From Morinoia aosen (lineage: Eukaryota; Arthropoda; Malacostraca; Amphipoda; Talitridae): DNA of 64,000 nucleotides. The stretch is from contig CM059575.1 in the NCBI GenBank assembly GCA_030386875.1, positions 43,678,859-43,742,858 on the forward strand, read 5' to 3'. How positions within the stretch are numbered: the stretch's first letter is position 1; each line of letters starts with the position of its first letter. The notes beneath the pieces were generated by a model. The model was not told where the DNA came from. It worked only from the letters and a program-made list of their open reading frames with translations, and made no database searches. Positions 1-64,000 of this stretch are shown in pieces. The translations under genes were made by a program, and so were the position numbers.

Positions 1-600
1 CTGTTCGTACTCCAACATCGACGGATATGCTAATTTAATTTTCTTAGTATAATAGTTATGTTAAGGTGATACAACACTCTCTCCGTCATTGAATGGAAAA
101 CATACTGCAGGATCCCGAGTTATGTAAATATATTGATAATGTCATGCAATTCAACGACGTCTCTTCGAGTGGAATGACATGATATGAATAAAGGCTAAAC
201 CGTCTCAAGGGCTGGTAAATAAGGTAATTAGGATGTGATTATAATTTTCTCATGATTTTGTGGGTGCGGACGAGTAATCAGAGCGCCTAAACTGCAGTGC
301 ACGGCAGTGTGGCGTAAGTCTGATCAAATGTTAACACTCTATTTCTATTTTCTTTGAGTAAGAGCACACGGGATATCGGCCAAGCTGGTAAATCTCTCGT
401 TGTGCATATGTTGTTTCATGTGTACATTAAGTGCGTTAGGGATTTCAGCCTATTTGGTAAATCTCCCGATTTAGCGTACAATATTTGTCTGAATGTTCAT
501 ATAATCTTGCGGCAACGTGGAATAATTTAAATGTGCTGCACTGTCTCTGGGGCTGAGAATCGTATAAAATTTTTATGTCATGTCTATTTTTTGCATTTTT

Positions 601-935
601 GTGTCAGTGATATCACAATGTCAGATCGTCTGAAGAGCCTTTCGGCGTAGTAAGATGTAAAGCTTGACGGGTTGGTAACACTACATTTTGTCTATTTCTG
701 CATTTCTTTGTATGTCGGTATTGTTAGAATGTCGGATCGCTAGAAAAGCCTTCGCGGCCGAGTATAACGTAAAGTTCGATGAGCTGATAGTACCCAATTC
801 ATGTGTAATTTTTCTCTTGTGTGTCGGTGTTGGCATAATGTCTGATCGTTAGAAAAGCCTTCGCGGCAGCGTATAACGTAAAGTTAGACGCCTTGACAAT
901 ACCCAATGTATATGTGTTTTTTTATTGATGCGGAT
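601..935. repeat. Diverged tandem repeat, ~110-bp unit, 3 copies
   Basis: Three consecutive blocks share the order: a GTGTCRGT-like start, a GTCNGATCG core (near 619, 729 and 839), an AGAAAAGCCTTCGCGG-like segment, TAANGTAAAG, and a GGTAACAC or ATACCCAAT-like end. Core spacing is about 110 bp. The copies differ at many positions, so the array is old. No reading frame is maintained through it, so it is not a protein repeat. Confidence 0.7.
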
Positions 936-1566
936 TCGGGATTTTGGCCTAACAGGCAATTCTCCTGCTAGTTCGTACGTCATGAGCAAGAATGTTTTAT
1001 TTTCTTCGAAATATTTAGGTGATTCAACTGATTAGTAACACCGTCGAACGAATTTCGGCTTTGTCTAGAGTTGGTTGAGGATGCCGGAAATTAACTATTT
1101 TATGTATGTAGGTAGAAATTCTTCGCGTAGCTCACCTCCGCCTCACGCAAGGCAGATTTGAAGGAAAGCGAGGAAAATTTCTAAGGTGATCAACCATGTA
1201 ATGCGCTGTCTCTCGAGTACAAATGGACCAGGTTAGACAATTTAACGCGTATTTTACGGAAGGAGATCATTAGCAATTTAACGCGAAACTCAGGGGTCTA
1301 AGTCAGGCTGGTCGACAAGCGGACTGAGAATCAAAACCTGAAGATCTTCGCAAATAAATGTGCTTCATTTTCTACAATTATGATGGAAGAGCTGACGAGC
1401 TCCGACGTGGGAGTCCAACGCGTATTGACGCCGTAATCTACAGGATTTGTCCGCGATTTGACGCAACGAGGATCTACGGAATTTTCCACGAATTCACGTG
1501 ACGCCAAGGATGAATTTTTTATGGAAAAGCTTCAGTAACTTCAATTCTCAGAAGGGGAGCCTCCCC

Positions 1567-1638
1567 AGGATCAGTAGCAAGCCCAGGAGCAGTAGCAAGC
1601 CGAGGATCAGTAGCGAGCCGAGGAGCAGCAAGTAACAA
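1567..1638. repeat. 18-bp tandem repeat, ~3.5-4 copies
   Basis: The unit AGGATCAGTAGCAAGCCC recurs as AGGAGCAGTAGCAAGCCG, AGGATCAGTAGCGAGCCG and a last partial AGGAGCAGCAAG, so neighbours differ by one to three bases. The unit is a multiple of three. A short plus-strand frame starting at an ATG at 1510 reads through it as an R-S/I-S-S-K-P repeat but stops after about 42 codons, which gives no support for a gene. Confidence 0.75.
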
Positions 1639-2226
1639 CAACAACAAGCTGAAGCTAGGCGCGCAGGAGGAGCAACAGCGAGTTTTGTTGGAAGAAAAAT
1701 GTCTACTTTGAATCACAGGATGAAATAATAATTATGAGGAAGAAAACTTGAGGCTGAAAATCACCTCCATTCTTGAGATTGTGTTTTTAGGTGGATTGCA
1801 ACCGAGGAAGCTGAAAGGATGTCTCTGCTTGTAACAAATTCGCCGATTTTTCCGATCTCTAATTTATATGTTTATCTATGTTGATGAATTTGCCGAGGGC
1901 AATTCGAGAATAATATGTCGTGTGTGTTTTATTTGATGCGTGCAAGTTGTCGGATATGTGCGGTATCTTTACTGTGTTCTTTGCTATTTGCGTACTACAA
2001 TAATGTGTGTAAGAAATGCGTTTCAATTATTTAGTGTGTGTCAGGTATTAATGAATTTTTTTTTATAAATGCGTAAACATAGGCGTGTTGCAAAAAGGTA
2101 AACCATGAGGTGAGATGTAGGGATATTTTCATGTCGGGAAAAGCGAAGGGATTGAATAAAGGGGGTGAACATTTTCTAAATTTTTAAACGTAAGGGGTAT
2201 GTCACGGTCATAATTAAAATTAACGG

Positions 2227-2306
2227 GTGAAAATTTGAACCAACTTTGCAAGTTGGCCCAAATTTTTCTGGGGCGATGAGGGTATTGTCCAGAAATACTA
2301 CCCTCA
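2227..2306. promoter_or_regulatory. Pair of adjacent hairpins
   Basis: The first palindrome pairs GAAAATTTGAACCAACTT with AAGTTGGCCCAAATTTTTC around a short loop. The second pairs ATGAGGGTAT with ATACTACCCTCAT across roughly 8 bases. Both sit in the first 110 bases of the possible LTR. Their function is unknown; structured U3 or transcript elements are one reading. Confidence 0.5.
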
Positions 2307-2802
2307 TAAGATTTTGGGAAACATGCCTCGTAACTTCATATTTTTTTTGCAAAAATACTTCACTTTAAGAAAATGTGTAAAAACCGTTATCACTGTTATT
2401 CTTGAGCGTGAGAATGTGGACCAAAGTTTACACGTGTGTGTTAAGGACAATTCTTAACTGTTCGGTCGGAAAAACAAGCGGCGATTGTTTGGGGTATTTC
2501 ACGGTCTCAAGTGCGCGACCAGGCGAGCACAGGAATCGTGAACGAACGACGCACACACGAACACATGCACAAAGCAAGCCGGGGCTTGGAAGGCGTTGGG
2601 CGGATGTGACGTAGTAACAGAGGCCCACACAATCTAAGCGAATCACCGCGCGCCAAAGGTATGACGCAAGAAGGTGTGTCTCAACACGCACCAATGAGAG
2701 TCCCAGACGTCAGAACGAGCAAGAATTCCGCCAATGAGGTTGCAGATGCTGCCTCTGCAGAATGGAAGCGTCGAGAACGATCGAGAAAGAGGGAAGCGAA
2801 AC

Positions 2803-2912
2803 ACATATAAGTATGCGAGATGAAGCCTCGGGAGGAATTTTTTGAACAAACGTGAGAGACTGCGCAAGACGTCTGAGGGTGTTCTACACAATAGGCCAGC
2901 CTCGTCGGCTGG
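2803..2912 (+). promoter_or_regulatory. TATA-like box and downstream GC hairpin
   Basis: CATATAAG near 2803 is followed by a GC-rich 19-base hairpin at 2894-2912 (GCCAGCC with GGCTGGC). This spacing suits a Pol II start with a structured early transcript, as in an LTR R region. There is no expression evidence; the call rests only on motif order. Confidence 0.3.
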
Positions 2913-4021
2913 CCTTATACCCAACTGCAACTTGAAAGTTAATAATTCGAGGCACATAAAATAACGTTGGACGTCGGAAGTCATTGAAGCATCGTCTTAC
3001 AAAGGAAGCCTAATCGAAGTAAACCAGCTCGCATCGGTGATCGTCATGAATAAACACGTCGGAGATTCAACCAAGAGCATTCAACATCTGTGCATCGGGG
3101 TCGAACTCATAGTCAACTTCAGCGGCAGTCGCCAACATTGCAAATGGCAAACAGTTAAGTTCGTCCACCCACAATGCGTAAAGCAACGCGCAAATCTACA
3201 GTGAAGTGGCTTACCATTGAAACTCTTAAGACACGCCAGGCACCACGGCGGCTGTGAATTCGAGTTGGAATGCCGGCGGCACGATGAGGGAGCGGGAGAG
3301 GCATCGCTGCAGCGCGGGCAAGACATCAGCCTACACCTGCAGCAAACCTAAAGCTACGACGCGGAACATCAGCAGTGAGCAACAGCATCGTCAGTGAATG
3401 TCCATCAGTGAATCATTCATTATCAAAAGTGCGAGTGTCATAGTTGTGAGAGCTCTTTTAGGTGGTGATTGAAGTTCAATTTCAGATGTAGAGCAGCACA
3501 CAGATAAGTGCTTTCCAAAGTATCGTGAGGAATCATCTAATTTTATAGGCAACCGATTTATTGTGTCTATTTAGTCGAGGATCGACTTCCCGTTGTATGA
3601 TTCGACACCGTGTCACAATTCCAGGTTAAATCGTGATGTGTTATTCTCGCAAATATCATGATTTGTGTTATTGTGGATGCGTGAATCGTTGTCAACGAGG
3701 GAGTATTTGTAACTTGAAGGCTCGGTAAGCAGCACATTTGTATGATGTCGTGTTTAAATATTGTGGCGGTAGAAACTTACGTATTTTTCATTGACGCCGC
3801 TGTGCCATTTCAAATCATTTCGTTCCCATGCCTTGTATGTTTATCCACGTGTTCATCTCAAAAATAAATGTGTCTTAATCTTTCAAATTCTTTTATTCTC
3901 CATGTCTGGTATACAGGTGTACGCAAGCATAAAGGATAATACTATAACATGTGTGGGGGTTGGAATTCCCTCAGCGTATGGAAAGGGGGTCCTAAACCCA
4001 CCCTCTTCTCTGTATCGCAAC

Positions 4022-5468
4022 ATCCACCACACAACACTGCCGCACCTCCTCCACACAACACAATGCAGCACCTCCTCCACACAACACAATGCCGCACCTC
4101 CACCACACAACACTGCCGCACCTCCTCCACACAACACTATGCAGCACCTCCTCCACACAACACAATGCAGCACCTCCTCCACACAACACAATGCAGCACC
4201 TCCTCCACACAACAAAATGCCACACCTCCTCCACACAACACAATGCAGCACCTCCTCCACACAACACAATGCCGCACCTCCTCCACACAACACAATGCAG
4301 CACCTCCTCCACACAACAAAATGCCGCACCTCCTCCACACAACACAATGCCGCACCTCCTCCACACAACACAATGCCGCACCTCCTCCACACAACACAAT
4401 GCCGCACCTCCTCCACACAACACACTGCCGCACCTCCTCCACACAACACAATGCCGCACCTCCTCCACACAACACAATGCCGCACCTCCTCCACACAACA
4501 CACTGCTGCACCTCCTCCCCACAACACAATGCCGCACCTCCTCCCCACAACACAATGCAGCACCTCCTCCACACAACACAATGCCGCACCTCCTCCCCAC
4601 AACACAATGCCGCACCTCCTCCACACAACACAATGCCGCACCTCTTCCACATAACACAATGCCGCACCTCCTCCCCACAACACAATGCCGCACCTCCTCC
4701 ACACAACACACTGCCGCACCTCCTCCACACAACACAATGCCGCACCTCCTCCACACAACACAATGCTGCACCTCCTCCACACAACACAATGCCGCACCTC
4801 CTCCACACAACACACTGCTGCACCTCCTCCCCACAATACAATGCCGCACCTCCTACACACAACACACTGCCGCACCTCCTCCCCACAACACAATGCTGCA
4901 CCTCCTCCACACAACACACTGCCGCACCTCCTTCACACAACACACTGCTGCACCTCCTCCCCACAATACGATGCCGCACCTCCTCCACACAACACACTGC
5001 CGCACCTCCTCCCCACAACACAATGCTGCACCTCCTCCACACAATACAATGCCGCACCTCCTCCCCACAACACAATGCCGCACCTCCTCCACACAACACA
5101 CTGCTACACCTCCTCCCCACAACACAATGCTGCACCTCCTCCACACAACACAATGCCGCACCTCCTCCACACAACACACTGCCGCACCTCCTCCACACAA
5201 CACACTGCCGCACCTCCTCCCCACAACACAATGTCGCACCTCCTCCCCACAACACAATGCTGCACCTCCTCCACACAACACAATGCCGCACCTCCTCCAC
5301 ACAACACAATGCCGCACCTCCTCCACACAACACAATGCCGCACCTCCTCCACACAACACAATACCGCACTTTCAAAATACAACACAATGCCGCACCTCCT
5401 CCACACAACACAATGCCGCACCTCCTCCACACAAACAATGCCGCACTTTCAAAACACAACACAACAAA
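4022..5468. repeat. 26-bp minisatellite, ~55 copies
   Basis: The unit is 26 bp: CCTCCTCCACACA followed by ACACAATGCCGCA, repeated about 55 times. Common variants are GCAGCA for GCCGCA, CACTG for CAATG, and CTCCCC for CTCCAC. Spacing is almost strictly 26 bases until two degenerate copies near 5365 and 5445 (CTTTCAAAA inserts). The unit has no stop codon in any frame on either strand and 26 is not divisible by three. Each frame therefore cycles through all three phases and yields the same 26-residue repeat, which creates several artefactual open frames of 168-532 codons. The plus strand is almost free of G except in GCCGCA and ATGC. Confidence 0.97.
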
Positions 5469-5699
5469 GCCGCTCTTCCCTCAGCGTCAGAACACGGTGC
5501 CCTACTGCGCTCGTTGCGGTGCTCAAGTCACAATGACTTTTATTTAGATTTGAGTTTCCTTCACATCAGCCGCTCATCACTGCGCACTACAGCGCAGCCT
5601 GTCCTACGCGTGTCTGAATTATGGCGAGACTTGAATTACTCATTATTTTTGTTACAAGGTCGCTGGTGTATCAATTGAGCAATTCAGCTAAGGATCGAT

Positions 5700-6775
5700 C
5701 TCATTATACAAGCTGCCAACTCCCAAAATTTGGAACTAGAAGCAGACCCACAGCGACTCGAAACCTTCCTATGAAATTGAGATCATGGCAATTCGTTCAG
5801 AAAACAAACTGTCCTCATTTCATTCAGAACAATTTTGGGGTGCCTGAAGGATTGATTGTGGGTTCGCGATTGTTTTCTATTTCCAGTAATAATTTCCCTT
5901 CAATCCCTTGTAACGCAGAAATCTCTGTATTTGCAGATGATGTCAAAATTTGCAATGATAAGCTCTGATGCAAAATTAGAGCAGACGCAAATAAAAGCTG
6001 AAAGCCTTCTGACTAACCTAAAATCATGGCCTGACAAAATAATCTCATACTAAAAGATGACAAAACACTGCACATTACATTAAGATCTAAAGAAGTATTA
6101 AAAATTTGGAATCTGACTCTAACGGAATGAAATGATTAAATTCAGCCTACAGAAAAAGTAAAATTAGAAACATTTGGTTTTATAAAATCTCACGCGGAAA
6201 AAACCTGTAACAGAATTCTCGGAAATTTATGTTTTTTCATCGTATAAAAATAAATTCAACGAAAAAGTGAAGTTATTAGAAATTAAATCTTTAGTGTCAT
6301 CGCGTTTTGACTAATGCAACCTAGTATATGGGGGACGTATTTCAATATTTTCAAAGAGAATGACGAAAATAAGTGAAATTCAGTGCCAAGGTGGCATGCA
6401 AAGGCAAATTCAAGAAGTGAGATCAAACAACCTCTCTACTGAATAAATTCATCTGGACTACTATTCAAGAAAGATTCCTCACTCAGAAAAATCAATACCT
6501 ATTTTCCTTTTTACGTCTCCCTCAAAGCAATGCTGATATTGTACAATTCATCCCGCGCCCCCCTATGTAACCAACCAAATGCAAAATTGCAAAAATAATT
6601 ATTTACTCAACTGCAGTTCATCTAACATTGGGCAGAAAGCTATATCAACATTATACGTACGTCTTACTGTGGAACACACTTCCACAGAATATCAAAATCC
6701 ATGAAACAATAAAGTAATTTAAGGCAAAAATTTAGCGATATTTTGCGTCGTAACAATAATTGTGTGATACTGTAC
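5700..6775 (+). pseudogene. Decayed LINE reverse transcriptase and 3' domain
   Basis: Translated fragments in several frames fall in the order of a CR1/Jockey-group RT. A GVPEGLIVGSRLFSIS block (for the family's GVPQGS-LGPLLF) is followed by an ISVFADDVKI block carrying the catalytic FADD near 5927-5946. Next comes a frame change into an EQTQIKAESLLTNLKSW segment, then SLVSSRFD-CNLVYGG near 6290-6330, and finally an LLWNTLPQNIKIHETIK block near 6670-6713, like the LWN-LP motif close to the C-terminus of these proteins. Stops and frameshifts are frequent, so the copy is old and dead. It is too diverged from the 13 and 32 kb LINEs to be called the same family. Confidence 0.8.
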
Positions 6776-9700
6776 ATACTGAAGAAATATCTATGAAATA
6801 CTTTCGTTCATTAAACTTAATTTTGGTCAAAAGTTTTGGTAGTGTATGCATACGATGTGATCACATGCATCCTTGTACGTATTTTGTACATACGCGTAGG
6901 AGTTAATGCAAAATTGCTACCCAAGCGGGTTTCATTTTTCCATAAAAATTTTTTCTATTAACTATCATTTTATCGCGTTACTATACACATCACTTCCGTA
7001 TATTGTGATTGTCAACGTCACGCTTCAGTGAGTGTGTGTAAGTGTTTATAAAAAATCAATTACGAGCTTTATTTGAAGGATGCCCTGAGACTATATTATT
7101 TCAATTCTCCAGAATTAAACATCATTGGTTACTAACGCAAAATCACTAAGCTTATCCGTCAACGTTAATGAAAATGGAGACTTTCGCCTACCCCAAGGAA
7201 TTCTTATCAATGTTCACCTTCTTTTCATATGTGAGCATCGTTTACAAAATCGTGAACTTAGTGCAAAATTTCGTGTTATCCTCAATATTTTAATAAACTA
7301 TTGATATAGCTTTTACTATACCTGTATTGGTTTTAGCATAAATGAATGATCGGTGACTTAATTATTCAATAACCAATGTTGTTTCAAATTTGTTGATTCA
7401 GTTCTGCTGGAAATAAACTTTTTTCTTTCCCCGATTTTTTCCGTCAGCATTATTTAGATAGGAAATACCATCTGTTTGTTGTATGGTTTAAAGCATATTG
7501 TTTAAGGTAGTCACCTGGGACTATTTTGATATGTATGAACAAAAAGATGGTTTCAAATTTCTGCTATGTTGACGATTTAGTTTTGAATACAAAATTATTC
7601 ACTTCCGCATATTTTACGCTCACCATAATTCCCTGATATCGCAAAAGCCAAAGCTCACAAGTGAATGTAAGGTGAGACTGTCAAGAGCGTCTTATTTCGA
7701 TGCGTTACTGCTTTTAGGTTTTCATTACTGCATGTATTTATATCCATCATCAAGCTTAGAATAACTTGACCAAGGAAATACATCATCATGTTTATCTCAC
7801 GAGGTGAACAAATATTATAGAACAGGAATAAAATATTTAAACTCTCATTCGCACAGTTGATCCCGCATCTCAGTCTCAATTTCAGGAGACTGATATAGTG
7901 GACTTGCACTCTGATATTAATTATCTAAAAAAGTTAGTTTCCTATCAAGTTGATTTAAAACTCAGCATTGACTTCAAAAACATATCGCAACATATAGATC
8001 CGTACTCGGTAGACGTACATGGTGTCGTAACAGCTCATGCCAAAATTTGTACAAAAGATTGCAGGTTTCAGACATTCTTCACTGAACTGATCGAGCCTTA
8101 AATTTCACTTACTGCACTGGGGTGCGCTTATTTATTTTCACGAGGCGGCTATGGCCGCCGTACAGCTGCAGTACCTGACCATATTTCGTTCAAGCTACGA
8201 GCATCAAAACTGACCCTCACATCCACATGCATGAGGGATCTAGATAAAAGACACTTAGTTGTAGGAGACAGTTGTAGGAGACACCAAGGGGCAGAGACAC
8301 CTAGGGGCAGGAGACACCCGACGGTAGGGAACACCTCGATATTAGAGGCACTAGCGAGTGATGCCCACAGAGCGGCAGGGCAGGCAACAGCGGCTGGCTG
8401 GCCACGGCGCGCGTACAGCGGCAGCGGCGGCCTTGCAACAGGTTGTGCAACTCGAGCTTGTAAAATTTAGCTTTAAGGACCCACTTCTCGGCCAGCCTGT
8501 ACTGTTGGGAAGACTGCTATTATTACATTGAAATTCAAATTTTAATTTGAATGCAACTAAGTTGTCTTTGCATTGAACACGAGCACTTTTCAAGTTATGC
8601 CGGTGTGAGGAAATGCTTTGAGTTACTGATGACTTTTTTTTCAAACGCCATCCCAAATTTACGAAGATCTGAAAAGTACTTATATGGCGCAGGAGTGTAC
8701 AGCTACATCTATGAAATAACGCAGTCAGGAATCTCTTGCACTTCAGTGAGCTGTTATCGAGTCCATGCAACGTTCGTCGGAGGAGTCATCACGAGAGCGC
8801 TTCTCTCTTTTGTCAGCTTCACAACCAATTGTTTCTGAATGAACCCTGAAAGCCGGTAGATAAATACCACGGAACATTCATAATAGGACGAGTTAGTCGG
8901 TCAGGCATGATCGAAACGATCGTGGCTAGAATGTAAAACTTTTTATCGACACTATAATGCCTGATGTTCAGTTCCTGAATTGAGTGATACCCCAAGTCGT
9001 ATGCAAATGTTACTTTCTTCAGTCCAACTTTGCTGAAGCATAAATAAAAATTAGGCACGCTTTTACAAGCTGTTCAACTACTACCTTTAAATTAGTTGCA
9101 TTTTTATTTCTGTTAATGGCTTAAAACATGAGAATTTTACGAGCGGCGAGCCTATTACTATGCTTGTTAATAGGAGAATTGAGTCTTTACGCCTGTTCTA
9201 ATAAAGCCGACAATAAATAGCGTTCAGACGAGCCTGTAATATTCTAATTGACTGGAGAATAAAAGGCTTGCTAATGGTGCGGAAGTATGCAGCTTCGGCG
9301 AACGCAATTGCAATGTGGACGGCTAATTGTTTATTTATTCATGATATACACGAGAGCGCCTTTCGGCACATGCCTTGTGCGCTGCTGCGACATACCGCCT
9401 TCGTGATCCTTCTCTCCGAGACTTCCTCGGGCAACGTGTTCCTCTCGACGACAATTGAGGCAAATCTTTCAACACGTTCATGGCCATGCATACAATGTCT
9501 ACCTCACTGTTTCCTCTTCACTCTTAATTGAGATTCGAAAACACCCCTTCTAATTGGTAAAGATAGATTAAGAAAAACATGAATTGAAATATTCCTCTGA
9601 AAGTCATCCATTTAACGTGTCTTTTACCCCATATGCATTCATAACTTGAAAACGCTTCATTTTCTATAATTTTCTTTCACGTAGAATAACAGACTAGTTC

Positions 9701-11420
9701 TCCACTCTATGAATGATTGATCAGATATAACTCTGACCGGCTCTTTGTCTTCAGGCAAAATCGTCCGCCTCGCACCCAACTCCCACTGTCCCCAACCCTC
9801 GAGTTACCCCCAGTGACCCCTCTCGGAGGCCCCCTCACGGCTCTCCATAATGTGCCTCTATTTGCGTCGAGAACTGGAGCACCCTGAGGTAGCACGCATA
9901 CCTGACCAGGCTTTTTACCGAGTGCCCTAATGGTCCCGGGCCATGTTAGGCAGCGCTCAACATGCCTCCAATAATTAGAGCTTCAATAATACCCCAGAGA
10001 AGTACAGCAATTAGCTTCCTATATTCCTCGGCTCGATGTTCTCGCCACGCTTGCGCATTGCTTTGCTCTCTGCAGGTCGATGCCCATGCCCTCTTGACAG
10101 GAGAACGATAGCTCGAGTCTGCCAGTGAGACACAGTGTACAACAATAGAGCGATGTGAAAAACTTCATGTGCATTACTGCTCGAGCTGAACTTGATATTT
10201 GTTCTTGCGAGAATTCCCTGGCTGGGTTTGTCACTGGACTGATAGTTTTCGTATATCAGATGCGATATGTACTGTATACATAAGTTGAGGTTGTATGAAC
10301 TTCGCACAAAATCACGCAAGAGGAAGCACGAGCTTCATTCTTTATAGCCCGTACCACTTTCTATAGCGGGATCTCAAGTACACTACAATGTTTCATGAAA
10401 AGCCATTCTTTCGTTGCGTGGCAAGCCGAAATATGTTTTAAATCAAATACTCGCGAGGAAATTGAGTAATTACCTAAAATCTTTAATTCCTCTTCCAAAT
10501 TTGCGAGCTTTGAGTGAAAATTTAACGCAATCATTCAAGTTGCATTTTGTTTTCACTTTCGGAACGTCTTGAGAGATATACACCGTAATAATTTATTTAA
10601 GGAGGGCCCCGACCGCGAGGTAAGTTCAAGAATATTTTTAAAGACGCAAGTTGTCTTCCGCTCATTTTCCCAAAATTATTAAAAGAAATCCCTTCGGGCA
10701 TTTCAAACGATGTTTTTTACATCGAGCACTTAGTTTTTCAGCTATACGTTCAAGTTTAGTGAGACACTCGTGAGTTGAAATACATACAATTTCAGAGTAG
10801 AAACATGGCATGGAAATAAGCAGAACAAATTGCTAGACCAATTTCCTTAAACTCCTGCCCTTGCTCTCGGAAACATGCAGGACTGCCATGCCAACGATCT
10901 CTGCCAAACTTTACGAGTGTAAGCAACTTAAAGCGAACACTGCCGATTTTTTGTCCGTCGTACTTGCACTGACTGAAGCACAATAGGCGTGTGAGAAACA
11001 GGATTGCTTCTAAGATCCAGCTCTGGTTTGAGCTACTTCTTACTGTACCACCCCAGAAAACTGAATGTTTATTGCACTTCTGTTATGCGCGTCTCCACAA
11101 ACACAGCACGACTGTCAGTTTCCCAACTCTTGTCAGACCATCTCGCGAGTACGTTCGTGAGTTTACTGCAAGACGTGAATCCATATTTTTTTTTACAAAA
11201 GGAAAGGGTGTTAGTAAGCCATAGTAAAGAGGAGAAAGAAACACTCAGTTTCTATTTAGAGTATTTTTCTTAGACCAAATGGCTAGGAATAACGTGTATT
11301 GGCGAAAATTGTTATAAAGCTCGTTCTCAGTACAAACGTTATATTACATAGTTGATTTAGTATCTGTTCCTCATCCGACGTAATTTAGCATTCTCTTTCT
11401 CAAGGAGCATATCTTTACAG
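6776..11420. other. No recognisable gene
   Basis: Open frames are all under 140 codons and none matches a protein family I recognise. The base composition is AT-rich, with a more GC-rich patch at about 8150-8460 that holds short purine-rich repeats. No splice-linked set of conserved exons was seen. Confidence 0.5.
8255..8335. repeat. Short degenerate purine-rich tandem repeat
   Basis: GTTGTAGGAGACA occurs twice in a row, then AGGGGCAGAGACACC and AGGGGCAGGAGACACC and a weaker GGTAGGGAACACC follow. These are about five degenerate copies of a 13-18 base GGGGCAGGAGACACC-like unit inside a locally GC-rich segment. No function is evident. Confidence 0.5.
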
Positions 11421-11429
11421 ACTGAATAG

Positions 11430-12800
11430 TACTCGCGTAACTCCCATTTTCAAAATTGGTGATAACAGATATTAACCATCATAGACCAGCTTCTGTCCTC
11501 CCAAATTTAAGTAAACATTCAAGTAAATTGTTTACAAAGGAGTATTCCTACTTCGGACAAAATCTTTTCTCTCCATGATTAAAAGTATGGCTACCTCTCT
11601 AAAAATTTAACAACGCAAGCCATTGTGAACCATTTGGATTTTTACTCCAATATCGATGAAAAAAATTTTGTCTTCTCCGTATTTCTCGACTTTGGCAACG
11701 CATTTGACTGCGTTGATAACAGCATATTACTCGCAAAGCTCCAATGCTACGAAGTCAGAGTGCCTTATAATTGGTTTAAATCATACCTGACTAACCGTAA
11801 GCAATTTGCTGTGACAGGTGAATCCTTTTCGAAACTTCGTGATGCTTGTCCCGGCGCTTCACAATTAAGGAGCGGTTTAGAAACTTCTTCTATTTTTGAT
11901 ATTCAAAATATCAACGATATTGTTCATTCTTTGAATTTTAACTTTCTACTGATATTACTCTCTCCTCTAGTATTCCTAATAAAAGTGTGATATAATGGCA
12001 AGCATAATAAATGGTGAGCTATAAAAATTTTCGTTGGAAAATTAAATAATGAGTGAAAGTCAAGCCAATAAAGTGCGAATGAATATGGATAAAGCTACTA
12101 TAAATACATTCTATTCTCCTACGGGCGAATGACATTTCTTCCTCTTATCAAAACCGGTAATGGCAAGACTGAGGAAACTAATTCATTCCAATTTACAGGT
12201 ATTATCATTGATAAAAATTTAAAAATTGAAAAACATGTCTCGCATACTTGTGCTAAAATATTTTAATCAATAGAAATTCTCGATAGGACAAAAATGGATA
12301 GCCTGAAGAATCTCTAAAAATACTCTTTAGAACGTTAATCCATTGCTCTAAGGAATTACTTCATGGCATATGACTGACAACAATGAAACGAATGTACATT
12401 TTACTTTGCAAAAAAATTCCCTGAAGCAATACGAAACTTGGAGTAAAATACCTGGGCAAATCATTTATTCAAATAGCTAGAAATGTTTAAGCCCTCAAAT
12501 ATCTATCAGTTTTCATTGAGTGACTTCAGGTTTGAAATTTTGAATAATTGGTGAGACTCCGATCTTAAACATCCTTTTCAAATTGATCACAGGTTCTCAC
12601 GATCACTTCAGAAGACACTGAAGTCAACTCATACTCCCAAGCAAAACCCGATCTCAATACTCCATTGAAATTAAGGCTTGGAACTCGATGCCTTCAAACA
12701 TACGTGAGAAAAACTGTTACCGTGCATTAAAAATAATCTTCGATGTCATTTCTTTTCAAGGCGTTGATAAATCTAGCTGTTAAGAAATTTTTCTCTTATT
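11430..12800 (+). pseudogene. Decayed older copy of the 13/32 kb LINE family
   Basis: This stretch is collinear at protein level with LINE-A just downstream. It shows a TPIFKIGDN block near 11440, then a 121-codon open frame (11625-11990) with SVFLDFGNAFDCVDNSILLA, matching VFLDFQKAFDCVDHKILLS in LINE-A, and WFKSYLTNRKQFAV. A GASQ-RSGLETSSIFDIQNINDIV segment stands for GVPQGSVLGPL-FLIFINDIV. Later come KTGNGKTEETNSFQFTGIII near 12150-12205, HCSKELLHGI near 12345-12370 and the Q-KPDLNT-LKL-LGTR end block near 12640-12700. Stops and frameshifts are numerous and the FADD motif is lost. It lies about 450 bp upstream of LINE-A in the same orientation. Confidence 0.88.
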
Positions 12801-13262
12801 CTTTCAATTCGATGGTTCTAAATGTTACGCCAATTGCTCTGAGTCGAAACTAATCCTAAATCTATTTATGAATATGGAGATCGAGCTGACATGTTTGGCT
12901 TATGCGGTTAATTAAATGATGGCGTACATAATACAGCCAGTAAATTGATTTCATTTTCCTACGCTAAATAATTATTCGATTAGTCTAGGGTACGTTTAGC
13001 TTATGCGTTTCAGATTAAGGGAAATTGTAACTATAATAATGTTTCCGTAGGATACGCTAAAAGTCTTTGTCCTGAGCCGTGTCCACGAGAAGATATATCT
13101 CAACCAATACTTTGTGATAGTTCTAAATAATGATTCTAAACATGTACCGCTTGAGTAAATGAATTATTTGAGTCATTTAAGTTTCCTAAATTGTTTGAAT
13201 TATATTATTGAATCAGTTGAAGGAATCTGTATATGAATATTCCAAGAATATTCCAAGTGTAG
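12801..13262. other. AT-rich spacer between two LINE copies
   Basis: No gene was seen. At its 3' end the word TTCCAAG occurs at 13240 and 13250 and again at 13264, where LINE-A begins, which suggests microhomology at the insertion junction. Confidence 0.5.
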
Positions 13263-15285
13263 ATTCCAAGTGAACCTACTGATCACCTGGAATTTATGGA
13301 TCATATTCGAGAACCCAACTCCTTTTTCTTTACGCCTACAAACTCCTCCGATGTAATTACGTGCATAAACAACATGAAAAATAAATCGAGTGGGTTACAA
13401 ACGTTTCCGACTAAAGTACTTAAAGTTATTGCTGACATTGTAGCCCCACTGATATCAAATATTATTAACCAGTCTCTCTTACTAGGTACTTTCCCGAACT
13501 CCCTCAAAGTTGCTAGAGTAACCCCTATCTTTAAAAGTGGTGAAAAAACCTGTGTAAACAATTATCGACCTATCTCCATTCTACCAATTATTAGCAAAGT
13601 ATTCGAAAAGATTGTGTATAAAAAAGTGTACTCTTATTTTGAACAAAAATCATTTCTTTACGATAAACAATACGGTTTTCGCTCTAAAAAATCAACAACA
13701 CAGGCGATATTAAATCATTTACAATTCCTCTATTCTAATATAGATGAAGGAAAGCCTGTCATCTCTGTATTTCTTGACTTCCAAAAAGCATTTGATTGTG
13801 TGGACCATAAAATACTACTCTCGAAACTACACTGTTATGGCATTCGAGGTATTGCCCATGATTGGTTCAGATCATACCTAACAAATCGGAAGCAATACGT
13901 TGTCATTGACGACGCAAAATCAGACCCACAGACAATTAGCCATGGAGTTCCACAAGGATCTGTTCTCGGGCCTCTCATGTTTCTGATTTTTATCAATGAT
14001 ATTGTAAAGTCTACATCATTCTTCAAATTCATACTTTTTGCCGATGACAGTACGCTTTCTGCGGTCCTTCCGAACCAAAATCCTGCTATGATTGTGGAGA
14101 GTATGAATACTGAACTTCACAAGGTTTCATCGTGGCTCAAAGCTAATAAAATAAGCCTAAATATCGATAAAACAAATTATATTACTCTCTCATACAAGAA
14201 AGATGTATCTCTCCCATGCATTAAAATTGGCGAAGGTGAAATCAAAGAAACCAACTCATGTAAGTTTCTGGGCATCATAATAGATAAACATCTGACCTTC
14301 AAAGAGCACATCACTCATATTAGTTCTAAATTATCAAAATCCATCGGAATCCTAAATAAAGTTAAAAATTTTCTGCCTGAAACAGCTTTACAAATGCTCT
14401 ACCGAACGCTCATTTCTCCATACTTGCAATACGGAATAGAAGCATGGCACGGAACTGATAAAAATAAAACCAACAAAGTTTTTACTCTGCAGAAAAGGGC
14501 TATCAGAGCGGTAAAGAACCTAGAATATAATGCTCACACAAATGATTCTTTCAAATATTTACAAATACTTAAACTTTCGGATCTCTACAAAATCTCCATC
14601 TGTAATTTCATTTACAAAACTTTAAGAAATGATGGCGACAATAGCCTAAGACAATTATTGACTGCGCAAACTGGTCATCACGACCATTTAACCCGAAATA
14701 GAAGTAAATTCATGCTTCCTTATCATTCAAAGGCCAGGTCGCAACACAGTATTCTCTTCGTTGGAACCAAAACTTGGAACTCTAAACCTGCAGAGATCCG
14801 TGAATGTAATTCCTACAAAGTATTCAAAAGACATCTTGAGTCTCACTTCCTATCAGAATACTAGTCGTGTAAGATCACCGTGTCGAAATCTTGCCTCCTA
14901 CATGTAACTAATGATAATGTCATAATGTAACTTGCCTTGTGTACCATAACCAATCTTCTCTCTGCTCTTGAATCGTTTTATCGAACATACTGTTAAATAT
15001 AGCCGACTTGACCTATATTGTAAAATACAGCATAAAATATCGAGTTAATTATCTCAATGATCAGTCCAATGCGAAACTAGGTTAAGTGAACTAGGTTAAA
15101 CTTTTTTGTACACCCTAGAATAACGTGATGGTAGGATGCCCTAGAAGTCGCTGAACTTATTCGGGCCCACAGGTAGCTATACTTAAATTTGACCATTGTA
15201 CTAGACTTAAGTAAAATTCTACCTCTGTATCACCTGTGGTAAATAAATTGTTTAAATTTTTAAATTGTTTAAATTGTTTAAATAT
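13263..15285 (+). mobile_element. LINE-A: young 5'-truncated CR1/Jockey-group retrotransposon
   Basis: Base-level similarity to LINE-B starts abruptly at 13263, aligning with LINE-B 33603, and runs through the RT frame and 3'UTR with only scattered differences. The element is therefore truncated at its 5' end, as expected from incomplete target-primed reverse transcription. The 3'UTR includes the GGGCCCACAGGTAGCTATAC segment that in LINE-B is split by another transposon, so LINE-A shows the empty site. The 3' end is a tail of short AATTGTTTAAA-like repeats rather than poly(A), which is typical of CR1/L2-like LINEs. The target-site duplication could not be defined by eye. Confidence 0.93.
13296..14864 (+). 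CDS. Partial LINE ORF2: reverse transcriptase and C-terminal domain, frame intact
   Basis: A 522-codon open frame holds the RT part of a non-LTR retrotransposon polyprotein. In order: an SSGLQTFPTKVLK block, RVTPIFKSGE and NNYRPISILP (RT motifs 1-2, about residues 74-100), VFLDFQKAFDCVDH with the first catalytic Asp near residue 161, GVPQGSVLGP at about 217-226, FADDS with the Asp pair at about 250-251, and a WLKANKISLNIDKT thumb-region block. The C-terminal region ends with a TKTWNSKPAEIRECNSYKVF block and SHFLSEY before the stop. The endonuclease and N-terminal half are missing because of 5' truncation, so the first Met is not the natural start. The frame is uninterrupted, unlike LINE-B, which points to recent insertion. 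It is not expected to be autonomous. Confidence 0.93.
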   Translation: MDHIREPNSFFFTPTNSSDVITCINNMKNKSSGLQTFPTKVLKVIADIVAPLISNIINQSLLLGTFPNSLKVARVTPIFKSGEKTCVNNYRPISILPIISKVFEKIVYKKVYSYFEQKSFLYDKQYGFRSKKSTTQAILNHLQFLYSNIDEGKPVISVFLDFQKAFDCVDHKILLSKLHCYGIRGIAHDWFRSYLTNRKQYVVIDDAKSDPQTISHGVPQGSVLGPLMFLIFINDIVKSTSFFKFILFADDSTLSAVLPNQNPAMIVESMNTELHKVSSWLKANKISLNIDKTNYITLSYKKDVSLPCIKIGEGEIKETNSCKFLGIIIDKHLTFKEHITHISSKLSKSIGILNKVKNFLPETALQMLYRTLISPYLQYGIEAWHGTDKNKTNKVFTLQKRAIRAVKNLEYNAHTNDSFKYLQILKLSDLYKISICNFIYKTLRNDGDNSLRQLLTAQTGHHDHLTRNRSKFMLPYHSKARSQHSILFVGTKTWNSKPAEIRECNSYKVFKRHLESHFLSEY

Positions 15286-18200
15286 GTGTCGTTTTTGCTA
15301 TAATAAGTGAATTTTGAGTGTCATTCAAAAAATAAAAAATATTATTTTTCCACTGAGACATTTTATTAAATGTGCTACAACAATGGTTTTCAATAAGCTT
15401 TAATATTAGGGCTCTCAATTGTGAATACCTTAGTGGATATACTATAGCAGTTGACCAAAAAATTATGTCAATAGGTTTCTTCGCAAGAAATTTCGCATTC
15501 AATCCTCAACACGGAATATAAAATACCAGCAGTGAAATTGTTGTGTAGATTCAGTTTAATTTTTATTTGAGGGTAGTAGGTGGGAACTATTGAAATTGTT
15601 TTTTCTCTGACCATATTGTTATTATCAGAGCTCAAACAGTAAATCTGTTTTTTAAAGCGTTAGCGTTGATTGTTGTGTAATTTAAGATGCAAGTAAATTC
15701 TGCAACATTCGTTGATCATACGATGAAGAAAACTATTTACACTAAAATATTCACGCTAAATTGAGTCCAATAGTTAAGTTCTTGTAATTCGAACATATTT
15801 TACAAGCTCTGGTAATTGAACATTGTTACTAATTTTATACATCTGGGTGAGTGTACTCTCGGACTTCGTTCCTAATTTTGTGAAAGTTGCTTTCCCAAAA
15901 ATGCTCTTTTAAAAAATATCTTTATACTTGGGTACAGTAAGATCTAAACATGATGGCTAGCTGTACGCTTTAATTTCAAGAATAAATTTGATTGAAAAAC
16001 AAATAGAATTTCGGAAATTCAAGAAGTGTATTGTAGGGGCTTTTGAAGAAAGAGGTCAAAACGTATCGTCTGCGTAACATTTGTGTTGAAGTGCTTGAAA
16101 TTCATTCGGTGAATTGTGTATCCAATATCGTTTATGGTGCGATAAGAATATACATCTGCTAAGACTAGAGAAACTCAACCACTTATTTAAGAGCCGCCAC
16201 TTTGTCTGTACAAGTTTTCATTAAGTAAGAATAAATTATCTCTTGTGCGCATTTGAAGGGGCTTAGAGACTTATTTTCTGTTTAACCCGTTGAACAAGCT
16301 TGTTCTATCGTTTTAAATTTGTCTAAAATGATATCGATTGCTTCTTGAATAGATACATACATAAGCAAAGACGCAATGAGAAAGCTAGCCATCCTACAAT
16401 TTTGAATTTTGCTGAGGCACGTCTTGTGTATCACTAGCAAGTGTAAAACGATCTCTTAATCTAAATTTCTTCTCAGTGAAATAATTAATCGTAAGATAAG
16501 AGCACGGGAATACAAGATTTATGCGCCTTTGGAAGGCCGTACATTACACCTTTCACATATAGAGCCAACGGCTCTCAGTGTCGTACGTATTTTCTGAGTT
16601 AAATTTTTCATGAACAAGGAAGCAATTAACGGTTTATTTTATCCTTGTGTTAAAAAAAGTGCTAACTAGTTTATCACAACAGGATGAAAATTTCACCGTA
16701 TCACTTAAAATAACTTTTTCTTTGTAAATTAGACTTTTTGCCAACAATTACCACACCACACCTCGGCCATAATCGGTTTTGATTACCGTAAGCGTAGGCC
16801 AACGTGAAAATCTTTATGGTGTTCATACCATTCTAATAAAACTACTTCATTGTCGATGCGAAGCCATAAATACGAAAAAAATACGAGACCTTTAATGGGT
16901 TGTTTGAGTATTTTTTTAGCATATATGCTGAGACGAGGAAAATAATTTTAGATTTCAGTGAATTGATTAATTTTCCGTTCGCTAAAAAATGACGTGAATG
17001 ATTTCGATGTTGAATAGTAGAAAAAAGTCGAGACGCTGCATTAGTGAATGTTTATGTCTAATCATCAGTTAAAAGCTAAGACGATTAATTGAAAATAACT
17101 TTGTGAGTTGGATGGCCTCTGAAACTACGAGATAAATTCCGTCAGAACAATTTCCCTTCGTGGATTGTAACACACATTTTTATATTTTTCTTCGTGTTAA
17201 CCCATTGTATATGTTCGAAATACAGTAAATTATTACAAGTGCTGCTTGCATAGTTACATTGAAAACGGTCATTATTTTCTTCAGTAAATACTTGGGCTTG
17301 TATTGACTTCATGGTTGAGAAACCCAGTGAGCACCTGAAGCTCGCCGGAGCACTAAGCCCCCAATGTAATTTTTTTACTTGACAATTATCGTGCGTTCCT
17401 CCTGTAGTTCATCACTTACTGTTGGTGGGCCAACGGTGCTCAGGCGCAGTATTTTAGCAAGCTAATGCTCCTGAGTATGCCACCCTATTGAAAATTGTTG
17501 GTGCAGGGCTGCGAAACGTTGGGTCCAGTTCATATACATATTGATAGCAAATTTACCGTGCATTTGCGAGTCAAGTTCACAGGATCAACTTCAAACAATG
17601 TCTCAAAGTAAGTCAATTCTCGCAGCAGAGTGAGTGGGGGATGTGTTATAGGGAAGTCTATTGGTCCGTGACAATATACAGTACATTGGGCGAGGCCATA
17701 GATTGCTCTGAGTATGGCACTCGAGCATCGTAGAGCCCCGAGTTTACTGGCCCGAGTGTCACATTGTGCAATCCAACCGAAGCAACCTATGCATTGCTTC
17801 CAACCAAATTTATTGCATTTGGCTTCACAAACTTGAGTTTCTATTGAACTATTCATTAGCTTCGTGAGGCACTGATGTGCATTAAAAGTGAAAAACTCAT
17901 GAGCGAATGTTAGAGTAATCTCACGGGGTCAAAATTTCGAATTTTAAGACATTCCTAAATTTTTTGCACCATTGAGCTACGACACCTGGTATAACGTTAA
18001 TGGCCTCGTTCTACTGTATATATTTCACAACTCGCATGGCTGATTTCACGGCATTTGCCATTTCGTCAAAACTTTCAAATGCACTTTTTTAAACGTTATA
18101 AGTTAAAATTGCTCTTTCAAATGTGCTTACCATAATATTACGAGTATTTCAAAAACGCAAAAAGTCATAATTTTACGATCCCGAAGCAGAGTTTCTTAAC

Positions 18201-21200
18201 GTCCTTCAATGTAATACATTTTTCCGGGAATTATGCTTTTACCTTGAAACTTTCTATTCTTAAGAAGAGGTGAGCCATACGGCAAACTCAAACATAATAA
18301 ATGGCCTTAATGGTCCTCATTTAACTTTAGTTCTATGAGCCATTTAATCGGCAGACACTGAGCAGAATAAGATACGCATATAATTGAACTTTGTTTCATC
18401 TTTCCGAACATTTTTTGCTGATAATCGCAGTTCTTTCTCGAAAATAATTTCTAATGCAAAAGTTTGGGCAAACCTTAGGGCTTGCTCCCGCATCAGGGTG
18501 AATACAATGAGATATATAAGCAGAACAACAACCGATTACGTTCTCGCACGAGTGATGATGGATGTACCTCCAAATATAGAACGAATCGGGAAGGTGCAAA
18601 GGCCACTCTCGCGGCTGCAGGTTGCTTTTGTTCGTCAACCTGTATAGTGAGTCGTGTGGTCACTAAAGCGTATCTATCACCTAATATTTTAAAATCAAAT
18701 ATCTGAGAGATTGTGACGTTATCTTCTTCAGATACATGGTGCGAAAATGTCCTGAGACTAAGACAGTAGTAAATATATGTATGTTTATTTCTATGGTTGT
18801 GAAAAAAGTTAAAGAACTACTACAGCAATGAATTTAGTTTTTCACGATCGTCATGTCCAACTATCACTCAGTAAGTCCAAATTGGGCAAGAAGTCGAAAG
18901 CCTCTAATTCCAAATTTGGTCCCGAAAACACTCTGCCGCAGCCGCATTTCCCAGCATGTTTTAGGAATATTTTCTCAAGCCCTCTTGACAGAGAGTTTCA
19001 AAGTACCGGTATTTGCGTGATCTAAAGATTTAGATTCATGTATGAATCATGTAGCAAAACTCAACATATTCTGATCATTTCCGTGCTCCAAAACCTTGAG
19101 AAATGGTTCTGACGACAATTTTACTCCTCATTTCATGCGCATGTGTGGGTGTGCAGTCTTGTTGGAAAATGAATAACCTGCTCCAAAACTTATCATTTCC
19201 GTAAATGGTATGAGTACACAATTATTCGATGAACGAATTAGTGTTTATTTTTGTAGTCGGATGAACATTGATGAAAAGTTTCCAAGTTTTGGAAATGGCT
19301 GGTCTCGCCATTTCAGAAGCGAGGTCTCGACGCTTCAAAACTGTTCAATGAAAGTCTAGCATATCTGTAAGAGGTTTTTCTTTCGTTCTGTCAGTTTGGC
19401 AGTTGAACTCTATCCAAACTGAGAGAAGTTTTGCATCTGAAAACGCACTGCTACTAATCAGTGTATCCCCCTTGAACTTATTTTGAATTTTTTCCTCCAT
19501 CACGGTAATTATTCTTTTTTTAAAGGTCTGTAGGTTTTTGATGCTTTCGAGTTTTGAATTTTGACTAAATCAAGTACTTTTTGACAATTTTCATTATAGC
19601 TGCACCACTCACATTTATTTCTCTACATAGAACACGCAACAACTTCCTTGGATTTCATTTAGTCCCTAATTGCATAGACGATTTTAGTAATCGTGGGGAT
19701 CTGAAAAGCTGAAAACCTGATCGAAGGCGATTTCAGGCGATCTAAAATTTATCGAACCGACACAGAATGTAGTCAACCGTAGACATTGGCACCTTTAGCA
19801 ACTTTAGAATATGGCTTTGCCTTACCAACGTTTATTCCTCAAGCTACACGTTTAGTACTCGTGTTACTAATGTTGTGTACAAAACTAAAAACAAAAAGTA
19901 TTGAGATGTTTAGTTATATGTTGACATTTAGCAAATTTTAGCCTAATGAAAATGGGATTTATGCTACATATGTTCTGATTGATATTGGAATTTAGTCCCA
20001 TAATAGTTATTGTCCTCCCACTGTACCCGTCTTCTTCCAGATGTGTTAACGTCGAAACTTGCAGACATCCACCCTACTAAGTACTAACGCTTAATTAATG
20101 GTTCCCAGTCTCAATGTTCATACTGTAATAGTGCAGGCTCTTCATAGGTAAAGTAAATAGAAAAATTCGGTGAAAATGTATTTGCAAAGAAGAACCTAGT
20201 TCAACACAGTTCATGAGAACATTATGAAGTGAACTAATGAAAGTATTCATGCAGACAAAACACGAGAGCATAACAACAACAGAAACACATTAAGATGACC
20301 TTTCATAAGATTAACTTTCACCAAACGGACATTCCAATCGAATGTGAACATATATGCATTGAAACATCCTATTTTTCAGTGGTTCAATGTTCAAATTACG
20401 AATAAATTCTAGGATATCGACAGTGTGTTCCAATTTTCTACTTGCAAAATAAATTTTGAAGTGGATCCAAGTCGAAATTTATCGAAGGTCACGGCTGTAA
20501 TTTCATTTTCTGGTGATTCAAATGAAGATCTGCGTTAGCTAGGGATCGTGGTTTGGAATTGATGCTTGTGCAACACACCATGGCCGAACGAACGATTTGC
20601 CACCGACAGCTGAGGGTTTTTATTTGAAAGCTTTGTGTAATCATATAGCGTTTCTCCTTTGTTACAAATCATTTCAAATCCAACGGTAACATCCCCAAAA
20701 TATCACACAACTATTCCCACATTTAAATGTTGACTCTCTGTTCTGGAGGATGAAAAGTGAAACCTCTTACACTAGATTTCTTTTGTATGATTGCGTGTAA
20801 ATAGTATAACTTTTATTTCATTACTCCATTGTACTGGTTATCAAAAATAATTTTGTTCGTTGAAGAAAACTTCAGTAAAACTTAGGCTTGCCGCAAGATG
20901 ATTGACCCGTGAGCGTAGCTGCGACCGTTGCACTCTTTGTCCACCTGTGCCACTCCCATCAAAATGGCTTGCAATTGTACCAATGCCGCTGCGCATCCAT
21001 GTTTTGGTAGTGATGCCTGTCAACACTGCCTTATTATTAGGGACTAACTTATTCGCGCACCCGCATCACAGTTAGTGCACAGCTCTTGCTGACAGTTTCG
21101 TAATTCCTTAGGGCCCAGAAGCTGGGGTTTCAACCAACTTACGTCGTCGTATCGTCGAGGTGTACAGCTGGCAGCGAAAGTCCTTCTATTGACTTTGCTA

Positions 21201-21760
21201 CAGTACGCATTGTTTTTCTGGCCAATATCTTAAAGAGTTTGATTTTGCAAATACAATTTGGATCCTGAGCATCTCTCAATTGTGTAAGTTTTTCAAAGGT
21301 TAACCTCTGAAATACTGTATTAAAACGTTCGCATTTAAGGATTATCGCTGAAAAACAGTATTTCGTGCAACCGCGTCGACTAAAGAACGTTTGACGCAAT
21401 CTGTACCGCAACGACGTCATCTGTACCGTCTGGGTACGGTCTTGGTAGAAATCGGGATATGTGTTGATTTTCTGTTTTAATATGCATCTTATACAGGATT
21501 TTCTTGCGCTTCCATTGGTACTTTCCGTTTACGTCTACTCCGAATAGTGCGCCCACCAGAGGGGGGGGGGGAAGCGATGGGGGTGGCGTGACCTTGAACC
21601 CTCCCCCCCTCATTATTGGGGTCAATTGAGCGTGTTTCTCTGCGGGAATGGCAATATAATTCGTTCATGGGCTACTCAAAGTGCTTCCGTTATACAAACG
21701 AAACATTTTAATATTTTTTTTATCATTTATGACAATTTCAGAATTTAGCTGCTCTGCCGT
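15286..21760. other. No recognisable gene; AT-rich
   Basis: About 6.5 kb with only short open frames (largest 108 codons) and no protein family I recognise. A GTGCAGGGCTGCGAAACGTTGG segment near 17500 faintly recalls the stem and GAAAC part of hammerhead-like tails of Penelope elements, but there is no coding support nearby. A run of G near 21560 followed by a run of C near 21603 could pair. Confidence 0.45.
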
Positions 21761-21766
21761 ATTTAT

Positions 21767-21811
21767 GATACTGCAGCTTTCATTCATAGCTCGATGACAG
21801 CTGCAGTATCA
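21767..21811. repeat. Perfect 12-bp inverted repeat
   Basis: GATACTGCAGCT and AGCTGCAGTATC flank a spacer of about 20 bases. The hairpin lies at the start of a diverged AT-rich tandem repeat region and might mark its border. No known element was recognised. Confidence 0.6.
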
Positions 21812-22440
21812 TAGCTACGGCTATGGCGAGCACACCAATTCAAAGGGCTTGAAAAAAGCTACAAAACAGAGGAGTTGACTTGAAAAAAACGTATTTTGGT
21901 CGAAAAAAAATGAAAAAATGAAAAAGTGGTTGTTTTGAAGAATTACACGTATTGTCTTTTGTTGTATATTTTTTCCTAGAGTTACAGAGCTACAGCAATG
22001 TAAATTATATCATTCGAAAGGGCTTTAAAAGAGCTAGAAACGCTCAAGAGTTCATTGTAGAAAATCTTGTAGTTCAACAAATAAAAAAACAATTTTTTTG
22101 TGAAAAACACATTTTTCTGGAAACATGATAATTAGTTTCTCAAATGTATCTTCTTCCGCAATTTTAGAGCTACAAGAATGGTTTATATACCATTCGATAG
22201 GGCTTAGCAAGGAGTATCGATAAGCGATGGCATTTTTGGATACATTTATTATTTTGAAAATTACACGACATAAAGAAAAAATGAAGAAAAAGTCACAATT
22301 TTTTTTTATTTCCAATTCCCAAAATCCACAAAAAGAAGTTATCGAAATTCCCTATTGCTTATGGTTATATAGACATATAAGCAATCTAAAAACGAAGTAA
22401 TGGTTCTGTAACTTCAAAATTGTAGAAGAAGATAAATTAA
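21812..22440. repeat. Diverged AT-rich tandem repeat, ~145-180 bp unit
   Basis: A motif pair recurs at roughly 21840, 21985 and 22165: AGAGCTACA-AATG, then ATATCATTCGAAAGGGCTT (variants CCATTCGATAGGGCTT and CAATTCAAAGGGCTTG), followed by AAAGAGCTA. Between copies are long runs of AAAAAA, TTTTTT and GAAAAA. A weaker form with ATGGTTCTGTAACTTCAAAATTG appears near 22400. Spacing is not constant, so copies have gained and lost bases. There is no coding potential. Confidence 0.5.
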
Positions 22441-22865
22441 AAAAAAACCTATTTTATCATATTTTTCGAGAAAAAAAAGTGTAGATACAAAAATTTCGTC
22501 GAAGTAACAATTGACCTTTGCATCATTTCACACCTACTGTGAAAATTTCAGAGAAATACATCCATAAATAACAGACTTTTTTTTTACCCAGACGGTCTCC
22601 TTAAACAGACTTAACCAAAAGTTAGGACCGTTGAACACTTTTATTCAAGACTCATTGTACTTAAGAATCGTGAGGTATGAGTTGCCAAGGAAAGAGTAAC
22701 AAGGACTTGAAATTAGAAATGTATTGGAGAAAAATTTATATTTGGGGAGAGTGGCGGGGAAATTAAATGGAGAAATAATTAAAGTATTTTTATTAAGAAA
22801 ACCAGGAACAGAATAACAGCCTTGATTATAATGACCAAAAGAAACAGATTTTGTAATTAGGTTAG

Positions 22866-23931
22866 CTATTTTCAGAAGATGTTCAACAGGATGCTCATCT
22901 GTTGTGGTGCAGGCGTTCAAACGCCGGTGCTGTAATTGCTGGAGCGATCAAAGACACCAAGCTTCACGAATCATTGCAGAGGCTTCAGCAACTCTACCGA
23001 TGAGGTCTTTTTCAGAATACATCGAGTTTTCGTACACCAAACTGTTCAATCCCCAAAAGTTGAAATCTCGGGGTGTAATATCAGGAGACCTTGGTGGCCC
23101 TGTGATGGGGCCGTCACTGTCAATCTAGCGATTTGGATATTTGGTATTCAATCCAATTGCCATTTAGCAATCACAAAATGTACAAGAGTACCATCGTGTT
23201 GGAACCACATTCCTCAGATGTCGGCTAAAAGTACATTTTCTAGCGATTCGGAGAATACTTCATAAAGAAAAGTTTTATATCCGTTCACTGTTTCCAGGAT
23301 TATGTATGGCCCAATAAGATAGTCGCCAAGAATACCCGTCCAAACATTTGCAGAGTATAAACTGATGTTTACCTTGTCGCGTAACATGTGTATGAATATC
23401 AGGCCACTAGAGCAGATTATGGACGTCAACTATTCCTTCTCGCGTGAATGGTGCTTCGTCTGGGAATAGGACTTTTGGTGGAAGCCAATGTTGGGTAGAC
23501 CGACCACCTCGCAAATTGAACACGGCGTGGGAAATCCTCATCGTTCAATTATTGCGCACGCTGACGTGAAGTGGATTTGACCATCATCGTGTAGCACTTC
23601 CCTCAGTGTAGTTTGACTCTCATGTAAAAGCACCAGCAACAGAACAAGTACCTGTGGCTGTATTATTTCAAAAATGTTTAAATATGACTTCCTCCGTGTC
23701 GTTAATTTTAAATCATCTCCGACGTTCTCCGTTAGGTTGTGCTTTGCGAAATGCTCCGTCTGCATACAATCTCCCGTGTATGGCTACAAATATTTGGTGC
23801 GATAGAATATGTCTGGAGGGATATCGCGCTTCGTAAATTCGTACAGCCTCCCAAGAATTACCATTTGATGCGCCGTAAGCTAGGTATATATCTGCTAATT
23901 CACCATTGGATGCTCGCTTCATTGTCGTCAA
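22866..23931 (-). pseudogene. Decayed mariner-type transposase (DUF4817-like N-terminus)
   Basis: Read on the minus strand, the first 72 codons from 23931 contain GELADIYLAYGASNGNSWEA and RYPSRHILSHQIFVAIHGRL, the helix-turn-helix signature of arthropod mariner-type transposases that begin with DUF4817. After frameshifts come FPDEAPFTREGI near 23440-23480 (first catalytic Asp region), SANVWTGILGDYLIGPYI near 23305-23360, GMWFQHDGTLVHF near 23180-23220 (second Asp) and RPRSPDITPRDFNFWG near 23040-23090. The end is DEHPVEHLL near 22870-22895, like the family's C-terminal FEHLL. Several frameshifts and an in-frame stop show it is dead. Terminal inverted repeats were not located. This differs from the transposase remnant at 56.3 kb. 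Confidence 0.85.
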
Positions 23932-23939
23932 TACGTTTG

Positions 23940-25570
23940 CAGCAGAGGAAATGATCGAAGTAGAAGAACAAATTTTAATCCTTGATGTAATGAAACACTC
24001 AAGTGAATGGATTTAAATTTCAAGCACTGGCAACTCTTGAACAACACTTTAACGTACGAACTTTAACGAAACTTGAATGAATTTAAGATATCGTGTTACT
24101 TTTTCCTTGAGTAATGAAAATTTATTCACTCGGGGAGAAATTATGTGGCTTATCTGAAATATTCTCTAAATAAAGCAAAAATTTTGATAGTTAATTGTAG
24201 TTCTAGATGATATGGCATTCGCGCCTCAAACAATTCCACAGTTCAATGTTATGTCAATGGCTATTAATAGTCTATAAGAATATTTTAGCAAAATAGCAGT
24301 GGATCAGAATAAAAATCATGAGACTTATTAATAAGTTCATCGCTATAGAGTCATGGCGCATCGGAGTTAAATAAAGAGTGTTTCCATCAAATCTTCAAAT
24401 TATTAAAACCTGCTCCGAATTAATTTTTTGGACATCTCGGTTACATATTTTGAGAATTTTCGCAAAATAAAAAATCCAGGGGAAAAGCAGGCACCTCAGG
24501 TCAATCGATGTCATTCTTCGTGCAGAATGGTGACAAACTTGGTCGCTTGTTGGGCTAGAAAATTTGGGCTTAAGTTTGATATAAAGGTGGTTTTCTTATC
24601 AATTCCTAATTCTTTTTGCATTAACGACATTAAATTTTGCTCCATTCGATGGTTATATCTGTATTTGGCACCGACGCCTGTTTTTTTCAACGAAGAAAAA
24701 CTAATAACATTCACTATTTTCTGAAGTACCCTTCAAATTTGTAGGTTATATATCTCACTAAAGCATGATATTAATGAGTTATCCAAAAAACAGAGGCTGT
24801 GAATCCTCCAACTAGAGTGAACCACTGGGCTATAAGAAGGAAGTGCACTACATGTAGGAAAGTCTGTGTAGTTCAAATTGAGGAACTCGGAATAAGTGAC
24901 ACCTGAAAATTACTTACTGTAAAGTGAAAATGAGAAAGATTAACATTTTGCTACACCTAACACACAAACGAAAGCTACTACTCTTATTACACTAATTTAA
25001 ATTACACATCACCTTAATGCTGTAGAAGTGGAGTTATACCATTCAACATAGCCTTATCGAAAGTTCCTTAAACCAGTGTCACTCCATATTGTTATAATTT
25101 GCAGAGCTCTAGCCTCGCTAATAGTCCTAAAGTGTGTTAGAAATATTAATTTAGCTTTGTCTCGCGCGGCACTCGCAGAGCGAGGTGGGCGTTGACTGGT
25201 CGCACCTCAAGAGAGCACCGCTCCTCGCCGGCCCTCGCCAGGCGATGCTGAGACTATCGTCTGCAATAACTACTCGGGCTAAGACCACATCTCAATATCT
25301 GTTATGAGAGCCAGGAAGCGTTTAGTGACAACCGTCTTATTGTGGTAGTTACAGGGCTTGTGATCTAATGAGAGCAAAAGAAACGAGTATCATAGACACT
25401 TAGGGCCTTCAAGATTAAAAGACGCTAATGGGAAGCTTTTAATCTCAGTCGAGTCAAAGTGACTGGGCGGGGCTCGTCTGGAGGCTCCCGTAGCAGCTTG
25501 CGAAATACGAACCAAGTAACTGAGGGACTCTCGTTTCAGGCCATTGTCATAATTACCGCAGTGGACCTAA
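23940..25570. other. No recognisable gene
   Basis: Open frames do not exceed 98 codons. A locally GC-rich patch lies at about 25150-25270 (GCGCGGCACTCGCAGAGCGA and nearby) before the 18-bp minisatellite. No promoter or exon could be supported. Confidence 0.45.
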
Positions 25571-25572
25571 TC

Positions 25573-28026
25573 AAGCTGCCAGCACGAGTACAACAGCCAG
25601 CACGGGTACAGCAGCCGGCACGGGTACAGCAGCCAGCACGGGTACAGCAGCCAGCACGGGTACAGCAGCCAGCACGGGTACAGCAGCCAGCACGGGTAAA
25701 GCAGCCAGCACGGGTACAGCAGCCAGCACGGGTACAGCAGCCAGCACGGGTATAGCAGCCAGCACGGGTACAGCAGCCAGCACGGGTACAGCAGCCAGCA
25801 CGGGTACAGCAGCCAGCACCGGTACAGCAACCAGCACTGGTACAGCAGCCAGCACGGTTACAGCAACCAGCCCTGGAACAGCAACCAGCACGGGTACAGC
25901 AGCCAGCACGGGTACAGCAGCCAGCACGGGTACAGCAGCCAGCACGGGTACAGCAGCCAGCACGGGTACAGCAGCCAGCACCGGTACAGCAGCCAGCACG
26001 GGTACAGCAGCCAGCACCGGTACAGCAACCAGCACGGGTGCAGCAGCCAGCACGGTTACAGCAGCCAGCACGGGTACAGCAGCCAGCACCGGTACAGCAA
26101 CCAGCACGGGTACAGCAGCCAGCACCGGTACAGCAGCCAGCACCGGTACAGCAACCAGCACGGGTACAGCAGCCAGCACGGGTACAGCAGCCAGCACGGG
26201 TACAGCAGCCAGCACGGATACAGCAGCCAGCACGGGTACAGCAGCCAGCACGGGTACAGCAGCCAGCACCGGTACAGCAACCAGCACGGGTACAGCAGCC
26301 AGCACGGGTACAGCAGCCAGCACGGGTACAGCAGCCAGCACCGGTACAGCAGCCAGCACCGGTACAGCAGCCAGCACTGGTACAGCAACCAGCACGGGTA
26401 CAGCAGCCAGCACGGGTACAGCACCAGCACGGGTACAGCAGCCAGCACGGGTACAGCAGCCAGCACGGGTACAGCAGCCAGCACGGGTACAGCAGCCAGC
26501 ACCGGTACAGCAACCAGCACGGGTACAGCAGCCAGCACGGGTACAGCAGCCAGCACGGGTACAGCAGCCAGCACGGGTACAGCAGCCAGCACGGGTACAG
26601 AAACCAGCACGGGTACAGCAGCCAGCACGGGTACAGCAGCCAGCACGGGTACAGCAGCCAGCACGGGTACAGCAGCCAGCACGGGTACAGCAGCCAGCAA
26701 GGGTACAGCAGCCAGCACCGGTACAGCAACCAGCACTGGTACAGCAGCCAGCACGGTTACAGCAACCAGCACGGGTACAGCAACCAGCACGGGTACAGCA
26801 GCCAGCACGGGTACAGCAGCCAGCACGGGTACAGCAGCCAGCACGGGTACAGCAGCCAGCACGGGTACAGCAGCCAGCACCGGTACAGCAGCCAGCACGG
26901 GTATAGCAGCCAGCACCGGTACAGCAACCAGCACGGGTACAGCAGCCAGCACGGTTACAGCAGCCAGCACGGGTACAGCAGCCAGCACCGGTACAGCAAC
27001 CAGCACGGGTACAGCAGCCAGCACCGGTACAGCAGCCAGCACCGGTACAGCAACCAGCACGGGTACAGCAGCCAGCACGGGTACAGCAGCCAGCACGGGT
27101 ACAGCAGCCAGCACGGGTACAGCAGCCAGCACGGGTACAGCAGCCAGCACGGGTACAGCAGCCAGCACCGGTACAGCAACCAGCACGGGTACAGCAGCCA
27201 GCACGGGTACAGCAGCCAGCACGGGTACAGCAGCCAGCACCGGTACAGCAGCCAGCACCGGTACAGCAGCCAGCACCGGTACAGCAACCAGCACGGGTAC
27301 AGCAGCCAGCACGGGTACAGCAGCCAGCACGGGTACAGCAGCCAGCACGGGTACAGCAGCCAGCACGGGTACAGCAGCCAGCACGGGTACAGCAGCCAGC
27401 ACCGGTACAGCAACCAGCACGGGTACAGCAGCCAGCACGGGTACAGCAGCCAGCACGGGTACAGCAGCCAGCACGGGTACAGCAGCCAGCACGGGTACAG
27501 CAGCCAGCACGGGTACAGCAGCCAGCACGGGTACAGAAACCAGCACGGGTACAGCAGCCAGCACGGGTACAGCAGCCAGCACGGGTACAGCAGCCAGCAC
27601 GGGTACAGCAGCCAGCACGGGTACAGCAGCCAGCACGGGTACAGCAGCCAGCACGGGTACAGCAACCAGCACGGGTACAGCAGCCAGCACGGGTACAGAA
27701 GCCAGCACCGGTACAGCAACCAGCACGGGTACAGCAGCCAGCACGGGTACAGCAGCCAGCACGGGTACAGCAGCCAGCACGGGTACAGCAGCCAGCACGG
27801 GTACAGCAGCCAGCACCGGTACAGCAGCCAGCACGGGTACAGCAGCCAGCACCGGTACAGCAACCAGCACGGGTACAGCAGCCAGCACGGGTACAGCAGC
27901 CAGCACGGGTACAGCAACCAGCACGGGTACAGCAGCCAGCACCGGTGCAGCAACCAGCACGGGTACAGCAGCCAGCACGGGTACAGCAGCCAGCACGGGT
28001 ACAGCAGCCAGCACGGGTACAGCAGT
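25573..28026. repeat. 18-bp minisatellite, ~136 copies, with ~900-bp higher-order duplication
   Basis: The unit CAGCAGCCAGCACGGGTA repeats about 136 times. Common variants are CACCGGTA, CAACCAGCAC, CACGGTTA and, rarely, GAAACC. One unit near 26422 lacks a base (CAGCACCAGCACGGGTA), which shifts every reading frame from that point. The unit is a multiple of three and free of stops, so long open frames appear on both strands (up to 841 codons), coding for monotonous hexapeptides such as QQPARV, QHGYSS, AGCCTR and AAVPVL. Their composition only mirrors the unit. Variant order from about 25,815 recurs at an offset of 899 bases, and of 900 after the single-base loss, so a block of about 50 units was duplicated in tandem. 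Confidence 0.97.
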
Positions 28027-28029
28027 CGG

Positions 28030-30400
28030 CAAAGAGACACTTATGGTTACTGCTCATGCTTTGCTTTCCAGAATAAAAAGGAGAAAGTATATTCAAGTGC
28101 TTTTTTCTTACCGTAGAAAATACGAGATTTATCCTGATACGCTGTAGAGGTTAATTTGCTCTCTTTTTTAATTCAATTAGTCACATAAATCTTTCTCACT
28201 CTGACGTCCATTTCCGAAAAATTAATTTTACTAGCATTCACTTCCCGTCGAAAATTAGCAGATTTGATGATGTTCGATAGCGCAGCAGTCGCTTTAATTA
28301 GATTGTTGCCTCATGAAACGTCTTTCACCAATCCAGAATTTTCCTCGTATTACGCATTTACATTAGGATACTGAAAAAATATGCTGTTGTTATATCATCC
28401 GTGATTTAAATATCATGCCCATTAGGTAATAAAATCTCTATCACAGGTACCTTCAACATGCATTTTTCAGTTGTCTCAGACAAAAGTTCCGATCGTTACC
28501 GGAAAAATTTAGGTATATAAATGCACGACGGTTGTTGTCATGTAGGAATATATCTTTCAAAAAAATATTTTTATACATGTATATTTACTGACATTGTTTC
28601 AATATATCCTTGATAAAAAAGCTTATGCACGACTAATTAGGTACCAAATGAATCAAAATAACCGTGCCTAAGGGGCTAGTCACACCTAAAGTGTGATCTA
28701 GTCCACCATATATTCAAAATTCCTAAAATCTCGCTTGCTTAATTGCTTTTTTGGTTCCTATTCATATTAATAAAATTTATTGTATATATATTCATACATA
28801 CGTTCAACTTTTTGTTCTCTAACTTATAAACCGGCGTAGTATGGAGCACTTGAAAAGCGTGCCAGCGTTTCACCACATGAAAATTTAAAAATACAATATG
28901 TAAATCTGAGGCAAAACTATAGGACGCATTCATTTGCCTAGTATACACAAGGAAGGAATTAATGCGGCGGACCTTCAAGAGGTTGTGATGTCTGTGTTCA
29001 TTTCACACTTTATAGATCAAGGAATCAAAAAATTACATGAATTAAATGATTAGCGTGCTCTACTCAACATTTTCTCATCCCGTATTTTGTTTTGCTGGCA
29101 GTGCTTATATTGAGTAGCATTTTACTTAAGAAATTCGCGTTATTCTCGGTCCACCGTATGATATTCATCCCACATGCTAAATGAAATATACGATGATGCT
29201 AAATGAAATGTGCTCCATGGAAAATATTTTGATTGGCACTTCAGAATGTTATAAAAGATTTTCGTCAGTTATTTTGCACTCATGCTGCGTATATTTTGGT
29301 TGTAAAATTAGTTCTTCACGCAACCTGGTTCAAAGAGTCACTTGTGCAACTTATTATTGAATGTATATGAGACGGCATAAAGTATTCGAAAACGCGAGTC
29401 TGCCTCACCTGATTTAAGGGTTTTCCTTCCATCATTAATGACGGCATACTTTGAAATACTATGCATATTTATCATTGATTTTTTTGTAAATAATTACTTG
29501 AATGTCATTTTTCGATTCCTCTATAATGTTTTGATATTATTAGTGCGAGTTTCAAATGACATTAAAATAGATCTAATGAAATTGTAATTACGTATTGTTT
29601 AGGCGTCCAGTTTGCGGGGTGAAAGTAAGGACACACGCTCTACAATAAGTGAGTATTCACATAACTCATTGACTACTTGAACGACTGAAAGCGTACGGCA
29701 AAAAATACATGTGATATAGGCATCATTACCGCATATATTCACTTTGCAAATCATTCAGATGAGGACATCAACCAAATGTATCCTTCTCAATTATACGTGT
29801 GTGTAAGACTACATTTTTAAATGTGTAGTATATATATATATATATAGTTAAATCTGAGCACGGAGAGCCTTAAGAAACACTCTGATCTTTTACGAGTAGA
29901 ATATTTAAGTGTTACAGGTAAAAGTTCCGGGGTTCGTTAGTCTCCGTTTACGTTGCAAAGTTGTTTTTACAAAGAAAAGAGACGGAACCAATTAGTATTG
30001 GCTAAGCAAACGTGGAATTTAGGCACAGGGTGTGTTACCACGCAAAATTCTCAGCACATAGAAATCGCGCGTTAGATAGAAAGAGAAGGCAAAAAGATTA
30101 CGAAAAAAGGCAGAACAACTGAAAGTAGCAGAGCGGGCACCGACAGTAGTAGTCCCGAAAACCTATCTATAGCTGAGGCAACCTAACAGTGGTTGTGCTA
30201 GTCCCCATAGCAGTGAACAGACAAATGTAACTTGCCTAAACTTATTGCTCATACTTAGTTCCCTGAGGGTATTACAGACCAAATAAAATTTGTTAGCATA
30301 AGTACGCGACGTCTATCATTATTACCTTGCTTACTCGCACCGTCGTAAATTGCATCCCACGAAAAAATTCAGCGATATTTGTTACACTCATTACTTAACT
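28030..30400. other. No recognisable gene; AT-rich
   Basis: Short open frames only. Small features include a 10-bp inverted repeat around 28674-28700 (CTAGTCACAC with GTGTGATCTAG) and a TA microsatellite at 29829-29846. Confidence 0.45.
29829..29846. repeat. (TA)n microsatellite
   Basis: An uninterrupted run of nine TA dinucleotides in AT-rich DNA. Confidence 0.9.
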
Positions 30401-30404
30401 CAAC

Positions 30405-30690
30405 CTATTCTAGCTTAGCTTCTCATAATCTAACACTTAGACCAGCCTGACCTCTCCTAATCGTACGTGACCTATCTAACCAAACCTCACGTCTCATCAC
30501 CTAACATCTCCTAACCTTACGTAACTTATTCGAACTTATCCTGTCCTACATTAACATCCTAAATTATGATTCTTAGCTTTTCCTTTCATAACGCAACCTA
30601 TCGTAAACTAACTCAAACAAACCCAACCTAAAATAAACTGAACTGAACTAATACAAATTGACTAAACTTGAACTAACCTTCCCTTTCTCA
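30405..30690. repeat. Degenerate AACCT-like tract
   Basis: The plus strand over about 280 bases is built from short words CTAACC, CCTAAC, AACCTA, CTCACC and ACTAAC with few G. Examples are CCAAACCTCACG, CACCTAACATCTCCTAACC and AAACCCAACCTAAAATAAAC. This looks like an eroded (AACCT)n tract. The insect telomere repeat is (TTAGG)n, whose complement is CCTAA, and interstitial tracts of this kind are common in insect genomes. A simple low-complexity origin is equally possible. Confidence 0.5.
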
Positions 30691-31065
30691 CTCGAGCCAG
30701 AAATCTGAGCTAGCCTGATAGATACAGATTAAACTGACATTTTTTGGAATTCAGCTTAAAGCTAGCAACGAGAAATATCATCTGAGGACGCTCACATATA
30801 TCCTTTAAGCTGAGCGGATGAAGAACATTAAAAGCTCAAGTCGTGCAGTCGCATCTCCCTCCTTCAAGGCGTCATTATCCGACTGATTCCATGACAACCG
30901 CTAGCAAATGAAGAAGAGAAGCAGTCAATAGACTTGGTCACAGAGTCAATTGCGCTTTCATGAGGTTGGATTGAATGCATTACAAAAGCGTCGTATGCGA
31001 AAGATATAATTAAGAGGAGCAAAAAAGATGAACCTGTTTCTATCGAAAATAGAGCATGGGAATGG

Positions 31066-31185
31066 AAGGAAGGGAAATACTGGAAATACTTTCTGGAAGT
31101 ATTACTGGGAAGTAATACTGGGAAGTAATACTGGGAAGTAATACTGGGAAGTAATACTTGGAAATACTTTCTGGAAGGGAAATAC
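31066..31185. repeat. 13-bp tandem repeat with flanking inverted or direct copies
   Basis: ACTGGGAAGTAAT repeats about four times in perfect register. It is bounded on both sides by near-identical GGAAATACTTTCTGGAAG blocks (near 31082 and 31160) and GGGAAATAC words. The array ends where similarity to LINE ORF1 begins, so it sits at the 5' junction of LINE-B. Confidence 0.85.
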
Positions 31186-31643
31186 CGCAATCTCACACTG
31201 ACGAAATCTGTAAGGATACAGTCTGCCAGCTCCTGAAGGACAAGATCAACATTGACCTCTCCGACACTGACATCACGTCAGCTACAAGAATGGGGAAAAA
31301 ACCAGTAACTGGGAACGTAGATCAAAGAAACGTTGCATTTGAACTGAAACATTATAACAAAAAACGTGAAATTCTCAACGCCTGCCGAGAGAAGAAACCA
31401 AAGTTCTTCTTCATAAATGAATACCTCATACCTTCACGAGCTAACGCCATGTCCATTCTGAGGATGGCCAAAAGGAAATTCCCGGATAAAATTGGAATCC
31501 CAAGAACACAGGATGGAAACATTTTCATATTTAACCCCGGAAACCAAGATTCCAGACGCCGCGAGATCAACACGCCAGATGACCTCGAGCAATACCTGAT
31601 GCAACAACTAAATATGTCATCGAAGCAAGTCATGGGTGACTAG
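31158..31643 (+). CDS. Partial LINE ORF1 protein (nucleic-acid-binding type)
   Basis: A 161-codon frame upstream of ORF2 in the same orientation. The part from about residue 14 has CQLLKDKINIDLSDTDITSA followed by T-RMGKK, NVAFELKHYNKKREILNACR and FFINEYLIPSRANAM, then a DGNIFIF block. This is the C-terminal half of the ORF1 protein found in many arthropod LINEs (family resemblance recalled, not searched), thought to bind element RNA. Residues 1-13 translate DNA at the junction with the 13-bp array, so the first Met is probably not native. The usual N-terminal half (coiled coil or zinc-finger region) is missing. A host gene is unlikely given position and spacing. Confidence 0.75.
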   Translation: MEILSGREIPQSHTDEICKDTVCQLLKDKINIDLSDTDITSATRMGKKPVTGNVDQRNVAFELKHYNKKREILNACREKKPKFFFINEYLIPSRANAMSILRMAKRKFPDKIGIPRTQDGNIFIFNPGNQDSRRREINTPDDLEQYLMQQLNMSSKQVMGD

Positions 31644-32249
31644 ACTAGGTGAACCCCTAAATTAGATATGTCAGTTTCGTGTTAGTTTAACCTCAATTAG
31701 GTATCATGTCAGTTTACCCTCAACTTGATGTTAGTTTAACCTGAATCTATACAAATGTATAACAGATGTGTTTGTAAACATTTATGATAGCTGTGTGTGA
31801 ACTTTTGAAACAACGCAATCAGCAATTTATTACCTCCCAATGTTACAGTGATTTTTTTCTTTTTTACCACTAAAGTTATTATTACGCGTAAACCATATTA
31901 ACTGATTATATCATTGTCGTTATAATCTTTAAAACTTATTACCTGTTGTATGTGAACTTGTAAAAACTCCCTCATGCAGCAATCTGTTTACACCAATGTT
32001 GTGATATTGGACTCCAATATTATTCGCTCATGGACAGAGTTTATGTGTACTCACGTAATCGCACTAGATTTTTTTTTATACTCTATGCTCTCGTACTTCA
32101 TAAGCTAGTTTTTTAGACAGGAATATCCCTTGAAGCTTGACTCTGTATTTCGTTTTTAAGCACTATAGTACCTACTTCTTACTGTTTACTAATTTTAAAT
32201 GACTGATCACCCTGAGATATTCTAGGATATCGACCCAGATCTCAATCAT

Positions 32250-34853
32250 TTGAACAGAATATATCTAAACCTAAACGACTCTCAAGAGTGTAGGTATACT
32301 AATATATCAAAATTCAACGAAACTTTACAAATAACTGACCGAGATTTCTCACTCCTGTGTTGGAACTGTAGGTCACTCTATCCAAAATTGGAAGAGATAC
32401 AATGTACTATTACTGAACTTAAATATAACCTAGACGTATTTAGCTTCACCGAAAGCTGGCTAGATGACTCGACTAAAGACATGATTCGATTTGAAAATTA
32501 TCATAGTTACCATTCGCTAAGAAAAAACCAGCGGGGTGGACGCATCAGCACATATATATCTAACCACATAGACTCGAGAACCATAGCAAGTGCAACAATG
32601 AATCAGGATCATATAGAATCACTCTTCGTAGAACTGTCCAGAGATGGTAAACGCATTGTGCTTGGAACGGTGTATAGGCCTCCTACAGCCTGTCCTATAT
32701 CCTTCCTGAATGAGCTGAATCGTATTATTTCTCAGTTCAACAGGCCCTTATACAATGACATAATAATATGCGGTGACTTCAATTATGATCTACTGAAACA
32801 TGAAAGCTATGAACCAATCTCTAATTTCCTAACAACCTTTCAGTCTCAATCCTTCCTTCCGATCATTACAAAGCCTACACGAATAACCTCAGAGTGTGCT
32901 ACGCTGCTTGACAATATCTTTATGACAGACCAAAGTGATTTTCTTGCTGGAATAATTACTTCTGACTTATCAGATCACTTCCCAGTTTTTCTTATTAAGA
33001 AAAATGTCTATATTGCTTGCACCAAGGCACGGGTTGAAACTTACTCATATCGTAAAATAAACGAATCGAATCTTGAAGAAATGCGCACCGTTCTAGAAGA
33101 ATCAATGCCTACATTGCAAATCTCTCAACAAAATAATAATGCTACGAGCATTGATGAAGCAGTAGTAAAGTTGACTGAAACTATAATGACCGCATACAAT
33201 CAGTGCTGCCCAATTGTAACTCGTACAGTTACCCCGAAAAAAAAAAAACAAAAGCCCTGGATTACTAGAGACATCGTGATAAATATAAAGAAACGTCAAG
33301 CGTACCTAGCCCTCCTTTGCGAAGGGCGAATATCTAGAGAAACATATAACCGATTCAGAAACTATGGAACAAACCAGATAAGAACATCAAAAAAGAACTA
33401 CTTTACGCTCAAGTTTACTCAATTCAAAACTGACGTTAAAAAGACTTGGCATCTCCTTAAATCTTGCTGTAAACCGAATAATGCCGATAAAAAGAAAATT
33501 GAATATGTTATTCAAGATAATGTAAATTACCATGAGAAGAAAGAAATTGCTAATCTCTTTCACAACTTCTTCGTAAGCGTAGGGAAAACTATAGCTGATG
33601 GTATTCCAAGTGAACCTACTGATCACTTGGAATTTATGGATCATATACGAGAACCCAACTCCTTTTTCTTTACGCCTACAAACTCCTCTGACGTAATTAC
33701 GTGCATAAACAACATGAAAAATAAACCGAGTGGGTTACAAACGTTTCCGACTAAAGTACTTAAAGTTATTGCTGACATTGTAGCCTCGCTGATATCAAAT
33801 ATTATTAACCAGTCTCTCTTACTAGGCACTTCCCCGAACTCCCTCAAAGTTGCTAGAGTAACCCCTATCTTTAAAAGTGGTGAAAAAACCTGTGTAAATA
33901 ATTATCGACCTATCTCCGTACTACCAATTATTAGCAAAGTATTCGAAAAGATTGTGTATAAAAAAGTGTACTCTTATTTTGAACAAAAATCATTTCTTTA
34001 CGATAAACAATACGGCTTTCGCTCTAAAAAATCAATAACACAGGCTATTTTAAATCATTTACAATTCCTCTATTCTAATATAGATGAAGGAAAGCCTGTC
34101 TCCTCTGTATTTCTTGACTTTCGAAAAGCATTCGATTGTGTGGACCATAAAATACTACTCTCGAAACTACACTGTTATGGCATTCGAGGGATTGCGCATG
34201 ATTGGTTCAGATCATACCTAACAAATCGGAAGCAATACGTTGTCATTGACGACGCAAAATCAGACTCACAGACAATTAGCCATGGAGTTCCACAAGGATC
34301 TGTTCTTGGGCCTCTCCTGTTTCTAATTTTTATCAATGATATTGTAAAATTTACATCATTCTTCAAATTCATACTTTTTGCTGATGACAGTACGCTTTCT
34401 GCGGTCCTTTCGAACCAAAATCCTGCTATGATTGTGGAGAGTATAAATAATGAACTTCATAAGGTTTCATCGTGGCTCAAAGCTAATAAAATAAGCCTTA
34501 ATATTGATAAAACATATTATATTACATTCTCATACAAGAAAGACGTATCTCTCCCATACATTAAAATTGGCGAAGGTGAAATCGAAGAAACCAACTCATG
34601 TAAGTTTCTGGGCATCATAATAGATAAACATCTGACCTTCAAAGAGCACATCACTCATATTAGTTCTAAATTATCAAAATCCATCGGAATCCTAAATAAA
34701 GTTGAAAATTTTCTGCCTGAAACAGCTTTACAAATGCTCTACCGAACGCATATTTCTCCATACTTGCAATACGGAATAGAAGCATGGCACGGAACTGTCA
34801 AAAATAAAACCAACAAATTTTTATTCTGCAGAAAAGAGCTGTCAGAGCGGTAA
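32250..34853 (+). CDS. LINE ORF2: APE-type endonuclease plus reverse transcriptase, frameshifted near the end
   Basis: 867 codons. The N-terminal endonuclease shows LLCWNCRSLYPK (Asn 39), FTESWLDD (Glu 68), VYRPPT at 141-146, CGDFNYDLL (Asp 176, Asn 178) and SDLSDHFPVF (Asp 242, His 243), the metal-binding and catalytic set of APE-like LINE endonucleases, all present. The RT has PIFKSGE, NNYRPISVLP, VFLDFRKAFDCVDH (Asp 623), GVPQGSVLGP at 679-688 and FADDS (Asp pair 712-713), also complete. The enzyme would nick target DNA and prime cDNA synthesis from it. Compared with LINE-A, one base is missing near 34817 (AAATTTTT for AAAGTTTTT), which takes the frame to an early stop. The original frame continues to about 35203 but has a further stop near 34956. 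Enzymatic cores are intact, while the C-terminal domain is lost. Confidence 0.93.
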   Translation: MNRIYLNLNDSQECRYTNISKFNETLQITDRDFSLLCWNCRSLYPKLEEIQCTITELKYNLDVFSFTESWLDDSTKDMIRFENYHSYHSLRKNQRGGRISTYISNHIDSRTIASATMNQDHIESLFVELSRDGKRIVLGTVYRPPTACPISFLNELNRIISQFNRPLYNDIIICGDFNYDLLKHESYEPISNFLTTFQSQSFLPIITKPTRITSECATLLDNIFMTDQSDFLAGIITSDLSDHFPVFLIKKNVYIACTKARVETYSYRKINESNLEEMRTVLEESMPTLQISQQNNNATSIDEAVVKLTETIMTAYNQCCPIVTRTVTPKKKKQKPWITRDIVINIKKRQAYLALLCEGRISRETYNRFRNYGTNQIRTSKKNYFTLKFTQFKTDVKKTWHLLKSCCKPNNADKKKIEYVIQDNVNYHEKKEIANLFHNFFVSVGKTIADGIPSEPTDHLEFMDHIREPNSFFFTPTNSSDVITCINNMKNKPSGLQTFPTKVLKVIADIVASLISNIINQSLLLGTSPNSLKVARVTPIFKSGEKTCVNNYRPISVLPIISKVFEKIVYKKVYSYFEQKSFLYDKQYGFRSKKSITQAILNHLQFLYSNIDEGKPVSSVFLDFRKAFDCVDHKILLSKLHCYGIRGIAHDWFRSYLTNRKQYVVIDDAKSDSQTISHGVPQGSVLGPLLFLIFINDIVKFTSFFKFILFADDSTLSAVLSNQNPAMIVESINNELHKVSSWLKANKISLNIDKTYYITFSYKKDVSLPYIKIGEGEIEETNSCKFLGIIIDKHLTFKEHITHISSKLSKSIGILNKVENFLPETALQMLYRTHISPYLQYGIEAWHGTVKNKTNKFLFCRKELSER

Positions 34854-35206
34854 AAAACCTAGAGTATAATGCTCACACAAATGATTCTTTCAAAACTTTA
34901 CAAATACTTAAACTTTCGGATCTCTACAAAATCTCCATCTATAATTTCATTTACTAAACATTAAGAAATGATGGCGACAATAGCCTAATACAATTATTGA
35001 CTGCGCAAACTGGTCATCACGACCATTTAACCCGAAATAGAAGTAAATTCTTGCTTCCTTACTTTTCAAAGGCCCGGTCGCAACACAGTATACTCTTCGT
35101 TGGAACCAAAACTTGGAACTCTATACCTGCGGAGATCCGTAAATGTAATTCGTACAAAGTATTCAAAAGACATCTTAAGTCTCACTTCCTATCAGAATAC
35201 CAGTAG
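34854..35206 (+). pseudogene. C-terminal remainder of LINE-B ORF2 after frameshift
   Basis: In another frame relative to ORF2, this segment matches the C-terminus of LINE-A: NDSFK-LQILKLSDLYKIS, an IYNFIY followed by a stop near 34956 where LINE-A has IYKTL, then LTAQTGHHDHLTRNRSKF and the TKTWNSIPAEIRKCNSYKVF block ending at about 35203. The frameshift and the stop show this copy can no longer make the full protein. Confidence 0.9.
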
Positions 35207-35513
35207 TGTAAAATCACCATGTCAAATCTTGCCTCCTACATGTAACTAATGATAATGTAATAATGTAACTTGCTTTGGGTAACATAACCGATCTTCAGTC
35301 TGCTCTTGAATCGTTTTATCGAACATACTGTTAAATATAGCCGATTTGACCTATATTGTAAAATACAGCATAAAATATCGACTTAATTATCTCAATGATC
35401 ATTCTAATGCGAAACTAGGTTAAGTGAACTAGGTTAAACATTATTGTACACCTTAGAATAACGTGATGATAGAATGCCCTAGAAGTCGCTGAACTTGTTC
35501 GGGCCCACAGGTA

Positions 35514-35536
35514 GGGTAATTCATCAAATATCGAAC
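35514..35536 (+). repeat. 5' terminal inverted repeat of the 1,641-bp element
   Basis: 23 bases beginning GGGTAATTCATCAA and ending TCGAAC, a perfect inverted match to 37132-37154. Similarity fades quickly beyond this. Confidence 0.97.
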
Positions 35537-36089
35537 TGAACTGATTATCGAACAACTTTGGAAATATGCGCGTAATAAATTTAGTAAGCATCCAAACTTG
35601 CTCAGTGCCAGTGATCTTACATCTAAAACTCCTATTTTAGTGATAAAAACTCATTTCTGTGAGCTGCAAACTGCTACCAGCTGTTGCGAACGCATTTTCT
35701 GTACGACCCTTACAAATTGGTCGAATTTTTTCACTCGAAAAATCTTACGCACCTCGGGAAAATTGCGACGGTTTAATTGTTGTTGGGTCACCGTCAACCT
35801 CCCGTCATAACTAGAGAGTAGTGTTGTCATATGATGTTCTGTTACTGTATTTTTTCTTTTCCGCCAAAAACTTGATAATTATTCCATGTTCGACATTCAG
35901 TTCCTTTTTCATGTCAGTATTAAATACTGAACAAAGGTGTTCGAATCAAAATTCCTTAAAAATCATGAATCTATGCCTCGAACAAAGCTTTTCGATTCTT
36001 AATTCTTTTAAATAACTGAATCGATCTATTGAACGCCTGTTTCATTTCATTAAAATATTGTATTAACGCTTGATAATAACATTGAATAG

Positions 36090-36455
36090 TTGAAGATGGG
36101 AATTCTGGTGAGGGGCTATCAATCATCTGCTGGTGTTCCAAAGCCCTCAAGATCATCAATGATTCGTCTGGCTACATTTACTGATGATCAATCCCTTGCC
36201 AAGAAAATTGATGCAAGCATCAATAATAATTCATTGACGAGTGCTTTACACTCTACTCCAAAAAAGGTCACACAGGTTGATGATCACAATGATGGTTCAA
36301 CAAACACTGCAAATGAAACATCGACATCATATTCAAATTTTGATAACTCTCCATTCAAATGCATCTTGAAAATAAGTAATGAGACAGTTATTTCAAACAA
36401 ACAAACAAAACAAACATCGGCATCTTTGGGATGCTTTATTTCCAATCAAGCCTGA
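36090..36455 (+). CDS. Hypothetical 121-aa frame inside the 1,641-bp element
   Basis: This is the longest open frame in the plus strand of the element. It is Ser, Thr and Asn rich, with SMIRLATFTDDQSLAKKI in the first third and low-complexity stretches afterwards. I recognise no DDE, zinc-finger or HTH signature. It may be a degraded piece of a transposase, part of a captured sequence, or chance. Confidence 0.2.
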   Translation: MKMGILVRGYQSSAGVPKPSRSSMIRLATFTDDQSLAKKIDASINNNSLTSALHSTPKKVTQVDDHNDGSTNTANETSTSYSNFDNSPFKCILKISNETVISNKQTKQTSASLGCFISNQA

Positions 36456-36504
36456 TACAAATGATCTTAAGCATTGGTTTTTCAAATGTCTTATAACTAA
36501 CACT

Positions 36505-36700
36505 ATATATAGGACACCATGACGGTTCCCCCGTAAAGCCGGTACCCATTTCCGACACCTGGGTCGAGTGGGGTATTGTGCTTGAGCTTTCCCTTATACC
36601 CAACGGGGAAAATCGCAGCGCCAGCACCGGGATACGAACCCGCGACTCCAACATACAAGTCCGATCCCTTAACCGATGTGCCACCGCGAGCACTTCCAAG
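36505..36700 (-). mobile_element. tRNA-derived SINE
   Basis: On the minus strand a tRNA-like head begins GCTCGCGGTGGCACATCGG at 36691. It contains a Pol III A box (TGGCACATCGG, 36673-36683) and a B box (GGTTCGTATCC, 36630-36640; consensus GGTTCGANTCC), 32 bases apart as in tRNA genes. A tRNA-unrelated body follows (GATTTTCCCCGTTGGGTATA, then CCCACTCGACCCAGGTGTCG) down to about 36505, ending near TATATATAG. There is no CCA-ready acceptor stem, so it is a SINE and not a tRNA gene. It lies inside the 1,641-bp transposon and is younger than it, unless it came along with it. Confidence 0.8.
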
Positions 36701-36774
36701 AAAATCCAGTGCACCAAAGAAAAAAAGAATGAAAGAAAAACGTTTATTTTCCAAGTGGCCACATGAGGTGTACA

Positions 36775-36905
36775 AATAGATAGACCATACGAGGCATATT
36801 AATGGACAAAATATACGAGGCGTACTAATAGACAAACCATACGTGGCGTGCTAATAGTCTAACAAAAGTTCCATACGAAGAGAACTAATTGACAAACCAT
36901 CCTGT
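36775..36905. repeat. ~26-bp tandem repeat, 4 copies
   Basis: The unit ACAAACCATACGTGGCGTGC followed by TAATAG recurs with variants (ATACGAGGCGTACTAATAG, ATACGAGGCATATTAATGG, ATACGAAGAGAACTAATTG). The third and fourth copies are separated by a few inserted bases. The array lies between the SINE and the right end of the 1,641-bp element. Confidence 0.75.
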
Positions 36906-37131
36906 TCGAATCAAAAATCTTGTTCGATTCCTGTTCGATATTGATGAAATTATGTTACTAAAGAATTCGATTTTTATAACAATAAATACATTTCAATAAT
37001 CTACGTTGTCTTTCAAGCGACATCACAGAACAAGAAAGCAACTGTTCAAGAATAACCTTGAGGCCCGCAAGAGTTATTCAGAGCAAAAGTTACCGATTTA
37101 TGAAGGTTGTTTCTAGACACACGTGATTTCT

Positions 37132-37154
37132 GTTCGATATTTGATGAATTACCC
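37132..37154 (-). repeat. 3' terminal inverted repeat of the 1,641-bp element
   Basis: 23 bases beginning GTTCGATATT and ending GATGAATTACCC, the exact reverse complement of the 5' terminal repeat, followed by the duplicated TA and the resumed LINE-B 3'UTR. Confidence 0.97.
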
Positions 37155-37240
37155 TAGCTATACTCAAATTTGACCATTGTATTCGGCTTAAGAAACATTC
37201 TATCTCTGAATCACCTGTGGTCAATAAATTGTTTAAATTG

Positions 37241-38235
37241 GTAAAAAAGAATATTTTTATTTAACGATTGACGCGAGAGACACTGACAAACATTTCTTTC
37301 ATTTAATTAATGTTAGTAATGAATGAGTCATGAGTCAATGAAAGGTTTGAAACTCCTAAGTACATGGCCTTCATCATCCGGCTGTATTTATTATTTTTAA
37401 TTTTAAAATTATTGGACGTGAAGTAATGTAATATAAAAAAGTACTTCTTATTACTTAAATTGTATTGGAGATCATTTCCCTCTCACGCCAACGCCCAGCT
37501 CATTTCCTTCTTAGATAGTTAGTTAATTATTGAAAGACTTAGCTAACGTAGAGGCTTGCTTTCACTGTTCGAAGTCAACATAGTCAATTTAATCAAATTC
37601 TGTTACATGAAGCCATTTTTTGCTACAGTCTGCTACGCGTCCTCTAATGAAACGACTCGACGATTCCTTGAACGAATGCTTTCTTTACTAAAACACCAAA
37701 CTGAAAACACTGCCTTGTGAGCAAAAAACTGAAACAGAGGTTTGAAATTTTTCTGGGCCATACATAGTTTTCTTCTTCAGAACTTTTTAAACAAATTGTT
37801 TGTCATGTATTGTGCATCACTAAAAAAGCAAGTAATTATTAGCCCAAACGAAGATAGAGGGTGAGCAGAGTGCAGAGGAACATCGAGAGAACGATGCATC
37901 AGCCGAGCGCATGCGGGTGCGTGTGTGTCTGTGATATGTGTGTGTATGCATGTGCGCAACACGGAAATATTTTTTACTATTATTTTCATTACGTTCAGCT
38001 TCGCTAACGTAATGTTACGTAATGCTTTGTTACGAAAATTTAAATAATACAAACCCAGACGAATGAATAGAAATAACAATTACAACCGGGAGTGAATACG
38101 TGTTCATCGTTCTGTTGAACATTCTGGAAAGGTGCCTATTTCATTAGCCGTGAATTATGAAATTTGTCATAAAAATATAAATTCTAGCAGTCATTCATCT
38201 AGCAGAAGAGAATTTTCACTTGTTTGTATAAATCG
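37241..38235. other. No recognisable gene
   Basis: AT-rich sequence with frames up to 100 codons and no recognised family. A GTGTGTGTCTGTGATATGTG stretch near 37920-37950 is a small GT-rich simple repeat. Confidence 0.45.
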
Positions 38236-38239
38236 CAAG

Positions 38240-40330
38240 CTGATGAGGAACTTAAAAACGTGGAAAATTCTAAAGAAATTAATCATATTTAATGGGAAAA
38301 CGTTTCACAGTCCAGCTCCATCATCAGTTTAAAAAGGACAAATCATTATGTCTGAAATAAAACATCAAAACACTTTTAATGACAATCATTAAAAGATATC
38401 GCGGAAACAAAAATGTGTAAGAGAAAAATGAAACTGGAAAGATTACAATAGATTTTCTATTTGCAATGGGTATGAACTGTCAGTATTGTTAAGGACAGGT
38501 TTTCGTTTAAATATATGTTAAGACTCTTAAATCTTTCGATCATAAAAGATTGAGGTTAGAGTCTAAGATTTTGAACTCGAGCAAAGCTATCGGTGCATTG
38601 CATTTTAGGCGTGATTGCGTACTGCGGAGTGAGAGGGGTGTGCTTATTGAGTTCCAGTACGGAAGCTTCTAAGCCCCTCTGATGTAAAAATTCCGTGACG
38701 TCATATGCCGACGTAGGATGATGTGCAGTGCACACAACTATAAGCATAAACCAGAGAGGCTCGCATATCGATGGGAAGCGCATCCTCGTGCAGGAAAAAA
38801 TAAACCACTCTAAAATTATTAACAAGAGCGACGCGTCACTGGAAGCCATGAAAGTATTTTTTACACAGTAATTTCAATTCAGGTTACAATTTCTCAGATG
38901 GTGCTCCAATGTACGGGAAGGAACAGTATGAATGGTCTTTATTGTTTTCTTCAATAATTTGTGATGCGTATTGCTTCGACACCAATTTCTTAATTTACGA
39001 ATTTGAGAATTTATGACACCCAACGGAAACTGATAGGTTTCCGTGGGTGATTTTTTTCGGTACAAATATACGCTTCCAATTGATATGCGAACATTTGTGG
39101 TTAATTCTCACAGTTGTGTGTAGTGCACCTCATCGTACATCGGCATGACGTCTCGGGATATATACAGGGCGTCTCACAAAAATGTCCTAGACTTTTTAAT
39201 TGATTATATCTCCGCTTTAAATAACCATATTTGAATTGTCTTTTTTTCGCAATGTAGTATATTTTGTTTTCTTTTCGAACAATTTAAGGTTTTGAACATC
39301 AATTGAATAACCACTTTACAATGATTGATTTACTGAAAAGGTAGAAAAACTAATAGTTCGAAGGAAATGTTTTTTAAAAACAACACTGATAACCTTCTTC
39401 ATTTCTCAATACCTACTGTTGAAAATGATTTGAAAATGATGTGTCTTACATACCACCAAGTATGTATCACCTTCATCATTAATAATTCTTTGACAACGAA
39501 TTGAAGAAGTGTTTCAAGTACTGAAAGAAAACGGTGGAATAATTTGCTAAACACTTCGTTCGATGGTGGCTAGAAGTAATACTTGCCTTGAGAGAAATGG
39601 TTGGTATGTCGAAGGATACTAAATCACTTTATTCATTTGTTTAAACTTTATTTAAGGTAATGATTTGTTACTTTTTTAAATTTTTGTTTGTTCGGTTTTT
39701 TGGAAACTACAAAATAAGGAAGAATATCAATATTGTTTTAAAAACTTTTCCTTTGAACTATTAGTTTTTCTACCCTTTCAGTAAATCGATCATTGTAAAG
39801 TTAACAAAGATCATTGTAAAGTTAACCGATTTTCAAAGACTTAAATTATTTGAAAAGGAAAAAAGTTTACTACATTGTGAAAAAACGACAATTAAAATAC
39901 TTTTATTTAATGCGGAGGTATAATCAATTAAAAAGTCGGGGACATTTTTGTGGGACATCCGGTATATCAGAGTGACAGAGCATCGGGGTAGAACTTTTCG
40001 TACTGGAACTCAGTTAGCGCACCCCTCTCACTCCACAGTAAGCAATCACGTCGAAAAATGCCGACTTCCGAAAACTTGTCTGTAACAATACTGACAGTTC
40101 ATACCCGTTGCAAATGGTAAATCAATAAAAAAATTTCGAAGTTCATTTCTGTTTTATTCTTGTTTTCGAAATATCTTTCAATGACTGTCATTAACAGTTA
40201 TTTTATCTTTTATTTCAGACAGAATGATTTGCACTTTTTGAACTGATAATGGAGATGGACTGCGAAACGTTTTTCCATTAAATATGATTTATATCTTTAG
40301 AATTTTCCTCGTTTTTAGGTTCCTCATAAC
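38240..40330. repeat. Long imperfect inverted repeat (hairpin), right arm split by a MITE
   Basis: The left arm (38240-38808) pairs with the reverse complement of a right arm in two parts (39045-39163 and 39965-40330). Matching landmarks, left versus inverted right, are GATGAGGAAC/TATGAGGAAC, GGTATGAACTGTCAGTATTG on both sides, GGAGTGAGAGGGGTG on both sides, GAGTTCCAGTACG on both sides, GACGTCATATGCCGACG/GACGTCATGCCGATG, and TCGCATATCGATGGGAAGCG/TCGCATATCAATTGGAAGCG. By eye identity is roughly 75-80 percent. The central spacer (38809-39044) ends in a small hairpin, CACCCAACGGAAAC with GGTTTCCGTGGGTG. No protein is coded. Transcribed RNA would fold into a long hairpin once the MITE is discounted. 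An old foldback element or an inverted duplication are both possible origins. Confidence 0.85.
39165..39962. mobile_element. 798-bp mariner-type MITE with ~240-bp inverted repeats (TA target site)
   Basis: The left end CAGGGCGTCTCACAAAAATG and the inverted right end CCGGATGTCCCACAAAAATG are flanked by TA on both sides (39163-39164 and 39963-39964). Inverted similarity continues for about 236-246 bp on each side (39165-39400 and 39717-39962), including GGTAGAAAAACTAATAGTTC. CAGGGTGTCCCA-like termini with TA duplication recur in arthropod mariner-type elements, from which this is probably a non-autonomous derivative. The right arm has a local duplication of GATCATTGTAAAGTTAAC. The roughly 316-bp centre codes for nothing recognised. 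It splits one arm of the longer inverted repeat and so is younger. Confidence 0.88.
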
Positions 40331-40334
40331 ATTT

Positions 40335-41108
40335 GGGCTCACGATGAGTTAGTTGTTAGGAAAGGAAAATATATAATAAGGGAAAGGAAAGGTTAAAGGC
40401 AGTAGTGTTTATCTTGTAGAATGTCATACTTTGAAAGAAATAATAGAAAACCTCTCAACCATTCATGCGGATAATCCATGCAGTTCGGCTTAGAGCACAT
40501 ATACATATATTGGGATAAGAGAACGATTGAAAAAAAAACTTGAAAGATAACATTTAATTGATTGCCAAGCATAAAATTTCCCATGGCATTTGTTTAGCTA
40601 TGGCCATCAGACCATCAAAATGAGGAAGTTTTCAAAAGGCTCAGTTAAATTTTAAGGTAGGCACGGTACGCTGTGAGGGCCAGGCAACACTTGATGCCGA
40701 CCGGGCAGCGCAGCTGCAAGCCCTCTGTTTGCGGAGAGAAGTAAGACTCATTGCACAAAATTTCATAATTTGGCTTATATGTTGAGGCCACTGCAAATAC
40801 GAAGAAGTATCACATGATTCTGATTTGCAAGAAAACATCATAACATGTCTTATAAAGTTGAAATGATAAACTACAAATTCGTAGTTCATTCTAATAATTT
40901 CTTTCCAGTGCGAGCAGAGTTCTATTTCAATTTCTTACAGACAATCGCTCTTGAAGTATCGACTAACATTATTATTCACATTAACTCCGTCCGTTGTTAA
41001 TGAATTCTGTTGAATTGAGATATAAACTGAAAATAAAATCATCAATTTAGGATTTAGGAGTTCATTTGAACTAAGTTATAAGCTTAGACTTATTCTTGGG
41101 AAAGCGTG
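40335..41108. other. No recognisable gene
   Basis: A GC-richer patch at about 40655-40740 (GGCAACACTTGATGCCGACC and nearby) stands in AT-rich DNA. Frames are under 83 codons and none was recognised. Confidence 0.4.
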
Positions 41109-41187
41109 ATTTACACAAAAATAGTAAAACTATGGCGGGTAAAAATAACTTTCATAAAAATCTCACGATGTATTTTGAAAATAGAGC

Positions 41188-41215
41188 TTTCGAGCATATC
41201 CACACTCATCTTCAA
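41188..41215 (-). ncRNA. Hammerhead-like core in Penelope tail (left arm)
   Basis: The inverted arm keeps the same TTGAAGATGAGTGTGG...CTCGAAAGC core on the minus strand. Only the loop differs (GGATATG rather than GGGTATG). Conservation of the paired TGAG/CTC and the GAAA in both arms fits a shared origin and perhaps past function. Confidence 0.35.
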
Positions 41216-41407
41216 TATCTGGAAAATTAAATTGAAACATGGTAAACACAGTACATGAATACAAATTGTTATTGGAAACTAAATGAAAAAATTAGGACAA
41301 GATATTTAGAGGCGCAGAATGTGACATATCATTGAGACTTGGCTTAAATTGATGAATTATGACACTTTCTAGTAACTCAAGGCTATGTTTATCACAAGCA
41401 CAAGGGG

Positions 41408-41626
41408 GTGTCGGTCCGTACGGGAAATAGAGTGTCAAACCCATTGCACAGCAGTATAAGAGATCACGCATTAGAATCTGACCATCCAATCCGCACTGAT
41501 GATTTCAAAATAGTCTCAACTTGTGATAAACATAGCCTTAAGTTACTAGAAAGTGTCATAATTCATCAATTTAAGCCAAGTCTCATTAATATGTCATCTT
41601 CTGCTCCTCTAAATATTTTGTCCTAA
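41408..41626 (+). pseudogene. C-terminal fragment of Penelope-like GIY-YIG endonuclease
   Basis: 72 codons. The stretch HSSIRDHALESDHPI, then DDFKIVS, then LKLLESVIIHQFKPSLINMS resembles the conserved end of the GIY-YIG domain in Penelope-like retroelements, which would nick the target for cDNA priming. The GIY-YIG motif itself and the RT lie upstream in the intact family and are missing here. The first Met is arbitrary, and the protein would not be functional. Confidence 0.6.
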
Positions 41627-41702
41627 ATTTTTCATTTAATTTCCAATAACAATATGTATTCATGTACTGTGTTTACAATGTTTCAATTCAATTTTCCAGA
41701 TA

Positions 41703-41732
41703 TTGAAGATGAGTGTGGGTATGCTCGAAAGC
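41703..41732 (+). ncRNA. Hammerhead-like core in Penelope tail (right arm)
   Basis: TTGAAGA at 41703-41709 resembles the hammerhead core CUGANGA with the first C replaced by T. It is followed by TGAG...CTC able to form stem II and then CGAAAGC at 41726-41732, matching the conserved GAAA. Hammerhead motifs are known in Penelope-like elements of many animals. I could not place stems I and III or the cleavage site with confidence, and the C-to-U change at a key position would likely disable it. Confidence 0.35.
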
Positions 41733-41814
41733 TCCATTTTTAAAATACATGGTGAGATTTTTATGAAAGATGTTTTTACCAACCTTAGTTTTACTATTTT
41801 TGTGTAAGTTATAA

Positions 41815-44755
41815 ACTTGTGTCAGATTTGGAAATCTTCAAGTTAGTTCCAAGGAATGCAGAATACCGTAGTGCAGTTAATAACAGACAGTATGTCAAGG
41901 ATCATTTTAAAAACTCAGCAGCATTTGTTCATAAATTTTCTGTAGGTTTGAAATCAAATCGCCGCCACGTCGAAAAAACCTCCGATTTAGTCCATGAGCA
42001 TGGAGAGAAAATTTATTATTACTCCTGGCGAGCAACAGAACGTGATTTATCATCTGACGAGCAATGCCTCACGCCTAAATCATGGCTCATCTTTCTTGTA
42101 ATCACGGTAGCTATCACTAAAATCTACATATAATCCTGGCCGAGACTCCTGCCGTGAGAGCACCTGAAGTGGCGGCTACTGACCTCAGCGCGTCACGACG
42201 CTGCCGCGCAGGGCACGCATCGTGGGAACGGCCTTTCTTAACAACGCTCAAATAAGGCCAATAAAATCGGGTCTGCTGACAACCGCTAATACCCTAGCAA
42301 GACGGAGTAAATCTGATCTGCTGAGACCAGTCATGAACACGAACGCTGGATTTGCAAAAATATTCGCGTCGCGTTGCATGAACGGATTGATGGGGATCAA
42401 TATTATATGATCTTGGAATTTTAGGAGTGTTTGATTAATGTAAGACGTTCTGTGAACGTCATATTCAAAAAGGGAAATAAATTCATAAATTTATATAGCA
42501 TTATATGAATTGAATAATCGTTCAAACTTCTGACTATACAGCACGCTTGAAATTGAACTTCTCCGCTTAGCGCAATTATTATCTTCGAGCGTATAACTTA
42601 AAAGCTTAATTATTTTCATTGAATTGCCGTTTACACTGGACCGGGAACTCAACTATTGGTATCAATTGCTCCACTCCTCTTTAATAAACTTAGTTTTACG
42701 CTTGCCTATATTGCACTAACGACTGATTGTGTTCATAAAACGCTAGGAATGGATGACTCGAGTGCGTTATCCACTGCATCTCTATCGCTTTAATGCTGCA
42801 AATTACACAACGTCGTACGGTCATAGGTTAAATGCGCCTTCAGCTTCAACGTTTGCTATTTTACTGAACGCACCCGAGCCTCAAAATCCAAATGAGACTT
42901 CTTGAATAAATAAAAGCAGCAAAAACTAGTTACTGGCTTCATGCTTAATCTTCAAGCTTATTTAACGCAAGGCATATCAGCGTCGGTTTCAAGAATTGTG
43001 CGTATATCCATCCTACGCGTTCTTTTGAGCAAAATAAATAGTTGTGACTATCACTCTCGGCTTTATTGATGACCCGGGAGCGCTGCACATTGACCGACCG
43101 TCTCTCTTGCGATAAAAAGCCCAGAAATAATCATTTTCGTGGGGGGTCATCTAAGGTCATCGAGTGAGGGGCAGGGTGCTGGAGGGGCGCGGGGTCATGC
43201 CCACTCCTTCAGCTGCCTGACCCTTTGGCTTCTTCTCACGATCATTCTGCGCACATGAAAAAGTCAGAGCTCCCTTATATTGGCATCTCACTCAATTGAT
43301 ACTGAATCCATTAGAAATATTTCAACTTTACCATATTGTTCACTGTTCTGCTGCCATTGTCCGGGGCGCGTTTGTTGAGTTCTAATCAAATTCAAGAGAA
43401 TACACCTTGACTTCTCCACGCACAGAGCTTAGTGTACTCTGAGTTTTACTCACTCGAGTTCAATGATTTTAAGTTCCATGGACTCAAATTTTCAAACAAT
43501 TTGACTTTCATACCTTCGAACTTAGAATACTCATCGTATAACGCATTAGCAGTTTTTCGTACATGTTTAAAATAAATGAGCTTATATGTTAATAGCTTCA
43601 AAAGCTGCATGAGATTCAGCTGATTGTCCGATTTACGCCATTTATAAATTGCCTAATAAGGTCAGCAATATTGACGGCGTATTTAAATTGGAAATATATT
43701 TGTACATTGTTAAGCCTGACAAATGCTGGGAATGTTTTTCAATGAGCGAATCATGGAGATAACGAACCGTGCTGTACAGATTCTACATGTAAAATCAGTC
43801 CTGTTCATCTTTTTTTGTCGGAGCATCTATGGTTTCAGCCACCCAGTGCATGGGCTTTGCTTGGGTTGCTCTGATGATAAATGCTCCAATGGAAAAAGTT
43901 GGACGGGAAATAGACTCACAATTGTTGACAACATGAAAAGCGTGATCTTTTAACGAGGAAAACACTAAACTTTATATATATGTATAATGACTTACAAACA
44001 CGGCAATGACCAATAATGAACTGCATTGTAAGTAATTTCAGAAATAAACACACTTGCGTACACTTAAAAGCACATAATTCTCAGTAATATATGCATAAGA
44101 AAGAAGTGTCACTTTATTGAAGCTGAAGTATCTTCTCAGTCCAAGGAGGTGTTAGGCTAGACTGCATGGGCATGTATTCATGATATATTCGTAATGACTG
44201 ACTGTGCAGTGTGTCCAGTATAGCGCCCAAAACATAAGTCCAGCGAGTCGTGATTACATTTAGCGTCTCAAGTAACTCCGCAGATCGAACGAGCTGAGCG
44301 GCACCGCTTGACTACCTGCAATTACGGAAGACGACAGGCAGGCATTGAACTGTGTGCTCGCGGAACGCAGAAAAGCATAGCCGGTTGAGCGCGACAGAGG
44401 CCAGAATGTTTCTTAAAATACTAGCACTTGCTAACTAATTCTATGGTTATGATAAAAAAGAACTTATTTTAAAGTAAAAGGTGTGCAACGGTTTTTTGAA
44501 GAGTATAGAGGACGATGAAAATGCTGCACGATGTACGAGTAGGTTATTTGAGCATCTGCCAACTGGGACCAGTTTTGAACACTGGTGCTGGATTTGTGCA
44601 AATAATCTCGCATCATGACGTACTCAACCAATAATATATAACTAACCTGTATGAAAAACTCTAAGAAGTCAAGCAGAATTGATTGAAAAGAAATATTTTG
44701 TTAACGACGTGTAGGTACGGTATAAGCTTGAAATTGAACTTCGAGGGCTATCAGC
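41815..44755. other. No recognisable gene
   Basis: Frames of up to 104 codons (41819-42133, plus) with no recognised domain. Locally GC-rich patches lie near 42140-42230, 43140-43210 and 44270-44400. Intron or promoter function cannot be excluded but has no support. Confidence 0.4.
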
Positions 44756-44764
44756 CGTGGTCGC

Positions 44765-44965
44765 AGGTGATGAAGTGTGGGGGAGAACGCCGGAGCTGGT
44801 GTGAGAGCTTCTGTCGGTGCGAATCACGAGTGCCTGTCAGCCACTGAGAGATGATGACCAAGTGGAATCGCCGGGATTAGAACCTCTGCTAATGTGAGTG
44901 TGCTTCACATGGGATATCAACTAGGACCCATCACCTCCCATTCTCAGTAGTTTAATTAAGAGCTT
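44765..44965 (-). mobile_element. Possible degenerate tRNA-derived SINE
   Basis: On the minus strand GGTTCTAATCCCGGCGATTC (B-box-like GGTTCTAATCC at 44874-44884) follows, after about 30 bases, a weak A-box-like TAGTTGATATCC. The downstream body (TGGCTGACAGGCACTCGTG and on) is GC-richer than its surroundings and resembles the layout of insect tRNA SINEs. No second copy lies in the window, so the boundaries are uncertain. Confidence 0.35.
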
Positions 44966-44989
44966 CCTTCAGACCTGCGTACCTGCTTA

Positions 44990-45940
44990 TACAATAAAGC
45001 CGGAGTCAAAAAATTTCCCTGGGCTTAATCACAAAATTTAACGTCACTCTTCACCGAACAATCAAGCACCTATCAAATAAATTGGGCCCTAAATTCAACT
45101 GCAGTTAAAATTGAAAGTCGATCGTCTGATCACGACGTTTCTTCTTCTGGTTGTGGCTGATTACTAAGAATGATTGCGAAGTATTATAAAATTCGAATGA
45201 GCAGCATTTAGAATGTCGCATAGAGAGATACTGATGTGATGGAAATTTCTCTTCGGGGGTTTTCTTGTCTGGTGTGCGTACTGCTGGAGGAAATTCGACT
45301 TCGTGAAATTTGTTAGCCGTTCTGTACTGAAGGCATAAGCGTAACTTCAATCGCCGTTTTCTAAATGATTTTGAAGACCAGTATTTGAAACAATGAACAG
45401 CTTGGCTGTATTATGGAGACATAGACGTGTCATTAGTAAATATTACGGCAAGGATGCAAGTAGCTCAAGGCTTGAGGACTTAATACGTGTTTTTTGTATC
45501 TTCAATAGCGTGTATTGTTGCTTAACAACAGGATTTAGAAATTGAACCTGGACTGGTCACTCGTACCGTGGCTGCTTAGGATGAAAAATCATACATTTAT
45601 AAAGATTGAGCCTTCAATAAAGTTGAACGACTAATTTCCAAGCACTGAATCATCTCCTTTAACGCGTAGGTATATGAGACTCTAAAAACATGGAGCTAAA
45701 AATCACAGGTGAATTTAGTGAAAAGAATTTCCTTAGTTCAAAAAAATTTTGAGCTTAATCGAAGGTAAAAAATGATGGTCTGTGCTCACGATCATTATAC
45801 AATCATCATGTCTGAGTTCTATGTGGACGAAATGTCCCAATGCAGGATTATCCCAAATTAATAAAAATTTCAATTGATAGTTATTAAAAAAACTCCAGCT
45901 TGAGTTACGCTAGATTGGGCCATTTGTTCTCTTGATCAGC
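44990..45940. other. No recognisable gene
   Basis: Short frames only; no repeat structure seen. Confidence 0.4.
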
Positions 45941-45995
45941 AATACTCGACTTTGCATCTCCGACATTTCTGAAAATCTGGGCTGGTGCTCCAAGA

Positions 45996-46110
45996 AAGTG
46001 TTGCCGCATTCAATCTTTATTTTATCCAGACACAAGTCTGGATTAGATTTTGACTTCTTGCCAAAGTTGAAACATCCAATAAGAGTACGTTGTCATTCAT
46101 CTCCTGCAAG
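45996..46110 (+). pseudogene. Possible mariner transposase C-terminal fragment
   Basis: The frame contains LPHSIFILSRHKSGLDFDFL followed by PKLKHPIRVRCHSS. This is similar in layout to the mariner block in which a P-YSPDLAP-DFFLFPKLK stretch is followed by P-RG-RF. The third catalytic Asp region is degraded. Only about 35 residues support the call and no other part of the transposase was found, so chance similarity is possible. Confidence 0.4.
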
Positions 46111-46119
46111 AGCTTTTTT

Positions 46120-47535
46120 TACCGTTATTCTAACCAATGTGTCAACTGAAAAGTGAAATATTGAATAGATGAAGTAACAAAGCTCCTCTACGTCGAAACT
46201 GAGTCAACAACAATATTAAACATAACTATATCGAGAAATTGTGAAGAGATGTCGTCAAAAAATTTACGTTTTCTAAATGAAGCAGTGTGCGTGTTGTTTG
46301 TGCAATATCCCCTGCATGCAGATCGCAAATGCAGATTAGAACATTGGAAGATCAGGAGAGAGTGTCAGAAACGTTGATTTTCTTTTCAGTAGACCAGAAC
46401 ATTGATTGTTGAATTGCATTATATTACGGCAATCCAAATGTTTTTATGCGAGTATCCAACCCTGTATTAATTTGCGCTAAATTTAGTGGGTAATATTTTA
46501 TTCAATTTGATTTACAGTTATTCAGAGAAATGAATGTTACCACTCGAGTACGATTCATAAGTCTTCTCAGTCGAAATAGAGGAACTGACTATGTACGCTT
46601 TAATTCTTCTCTGAAAGTAAATGAGAACCATCGTACAAACATGCATTTTGTGATATTTTAGGAATAATATTTGTTAATTTAAAATACGAAGGGACCAACA
46701 AAAATTAGATAAAGATTTGTTCAGTTTCATTGCTAAATTGTTTACGAAGTATAAACATAAGTCGAACAAATTACCGCCCATGATCCTCCGAAACACTCAA
46801 ATATCTTAAAATATATAACTGGGAAAGTTATTGAGGAGTGTCGCCTGTACAGGCAATGCAAAGTGATGAAAGCGAGTGATATGTTCGAAAACGAAAATAT
46901 TTAAATTTACGCGACAGAAATCGGGAACTATGATTTAAGGTGCATCTCCTTCACAGTCTTTTTTAAAGACTATGAAGAAATAGTGAAGGTTAAATAATAG
47001 GATGAAAATTAGGACCTATTACTATTTGAGCAGGTGCAAAATTCGGAGATTTTAATACTTAGCTGCTCACCATTGAGTTTAAGCATTCACGGACTTGCAG
47101 GTAAGGACACAAAACTGGGGTAGCTTAGAAATAATTTGAATCTAAGCTTCGTTGCCCTGACATGAAATTTAAGGCTTACGTTGTGCGTTTTAGTCAGTGA
47201 GGATGACGCTCCGTGCTTTAGGTTCCTTTACTGAGCACGTCGTGACTGGAACAGAGAGACAGCAAGCGTCTCCTGGCACGCACGTGCGTTAAGCCCCCGT
47301 CCCATTGCGTCAAATAATGCACATTGCATCCGTATTGAGTGCTGAGCTTGTTGTTGGACGAGTCAACTTCACGAAAAGACTCCCAATTGTAAACTTTTCC
47401 TTGGAGGACGCTAAGCTGATGTTCCATTGTTCGGTGGAGACTGATGATTGTACGACTTCAAATGTATTCTCGAATCTCTTATATGAAATAAATATAAGCT
47501 ATGGTGAATAATTTGTGAAAGCTTTGTCAGTAATC
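46120..47535. other. No recognisable gene
   Basis: AT-rich, frames under 75 codons, none recognised. Confidence 0.4.
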
Positions 47536-47539
47536 AGAC

Positions 47540-47771
47540 TTAACACTGCATGTGATGCGGCAGGTAAAACTAAAGTTTAATATTCAACTCAAATTCAAAG
47601 TCAATTTTCGTAAATAATGTTGAAATTAGTAAACATTAACTGGATTGTTCCTTTATTTGGTTTACATTAAGTATTCATGAAAATTGAGTTTTTGACTACT
47701 GGTCGATCATTAGTATTAGGAAAATTCCTTCCCTGTACCGCAGGTGGCCCACCTTGCAGTCAAAGTGTTAA
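47540..47771 (+). mobile_element. TTAA-flanked piggyBac-like MITE, copy 1
   Basis: 232 bp including flanking TTAA (47540-47543 and 47768-47771). The right end, read inwards on the opposite strand, starts TTAACACTTTGACTGCAAGG. The left end starts TTAACACTGCATGTGATGCG and has decayed. TTAA duplication is the hallmark of piggyBac elements. The interior matches copy 2 at 54310 over its whole length in the same orientation, for example TTTAATATTCAACTCAAATT and ACTACTGGT. It has no coding capacity. Confidence 0.8.
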
Positions 47772-47774
47772 AAA

Positions 47775-50700
47775 TAATATGAATTTAAAAAATGAAAATT
47801 GAAGATCAGCTCATAAGAAATACCAAGAAGTAAAACTTTTCCAGGTGAACTGACTGGCTTTCTCGGGCATAAACGCATTGAATTGAAAAAGTTTAACGTA
47901 ATATCATTGCACCTTCGTTCATCATTCTACTTGATAATTTTATGTATTTAAAATGTTCGCATAGCCTAATTTGAATGAAAATTTAGACTATTTCAACATC
48001 GCATTTGCCTCATATCATATTACATGTTTAGTTTCGCAACCTCAAAAATTTTTCTGTAAATTTTTTGATAGTTGAAAGCGACTAAAATCCCTTTACTGTG
48101 TGAACGTAACTATAATTCAGCGAAGAACGTTGCAATATCAAGAGTGGATTCGGTCGTCTGCCCTACAGTCTAAACTTCCCTTATATTAAGATAAACGAAG
48201 GTTTTTCTTCGCAACTTGAAAAGGACACCTGAGACTCAAACGAAGCAAGAACTCAGAAGAATGTTTAATGCTTCTTGCAACATACATCGTCTGACCCTAT
48301 CGTCTGAACCCGGAAAAAATATTTTTGCCGTTTAAACATTAACACTTGCTGTCTTTTATTCTTCATAAAATGACGCAACGTTAATGCTACTGCCTACAAT
48401 GGAGGAGGGCATGAAAACACATAAAGTTTTCGATATAAACTGACCGGTGAAGTCAAAGATGCTCGTCTCCCTCCTTCTGCCCTAACAAGCTGATGCTCAT
48501 CTTGAGCGACGAAGTTACGACAGAAGGAGGCTTCAATTTGTGTTCTTACAACAGCGCTGTTCAATTGTGCCTTTTGTACTTACATCGTACTCTGTCAAGT
48601 TCTTTACAGTAGAACGTAATCTTATAAAGAACTCAGATGGTCATTGTACTGCTTCATCAGCTGAACATAACTCTGTATGAAAGAACAAGATGGCTCTAGA
48701 TAAGTCAGCCCTAATGGATGACTGACGTTCTTTGAAGATAACGCTTTTATCTAGGCTCAATCTCTAGAATTTTAAGTAGTTTTTTGCATCGATTAGCCTA
48801 TCAAAAAATCTCAAGGTGAGAAAACTTGACTCTTCCCCTGCATGCGAATGTTCAGTTCAGTAAAACGTGCTGCAATTGTTGATGTCATGTTGTCAGAGGG
48901 TTGCATTGTTCAAGTCGAGTTTTTGTTCGATTTACGTGCTTGCACATAGTTGTGAAAATGCTTTTATGAGAATTAAAACGAAATAACAAAATGTCTTTGA
49001 AATAAGGGTGAAAAAATTAAATTCTGGTTCCACAATCTTTCTTTAAAGCAATTATTGCTCATTTACATTCTAAAATGAAGCTCCCTGGCTGCTCCTTTTG
49101 AGTAAGAGACACTTGCTTTGAACCAATACCGACTGGAGGCACCTCACAGGTTTCCTCTCAAGTTGCCTGTTAAAACAATTTTTTCCCACTTAACCGAAAT
49201 TTGCTTCACATTCTATCTCGAATAGTTATCGAAAACAGTGATTTATTTCTGTAAGTTGAACTGTTAATTAAGTCGATCCATGCGTACTCGGCCATGATTT
49301 CGCAACGTGTTAGCTAACTGTTGTCGAATATGCGCCCGATGACTTTGAGAAAGGGTGCAATACTTAGGTAAAAAAGAACAAAATTAGCAGGCAACGCCAT
49401 AGAAATGCAACGCCTGCGCGTCTCCGCAATTTGGCAGATCGTATCTTACCGTGAATTTAAGAAACTTGGGGTGTGATGATGCACGGTTCACCGGCAAAGC
49501 TGGGAAGTAACAGATTGTTCCAGACAAAACCTGAAATAGATAGGCTTGTATTAGCCTCATCGGATTACCTCGTTTAAAAGTTGGAGGTTGGAACGGTAGT
49601 TGCTGCTGCAATGTATTTTATTTCACGAGTTAATTTCCCGAGAGAAAGTCACAAGACGATAACAATTTAGATATGATCTAAACAGGTAGTGATTTTTTTA
49701 ACCTTCGATGAAGAAAAGGAATCGCGCCTCGTGAAATTTCAATCCTAGCGAAATCATGAGCTGCACCGTAAAATCTTGTAAAGTAAAGACAGCTTGTATT
49801 TAACGTTGTTCTGGACAACATAACATCATTGGAATAATACATGACGATTTATAAAACTTTGAAACATGGAGCTTATGTAACAGTAACTTAAAACAAATCA
49901 GAAAAACAAGAATGATTGCGTCAGAAATTTCAGAATTTCAAATTTTTAGTGCACTTGTTGAAGCTCAGAATTACAAAGTTCTCAAATGTTTCTGCTTCGT
50001 CCAATGTTTTTTTAGTGATTTCATTGCACGTTTAGCTCTTCATTTTTTTCATTGTATTGAAAATACATTTTTCATTATATGCTTGTACTTTTGATTAATT
50101 GAAGCTCATCAAAAAGAAAAATGAACTGAATAATCTTGATAACTGTTCTACTTTTTTTACTTTAAAATTGTCTTCATGATGAAATTTTTGTTGCTTCTCA
50201 TGATCCTGATTTGAAAAAAGAAATGAATATCAAGGTCAAAGTTATCATACATGGTTAGGAAAAAAATATGGCCAATTCTTTAATAAACTAATTTTTTTAT
50301 AATTCATTCGCCGTGAGAATCTTGAATACAGCAGGCAAAATTCTTTTTCAGCTTCCAAATTTTACAATAAAGATCAAAAGGACAAAATCTTGGATATATA
50401 TGCAACTCTTCCAACATTATGAAACATGTTGTAGATTTCAATCGTCAATTATATGACGTGATGGATATGAGCCACATTAACAAATAACATGAACCTTATT
50501 TTAGGATTGATATTGCGCGTGAACACCAGGTCAGCGGAATGTGAGCTGGGCTTACAGAGGGAGGCGGCCGATGTCGTCCGGTGCCTCACGGCGGGTAAAT
50601 GCTGCCCGGCACCGGAACGAGGCACCGCACGCCACTGTGAATACCTCAATCTAGTAACTATAAAGTATTGAAAAACTATCTTAAAAATGGAGCTAAAAAT

Positions 50701-53700
50701 ACATAGTTTCCAGAGTATACGAAAAAAATGTCAATAATAGTATTGTTGTTGAAACATTGTGATGCTTACAATGCCAATAAAAACACATATTATTGATGCG
50801 GACTAGTAAAATGCAAAACCTTATTGCTATTAGGCTGAAAGAATCACAGGTTTCATGAATGGATGGGGGTGCGAGGAAAACTTCTCATTCACCCAGTTAT
50901 TATCAGACGAGTTCAATAAAAAAGTATGTCATTAAACATGACAGTAATAGAAGTTCGAACTGCAGTTAGTTTGTGAGTGTAATTAAGAGCAGGAAAAGAA
51001 CGCTGGGTGCGACCGAACATGTTCTACGGCAGAATGATTAGCAGAGACTTGTAATATCAGACGTGGGCGAAAACTATTAACGTTATTCGAAGGCAATTTT
51101 TGGAACATTGTACTGAGAAAAAGCCCGAGTACAATTGGCAAACGTTGATCGTTACAGATCATTCGAAACAAGGGTAACTACAAACTAAACAATGATGAAA
51201 AAACATTCGGAAAATTTACTTCGTGAGTGACACAGGGAAATTCATAGATGAAAACTGAACCACTTCAAATGGCAACCTCTCATGGAGACACACTTGCTTA
51301 CTGATAATATTGATTGAGAATATTCAGGTTTCATAATACTCTCGCACGCAAGTGACGCCCCTGGCATTAGAACGGATGGATCATTGTGTGATGTGCACAG
51401 AAGATGACTTGGAACTCAGACGTATGATGAAGGTATGCGCGCCAAATGCTCCCGGTTGAAGAAACATAGCTGGCGATGATATGTTTGTTTGAATAGGTTT
51501 GTCCAAAATTCTCCTACTGTTGATTAGCTTGGGGCTTCTTAGTGAAAAACTAGGCTTCAATTTGTGTTATAATGTATGATTGAATACTGGCAAATGAAAG
51601 AGTTTAGTGTTTTTATGCTCCAATGTAATTCAATAATGCTGTCCGATGGTACTGGAGGCTCGATGCTTTTCATGTTGAAACGGCACCGTCCTGACGTGGT
51701 GAACGAAGAAACTCAACTGCTCTCACCGAGGTGTGAGAGAAGGAATTTTTTTTCTATGAAAATACAGAAATCTTGTAATTCTTTCTTATAGTGGCAAGCG
51801 CATGACGAAAAAATGTCGAAATCAGTTCAAATGGCGGACAAAGAACATTGACGATGGCTAGAATTTAGTGTGTGCGTCCTGCCGGCCAAAGCGCCTCACT
51901 TTAATGCAATTAGGTTTTATTAAGCTTTGGAAGCTATGTTAGTCATGCCTATATTTACTCAGAGGAGAATAAGCAGCGACAGTCGCCTGCAGCACATTCA
52001 AACGAAAGCGAACAAATGAAATGTAAAGAAAGGCTTTTATCAAGCCAATTAATCTCGCAGAATGTCAGGTAATCCGTCACGTCCGTCCGTCTGTCCGTCA
52101 GGAGCCACTGTGGTGGTTGTCCGAAGTGGTGTTTGCACGTCTCTGGTGACAAACAGAACACATGCCTCGGCCCGTCAGCCCGAGCCTTGTAGGGACCGGT
52201 TACCCAGCGGCCCCTGTTGACAGTCGCATATGGATCACCCCTGCATTGTCTACCGCCACGTTTTGTTTCTGCCTCGCTTTCACATCAAGAAATATGAGAA
52301 AAATATGCTGGAGTGTATTTTTTCTGCCTGAGGAAGCTCAAGAAGAAACGTGGCAGTTTTCTTGTAAAGGAAACGCGCGTTTGAAAGAAGTTATTTTAAT
52401 TAGCATATGCATTTGCGAACTTGTGAATTCTAAATAGAGTTTATCGCTATGAAAATGTGTAAGAAGGTATGTTTTCATTTGCGAAAATATCAACCCTCTT
52501 GGGCAGACAGTTCACTTCCTTCAAGATCAAAAGAAGTCAGGCCAACGCAAAGCTTTTTTCTTTCATCTTCGAAATATTTTCTGCGTAACTCATGGTAGTA
52601 GTGACATCGGGCCACTGTCATGTCGGACATGTTGAGACTGAAGAAATGGTCGGAAGGTAAACATTTCCCCTCCTATTCTACTTCTCGAAGTTCATTCTTG
52701 ACCAGCCTGCATAGCCTACTGTCAGAGTAAGAAAATTATTTGAGTAATTGTGTAATTATTACCAGTATTAATAATACTTGTTTTTATGACAGATTTCATT
52801 AATGACAGAGTCATTGTATCATTCTGAGAAGCAAGGATATTTTCACTAGGGTGTTAAAATCGAACTTCGTTTATAACCTAGGCAAAAAACGAAAAGAAAA
52901 CACTTTTCACGTTCGGTTTTCATTTGTCGCGATGATGAAAAGTTTCCGTCTTTACTTAAGAGAAATTCGCTTTACCAGTTTGCTATAGTTATTTCGTCTA
53001 TAGTTTCAATGTGAATTATACTGTTTCACAAGAATTAATGAAATTTTCATTGGTTTAAGCCCAGTGGAATAAAACTTAAATTCAATGATGATAAAAAGAA
53101 AAACTGTTAAAAAAATATATATTAAATTTAATATGAACTGAACATTGCTCATCGATTTTCTGATTCTGTTTAGTAAATAGTAAAATGAAAATTTCAGTCT
53201 CTCACATAGTCTTACTACACAGATCATCATTTAGCCACAGCTATTTCAAAAAGATCTGAGGCGTTAAGATATGACTGAAAAAACGTCTTTTGGTGGGCTT
53301 CTTTGTGATAATACGTTGAATGCTTGAAAATTTGGTTGTTCGTGTGTGTATAAAAGATTAGATAAGTCGGTGTTATGGAATCGGTTGCTTTTGGAACGTT
53401 GCAGTCATTTGGCTTTAAGAAATGTATTTCAAGTTGACTTAAAATTAACTCAATATGGATTTGTTTGGCAGCGATTTAACATCAACCTCATAATTTTTAA
53501 CAATGGCCATTAATATCTTACCTTTCAATAGCTTAGTATCGTTAAAGGACAGCCTGGAACTCACCGAAGAGGGGAAGGAAAACCAAAGTTCAACGATGTG
53601 TGAAATTTACTGCACTTTATGTTAGAGTTGTGCTCGGGCTGTGGGGAGACTCCTGGTGGCTGGTGCGGTGCCGGGTGTTCACACTCCCTGTGCGGCCCTG

Positions 53701-54305
53701 GGCGCTGGGGAGACAAATGGCCGTGCAAATAAACTTCCTTCATAGACTTTGTGCCTGGCGGTGACCCAGTTGAAGGGCTTTTACCAGTCGCGAAACTTTG
53801 ATTCTCTCTCGGGGATTGAGGCAAAGGGTTGAATTTAGGAATGATGCATGTGTTCCACTCTAAATGACTCGCAACCAGATTCGAAAATTTGCTTTCTAAA
53901 ATTTATTTTCAAAATCAGAGACGGAACAGAGTAACCGAACTATTATATTTGTATTGAAAAAGGTAAGAGCTAATATTGGCGTTTATTGGAAAAAAATATG
54001 TAATAAAATGAGCGTCAAAACAGACAAAACACTATCACCCTGCCGTAGTCTAGTACTGGATTTAGAGTCCAACTGGATGTGAGCTACGGTTGATAATTAT
54101 TCTTTCGAATATTATTCTTTGTTTGCTGAGATAAAAGTCAGAATTGTACTTTTAAGGACAATAGGACACGAGGATTGGAATTTGTTCTGCTAGTGAGACT
54201 TATCTAACTAAAAATTGTTATCAGGCACATCCCGATTGTTCTAAGAGCATTTATCTTATTTCCATGGTGAAGTCTGCTCATTTCAACATTTCAAACCACT
54301 AATGT
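47775..54305. other. No recognisable gene
   Basis: About 6.5 kb of mostly AT-rich DNA without recognised proteins. GC-richer patches are at about 50520-50640 and 53630-53770. A small GTCC-rich simple repeat (GTCCGTCCGTCTGTCCGTC) lies at 52081-52099. Frames of up to 91 codons look like chance. Confidence 0.4.
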
Positions 54306-54309
54306 CACG

Positions 54310-54537
54310 TTAACACTTTGACTGTGTCAGGTAGAACTAAAATTTAATATTCAACTCAAATTTAAAGCCAATTGTAGTAAGCAATGTTGAAAATAGCAAA
54401 CACGAACAGGATCGGGCCTTCATTTAGTTTTGATGAAGTATTAATGAAAATTATATTTATGACTACTGGTTGGTCAGCAGTATTACGAAAATTCCCTCCA
54501 TGTACCATCGGTTTCTCACGTCGCAGTCAAATGTTAA
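54310..54537 (+). mobile_element. TTAA-flanked piggyBac-like MITE, copy 2
   Basis: 228 bp including flanking TTAA (54310-54313 and 54534-54537). The left end TTAACACTTTGACTGTGTCA and the right end CGCAGTCAAATGTTAA form an inverted repeat of about 15 bp. It aligns with copy 1 from end to end with small differences. It is non-coding and was probably moved by a piggyBac-type transposase coded elsewhere. Confidence 0.85.
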
Positions 54538-54539
54538 AT

Positions 54540-56035
54540 TCATGTATATAAATTTTTTCGTCCTTATATCCATATGGGATATTTTCCTCAACGTATAAAA
54601 AATTACAATAAGATTGCTACTCCAAATACTGACACTTTCAAGCGATTTACAAAGAAAAAATAAAAAAGAACTACACTTTTGAGAGTACGATGCGCTGCTT
54701 CAGAGGCTTCAGCGTGAGGAACTGTGCGCAACACTGTTCAAACGAAGCTGTCCAGGAATACCGAGATTCAGCGATAGGAGTGACAGCGCGGCGTTGCTGC
54801 AGACAGCACGAGTACTCGACTGCTGCGCCGTCGACGCTAGATGTTTGTGGCACTAACACGACATCCTGAGGAGTTGAAGTTTTCAAAAGGCTTAGAATAA
54901 TTTTACTTGCGACGTTTTATCAACATCTTGATATTGGGTCAAATAAAGAAAGTCACAACATGTTTACAATGTAATTTTAACGCGCATAAACAATGATCTA
55001 ACTCAGTTCTAAATCATAAAACAGAAAACACGCAAAAATTCCATCCTTATTTTCGTGAAAAGTTGATAATTTCAAGTGAAAATGAAAAATTATATCCTGG
55101 ACAGCGTACAATTCGACAGAGAAACTATAAAATATAACAATAAAAGAGTATTATTTGAATAAAATTTGATCAAATTTGGGCCTAATAAGCCATTACACTC
55201 AAGTAAAATACAAGTGTGCAAAATTTCGGACAAGATAGTGCACTACCACACAGTAAGGTATATAAGTGTACCTTAAATTCATAGTCATTTATTTTTAAAG
55301 CGAGTGGAGTCTCACTTATGATGAATGCATTTTAATTTAGTGATAAAAGAAAATAAGTAAATGCAAATCGTTTGATAAGCAACAATTTAGTTCTGATTGT
55401 AATTCATTTATTGACTCTGTCTTCAAATTCTGTATTGAAGCAATAAAAAAGTAGAAGGAAACAGAAATGATAAATTCGAAGTACGTTTCCACAACGCCCA
55501 GCAACGCTGAAGTTTGTGATGAGCAGCAGCCACGGGGTGTCTGACCAGGTGTCACGGTACGCGTAACGCTAATTTTGCGTGATCAAAGATCTACAACCTG
55601 CCGGACCGTGTGTTTAATTCTAGCCGGTAACACTAAAAAAACTGTTAACTATCGTAAACAGCTGACAAAAAATAATTGCACCCTCTGTCTTTGTATTCAC
55701 CCTGATGATCTAACTGGCAAGTTATCCGATGTTGGGAGAATTGCGAAAGATGAATCTAGGCTGTCCGGTTGAGAGACGCTAGTATTTTTTTACTAATCGC
55801 TTCATGAGTAATGTTACAAGTAATACTTAGAAAAACACTGACCAATATTCATGGCACTTATTGTCTGTATTCATCAATTTCTTGGGTTTGAGAGATAAAT
55901 TAAGAAAAGACAACTCAAGTTTCAGATCGATTATGATAGAATTTTGGTTGGCGTTTTGATAGCCCGTCGCGTTTACAACACAAAAAAAGCTTCGAAGCCT
56001 TCAGTGACTCGATAAAAAGGTTTCCTGCAATGGGT
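54540..56035. other. No recognisable gene
   Basis: A GC-richer patch near 54690-54850 and otherwise AT-rich DNA. Frames under 73 codons, none recognised. Confidence 0.4.
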
Positions 56036-56039
56036 TAAA

Positions 56040-56155
56040 CAAAATTTCAGGATTCAATTCAAATTTAAAGTCAGTTGTCGTAAGCAATTTTGAAAATAGA
56101 AAATATTAACTGGATCGTGCCTTCATTGTGACTGCCGGTCGGTGTTCACAGGAAT
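56040..56155 (+). mobile_element. TTAA MITE family, truncated copy 3
   Basis: The interior matches copies 1 and 2: ATTCAATTCAAATTTAAAGT, CGTAAGCAATTTTGAAAATA, AACTGGATCGTGCCTTCATT and TGACTGCCGGTCGGT (for TGACTACTGGTTGGT). An internal stretch of about 25 bp is missing and both TTAA ends are absent or unrecognisable, so this copy is degraded. Confidence 0.7.
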
Positions 56156-56339
56156 TTCTTATTTATTCTTCACTACAATAAAGAACTCCGATAACTTACA
56201 GGGTCTTTCAGATAAATCTGTTCAATTTCCTTTTATTGCCTGAAATTCGAATAACTCGACGAAGAAGTATCATAATACTTCAAATTTTTCACAGTTGATT
56301 TTGCTGACAGTCGAACAGAACTTTATGCAATATGACTGC

Positions 56340-57000
56340 CTACAGTCATGAGGACGGCTTCTACAAGGATAACTTCTTTCAGCCGTTTCCATCGACTCAG
56401 GAGCCTATTCCATGTTTTCCTTTTCTGCGAGGATGTTAAGGGGTTCAAGCTTTGGTTTCAATTTGAGACCAAAAGTAGTAACTCTAAGGGTTCAGATCAG
56501 GTGAGTTGGAGGGCTAACATTATTTCCCTCAGAATCTTACATCGGACTTAAGTAAGTCAACGGATTTGCTCGCCGTGCGGGTGGGAACTTACTCATGTTG
56601 GAACATAAACTTCTTATTTGATGCCTTAGCCTTCATACACATAATGCTTTCTATTTGCAAGACGTTGCAGCAGCATTCAGTATCCACTTTTTCGTTGTTG
56701 GCGAAGAAGTGAGTAAAGACGTCGCCTTCATTCGAAACCCTGGAGAGCAAATTGACGGAAGCAAGTTTATTCGTGGTTATTGTGAGTTGAACGTCAGTGC
56801 TCGAAGGGACAATCCAGTGATCTCTACGTCTATTACAAGCCCTTTTAACTGTAAAGTCTCCTCACAAGAAAAGAACTTGGTGGTCGAATTGTTACACTTC
56901 GACCACTTCACAACGTTCTTGCACCATTTCAAACTCACTTCTTTTCATCTTATCAGTAGAGATGAATACTACCTTGAGCATAAAAGGTTAGACCAAGGTC
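56340..57000 (-). pseudogene. Decayed mariner/Tc1-type transposase, second family
   Basis: Read on the minus strand, in order: FTVKRACNRRRDHW near 56810-56850, KLASVNLLSRVSNEGDVFTH near 56720-56780, an FMFQHE block near 56600-56625 (for the family's FQQD around the second catalytic Asp), and PSNSPDLNP then YYFWSQIETKA near 56440-56515 (third acidic region, with the expected Leu-Asp codons lost to a stop). Several stops and frame changes intervene. The order and motifs match the common insect transposase type with an NSPDLNPLDYYFW-like block. It differs from the 22.9-23.9 kb remnant. Its 3' part lies next to the truncated MITE. Confidence 0.72.
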
Positions 57001-57004
57001 TTTG

Positions 57005-60000
57005 ACCGCTCTGTGAATTATCGTGATGCGAACGGGTCTCTTCTTAACCAATGTTCATCATGACGCGGTTGGATTGGTCTTGATGTTTCTTTTGAGGTAG
57101 ACTAGAAAGTGAGGTTTGAAAATTTTACTATTTCTTGACATGCGGGTGGCCCTGCAATATTGGTGAGATTCATCAAAATGCTTACAACATCATAAACTGT
57201 CTGTCTATGATACTGTAGGGACTTTCCAATACAACCTAGGCTTCAGCTCGGGCGACGAAGTTCACAGAAAGCTGAACGTTTCGACAGCTCCATTGCGTAA
57301 TGTTTATGCGACTAACTTTAAACATTAATTGCCTGCTAGGCACAACTGATACATTTCAGCGTGGCCAACTTTTAGAAGGATCATAATTTCAAACGCTATT
57401 AAATTTGAACGGATTTATCGGAAAGACACTGTATTACATCTTAAGACCCTGTATTGTACCTTCCAATGTTGACTACCAATTAGAACGAGTTGAACAGGTT
57501 TTAAAAGTCGCATTCCTATGAATTATGTTTGACAAAAAAGAAATTACTGTTAGTGACATTTGTCGTGGAGCTGCAACGTGACAATCCAGCTGTTGTGTCT
57601 AACTTGGGTTGTTGGAGCGACGGTAAGAAGCGGCGGCATGAGAGGGATGCAGCGTGAGCTGCTTTGCTGCCACGACGCCGCAGCAGCAGCACTAATTGCA
57701 GCACTACACAACAACAATGAGCAGACTTAAGACATGCAAAGCGTCGCAGCGACCTCTGTACTGGGTTTGTTCGTCAGTGAATGCAAAGGCTGAGTGATGC
57801 GTTATCTCGCCATCAGATAGCGCCAGATAGCGCAGGGCCGTCGCCGCACGCTCGCCCGCCGGACAATAGGGGCTTCGGAGCGCAGAGGCGCTTGTCTCGG
57901 ATGCATTGTAATCTCACCACATCATTTTTCTCGTATGACATTTAATTTTAGCGAGTTATTTTATCAGGCTTCCGTTGAAATTTAAATGACTGCAATTTCT
58001 AGAGCGCATGTTTAAGTTGTCTCGGCAAAGCTTTGCCCCGTATCTCTACTCGGTGGTGAGTGCATTTACCTTAACTCGACCAGATGTGTTTGCATTTTTT
58101 TTAATGCTTCCGTTAGAAAAAGGGCACGACTGAATTCCTAATTGGGAATAGTTATGCTAGGCTAACATGGACGCGTTGAATAGATGGAAATGAAAAGGTT
58201 ACGATTAGGTAAATTTTCTTATGAAATTAACGAGCTAGTATGCTTTAGTTAAATCAGGCACATGAATGGCAATTCCTTTTATGTCTATTGTAAATTAAGT
58301 TGTGGGAATCACTAGCAAAAATATATAAATTTTCTGTTTTTTTATAAGATATTTATAACATTTCTAAATTCTCATCTAATACAATCAATGCAGTATTAAA
58401 TAGGGCAGGTTGTAGAGGGCAGGTTACTTCAATTAAAAACAAAAATAAAGCCGCTTAGGGTCCAGAATCTTGTAGAACTAATGCCAGGCAAATTCAAAGG
58501 TATAATTTAAGTTGAAGGCGGTCCAATCGCTATCAAATTTCTGAACCACGCGATTTTTTTCAGTCAATTAGTGTTTCTCAAGCAACCTTTGACTGCATAA
58601 GAGGAGCAATCTCTTATGATAGTCTTACACATGTTGCTGAAATATTAGGAGTACAGTAGGTATAAGTTCCATTATTTTAACTCCTAACACTGAAAAAATT
58701 TAGGCTTTATTTTCTTCCGAACCCGTTAATTGTTCACGTAATCAAATACATCTGAGTCTTATGACAAAAGCTTTAATGATGACAGAAGCTCGGGCTAAGC
58801 TCTCTATAGTTAACTGGCGTGTACGTGAACTTTTGATGTGTGATCAATTTCGTATTATATAGCCATACTCCCCACGAGCACACCAAAACTAATTAAGAGA
58901 CCAAACTTAAATTTTACAGACTAACTGGTACATTCCCTTGAAACGATCTCTTTGAACTCTAAAAAAATTAATTTTCTTATGATTTACAAATTTAAAAAAG
59001 CTGTTTTCTTGTAAGTGACACTTTTAGCCTTCACTTGCACTATGCTTAATTTTCATGAATGGTGTTCCGTTAGCGTATTAGCTGAATGTATTTTGGGGAA
59101 ATTATATAATGTATCTGTATTAAAGAGAGGTTAAATTCATGATGCAGGGACTGGGTTTACACTAAATCACTATTTTAGCGTGTGCGCACTATTCTGTTGT
59201 GTACGTGCTAACGAGCTGAGAACGGACACTTGCGGTGTGCGCACATTATTGTGGTGTGTTCTACCTGCATTCCCTATTTCACCACCTTGCTTTTTCTAGT
59301 GATTGCGTCTACGCCTTGCCTGATTTGCTCGTGACAAAGTACCCTAGAGATAATGAGGTGCCCAATGATGATAATATGCTAGATTTGAGGACACGCTCGC
59401 TGTTCCGGCACGCGACCTGTTCCTGACTATAGGATTCATCATGAACTAAATAGAGTACTTGGACTGAGCTTTCTTTGTAGCTTTGTATTTTTGTAGCTTT
59501 CTTTTTTCATTGCGTTTATCAGTAGCTTCATTATTATGTTTGCAACAACAGACTTCTCATTTCTGATTAATGTATTTAGTTGTTTGAGAGCTCTGGAAAC
59601 CATTTGGAAACCCTCTGTTTTAGGGATTATCCACTTTTATTTTGTTGATTTAAATTTGTTTACCGTTTTATTTGGTTCTCTGTCTTTGTGTCCCATTTTT
59701 ATTAACTCATCAATTTATCGGCATAATTTACTTACCTGATTGCTGTACTTGTAACTGTTTTGTATACTTATTCAATATCGAAACTTAAATAAAATTGTTA
59801 ATCCAATACTACACACATTGGTCTGACTGGTGAACCCACTGAGATTTCATCAGCTCACTTCTCAAAACGAATTTGTGAACGTATAAAATCAAATCATAGC
59901 CATTGAAGAGTATAAGTTGAATTCTTTCTCATTTTCACAAAATTACTTCAACTCATTAGAGCAAAAAAGTGTAGTTGCAAGCAGAGAGGTCTCATGGTCA

Positions 60001-63000
60001 CAAGTGTGAGCCTCGCTGCCCTGCACCGCGGCTCCTCTCCTTCGCCAGAATTTCCTCACGTCGGCCGCGGCCTCCGTACTGGGGCAGCCCCACGCGTGCT
60101 GTATTACGGTCGCGTCAAGTTTTGTCATTTCTATTTTAAAACTCAAGTCCATAATTGTCAAAAGTACGGCCTTCGATAACGTTCGATGAACCAACGCATT
60201 TTTTTCGAAACAGCTGATGGAATATTTTCTAATTTCAAACATTCATCATTTGCTATGATAACATAGGAAAAAGTTGTCTATAAAATAATGGAATGACCGA
60301 GAATATGAAACTCCAAAAACGCATTCAATAATAGATGAATAATATAAATAAAGTAGACTGCCTATTGGAGATGGACACCTCAAAGGAACAAAGTATCAAA
60401 ACCGATTTGAAATTTTGAATGAAATCGGTTTGAATGAAATTATAATCTACAATCCATAAATCATACGAAAGTTTGCCAAACTTAAGAGCTGAAAATCATG
60501 GTTTTTAATTTGGTTATAAGAAAACTGCATGATCTCCTATAGTTGAATGTGAAGAAGTTACTGTAATATTTCCAGTACGATGACACCTACGATTTTCGGC
60601 GATCCAACAACGTAGAATACGGGAAGTCATGCCCACATGCTCAGAGCACATGGTGCACAACTGTCCCCATATATCAAGGATGTCTGCATCGTAGTACCAA
60701 GTTTATCGAAACCGAAGAATAAACCAATTTTAAGCCGTCTGAAGACTATGATTCTGAAATTGAATTTGCTGAAATATTTTTCTAGCAAAAGGAAAATCTT
60801 TTCATTTTTTCCGACTGGGGACAATTAAGTGTGAGCGCGGATAATTGTTTGGTCCGAAGGTATAGGACTATTCAATGTTTTATTAAAAAATTTGATAGTT
60901 TGTAACTTAATGAACAATGATAATGACCATTTTTGAGAAAGTAACATTTTAGAGCTGAATTCATCACATGATAGCTACTATGAGTTGTGTACATTATAAG
61001 GCCGTTACAACAAAGTTCGAACAAAATTTAATTAGAAAACATAAGCCAAAAAATATAAAAACTGGTGCCCAAACTTATAAAACAGACTTTCCGAAAGGCA
61101 AGACCCGAAACAGAGGTCTCAACCGAGGGCTGAGGCATTTATTTTATTTGGTTGGTTCCTGAAGTGAGGAAAAATTCAGACTGATAAAATTCATTCAGTC
61201 TTGTCGTGATACCTGCATCCTGGACATAACATGTGAAAATTTGTTTACTATTTACAACTATCATTTCATTTTATAGTAACACTTTTGACCGGAAGAAATA
61301 AATATTTGATTACTGGCAGGGACCTTTCTTAAATTGAGATAATATACTAACAAATCTGTTTGGCATGGTAACTATTATGTTCATTTCTAGGACTGAGAAA
61401 ATGACGCGTTAGATATACTGTAAATATACAGACATCCCAATACAGGAAAAAATGGTTAACTTTTATGTCGTATTCATAATACATGCTAATTACTTTGGGT
61501 GTTGACCTCAAATAACGTTTAAGATCGATGTTTGGAGTTGTGTATGAATAGGCATGAGAGGAAGTTTTGAATGCTCGAATAATTCCAACTTCTTGTTCAT
61601 AATAACTCCGCAGGTTCAAATTTAAGACTTTTGTGAGCCACTAAGTTCTATTTTGACAAACTTTAAACTCTTTCGTAGGTTTTCATGAGGAATGTTACAA
61701 AACTTTCAGATATAGAGTATTTAGGATACATTTTTAGAACTGCATTCTATATAGATTCATTTATAAATTTTTTTACACGGACGATAGCCACAATATATTG
61801 AGAGAAGATTTAATTACAAAGAGAGAACGCATGTCACAAATTTTGTTGTTAATTTATTATACTGTACTAAAATTTCAACTTTTCTGATTTGTAAAGGTCA
61901 ATCTTAAGAGTGTGCATTACTTCTATAAATTTACGGCGCATATTTTATTTCACTTTTTTGCGTAGGAATTTTAAAAGTATTTGTGCCTAACTTTTAAAGT
62001 ATGTTGATAAATATTACAACAAGATGTCTTTCTGGAAAATGAGCATCCGAATTACATAAATGAAAAAAGCTTGCATTTTTGTAAATCTGCTCGTGAGCCA
62101 CAAAACTGCAAAGAAGATCCGTTAATAGTAATGGAAATAACTTCCACCTCTATTTTTGATTACATTCATATTTAGCTCTCACATTTTGTACGGAAACATT
62201 GTAACCAAAATCGAAAGCGCACCGATAATTTCGAGCTCGCTGGTAAATGTATAAGCCAATGTTTTGATTTCTCTTTCATCTTACCACAGAAACAAAAGGA
62301 AGGCTTTACTGAAATTTGTGACAAATTGACATATTTCAATATCCGATCATTGAGTACTTCTCTTATCTTTCTCTTTGACTCAGTAAAATGGTGCGTAGTT
62401 AACGTAGCTTAATTTCTCTTCACAAAAACTAACCCATCACAGAAATTTATACATGAAAATGTGTTTGCAAATAGTCAAATCGACTGAAGTATTTGCTCTG
62501 GACCTGAAACTATTTGAAGTGTGGGACGTAAACAATATCATTAGGTTTTCACTGTGATGTGTTCATAATTTATGTCAAAAAGGAAGTTTACCTTTTGCGT
62601 GATTGATCTTGATCTAGTTCTTCAAACATAAAAATTTATTTTAATTTAAAAAAATATGCTTAAAACGATCCACCTTATTAAACAAATACACAAAGCACTC
62701 AAAATTTTGTGTAACAGTGGAACCTTACATATATTTGAGAAGAAGCCCACTTTGAGGTACCCTAAAACCCGCACTGATGTGCTTTACTAGCTCTCCCATG
62801 GGCACAGCCTCCACCAACTGTGTCTGCTGGCGAGGTGCTGCGCCCGACCTAAACTGAACGCTCTGCAGCAGGTTACGTATCAGCCACCGGGCATGCGTCA
62901 TTTTAGTTTGAAACGCATACCTCAGTGCAAAAAGGAACAGTCAGAACATAAGTTTGTCGATGGAGATATCAAAGCCATGAAGTGGTTCAATAACCCATCC

Positions 63001-63460
63001 CCCATAATACTCTTCCGGGGTTTGACATTTTTTTATTTGCCTCCGTATTCTACGACTTCTTCTATGATCGGGAGCTAGAGATGAAATTATTCATTCGTCA
63101 AGACATACGAGCATCAAATATTTCATGCGCTTCGAAATTTTTTCATGGGTTGCTCATTTCAGGTTTACTGTCGACAGGGTTCACTGAAACTCATTCGAAA
63201 TTTTGAACTTTTATTTGGTTGCACGCTCTTTGAAAACAATATTCGGGCTTTTTTCGGTCAAATTTTAAGCAACGCAGATGTTCATATCTGTCGATCAAAC
63301 AAAAAATGCGCCAAGTTCATCTCACAAGATTTATTAGGAGAGCTCCTTTTATGCTTACACGAATTTAGAAAGTAATTTACGTCATTTAGAGAGTTTTTTA
63401 TTGGAAACGCTGCATCTTGTCATGAGTCATTATTTTGATCGATGGTTGGTAAGTAAAATG
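57005..63460. other. No recognisable gene
   Basis: About 6.4 kb. A GC-rich patch at about 57590-57900 contains AGATAGCGCCAGATAGCGCA and clustered CpG; another lies at 59990-60100 and a third at 62780-62880. Frames do not exceed 99 codons and none was recognised. Confidence 0.4.
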
Positions 63461-63469
63461 TTATATAAA

Positions 63470-63700
63470 ACTAGTCCACCCCCATTTATTTGAAATAAAA
63501 AAGTGGGCGAAATGTGAGAAAGGCCGTAAAAAATAAAAAATACAATCTCTCGAGAGTAGATGAGGCCGCGTGAACACGGCCCGTCAAAATATATAGGGCT
63601 GGAGCTTGTATCAGTGATACGCTCATCACACACTGCAGGCTGGCTTCGGACAGACCGACCGACGGACGGACGGACGGGCGCGGCTCTTATTATAGTATAG
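63470..63700. repeat. Possible short interspersed repeat ending in a GACG microsatellite
   Basis: A moderately GC-rich block ends in GACCGACCGACGGACGGACG followed by GACGGGCGCGGCTC and TTATTATAGTATAGATT. The microsatellite lies at 63652-63677. The abrupt switch in composition and the microsatellite tail look like a small mobile element, but no partner copy lies in the window. Confidence 0.35.
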
Positions 63701-64000
63701 ATTCCTTAGACTTTTGGTAATATTTTGGCTAAATTTAGCTTTTGATTGGTTAAATGAGGGATATGAATTGCACATTGTCAGCATCGCTCTGAGTGAGATG
63801 TATATAGGAAAATACGTATTGAGCTTTATGAGTGAGGAATCTTTCCTGAATAAGAATCGAGACGAGTTTATTTAGGAGATGGGTTGCGTGATCACTGCAC
63901 TTGATTTTATCTTTGCATACCACATCGGCCGAGAAATTTACACATTTTTGTAACTCTTTTTGAAGATATTGAGGTATGTCTCCTCATACAAGGCTGCAAA

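Follow-up and report, generated by a model that had tools for sequence, protein, structure and literature searches.

The 1,641-bp insertion at positions 35514-37154 of the window (the whole stretch of 64,000 nucleotides of Morinoia aosen DNA analyzed here) is very probably a non-autonomous and very young copy of a pogo-superfamily (IS630-Tc1-mariner) transposon, belonging to a family whose transposase combines a psq helix-turn-helix (HTH) with a DDE_1 domain of the DD35D type, and mobilized in trans by that enzyme. An earlier note on this DNA had left the element unassigned, as either a new family or a non-autonomous member of a known one; assignment to the pogo superfamily is now supported, and the second of these two alternatives is the one that agrees with our results.

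Boundaries, empty sites and recent spread

The limits of the element, and of the site that it occupies, are as follows (window coordinates):

35512..35513, no strand: left TA target-site duplication (TSD)
35514..35536, plus strand: left terminal inverted repeat (TIR), 23 bp, GGGTAATTCATCAAATATCGAAC
37132..37154, minus strand: right TIR, 23 bp, exact reverse complement of GGGTAATTCATCAAATATCGAAC
37155..37156, no strand: right TA target-site duplication
15174..15175, no strand: TA of the paralogous LINE-A site, which is uninterrupted (empty)

When the insertion, with its perfect inverted ends, is removed, the joined flanks align to the LINE copy at 13674-15264 with 94.3% identity over 1,591 columns, in an alignment that spans the junction and has 2 gaps in total, both away from it, and the empty site in LINE-A holds a single TA where the occupied site holds two. 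A second empty site, again with both flanks, is provided by L032, in which a copy is inserted within the 26-bp minisatellite of another copy, and 22 bases of the rejoined junction recur at 36816, within the minisatellite of the window copy. Another copy (L079) is nested in a 2.2-kb relative, with one flank read. All 24 elements that we delimited have TA at both ends, in a set for which the searches required TA at one end or more, in which flanks are common to L003/L004 and to L019/L020, and which leaves out two cross-pairings between nested ends of L032. The perfect 23-bp TIRs, the TA duplication, the empty site in LINE-A and the exact boundaries claimed in the earlier note thus all hold, and its concern that other copies might have different boundaries was checked in the same 24 elements, every one of which keeps the boundaries seen here.

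That the insertion is a duplicated segment or a chance repeat, and no transposon at all, has next to no probability: a few copies are indeed duplicates of larger segments, because they have common flanks (the two pairs named above), but this reading is already refuted for the window element by the two empty sites for which both flanks were read, by the TA on either side of all 24 elements, and by copies with differing flanks across many contigs. In the 64-kb window, a search for inverted pairs whose arms are perfect over at least 23 bp and lie no more than 10 kb apart found only three. A second TIR-like unit is located at 38468-40106, with 24-bp perfect inverted ends starting GGGTATGAACTGTCAG, which are unlike those of the 1,641-bp element's family, and with flanks (tttgcaat / gttgcaaa) that by eye form a possible 8-bp duplication; a foldback structure with inverted arms of 178 bp lies at 41200-41718.

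The transposon is abundant in the genome, which was searched over 2.0 Gb in 29 contigs. The pattern TA plus TIR (25 bases, at most 2 mismatches) marks 3,377 ends genome-wide (1,678 + 1,699), compared to 0 + 0 for the reversed control pattern, and at least 40 copies are present at 99-100% identity (the best 40 of 2,541 candidates), the matches listed being 39 complete copies (the window copy among them), a further copy that lacks its initial 7 bases, and a fragment of 39 bases. Eight copies that were read (two of them with common flanks) differ pairwise by 0-6 substitutions over 1,641 bp, and 10 of their 12 variable columns are singletons, from which it follows that this class spread very recently.

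The 24 delimited elements measure 1.08-2.19 kb, apart from three longer ones, one of which (3.66 kb) includes a nested copy that was counted separately. The other two (L019 and L020, 7.0 and 7.3 kb) were considered as the autonomous form and rejected, as they hold a LINE, with endonuclease and reverse transcriptase domains in the open frame of L019. TIR pairs spaced 23.8 kb apart were likewise set aside, as they hold other repeats with CCHC gag-like frames; two such pairs, C1:21969488-21993307 and C1:22545938-22569757, have identical 23,820-bp spacing and matching end pieces, and probably result from segmental duplication of a nested composite that carries these frames.

Fixed arms and variable filler

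Comparison of the window copy with five relatives (L010, L027, L031, L037 and L075) shows that the interior is variable and the arms are fixed, measuring about 430-550 bp on the left and about 254-303 bp on the right across the relatives. The window copy is divided as follows:

35514..36063, plus strand: left arm, about 550 bp, common to the 2.2-kb relatives with a psq exon
36096..36455, plus strand: 119-aa open frame in the filler
36419..36695, minus strand: SINE-like stretch (tRNA-like box and outer limits set by eye)
36761..36900, plus strand: 26-bp minisatellite, 5 copies
36901..37154, plus strand: right arm, about 254 bp, common to all five relatives compared

The left arm is 94.5% identical to that of L031 over 550 bp and 94.7% identical to that of L075 over 551 bp, and the right arm is 93.7% identical to both. 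Between them lies an interior filler of about 840 bp that is missing from the relatives compared, and that consists of the open frame, the SINE-like stretch and the minisatellite, the last of which varies in copy number among relatives. The SINE-like stretch is 79% identical to part of L031 over 36419-36640, and ARAGORN finds no tRNA in it. The interior of L027, in turn, carries a foldback insert (its likeness to the foldback of L048 was judged by eye).

The 119-aa frame was considered as a cargo gene and rejected. It has no match in Pfam and a single insignificant one in the PDB (E 2.2), and, with L001-L008 excluded, 9 of 21 aligned stretches are frameshifted and the synonymous fraction is near-neutral (0.30 versus 0.27 expected). 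Substitutions are uneven by codon position (87, 57, 35), and taken together the alignments give no clear sign of coding constraint. We also observed short frames pointing outward in the arms (35651-35830 on the minus strand and 37006-37116 on the plus strand of the window), which by eye are partly conserved among subfamilies and have no Pfam match, and which may be either coding remnants or chance. The earlier note had seen no transposase, and for the window copy this is what we find as well.

Transposase genes and the ends of the element

The 2.2-kb relatives L031 and L075, which have both arms in common with the window element, contain a psq helix-turn-helix exon, 658 bp and 661 bp from the left end, respectively, that matches HTH_psq in Pfam above the cut-off (E 6.1e-5 in L075). 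The family transposase, found elsewhere in the genome and not in the window copy, carries a DDE_1 domain (PF03184, E 1.7e-22), and the translation of L091 reads DD35D, with the first aspartate outside the stretch read. Among 150 scored matches of 300 candidates, the DDE reaches 86-100% identity to L091 at seven loci, and at each of them the psq exon (93-100%) lies upstream on the same strand, at a distance of 748-6,958 bp, compared to about 0.004 pairings expected by chance (from 7 DDE copies, about 80 close exons, 14 kb and 2 Gb). A distance of 43 kb separates two of these loci, C24:35946735 and C24:35990060, which are oppositely oriented and are possibly inverted duplicates of each other, and the exon at C24:37459725 contains a stop. 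The genome also holds transposases 58-63% identical to L091, many with long open frames, several of which have psq exons (about 53-68% identical) nearby on the same strand; these are putative sister families.

Two loci connect this transposase to the ends of the window element. At C21:92614232-92616479, the psq exon, the DDE, and then the right TIR with TA of the window element's family lie in line, with the TIR 905 bp downstream of the DDE, and a 36-base probe taken 206 bp before the end is identical to the right arm of L037 (36/36). At C24:63588118 (minus strand), the left end (26/29 bases) lies 651 bp before the psq exon, with the DDE in line; a right-side probe matched no arm there. The left arm of the C21:92614232 copy is interrupted by a foldback element, which occupies the predicted place of the left TIR, and this TIR is also not among the 55 places of the exact left-end pattern. 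Since C21:112132415 and C24:63588118 have a frame-conserved sequence in common at the point at which the right arm of the C21:92614232 copy has already begun, the transposase of this copy has probably lost its C-terminal part. At C21:112132415, four short probes all failed to match the arms, and one of the four is probably the transposase C-terminus; a single probe near the DDE copy at C15:19243630 (a 63% relative) found no arm. Foldback elements were seen beside transposase genes in two cases, namely L048:210-721, which is self-inverted and adjoins a DDE_Tnp_4 gene, and a related sequence at C21:92613499-92614140 (estimated coordinates) at the transposase locus above.

The longer, transposase-coding relative that the earlier note proposed to seek has in this way been found in part, as psq/DDE_1 loci with one family end each; among the loci read, none has both TIRs and an intact transposase in one piece. 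A junction pattern for a full-length copy has 68 places, one of them without mismatch (C5:37393203), and this one is a nested copy. L076, on C15, in which both TIRs of the window element's family flank a DDE_1 gene, was also rejected as the autonomous form: L077 and L078 have the same gene with their own ends, AGTCATTCGGGGC, next to TA, and a search of both for the arms of the window element's family found none, so L076 is a 2.2-kb element in which a different pogo-type transposon is nested (L076:1789-5200). A transposase gene between two TIRs may thus be a nested stranger. The second pogo-type family, comprising L077, L078 and the nested element, resembles the first in having a psq exon and a DDE_1 frame (775-780 aa in two copies) and ends that adjoin TA, and differs from it in those ends, in the arms, which were not found, and in the transposase, which is 30% identical over the DDE.

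The nesting in L076 raises the question of whether the psq/DDE_1 gene is itself a passenger, that is, a pogo insert in the ancestor of the 2.2-kb relatives, with the GGGTAATTC ends moved by a transposase of another TA-targeting group. We consider this improbable, even though L076 displays just this kind of nesting and none of the loci read in one piece is a complete autonomous copy. The psq exon lies at nearly the same distance from the left TIR in L031 and L075, it is kept at all seven close DDE loci, and at C21:92614232 the DDE runs into the right arm of the window element's family. Furthermore, L075 lacks the insertion of L076, and its outer TIRs are the longest and best (93%) of the inverted pairs spanning the psq exon, and the sole long, near-perfect pair among them, the inner ones being only 14-20 nt long and 75-88% identical.

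We therefore retain the reading of the window copy as a non-autonomous member of this psq/DDE_1 family. Taking into account the boundaries of the mobile unit, its TA target, the empty sites, the number and recency of copies and the shared arms, together with relatives that have these ends and contain the psq exon, one locus joining psq, DDE_1 and the right TIR, and another joining the left end, psq and DDE_1, we infer the following mechanism. The window copy, having no enzyme of its own, would depend in trans on the pogo-type transposase encoded by longer relatives within this genome, for which it keeps the sequences that would serve binding and cutting (the left arm of about 550 bp, the right arm of about 254 bp and the 23-bp TIRs). 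The transposase would bind the ends and excise the element, which would then be pasted into a TA that is duplicated in the process; the filler would have been acquired between the arms, and the family may be active at present.

Classification and comparison with known systems

The fit to pogo rests on the TA duplication, the short TIRs, the DDE_1 domain with DD35D and the N-terminal HTH. In the accessible part of PMC7386202, pogo elements are described as having a TA TSD, TIRs no longer than 40 bp, an N-terminal HTH and a DDE_1 domain of the DD35D type, and the part of PMC7325037 available to us likewise gives the TA TSD, short TIRs and DD35D. The family studied here has the TA duplication (at the empty sites and in 24 of 24 elements), perfect TIRs of 23 bp, a DDE_1 domain with an aspartate triad within the DD29-56D range in family members (not in the window copy itself), and, in L075, HTH_psq, one of the pogo types of N-terminal HTH (psq, CENP-B_N, Tc5, Brk).

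The GG/GGG start of the TIRs would also suggest a PIF/Harbinger-ISL2EU (PHIS) element, as PHIS TIRs often begin with GG or GGG according to the part of PMC4482050 that was accessible; the same part, however, lists duplications of TWA, AT, ANT, CWG, TNA or nothing for PHIS, never TA, and it is mainly on this TSD that we dropped the assignment as very unlikely. In addition, DDE_Tnp_4 has 150 scored matches (of 1,382 candidates), and the 30 of these loci that were read have no TIR within about 1.5 kb; ISL2EU is recognized by an AT duplication and a YqaJ gene, whereas the element duplicates TA and the genome has only two YqaJ hits, at neither of which any TIR match has fewer than 3 mismatches in 14. 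The G-rich TIR start is thus what the element has in common with ISL2EU and PIF-Harbinger, and the TSD and transposase are what set it apart, as far as the accessible portion of that source describes them. The two YqaJ matches, C26:21096762 and C29:37506, are possibly foreign or contaminating DNA, with one in surroundings of 57% GC and the other in 36% GC.

Returning to the pogo assignment, the element is most likely of an ordinary kind, a member of a known superfamily with an end sequence that we did not match to a named family; in a full-text literature search, its 12 terminal bases were matched in only two papers, both unrelated by title. Many pogo elements have a CAGT-like start, whereas the terminus here is GGGTAATTC. 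It is possible, and we propose it only tentatively, that the family represents an undescribed pogo lineage that combines GGG-starting termini with a psq HTH exon and DD35D, in which the arms of the short members stay fixed while the DNA between them is repeatedly of unrelated origin (SINE-like stretches, minisatellites, unique sequence, a LINE), and such members then multiply, one class having done so in a burst of very recent date. Beyond the transposon annotation of the Morinoia aosen genome, the significance of the element is ordinary; the family does provide a clean, recently active transposon set for which the ends are exactly known and both empty sites and candidate transposase loci are at hand, and these make trans-mobilization testable.

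Compared to the pogo groups (Passer, Tigger, pogoR, Lemi, Mover, Fot/Fot-like) as described in the available parts of the sources, the family has in common the TA duplication, a short TIR, DDE_1 with DD35D and the N-terminal HTH. DD35D is described as a typical feature of Passer and of Fot/Fot-like (PMC7386202, PMC7325037), and the psq-type HTH, in the accessible part of PMC7386202, is reported for Fot/Fot-like, with Passer, Tigger and pogoR not among the groups reported to have it. With Passer, the family has in common DD35D, the TA TSD and short TIRs, mostly <30 bp (PMC9976928, in part). Passer transposases are described as having BrkDBD with HTH_Tnp_Tc5, or HTH_Tnp_Tc5 alone (PMC7386202, in part), whereas HTH_psq is seen in the exon of the relatives of the window element, the stretch between exon and DDE lying outside the sequence read. 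Finally, the DDE-holding open frames reach up to 825 aa here, in comparison to Passer transposases of 400-500 aa in the portion of PMC9976928 available.
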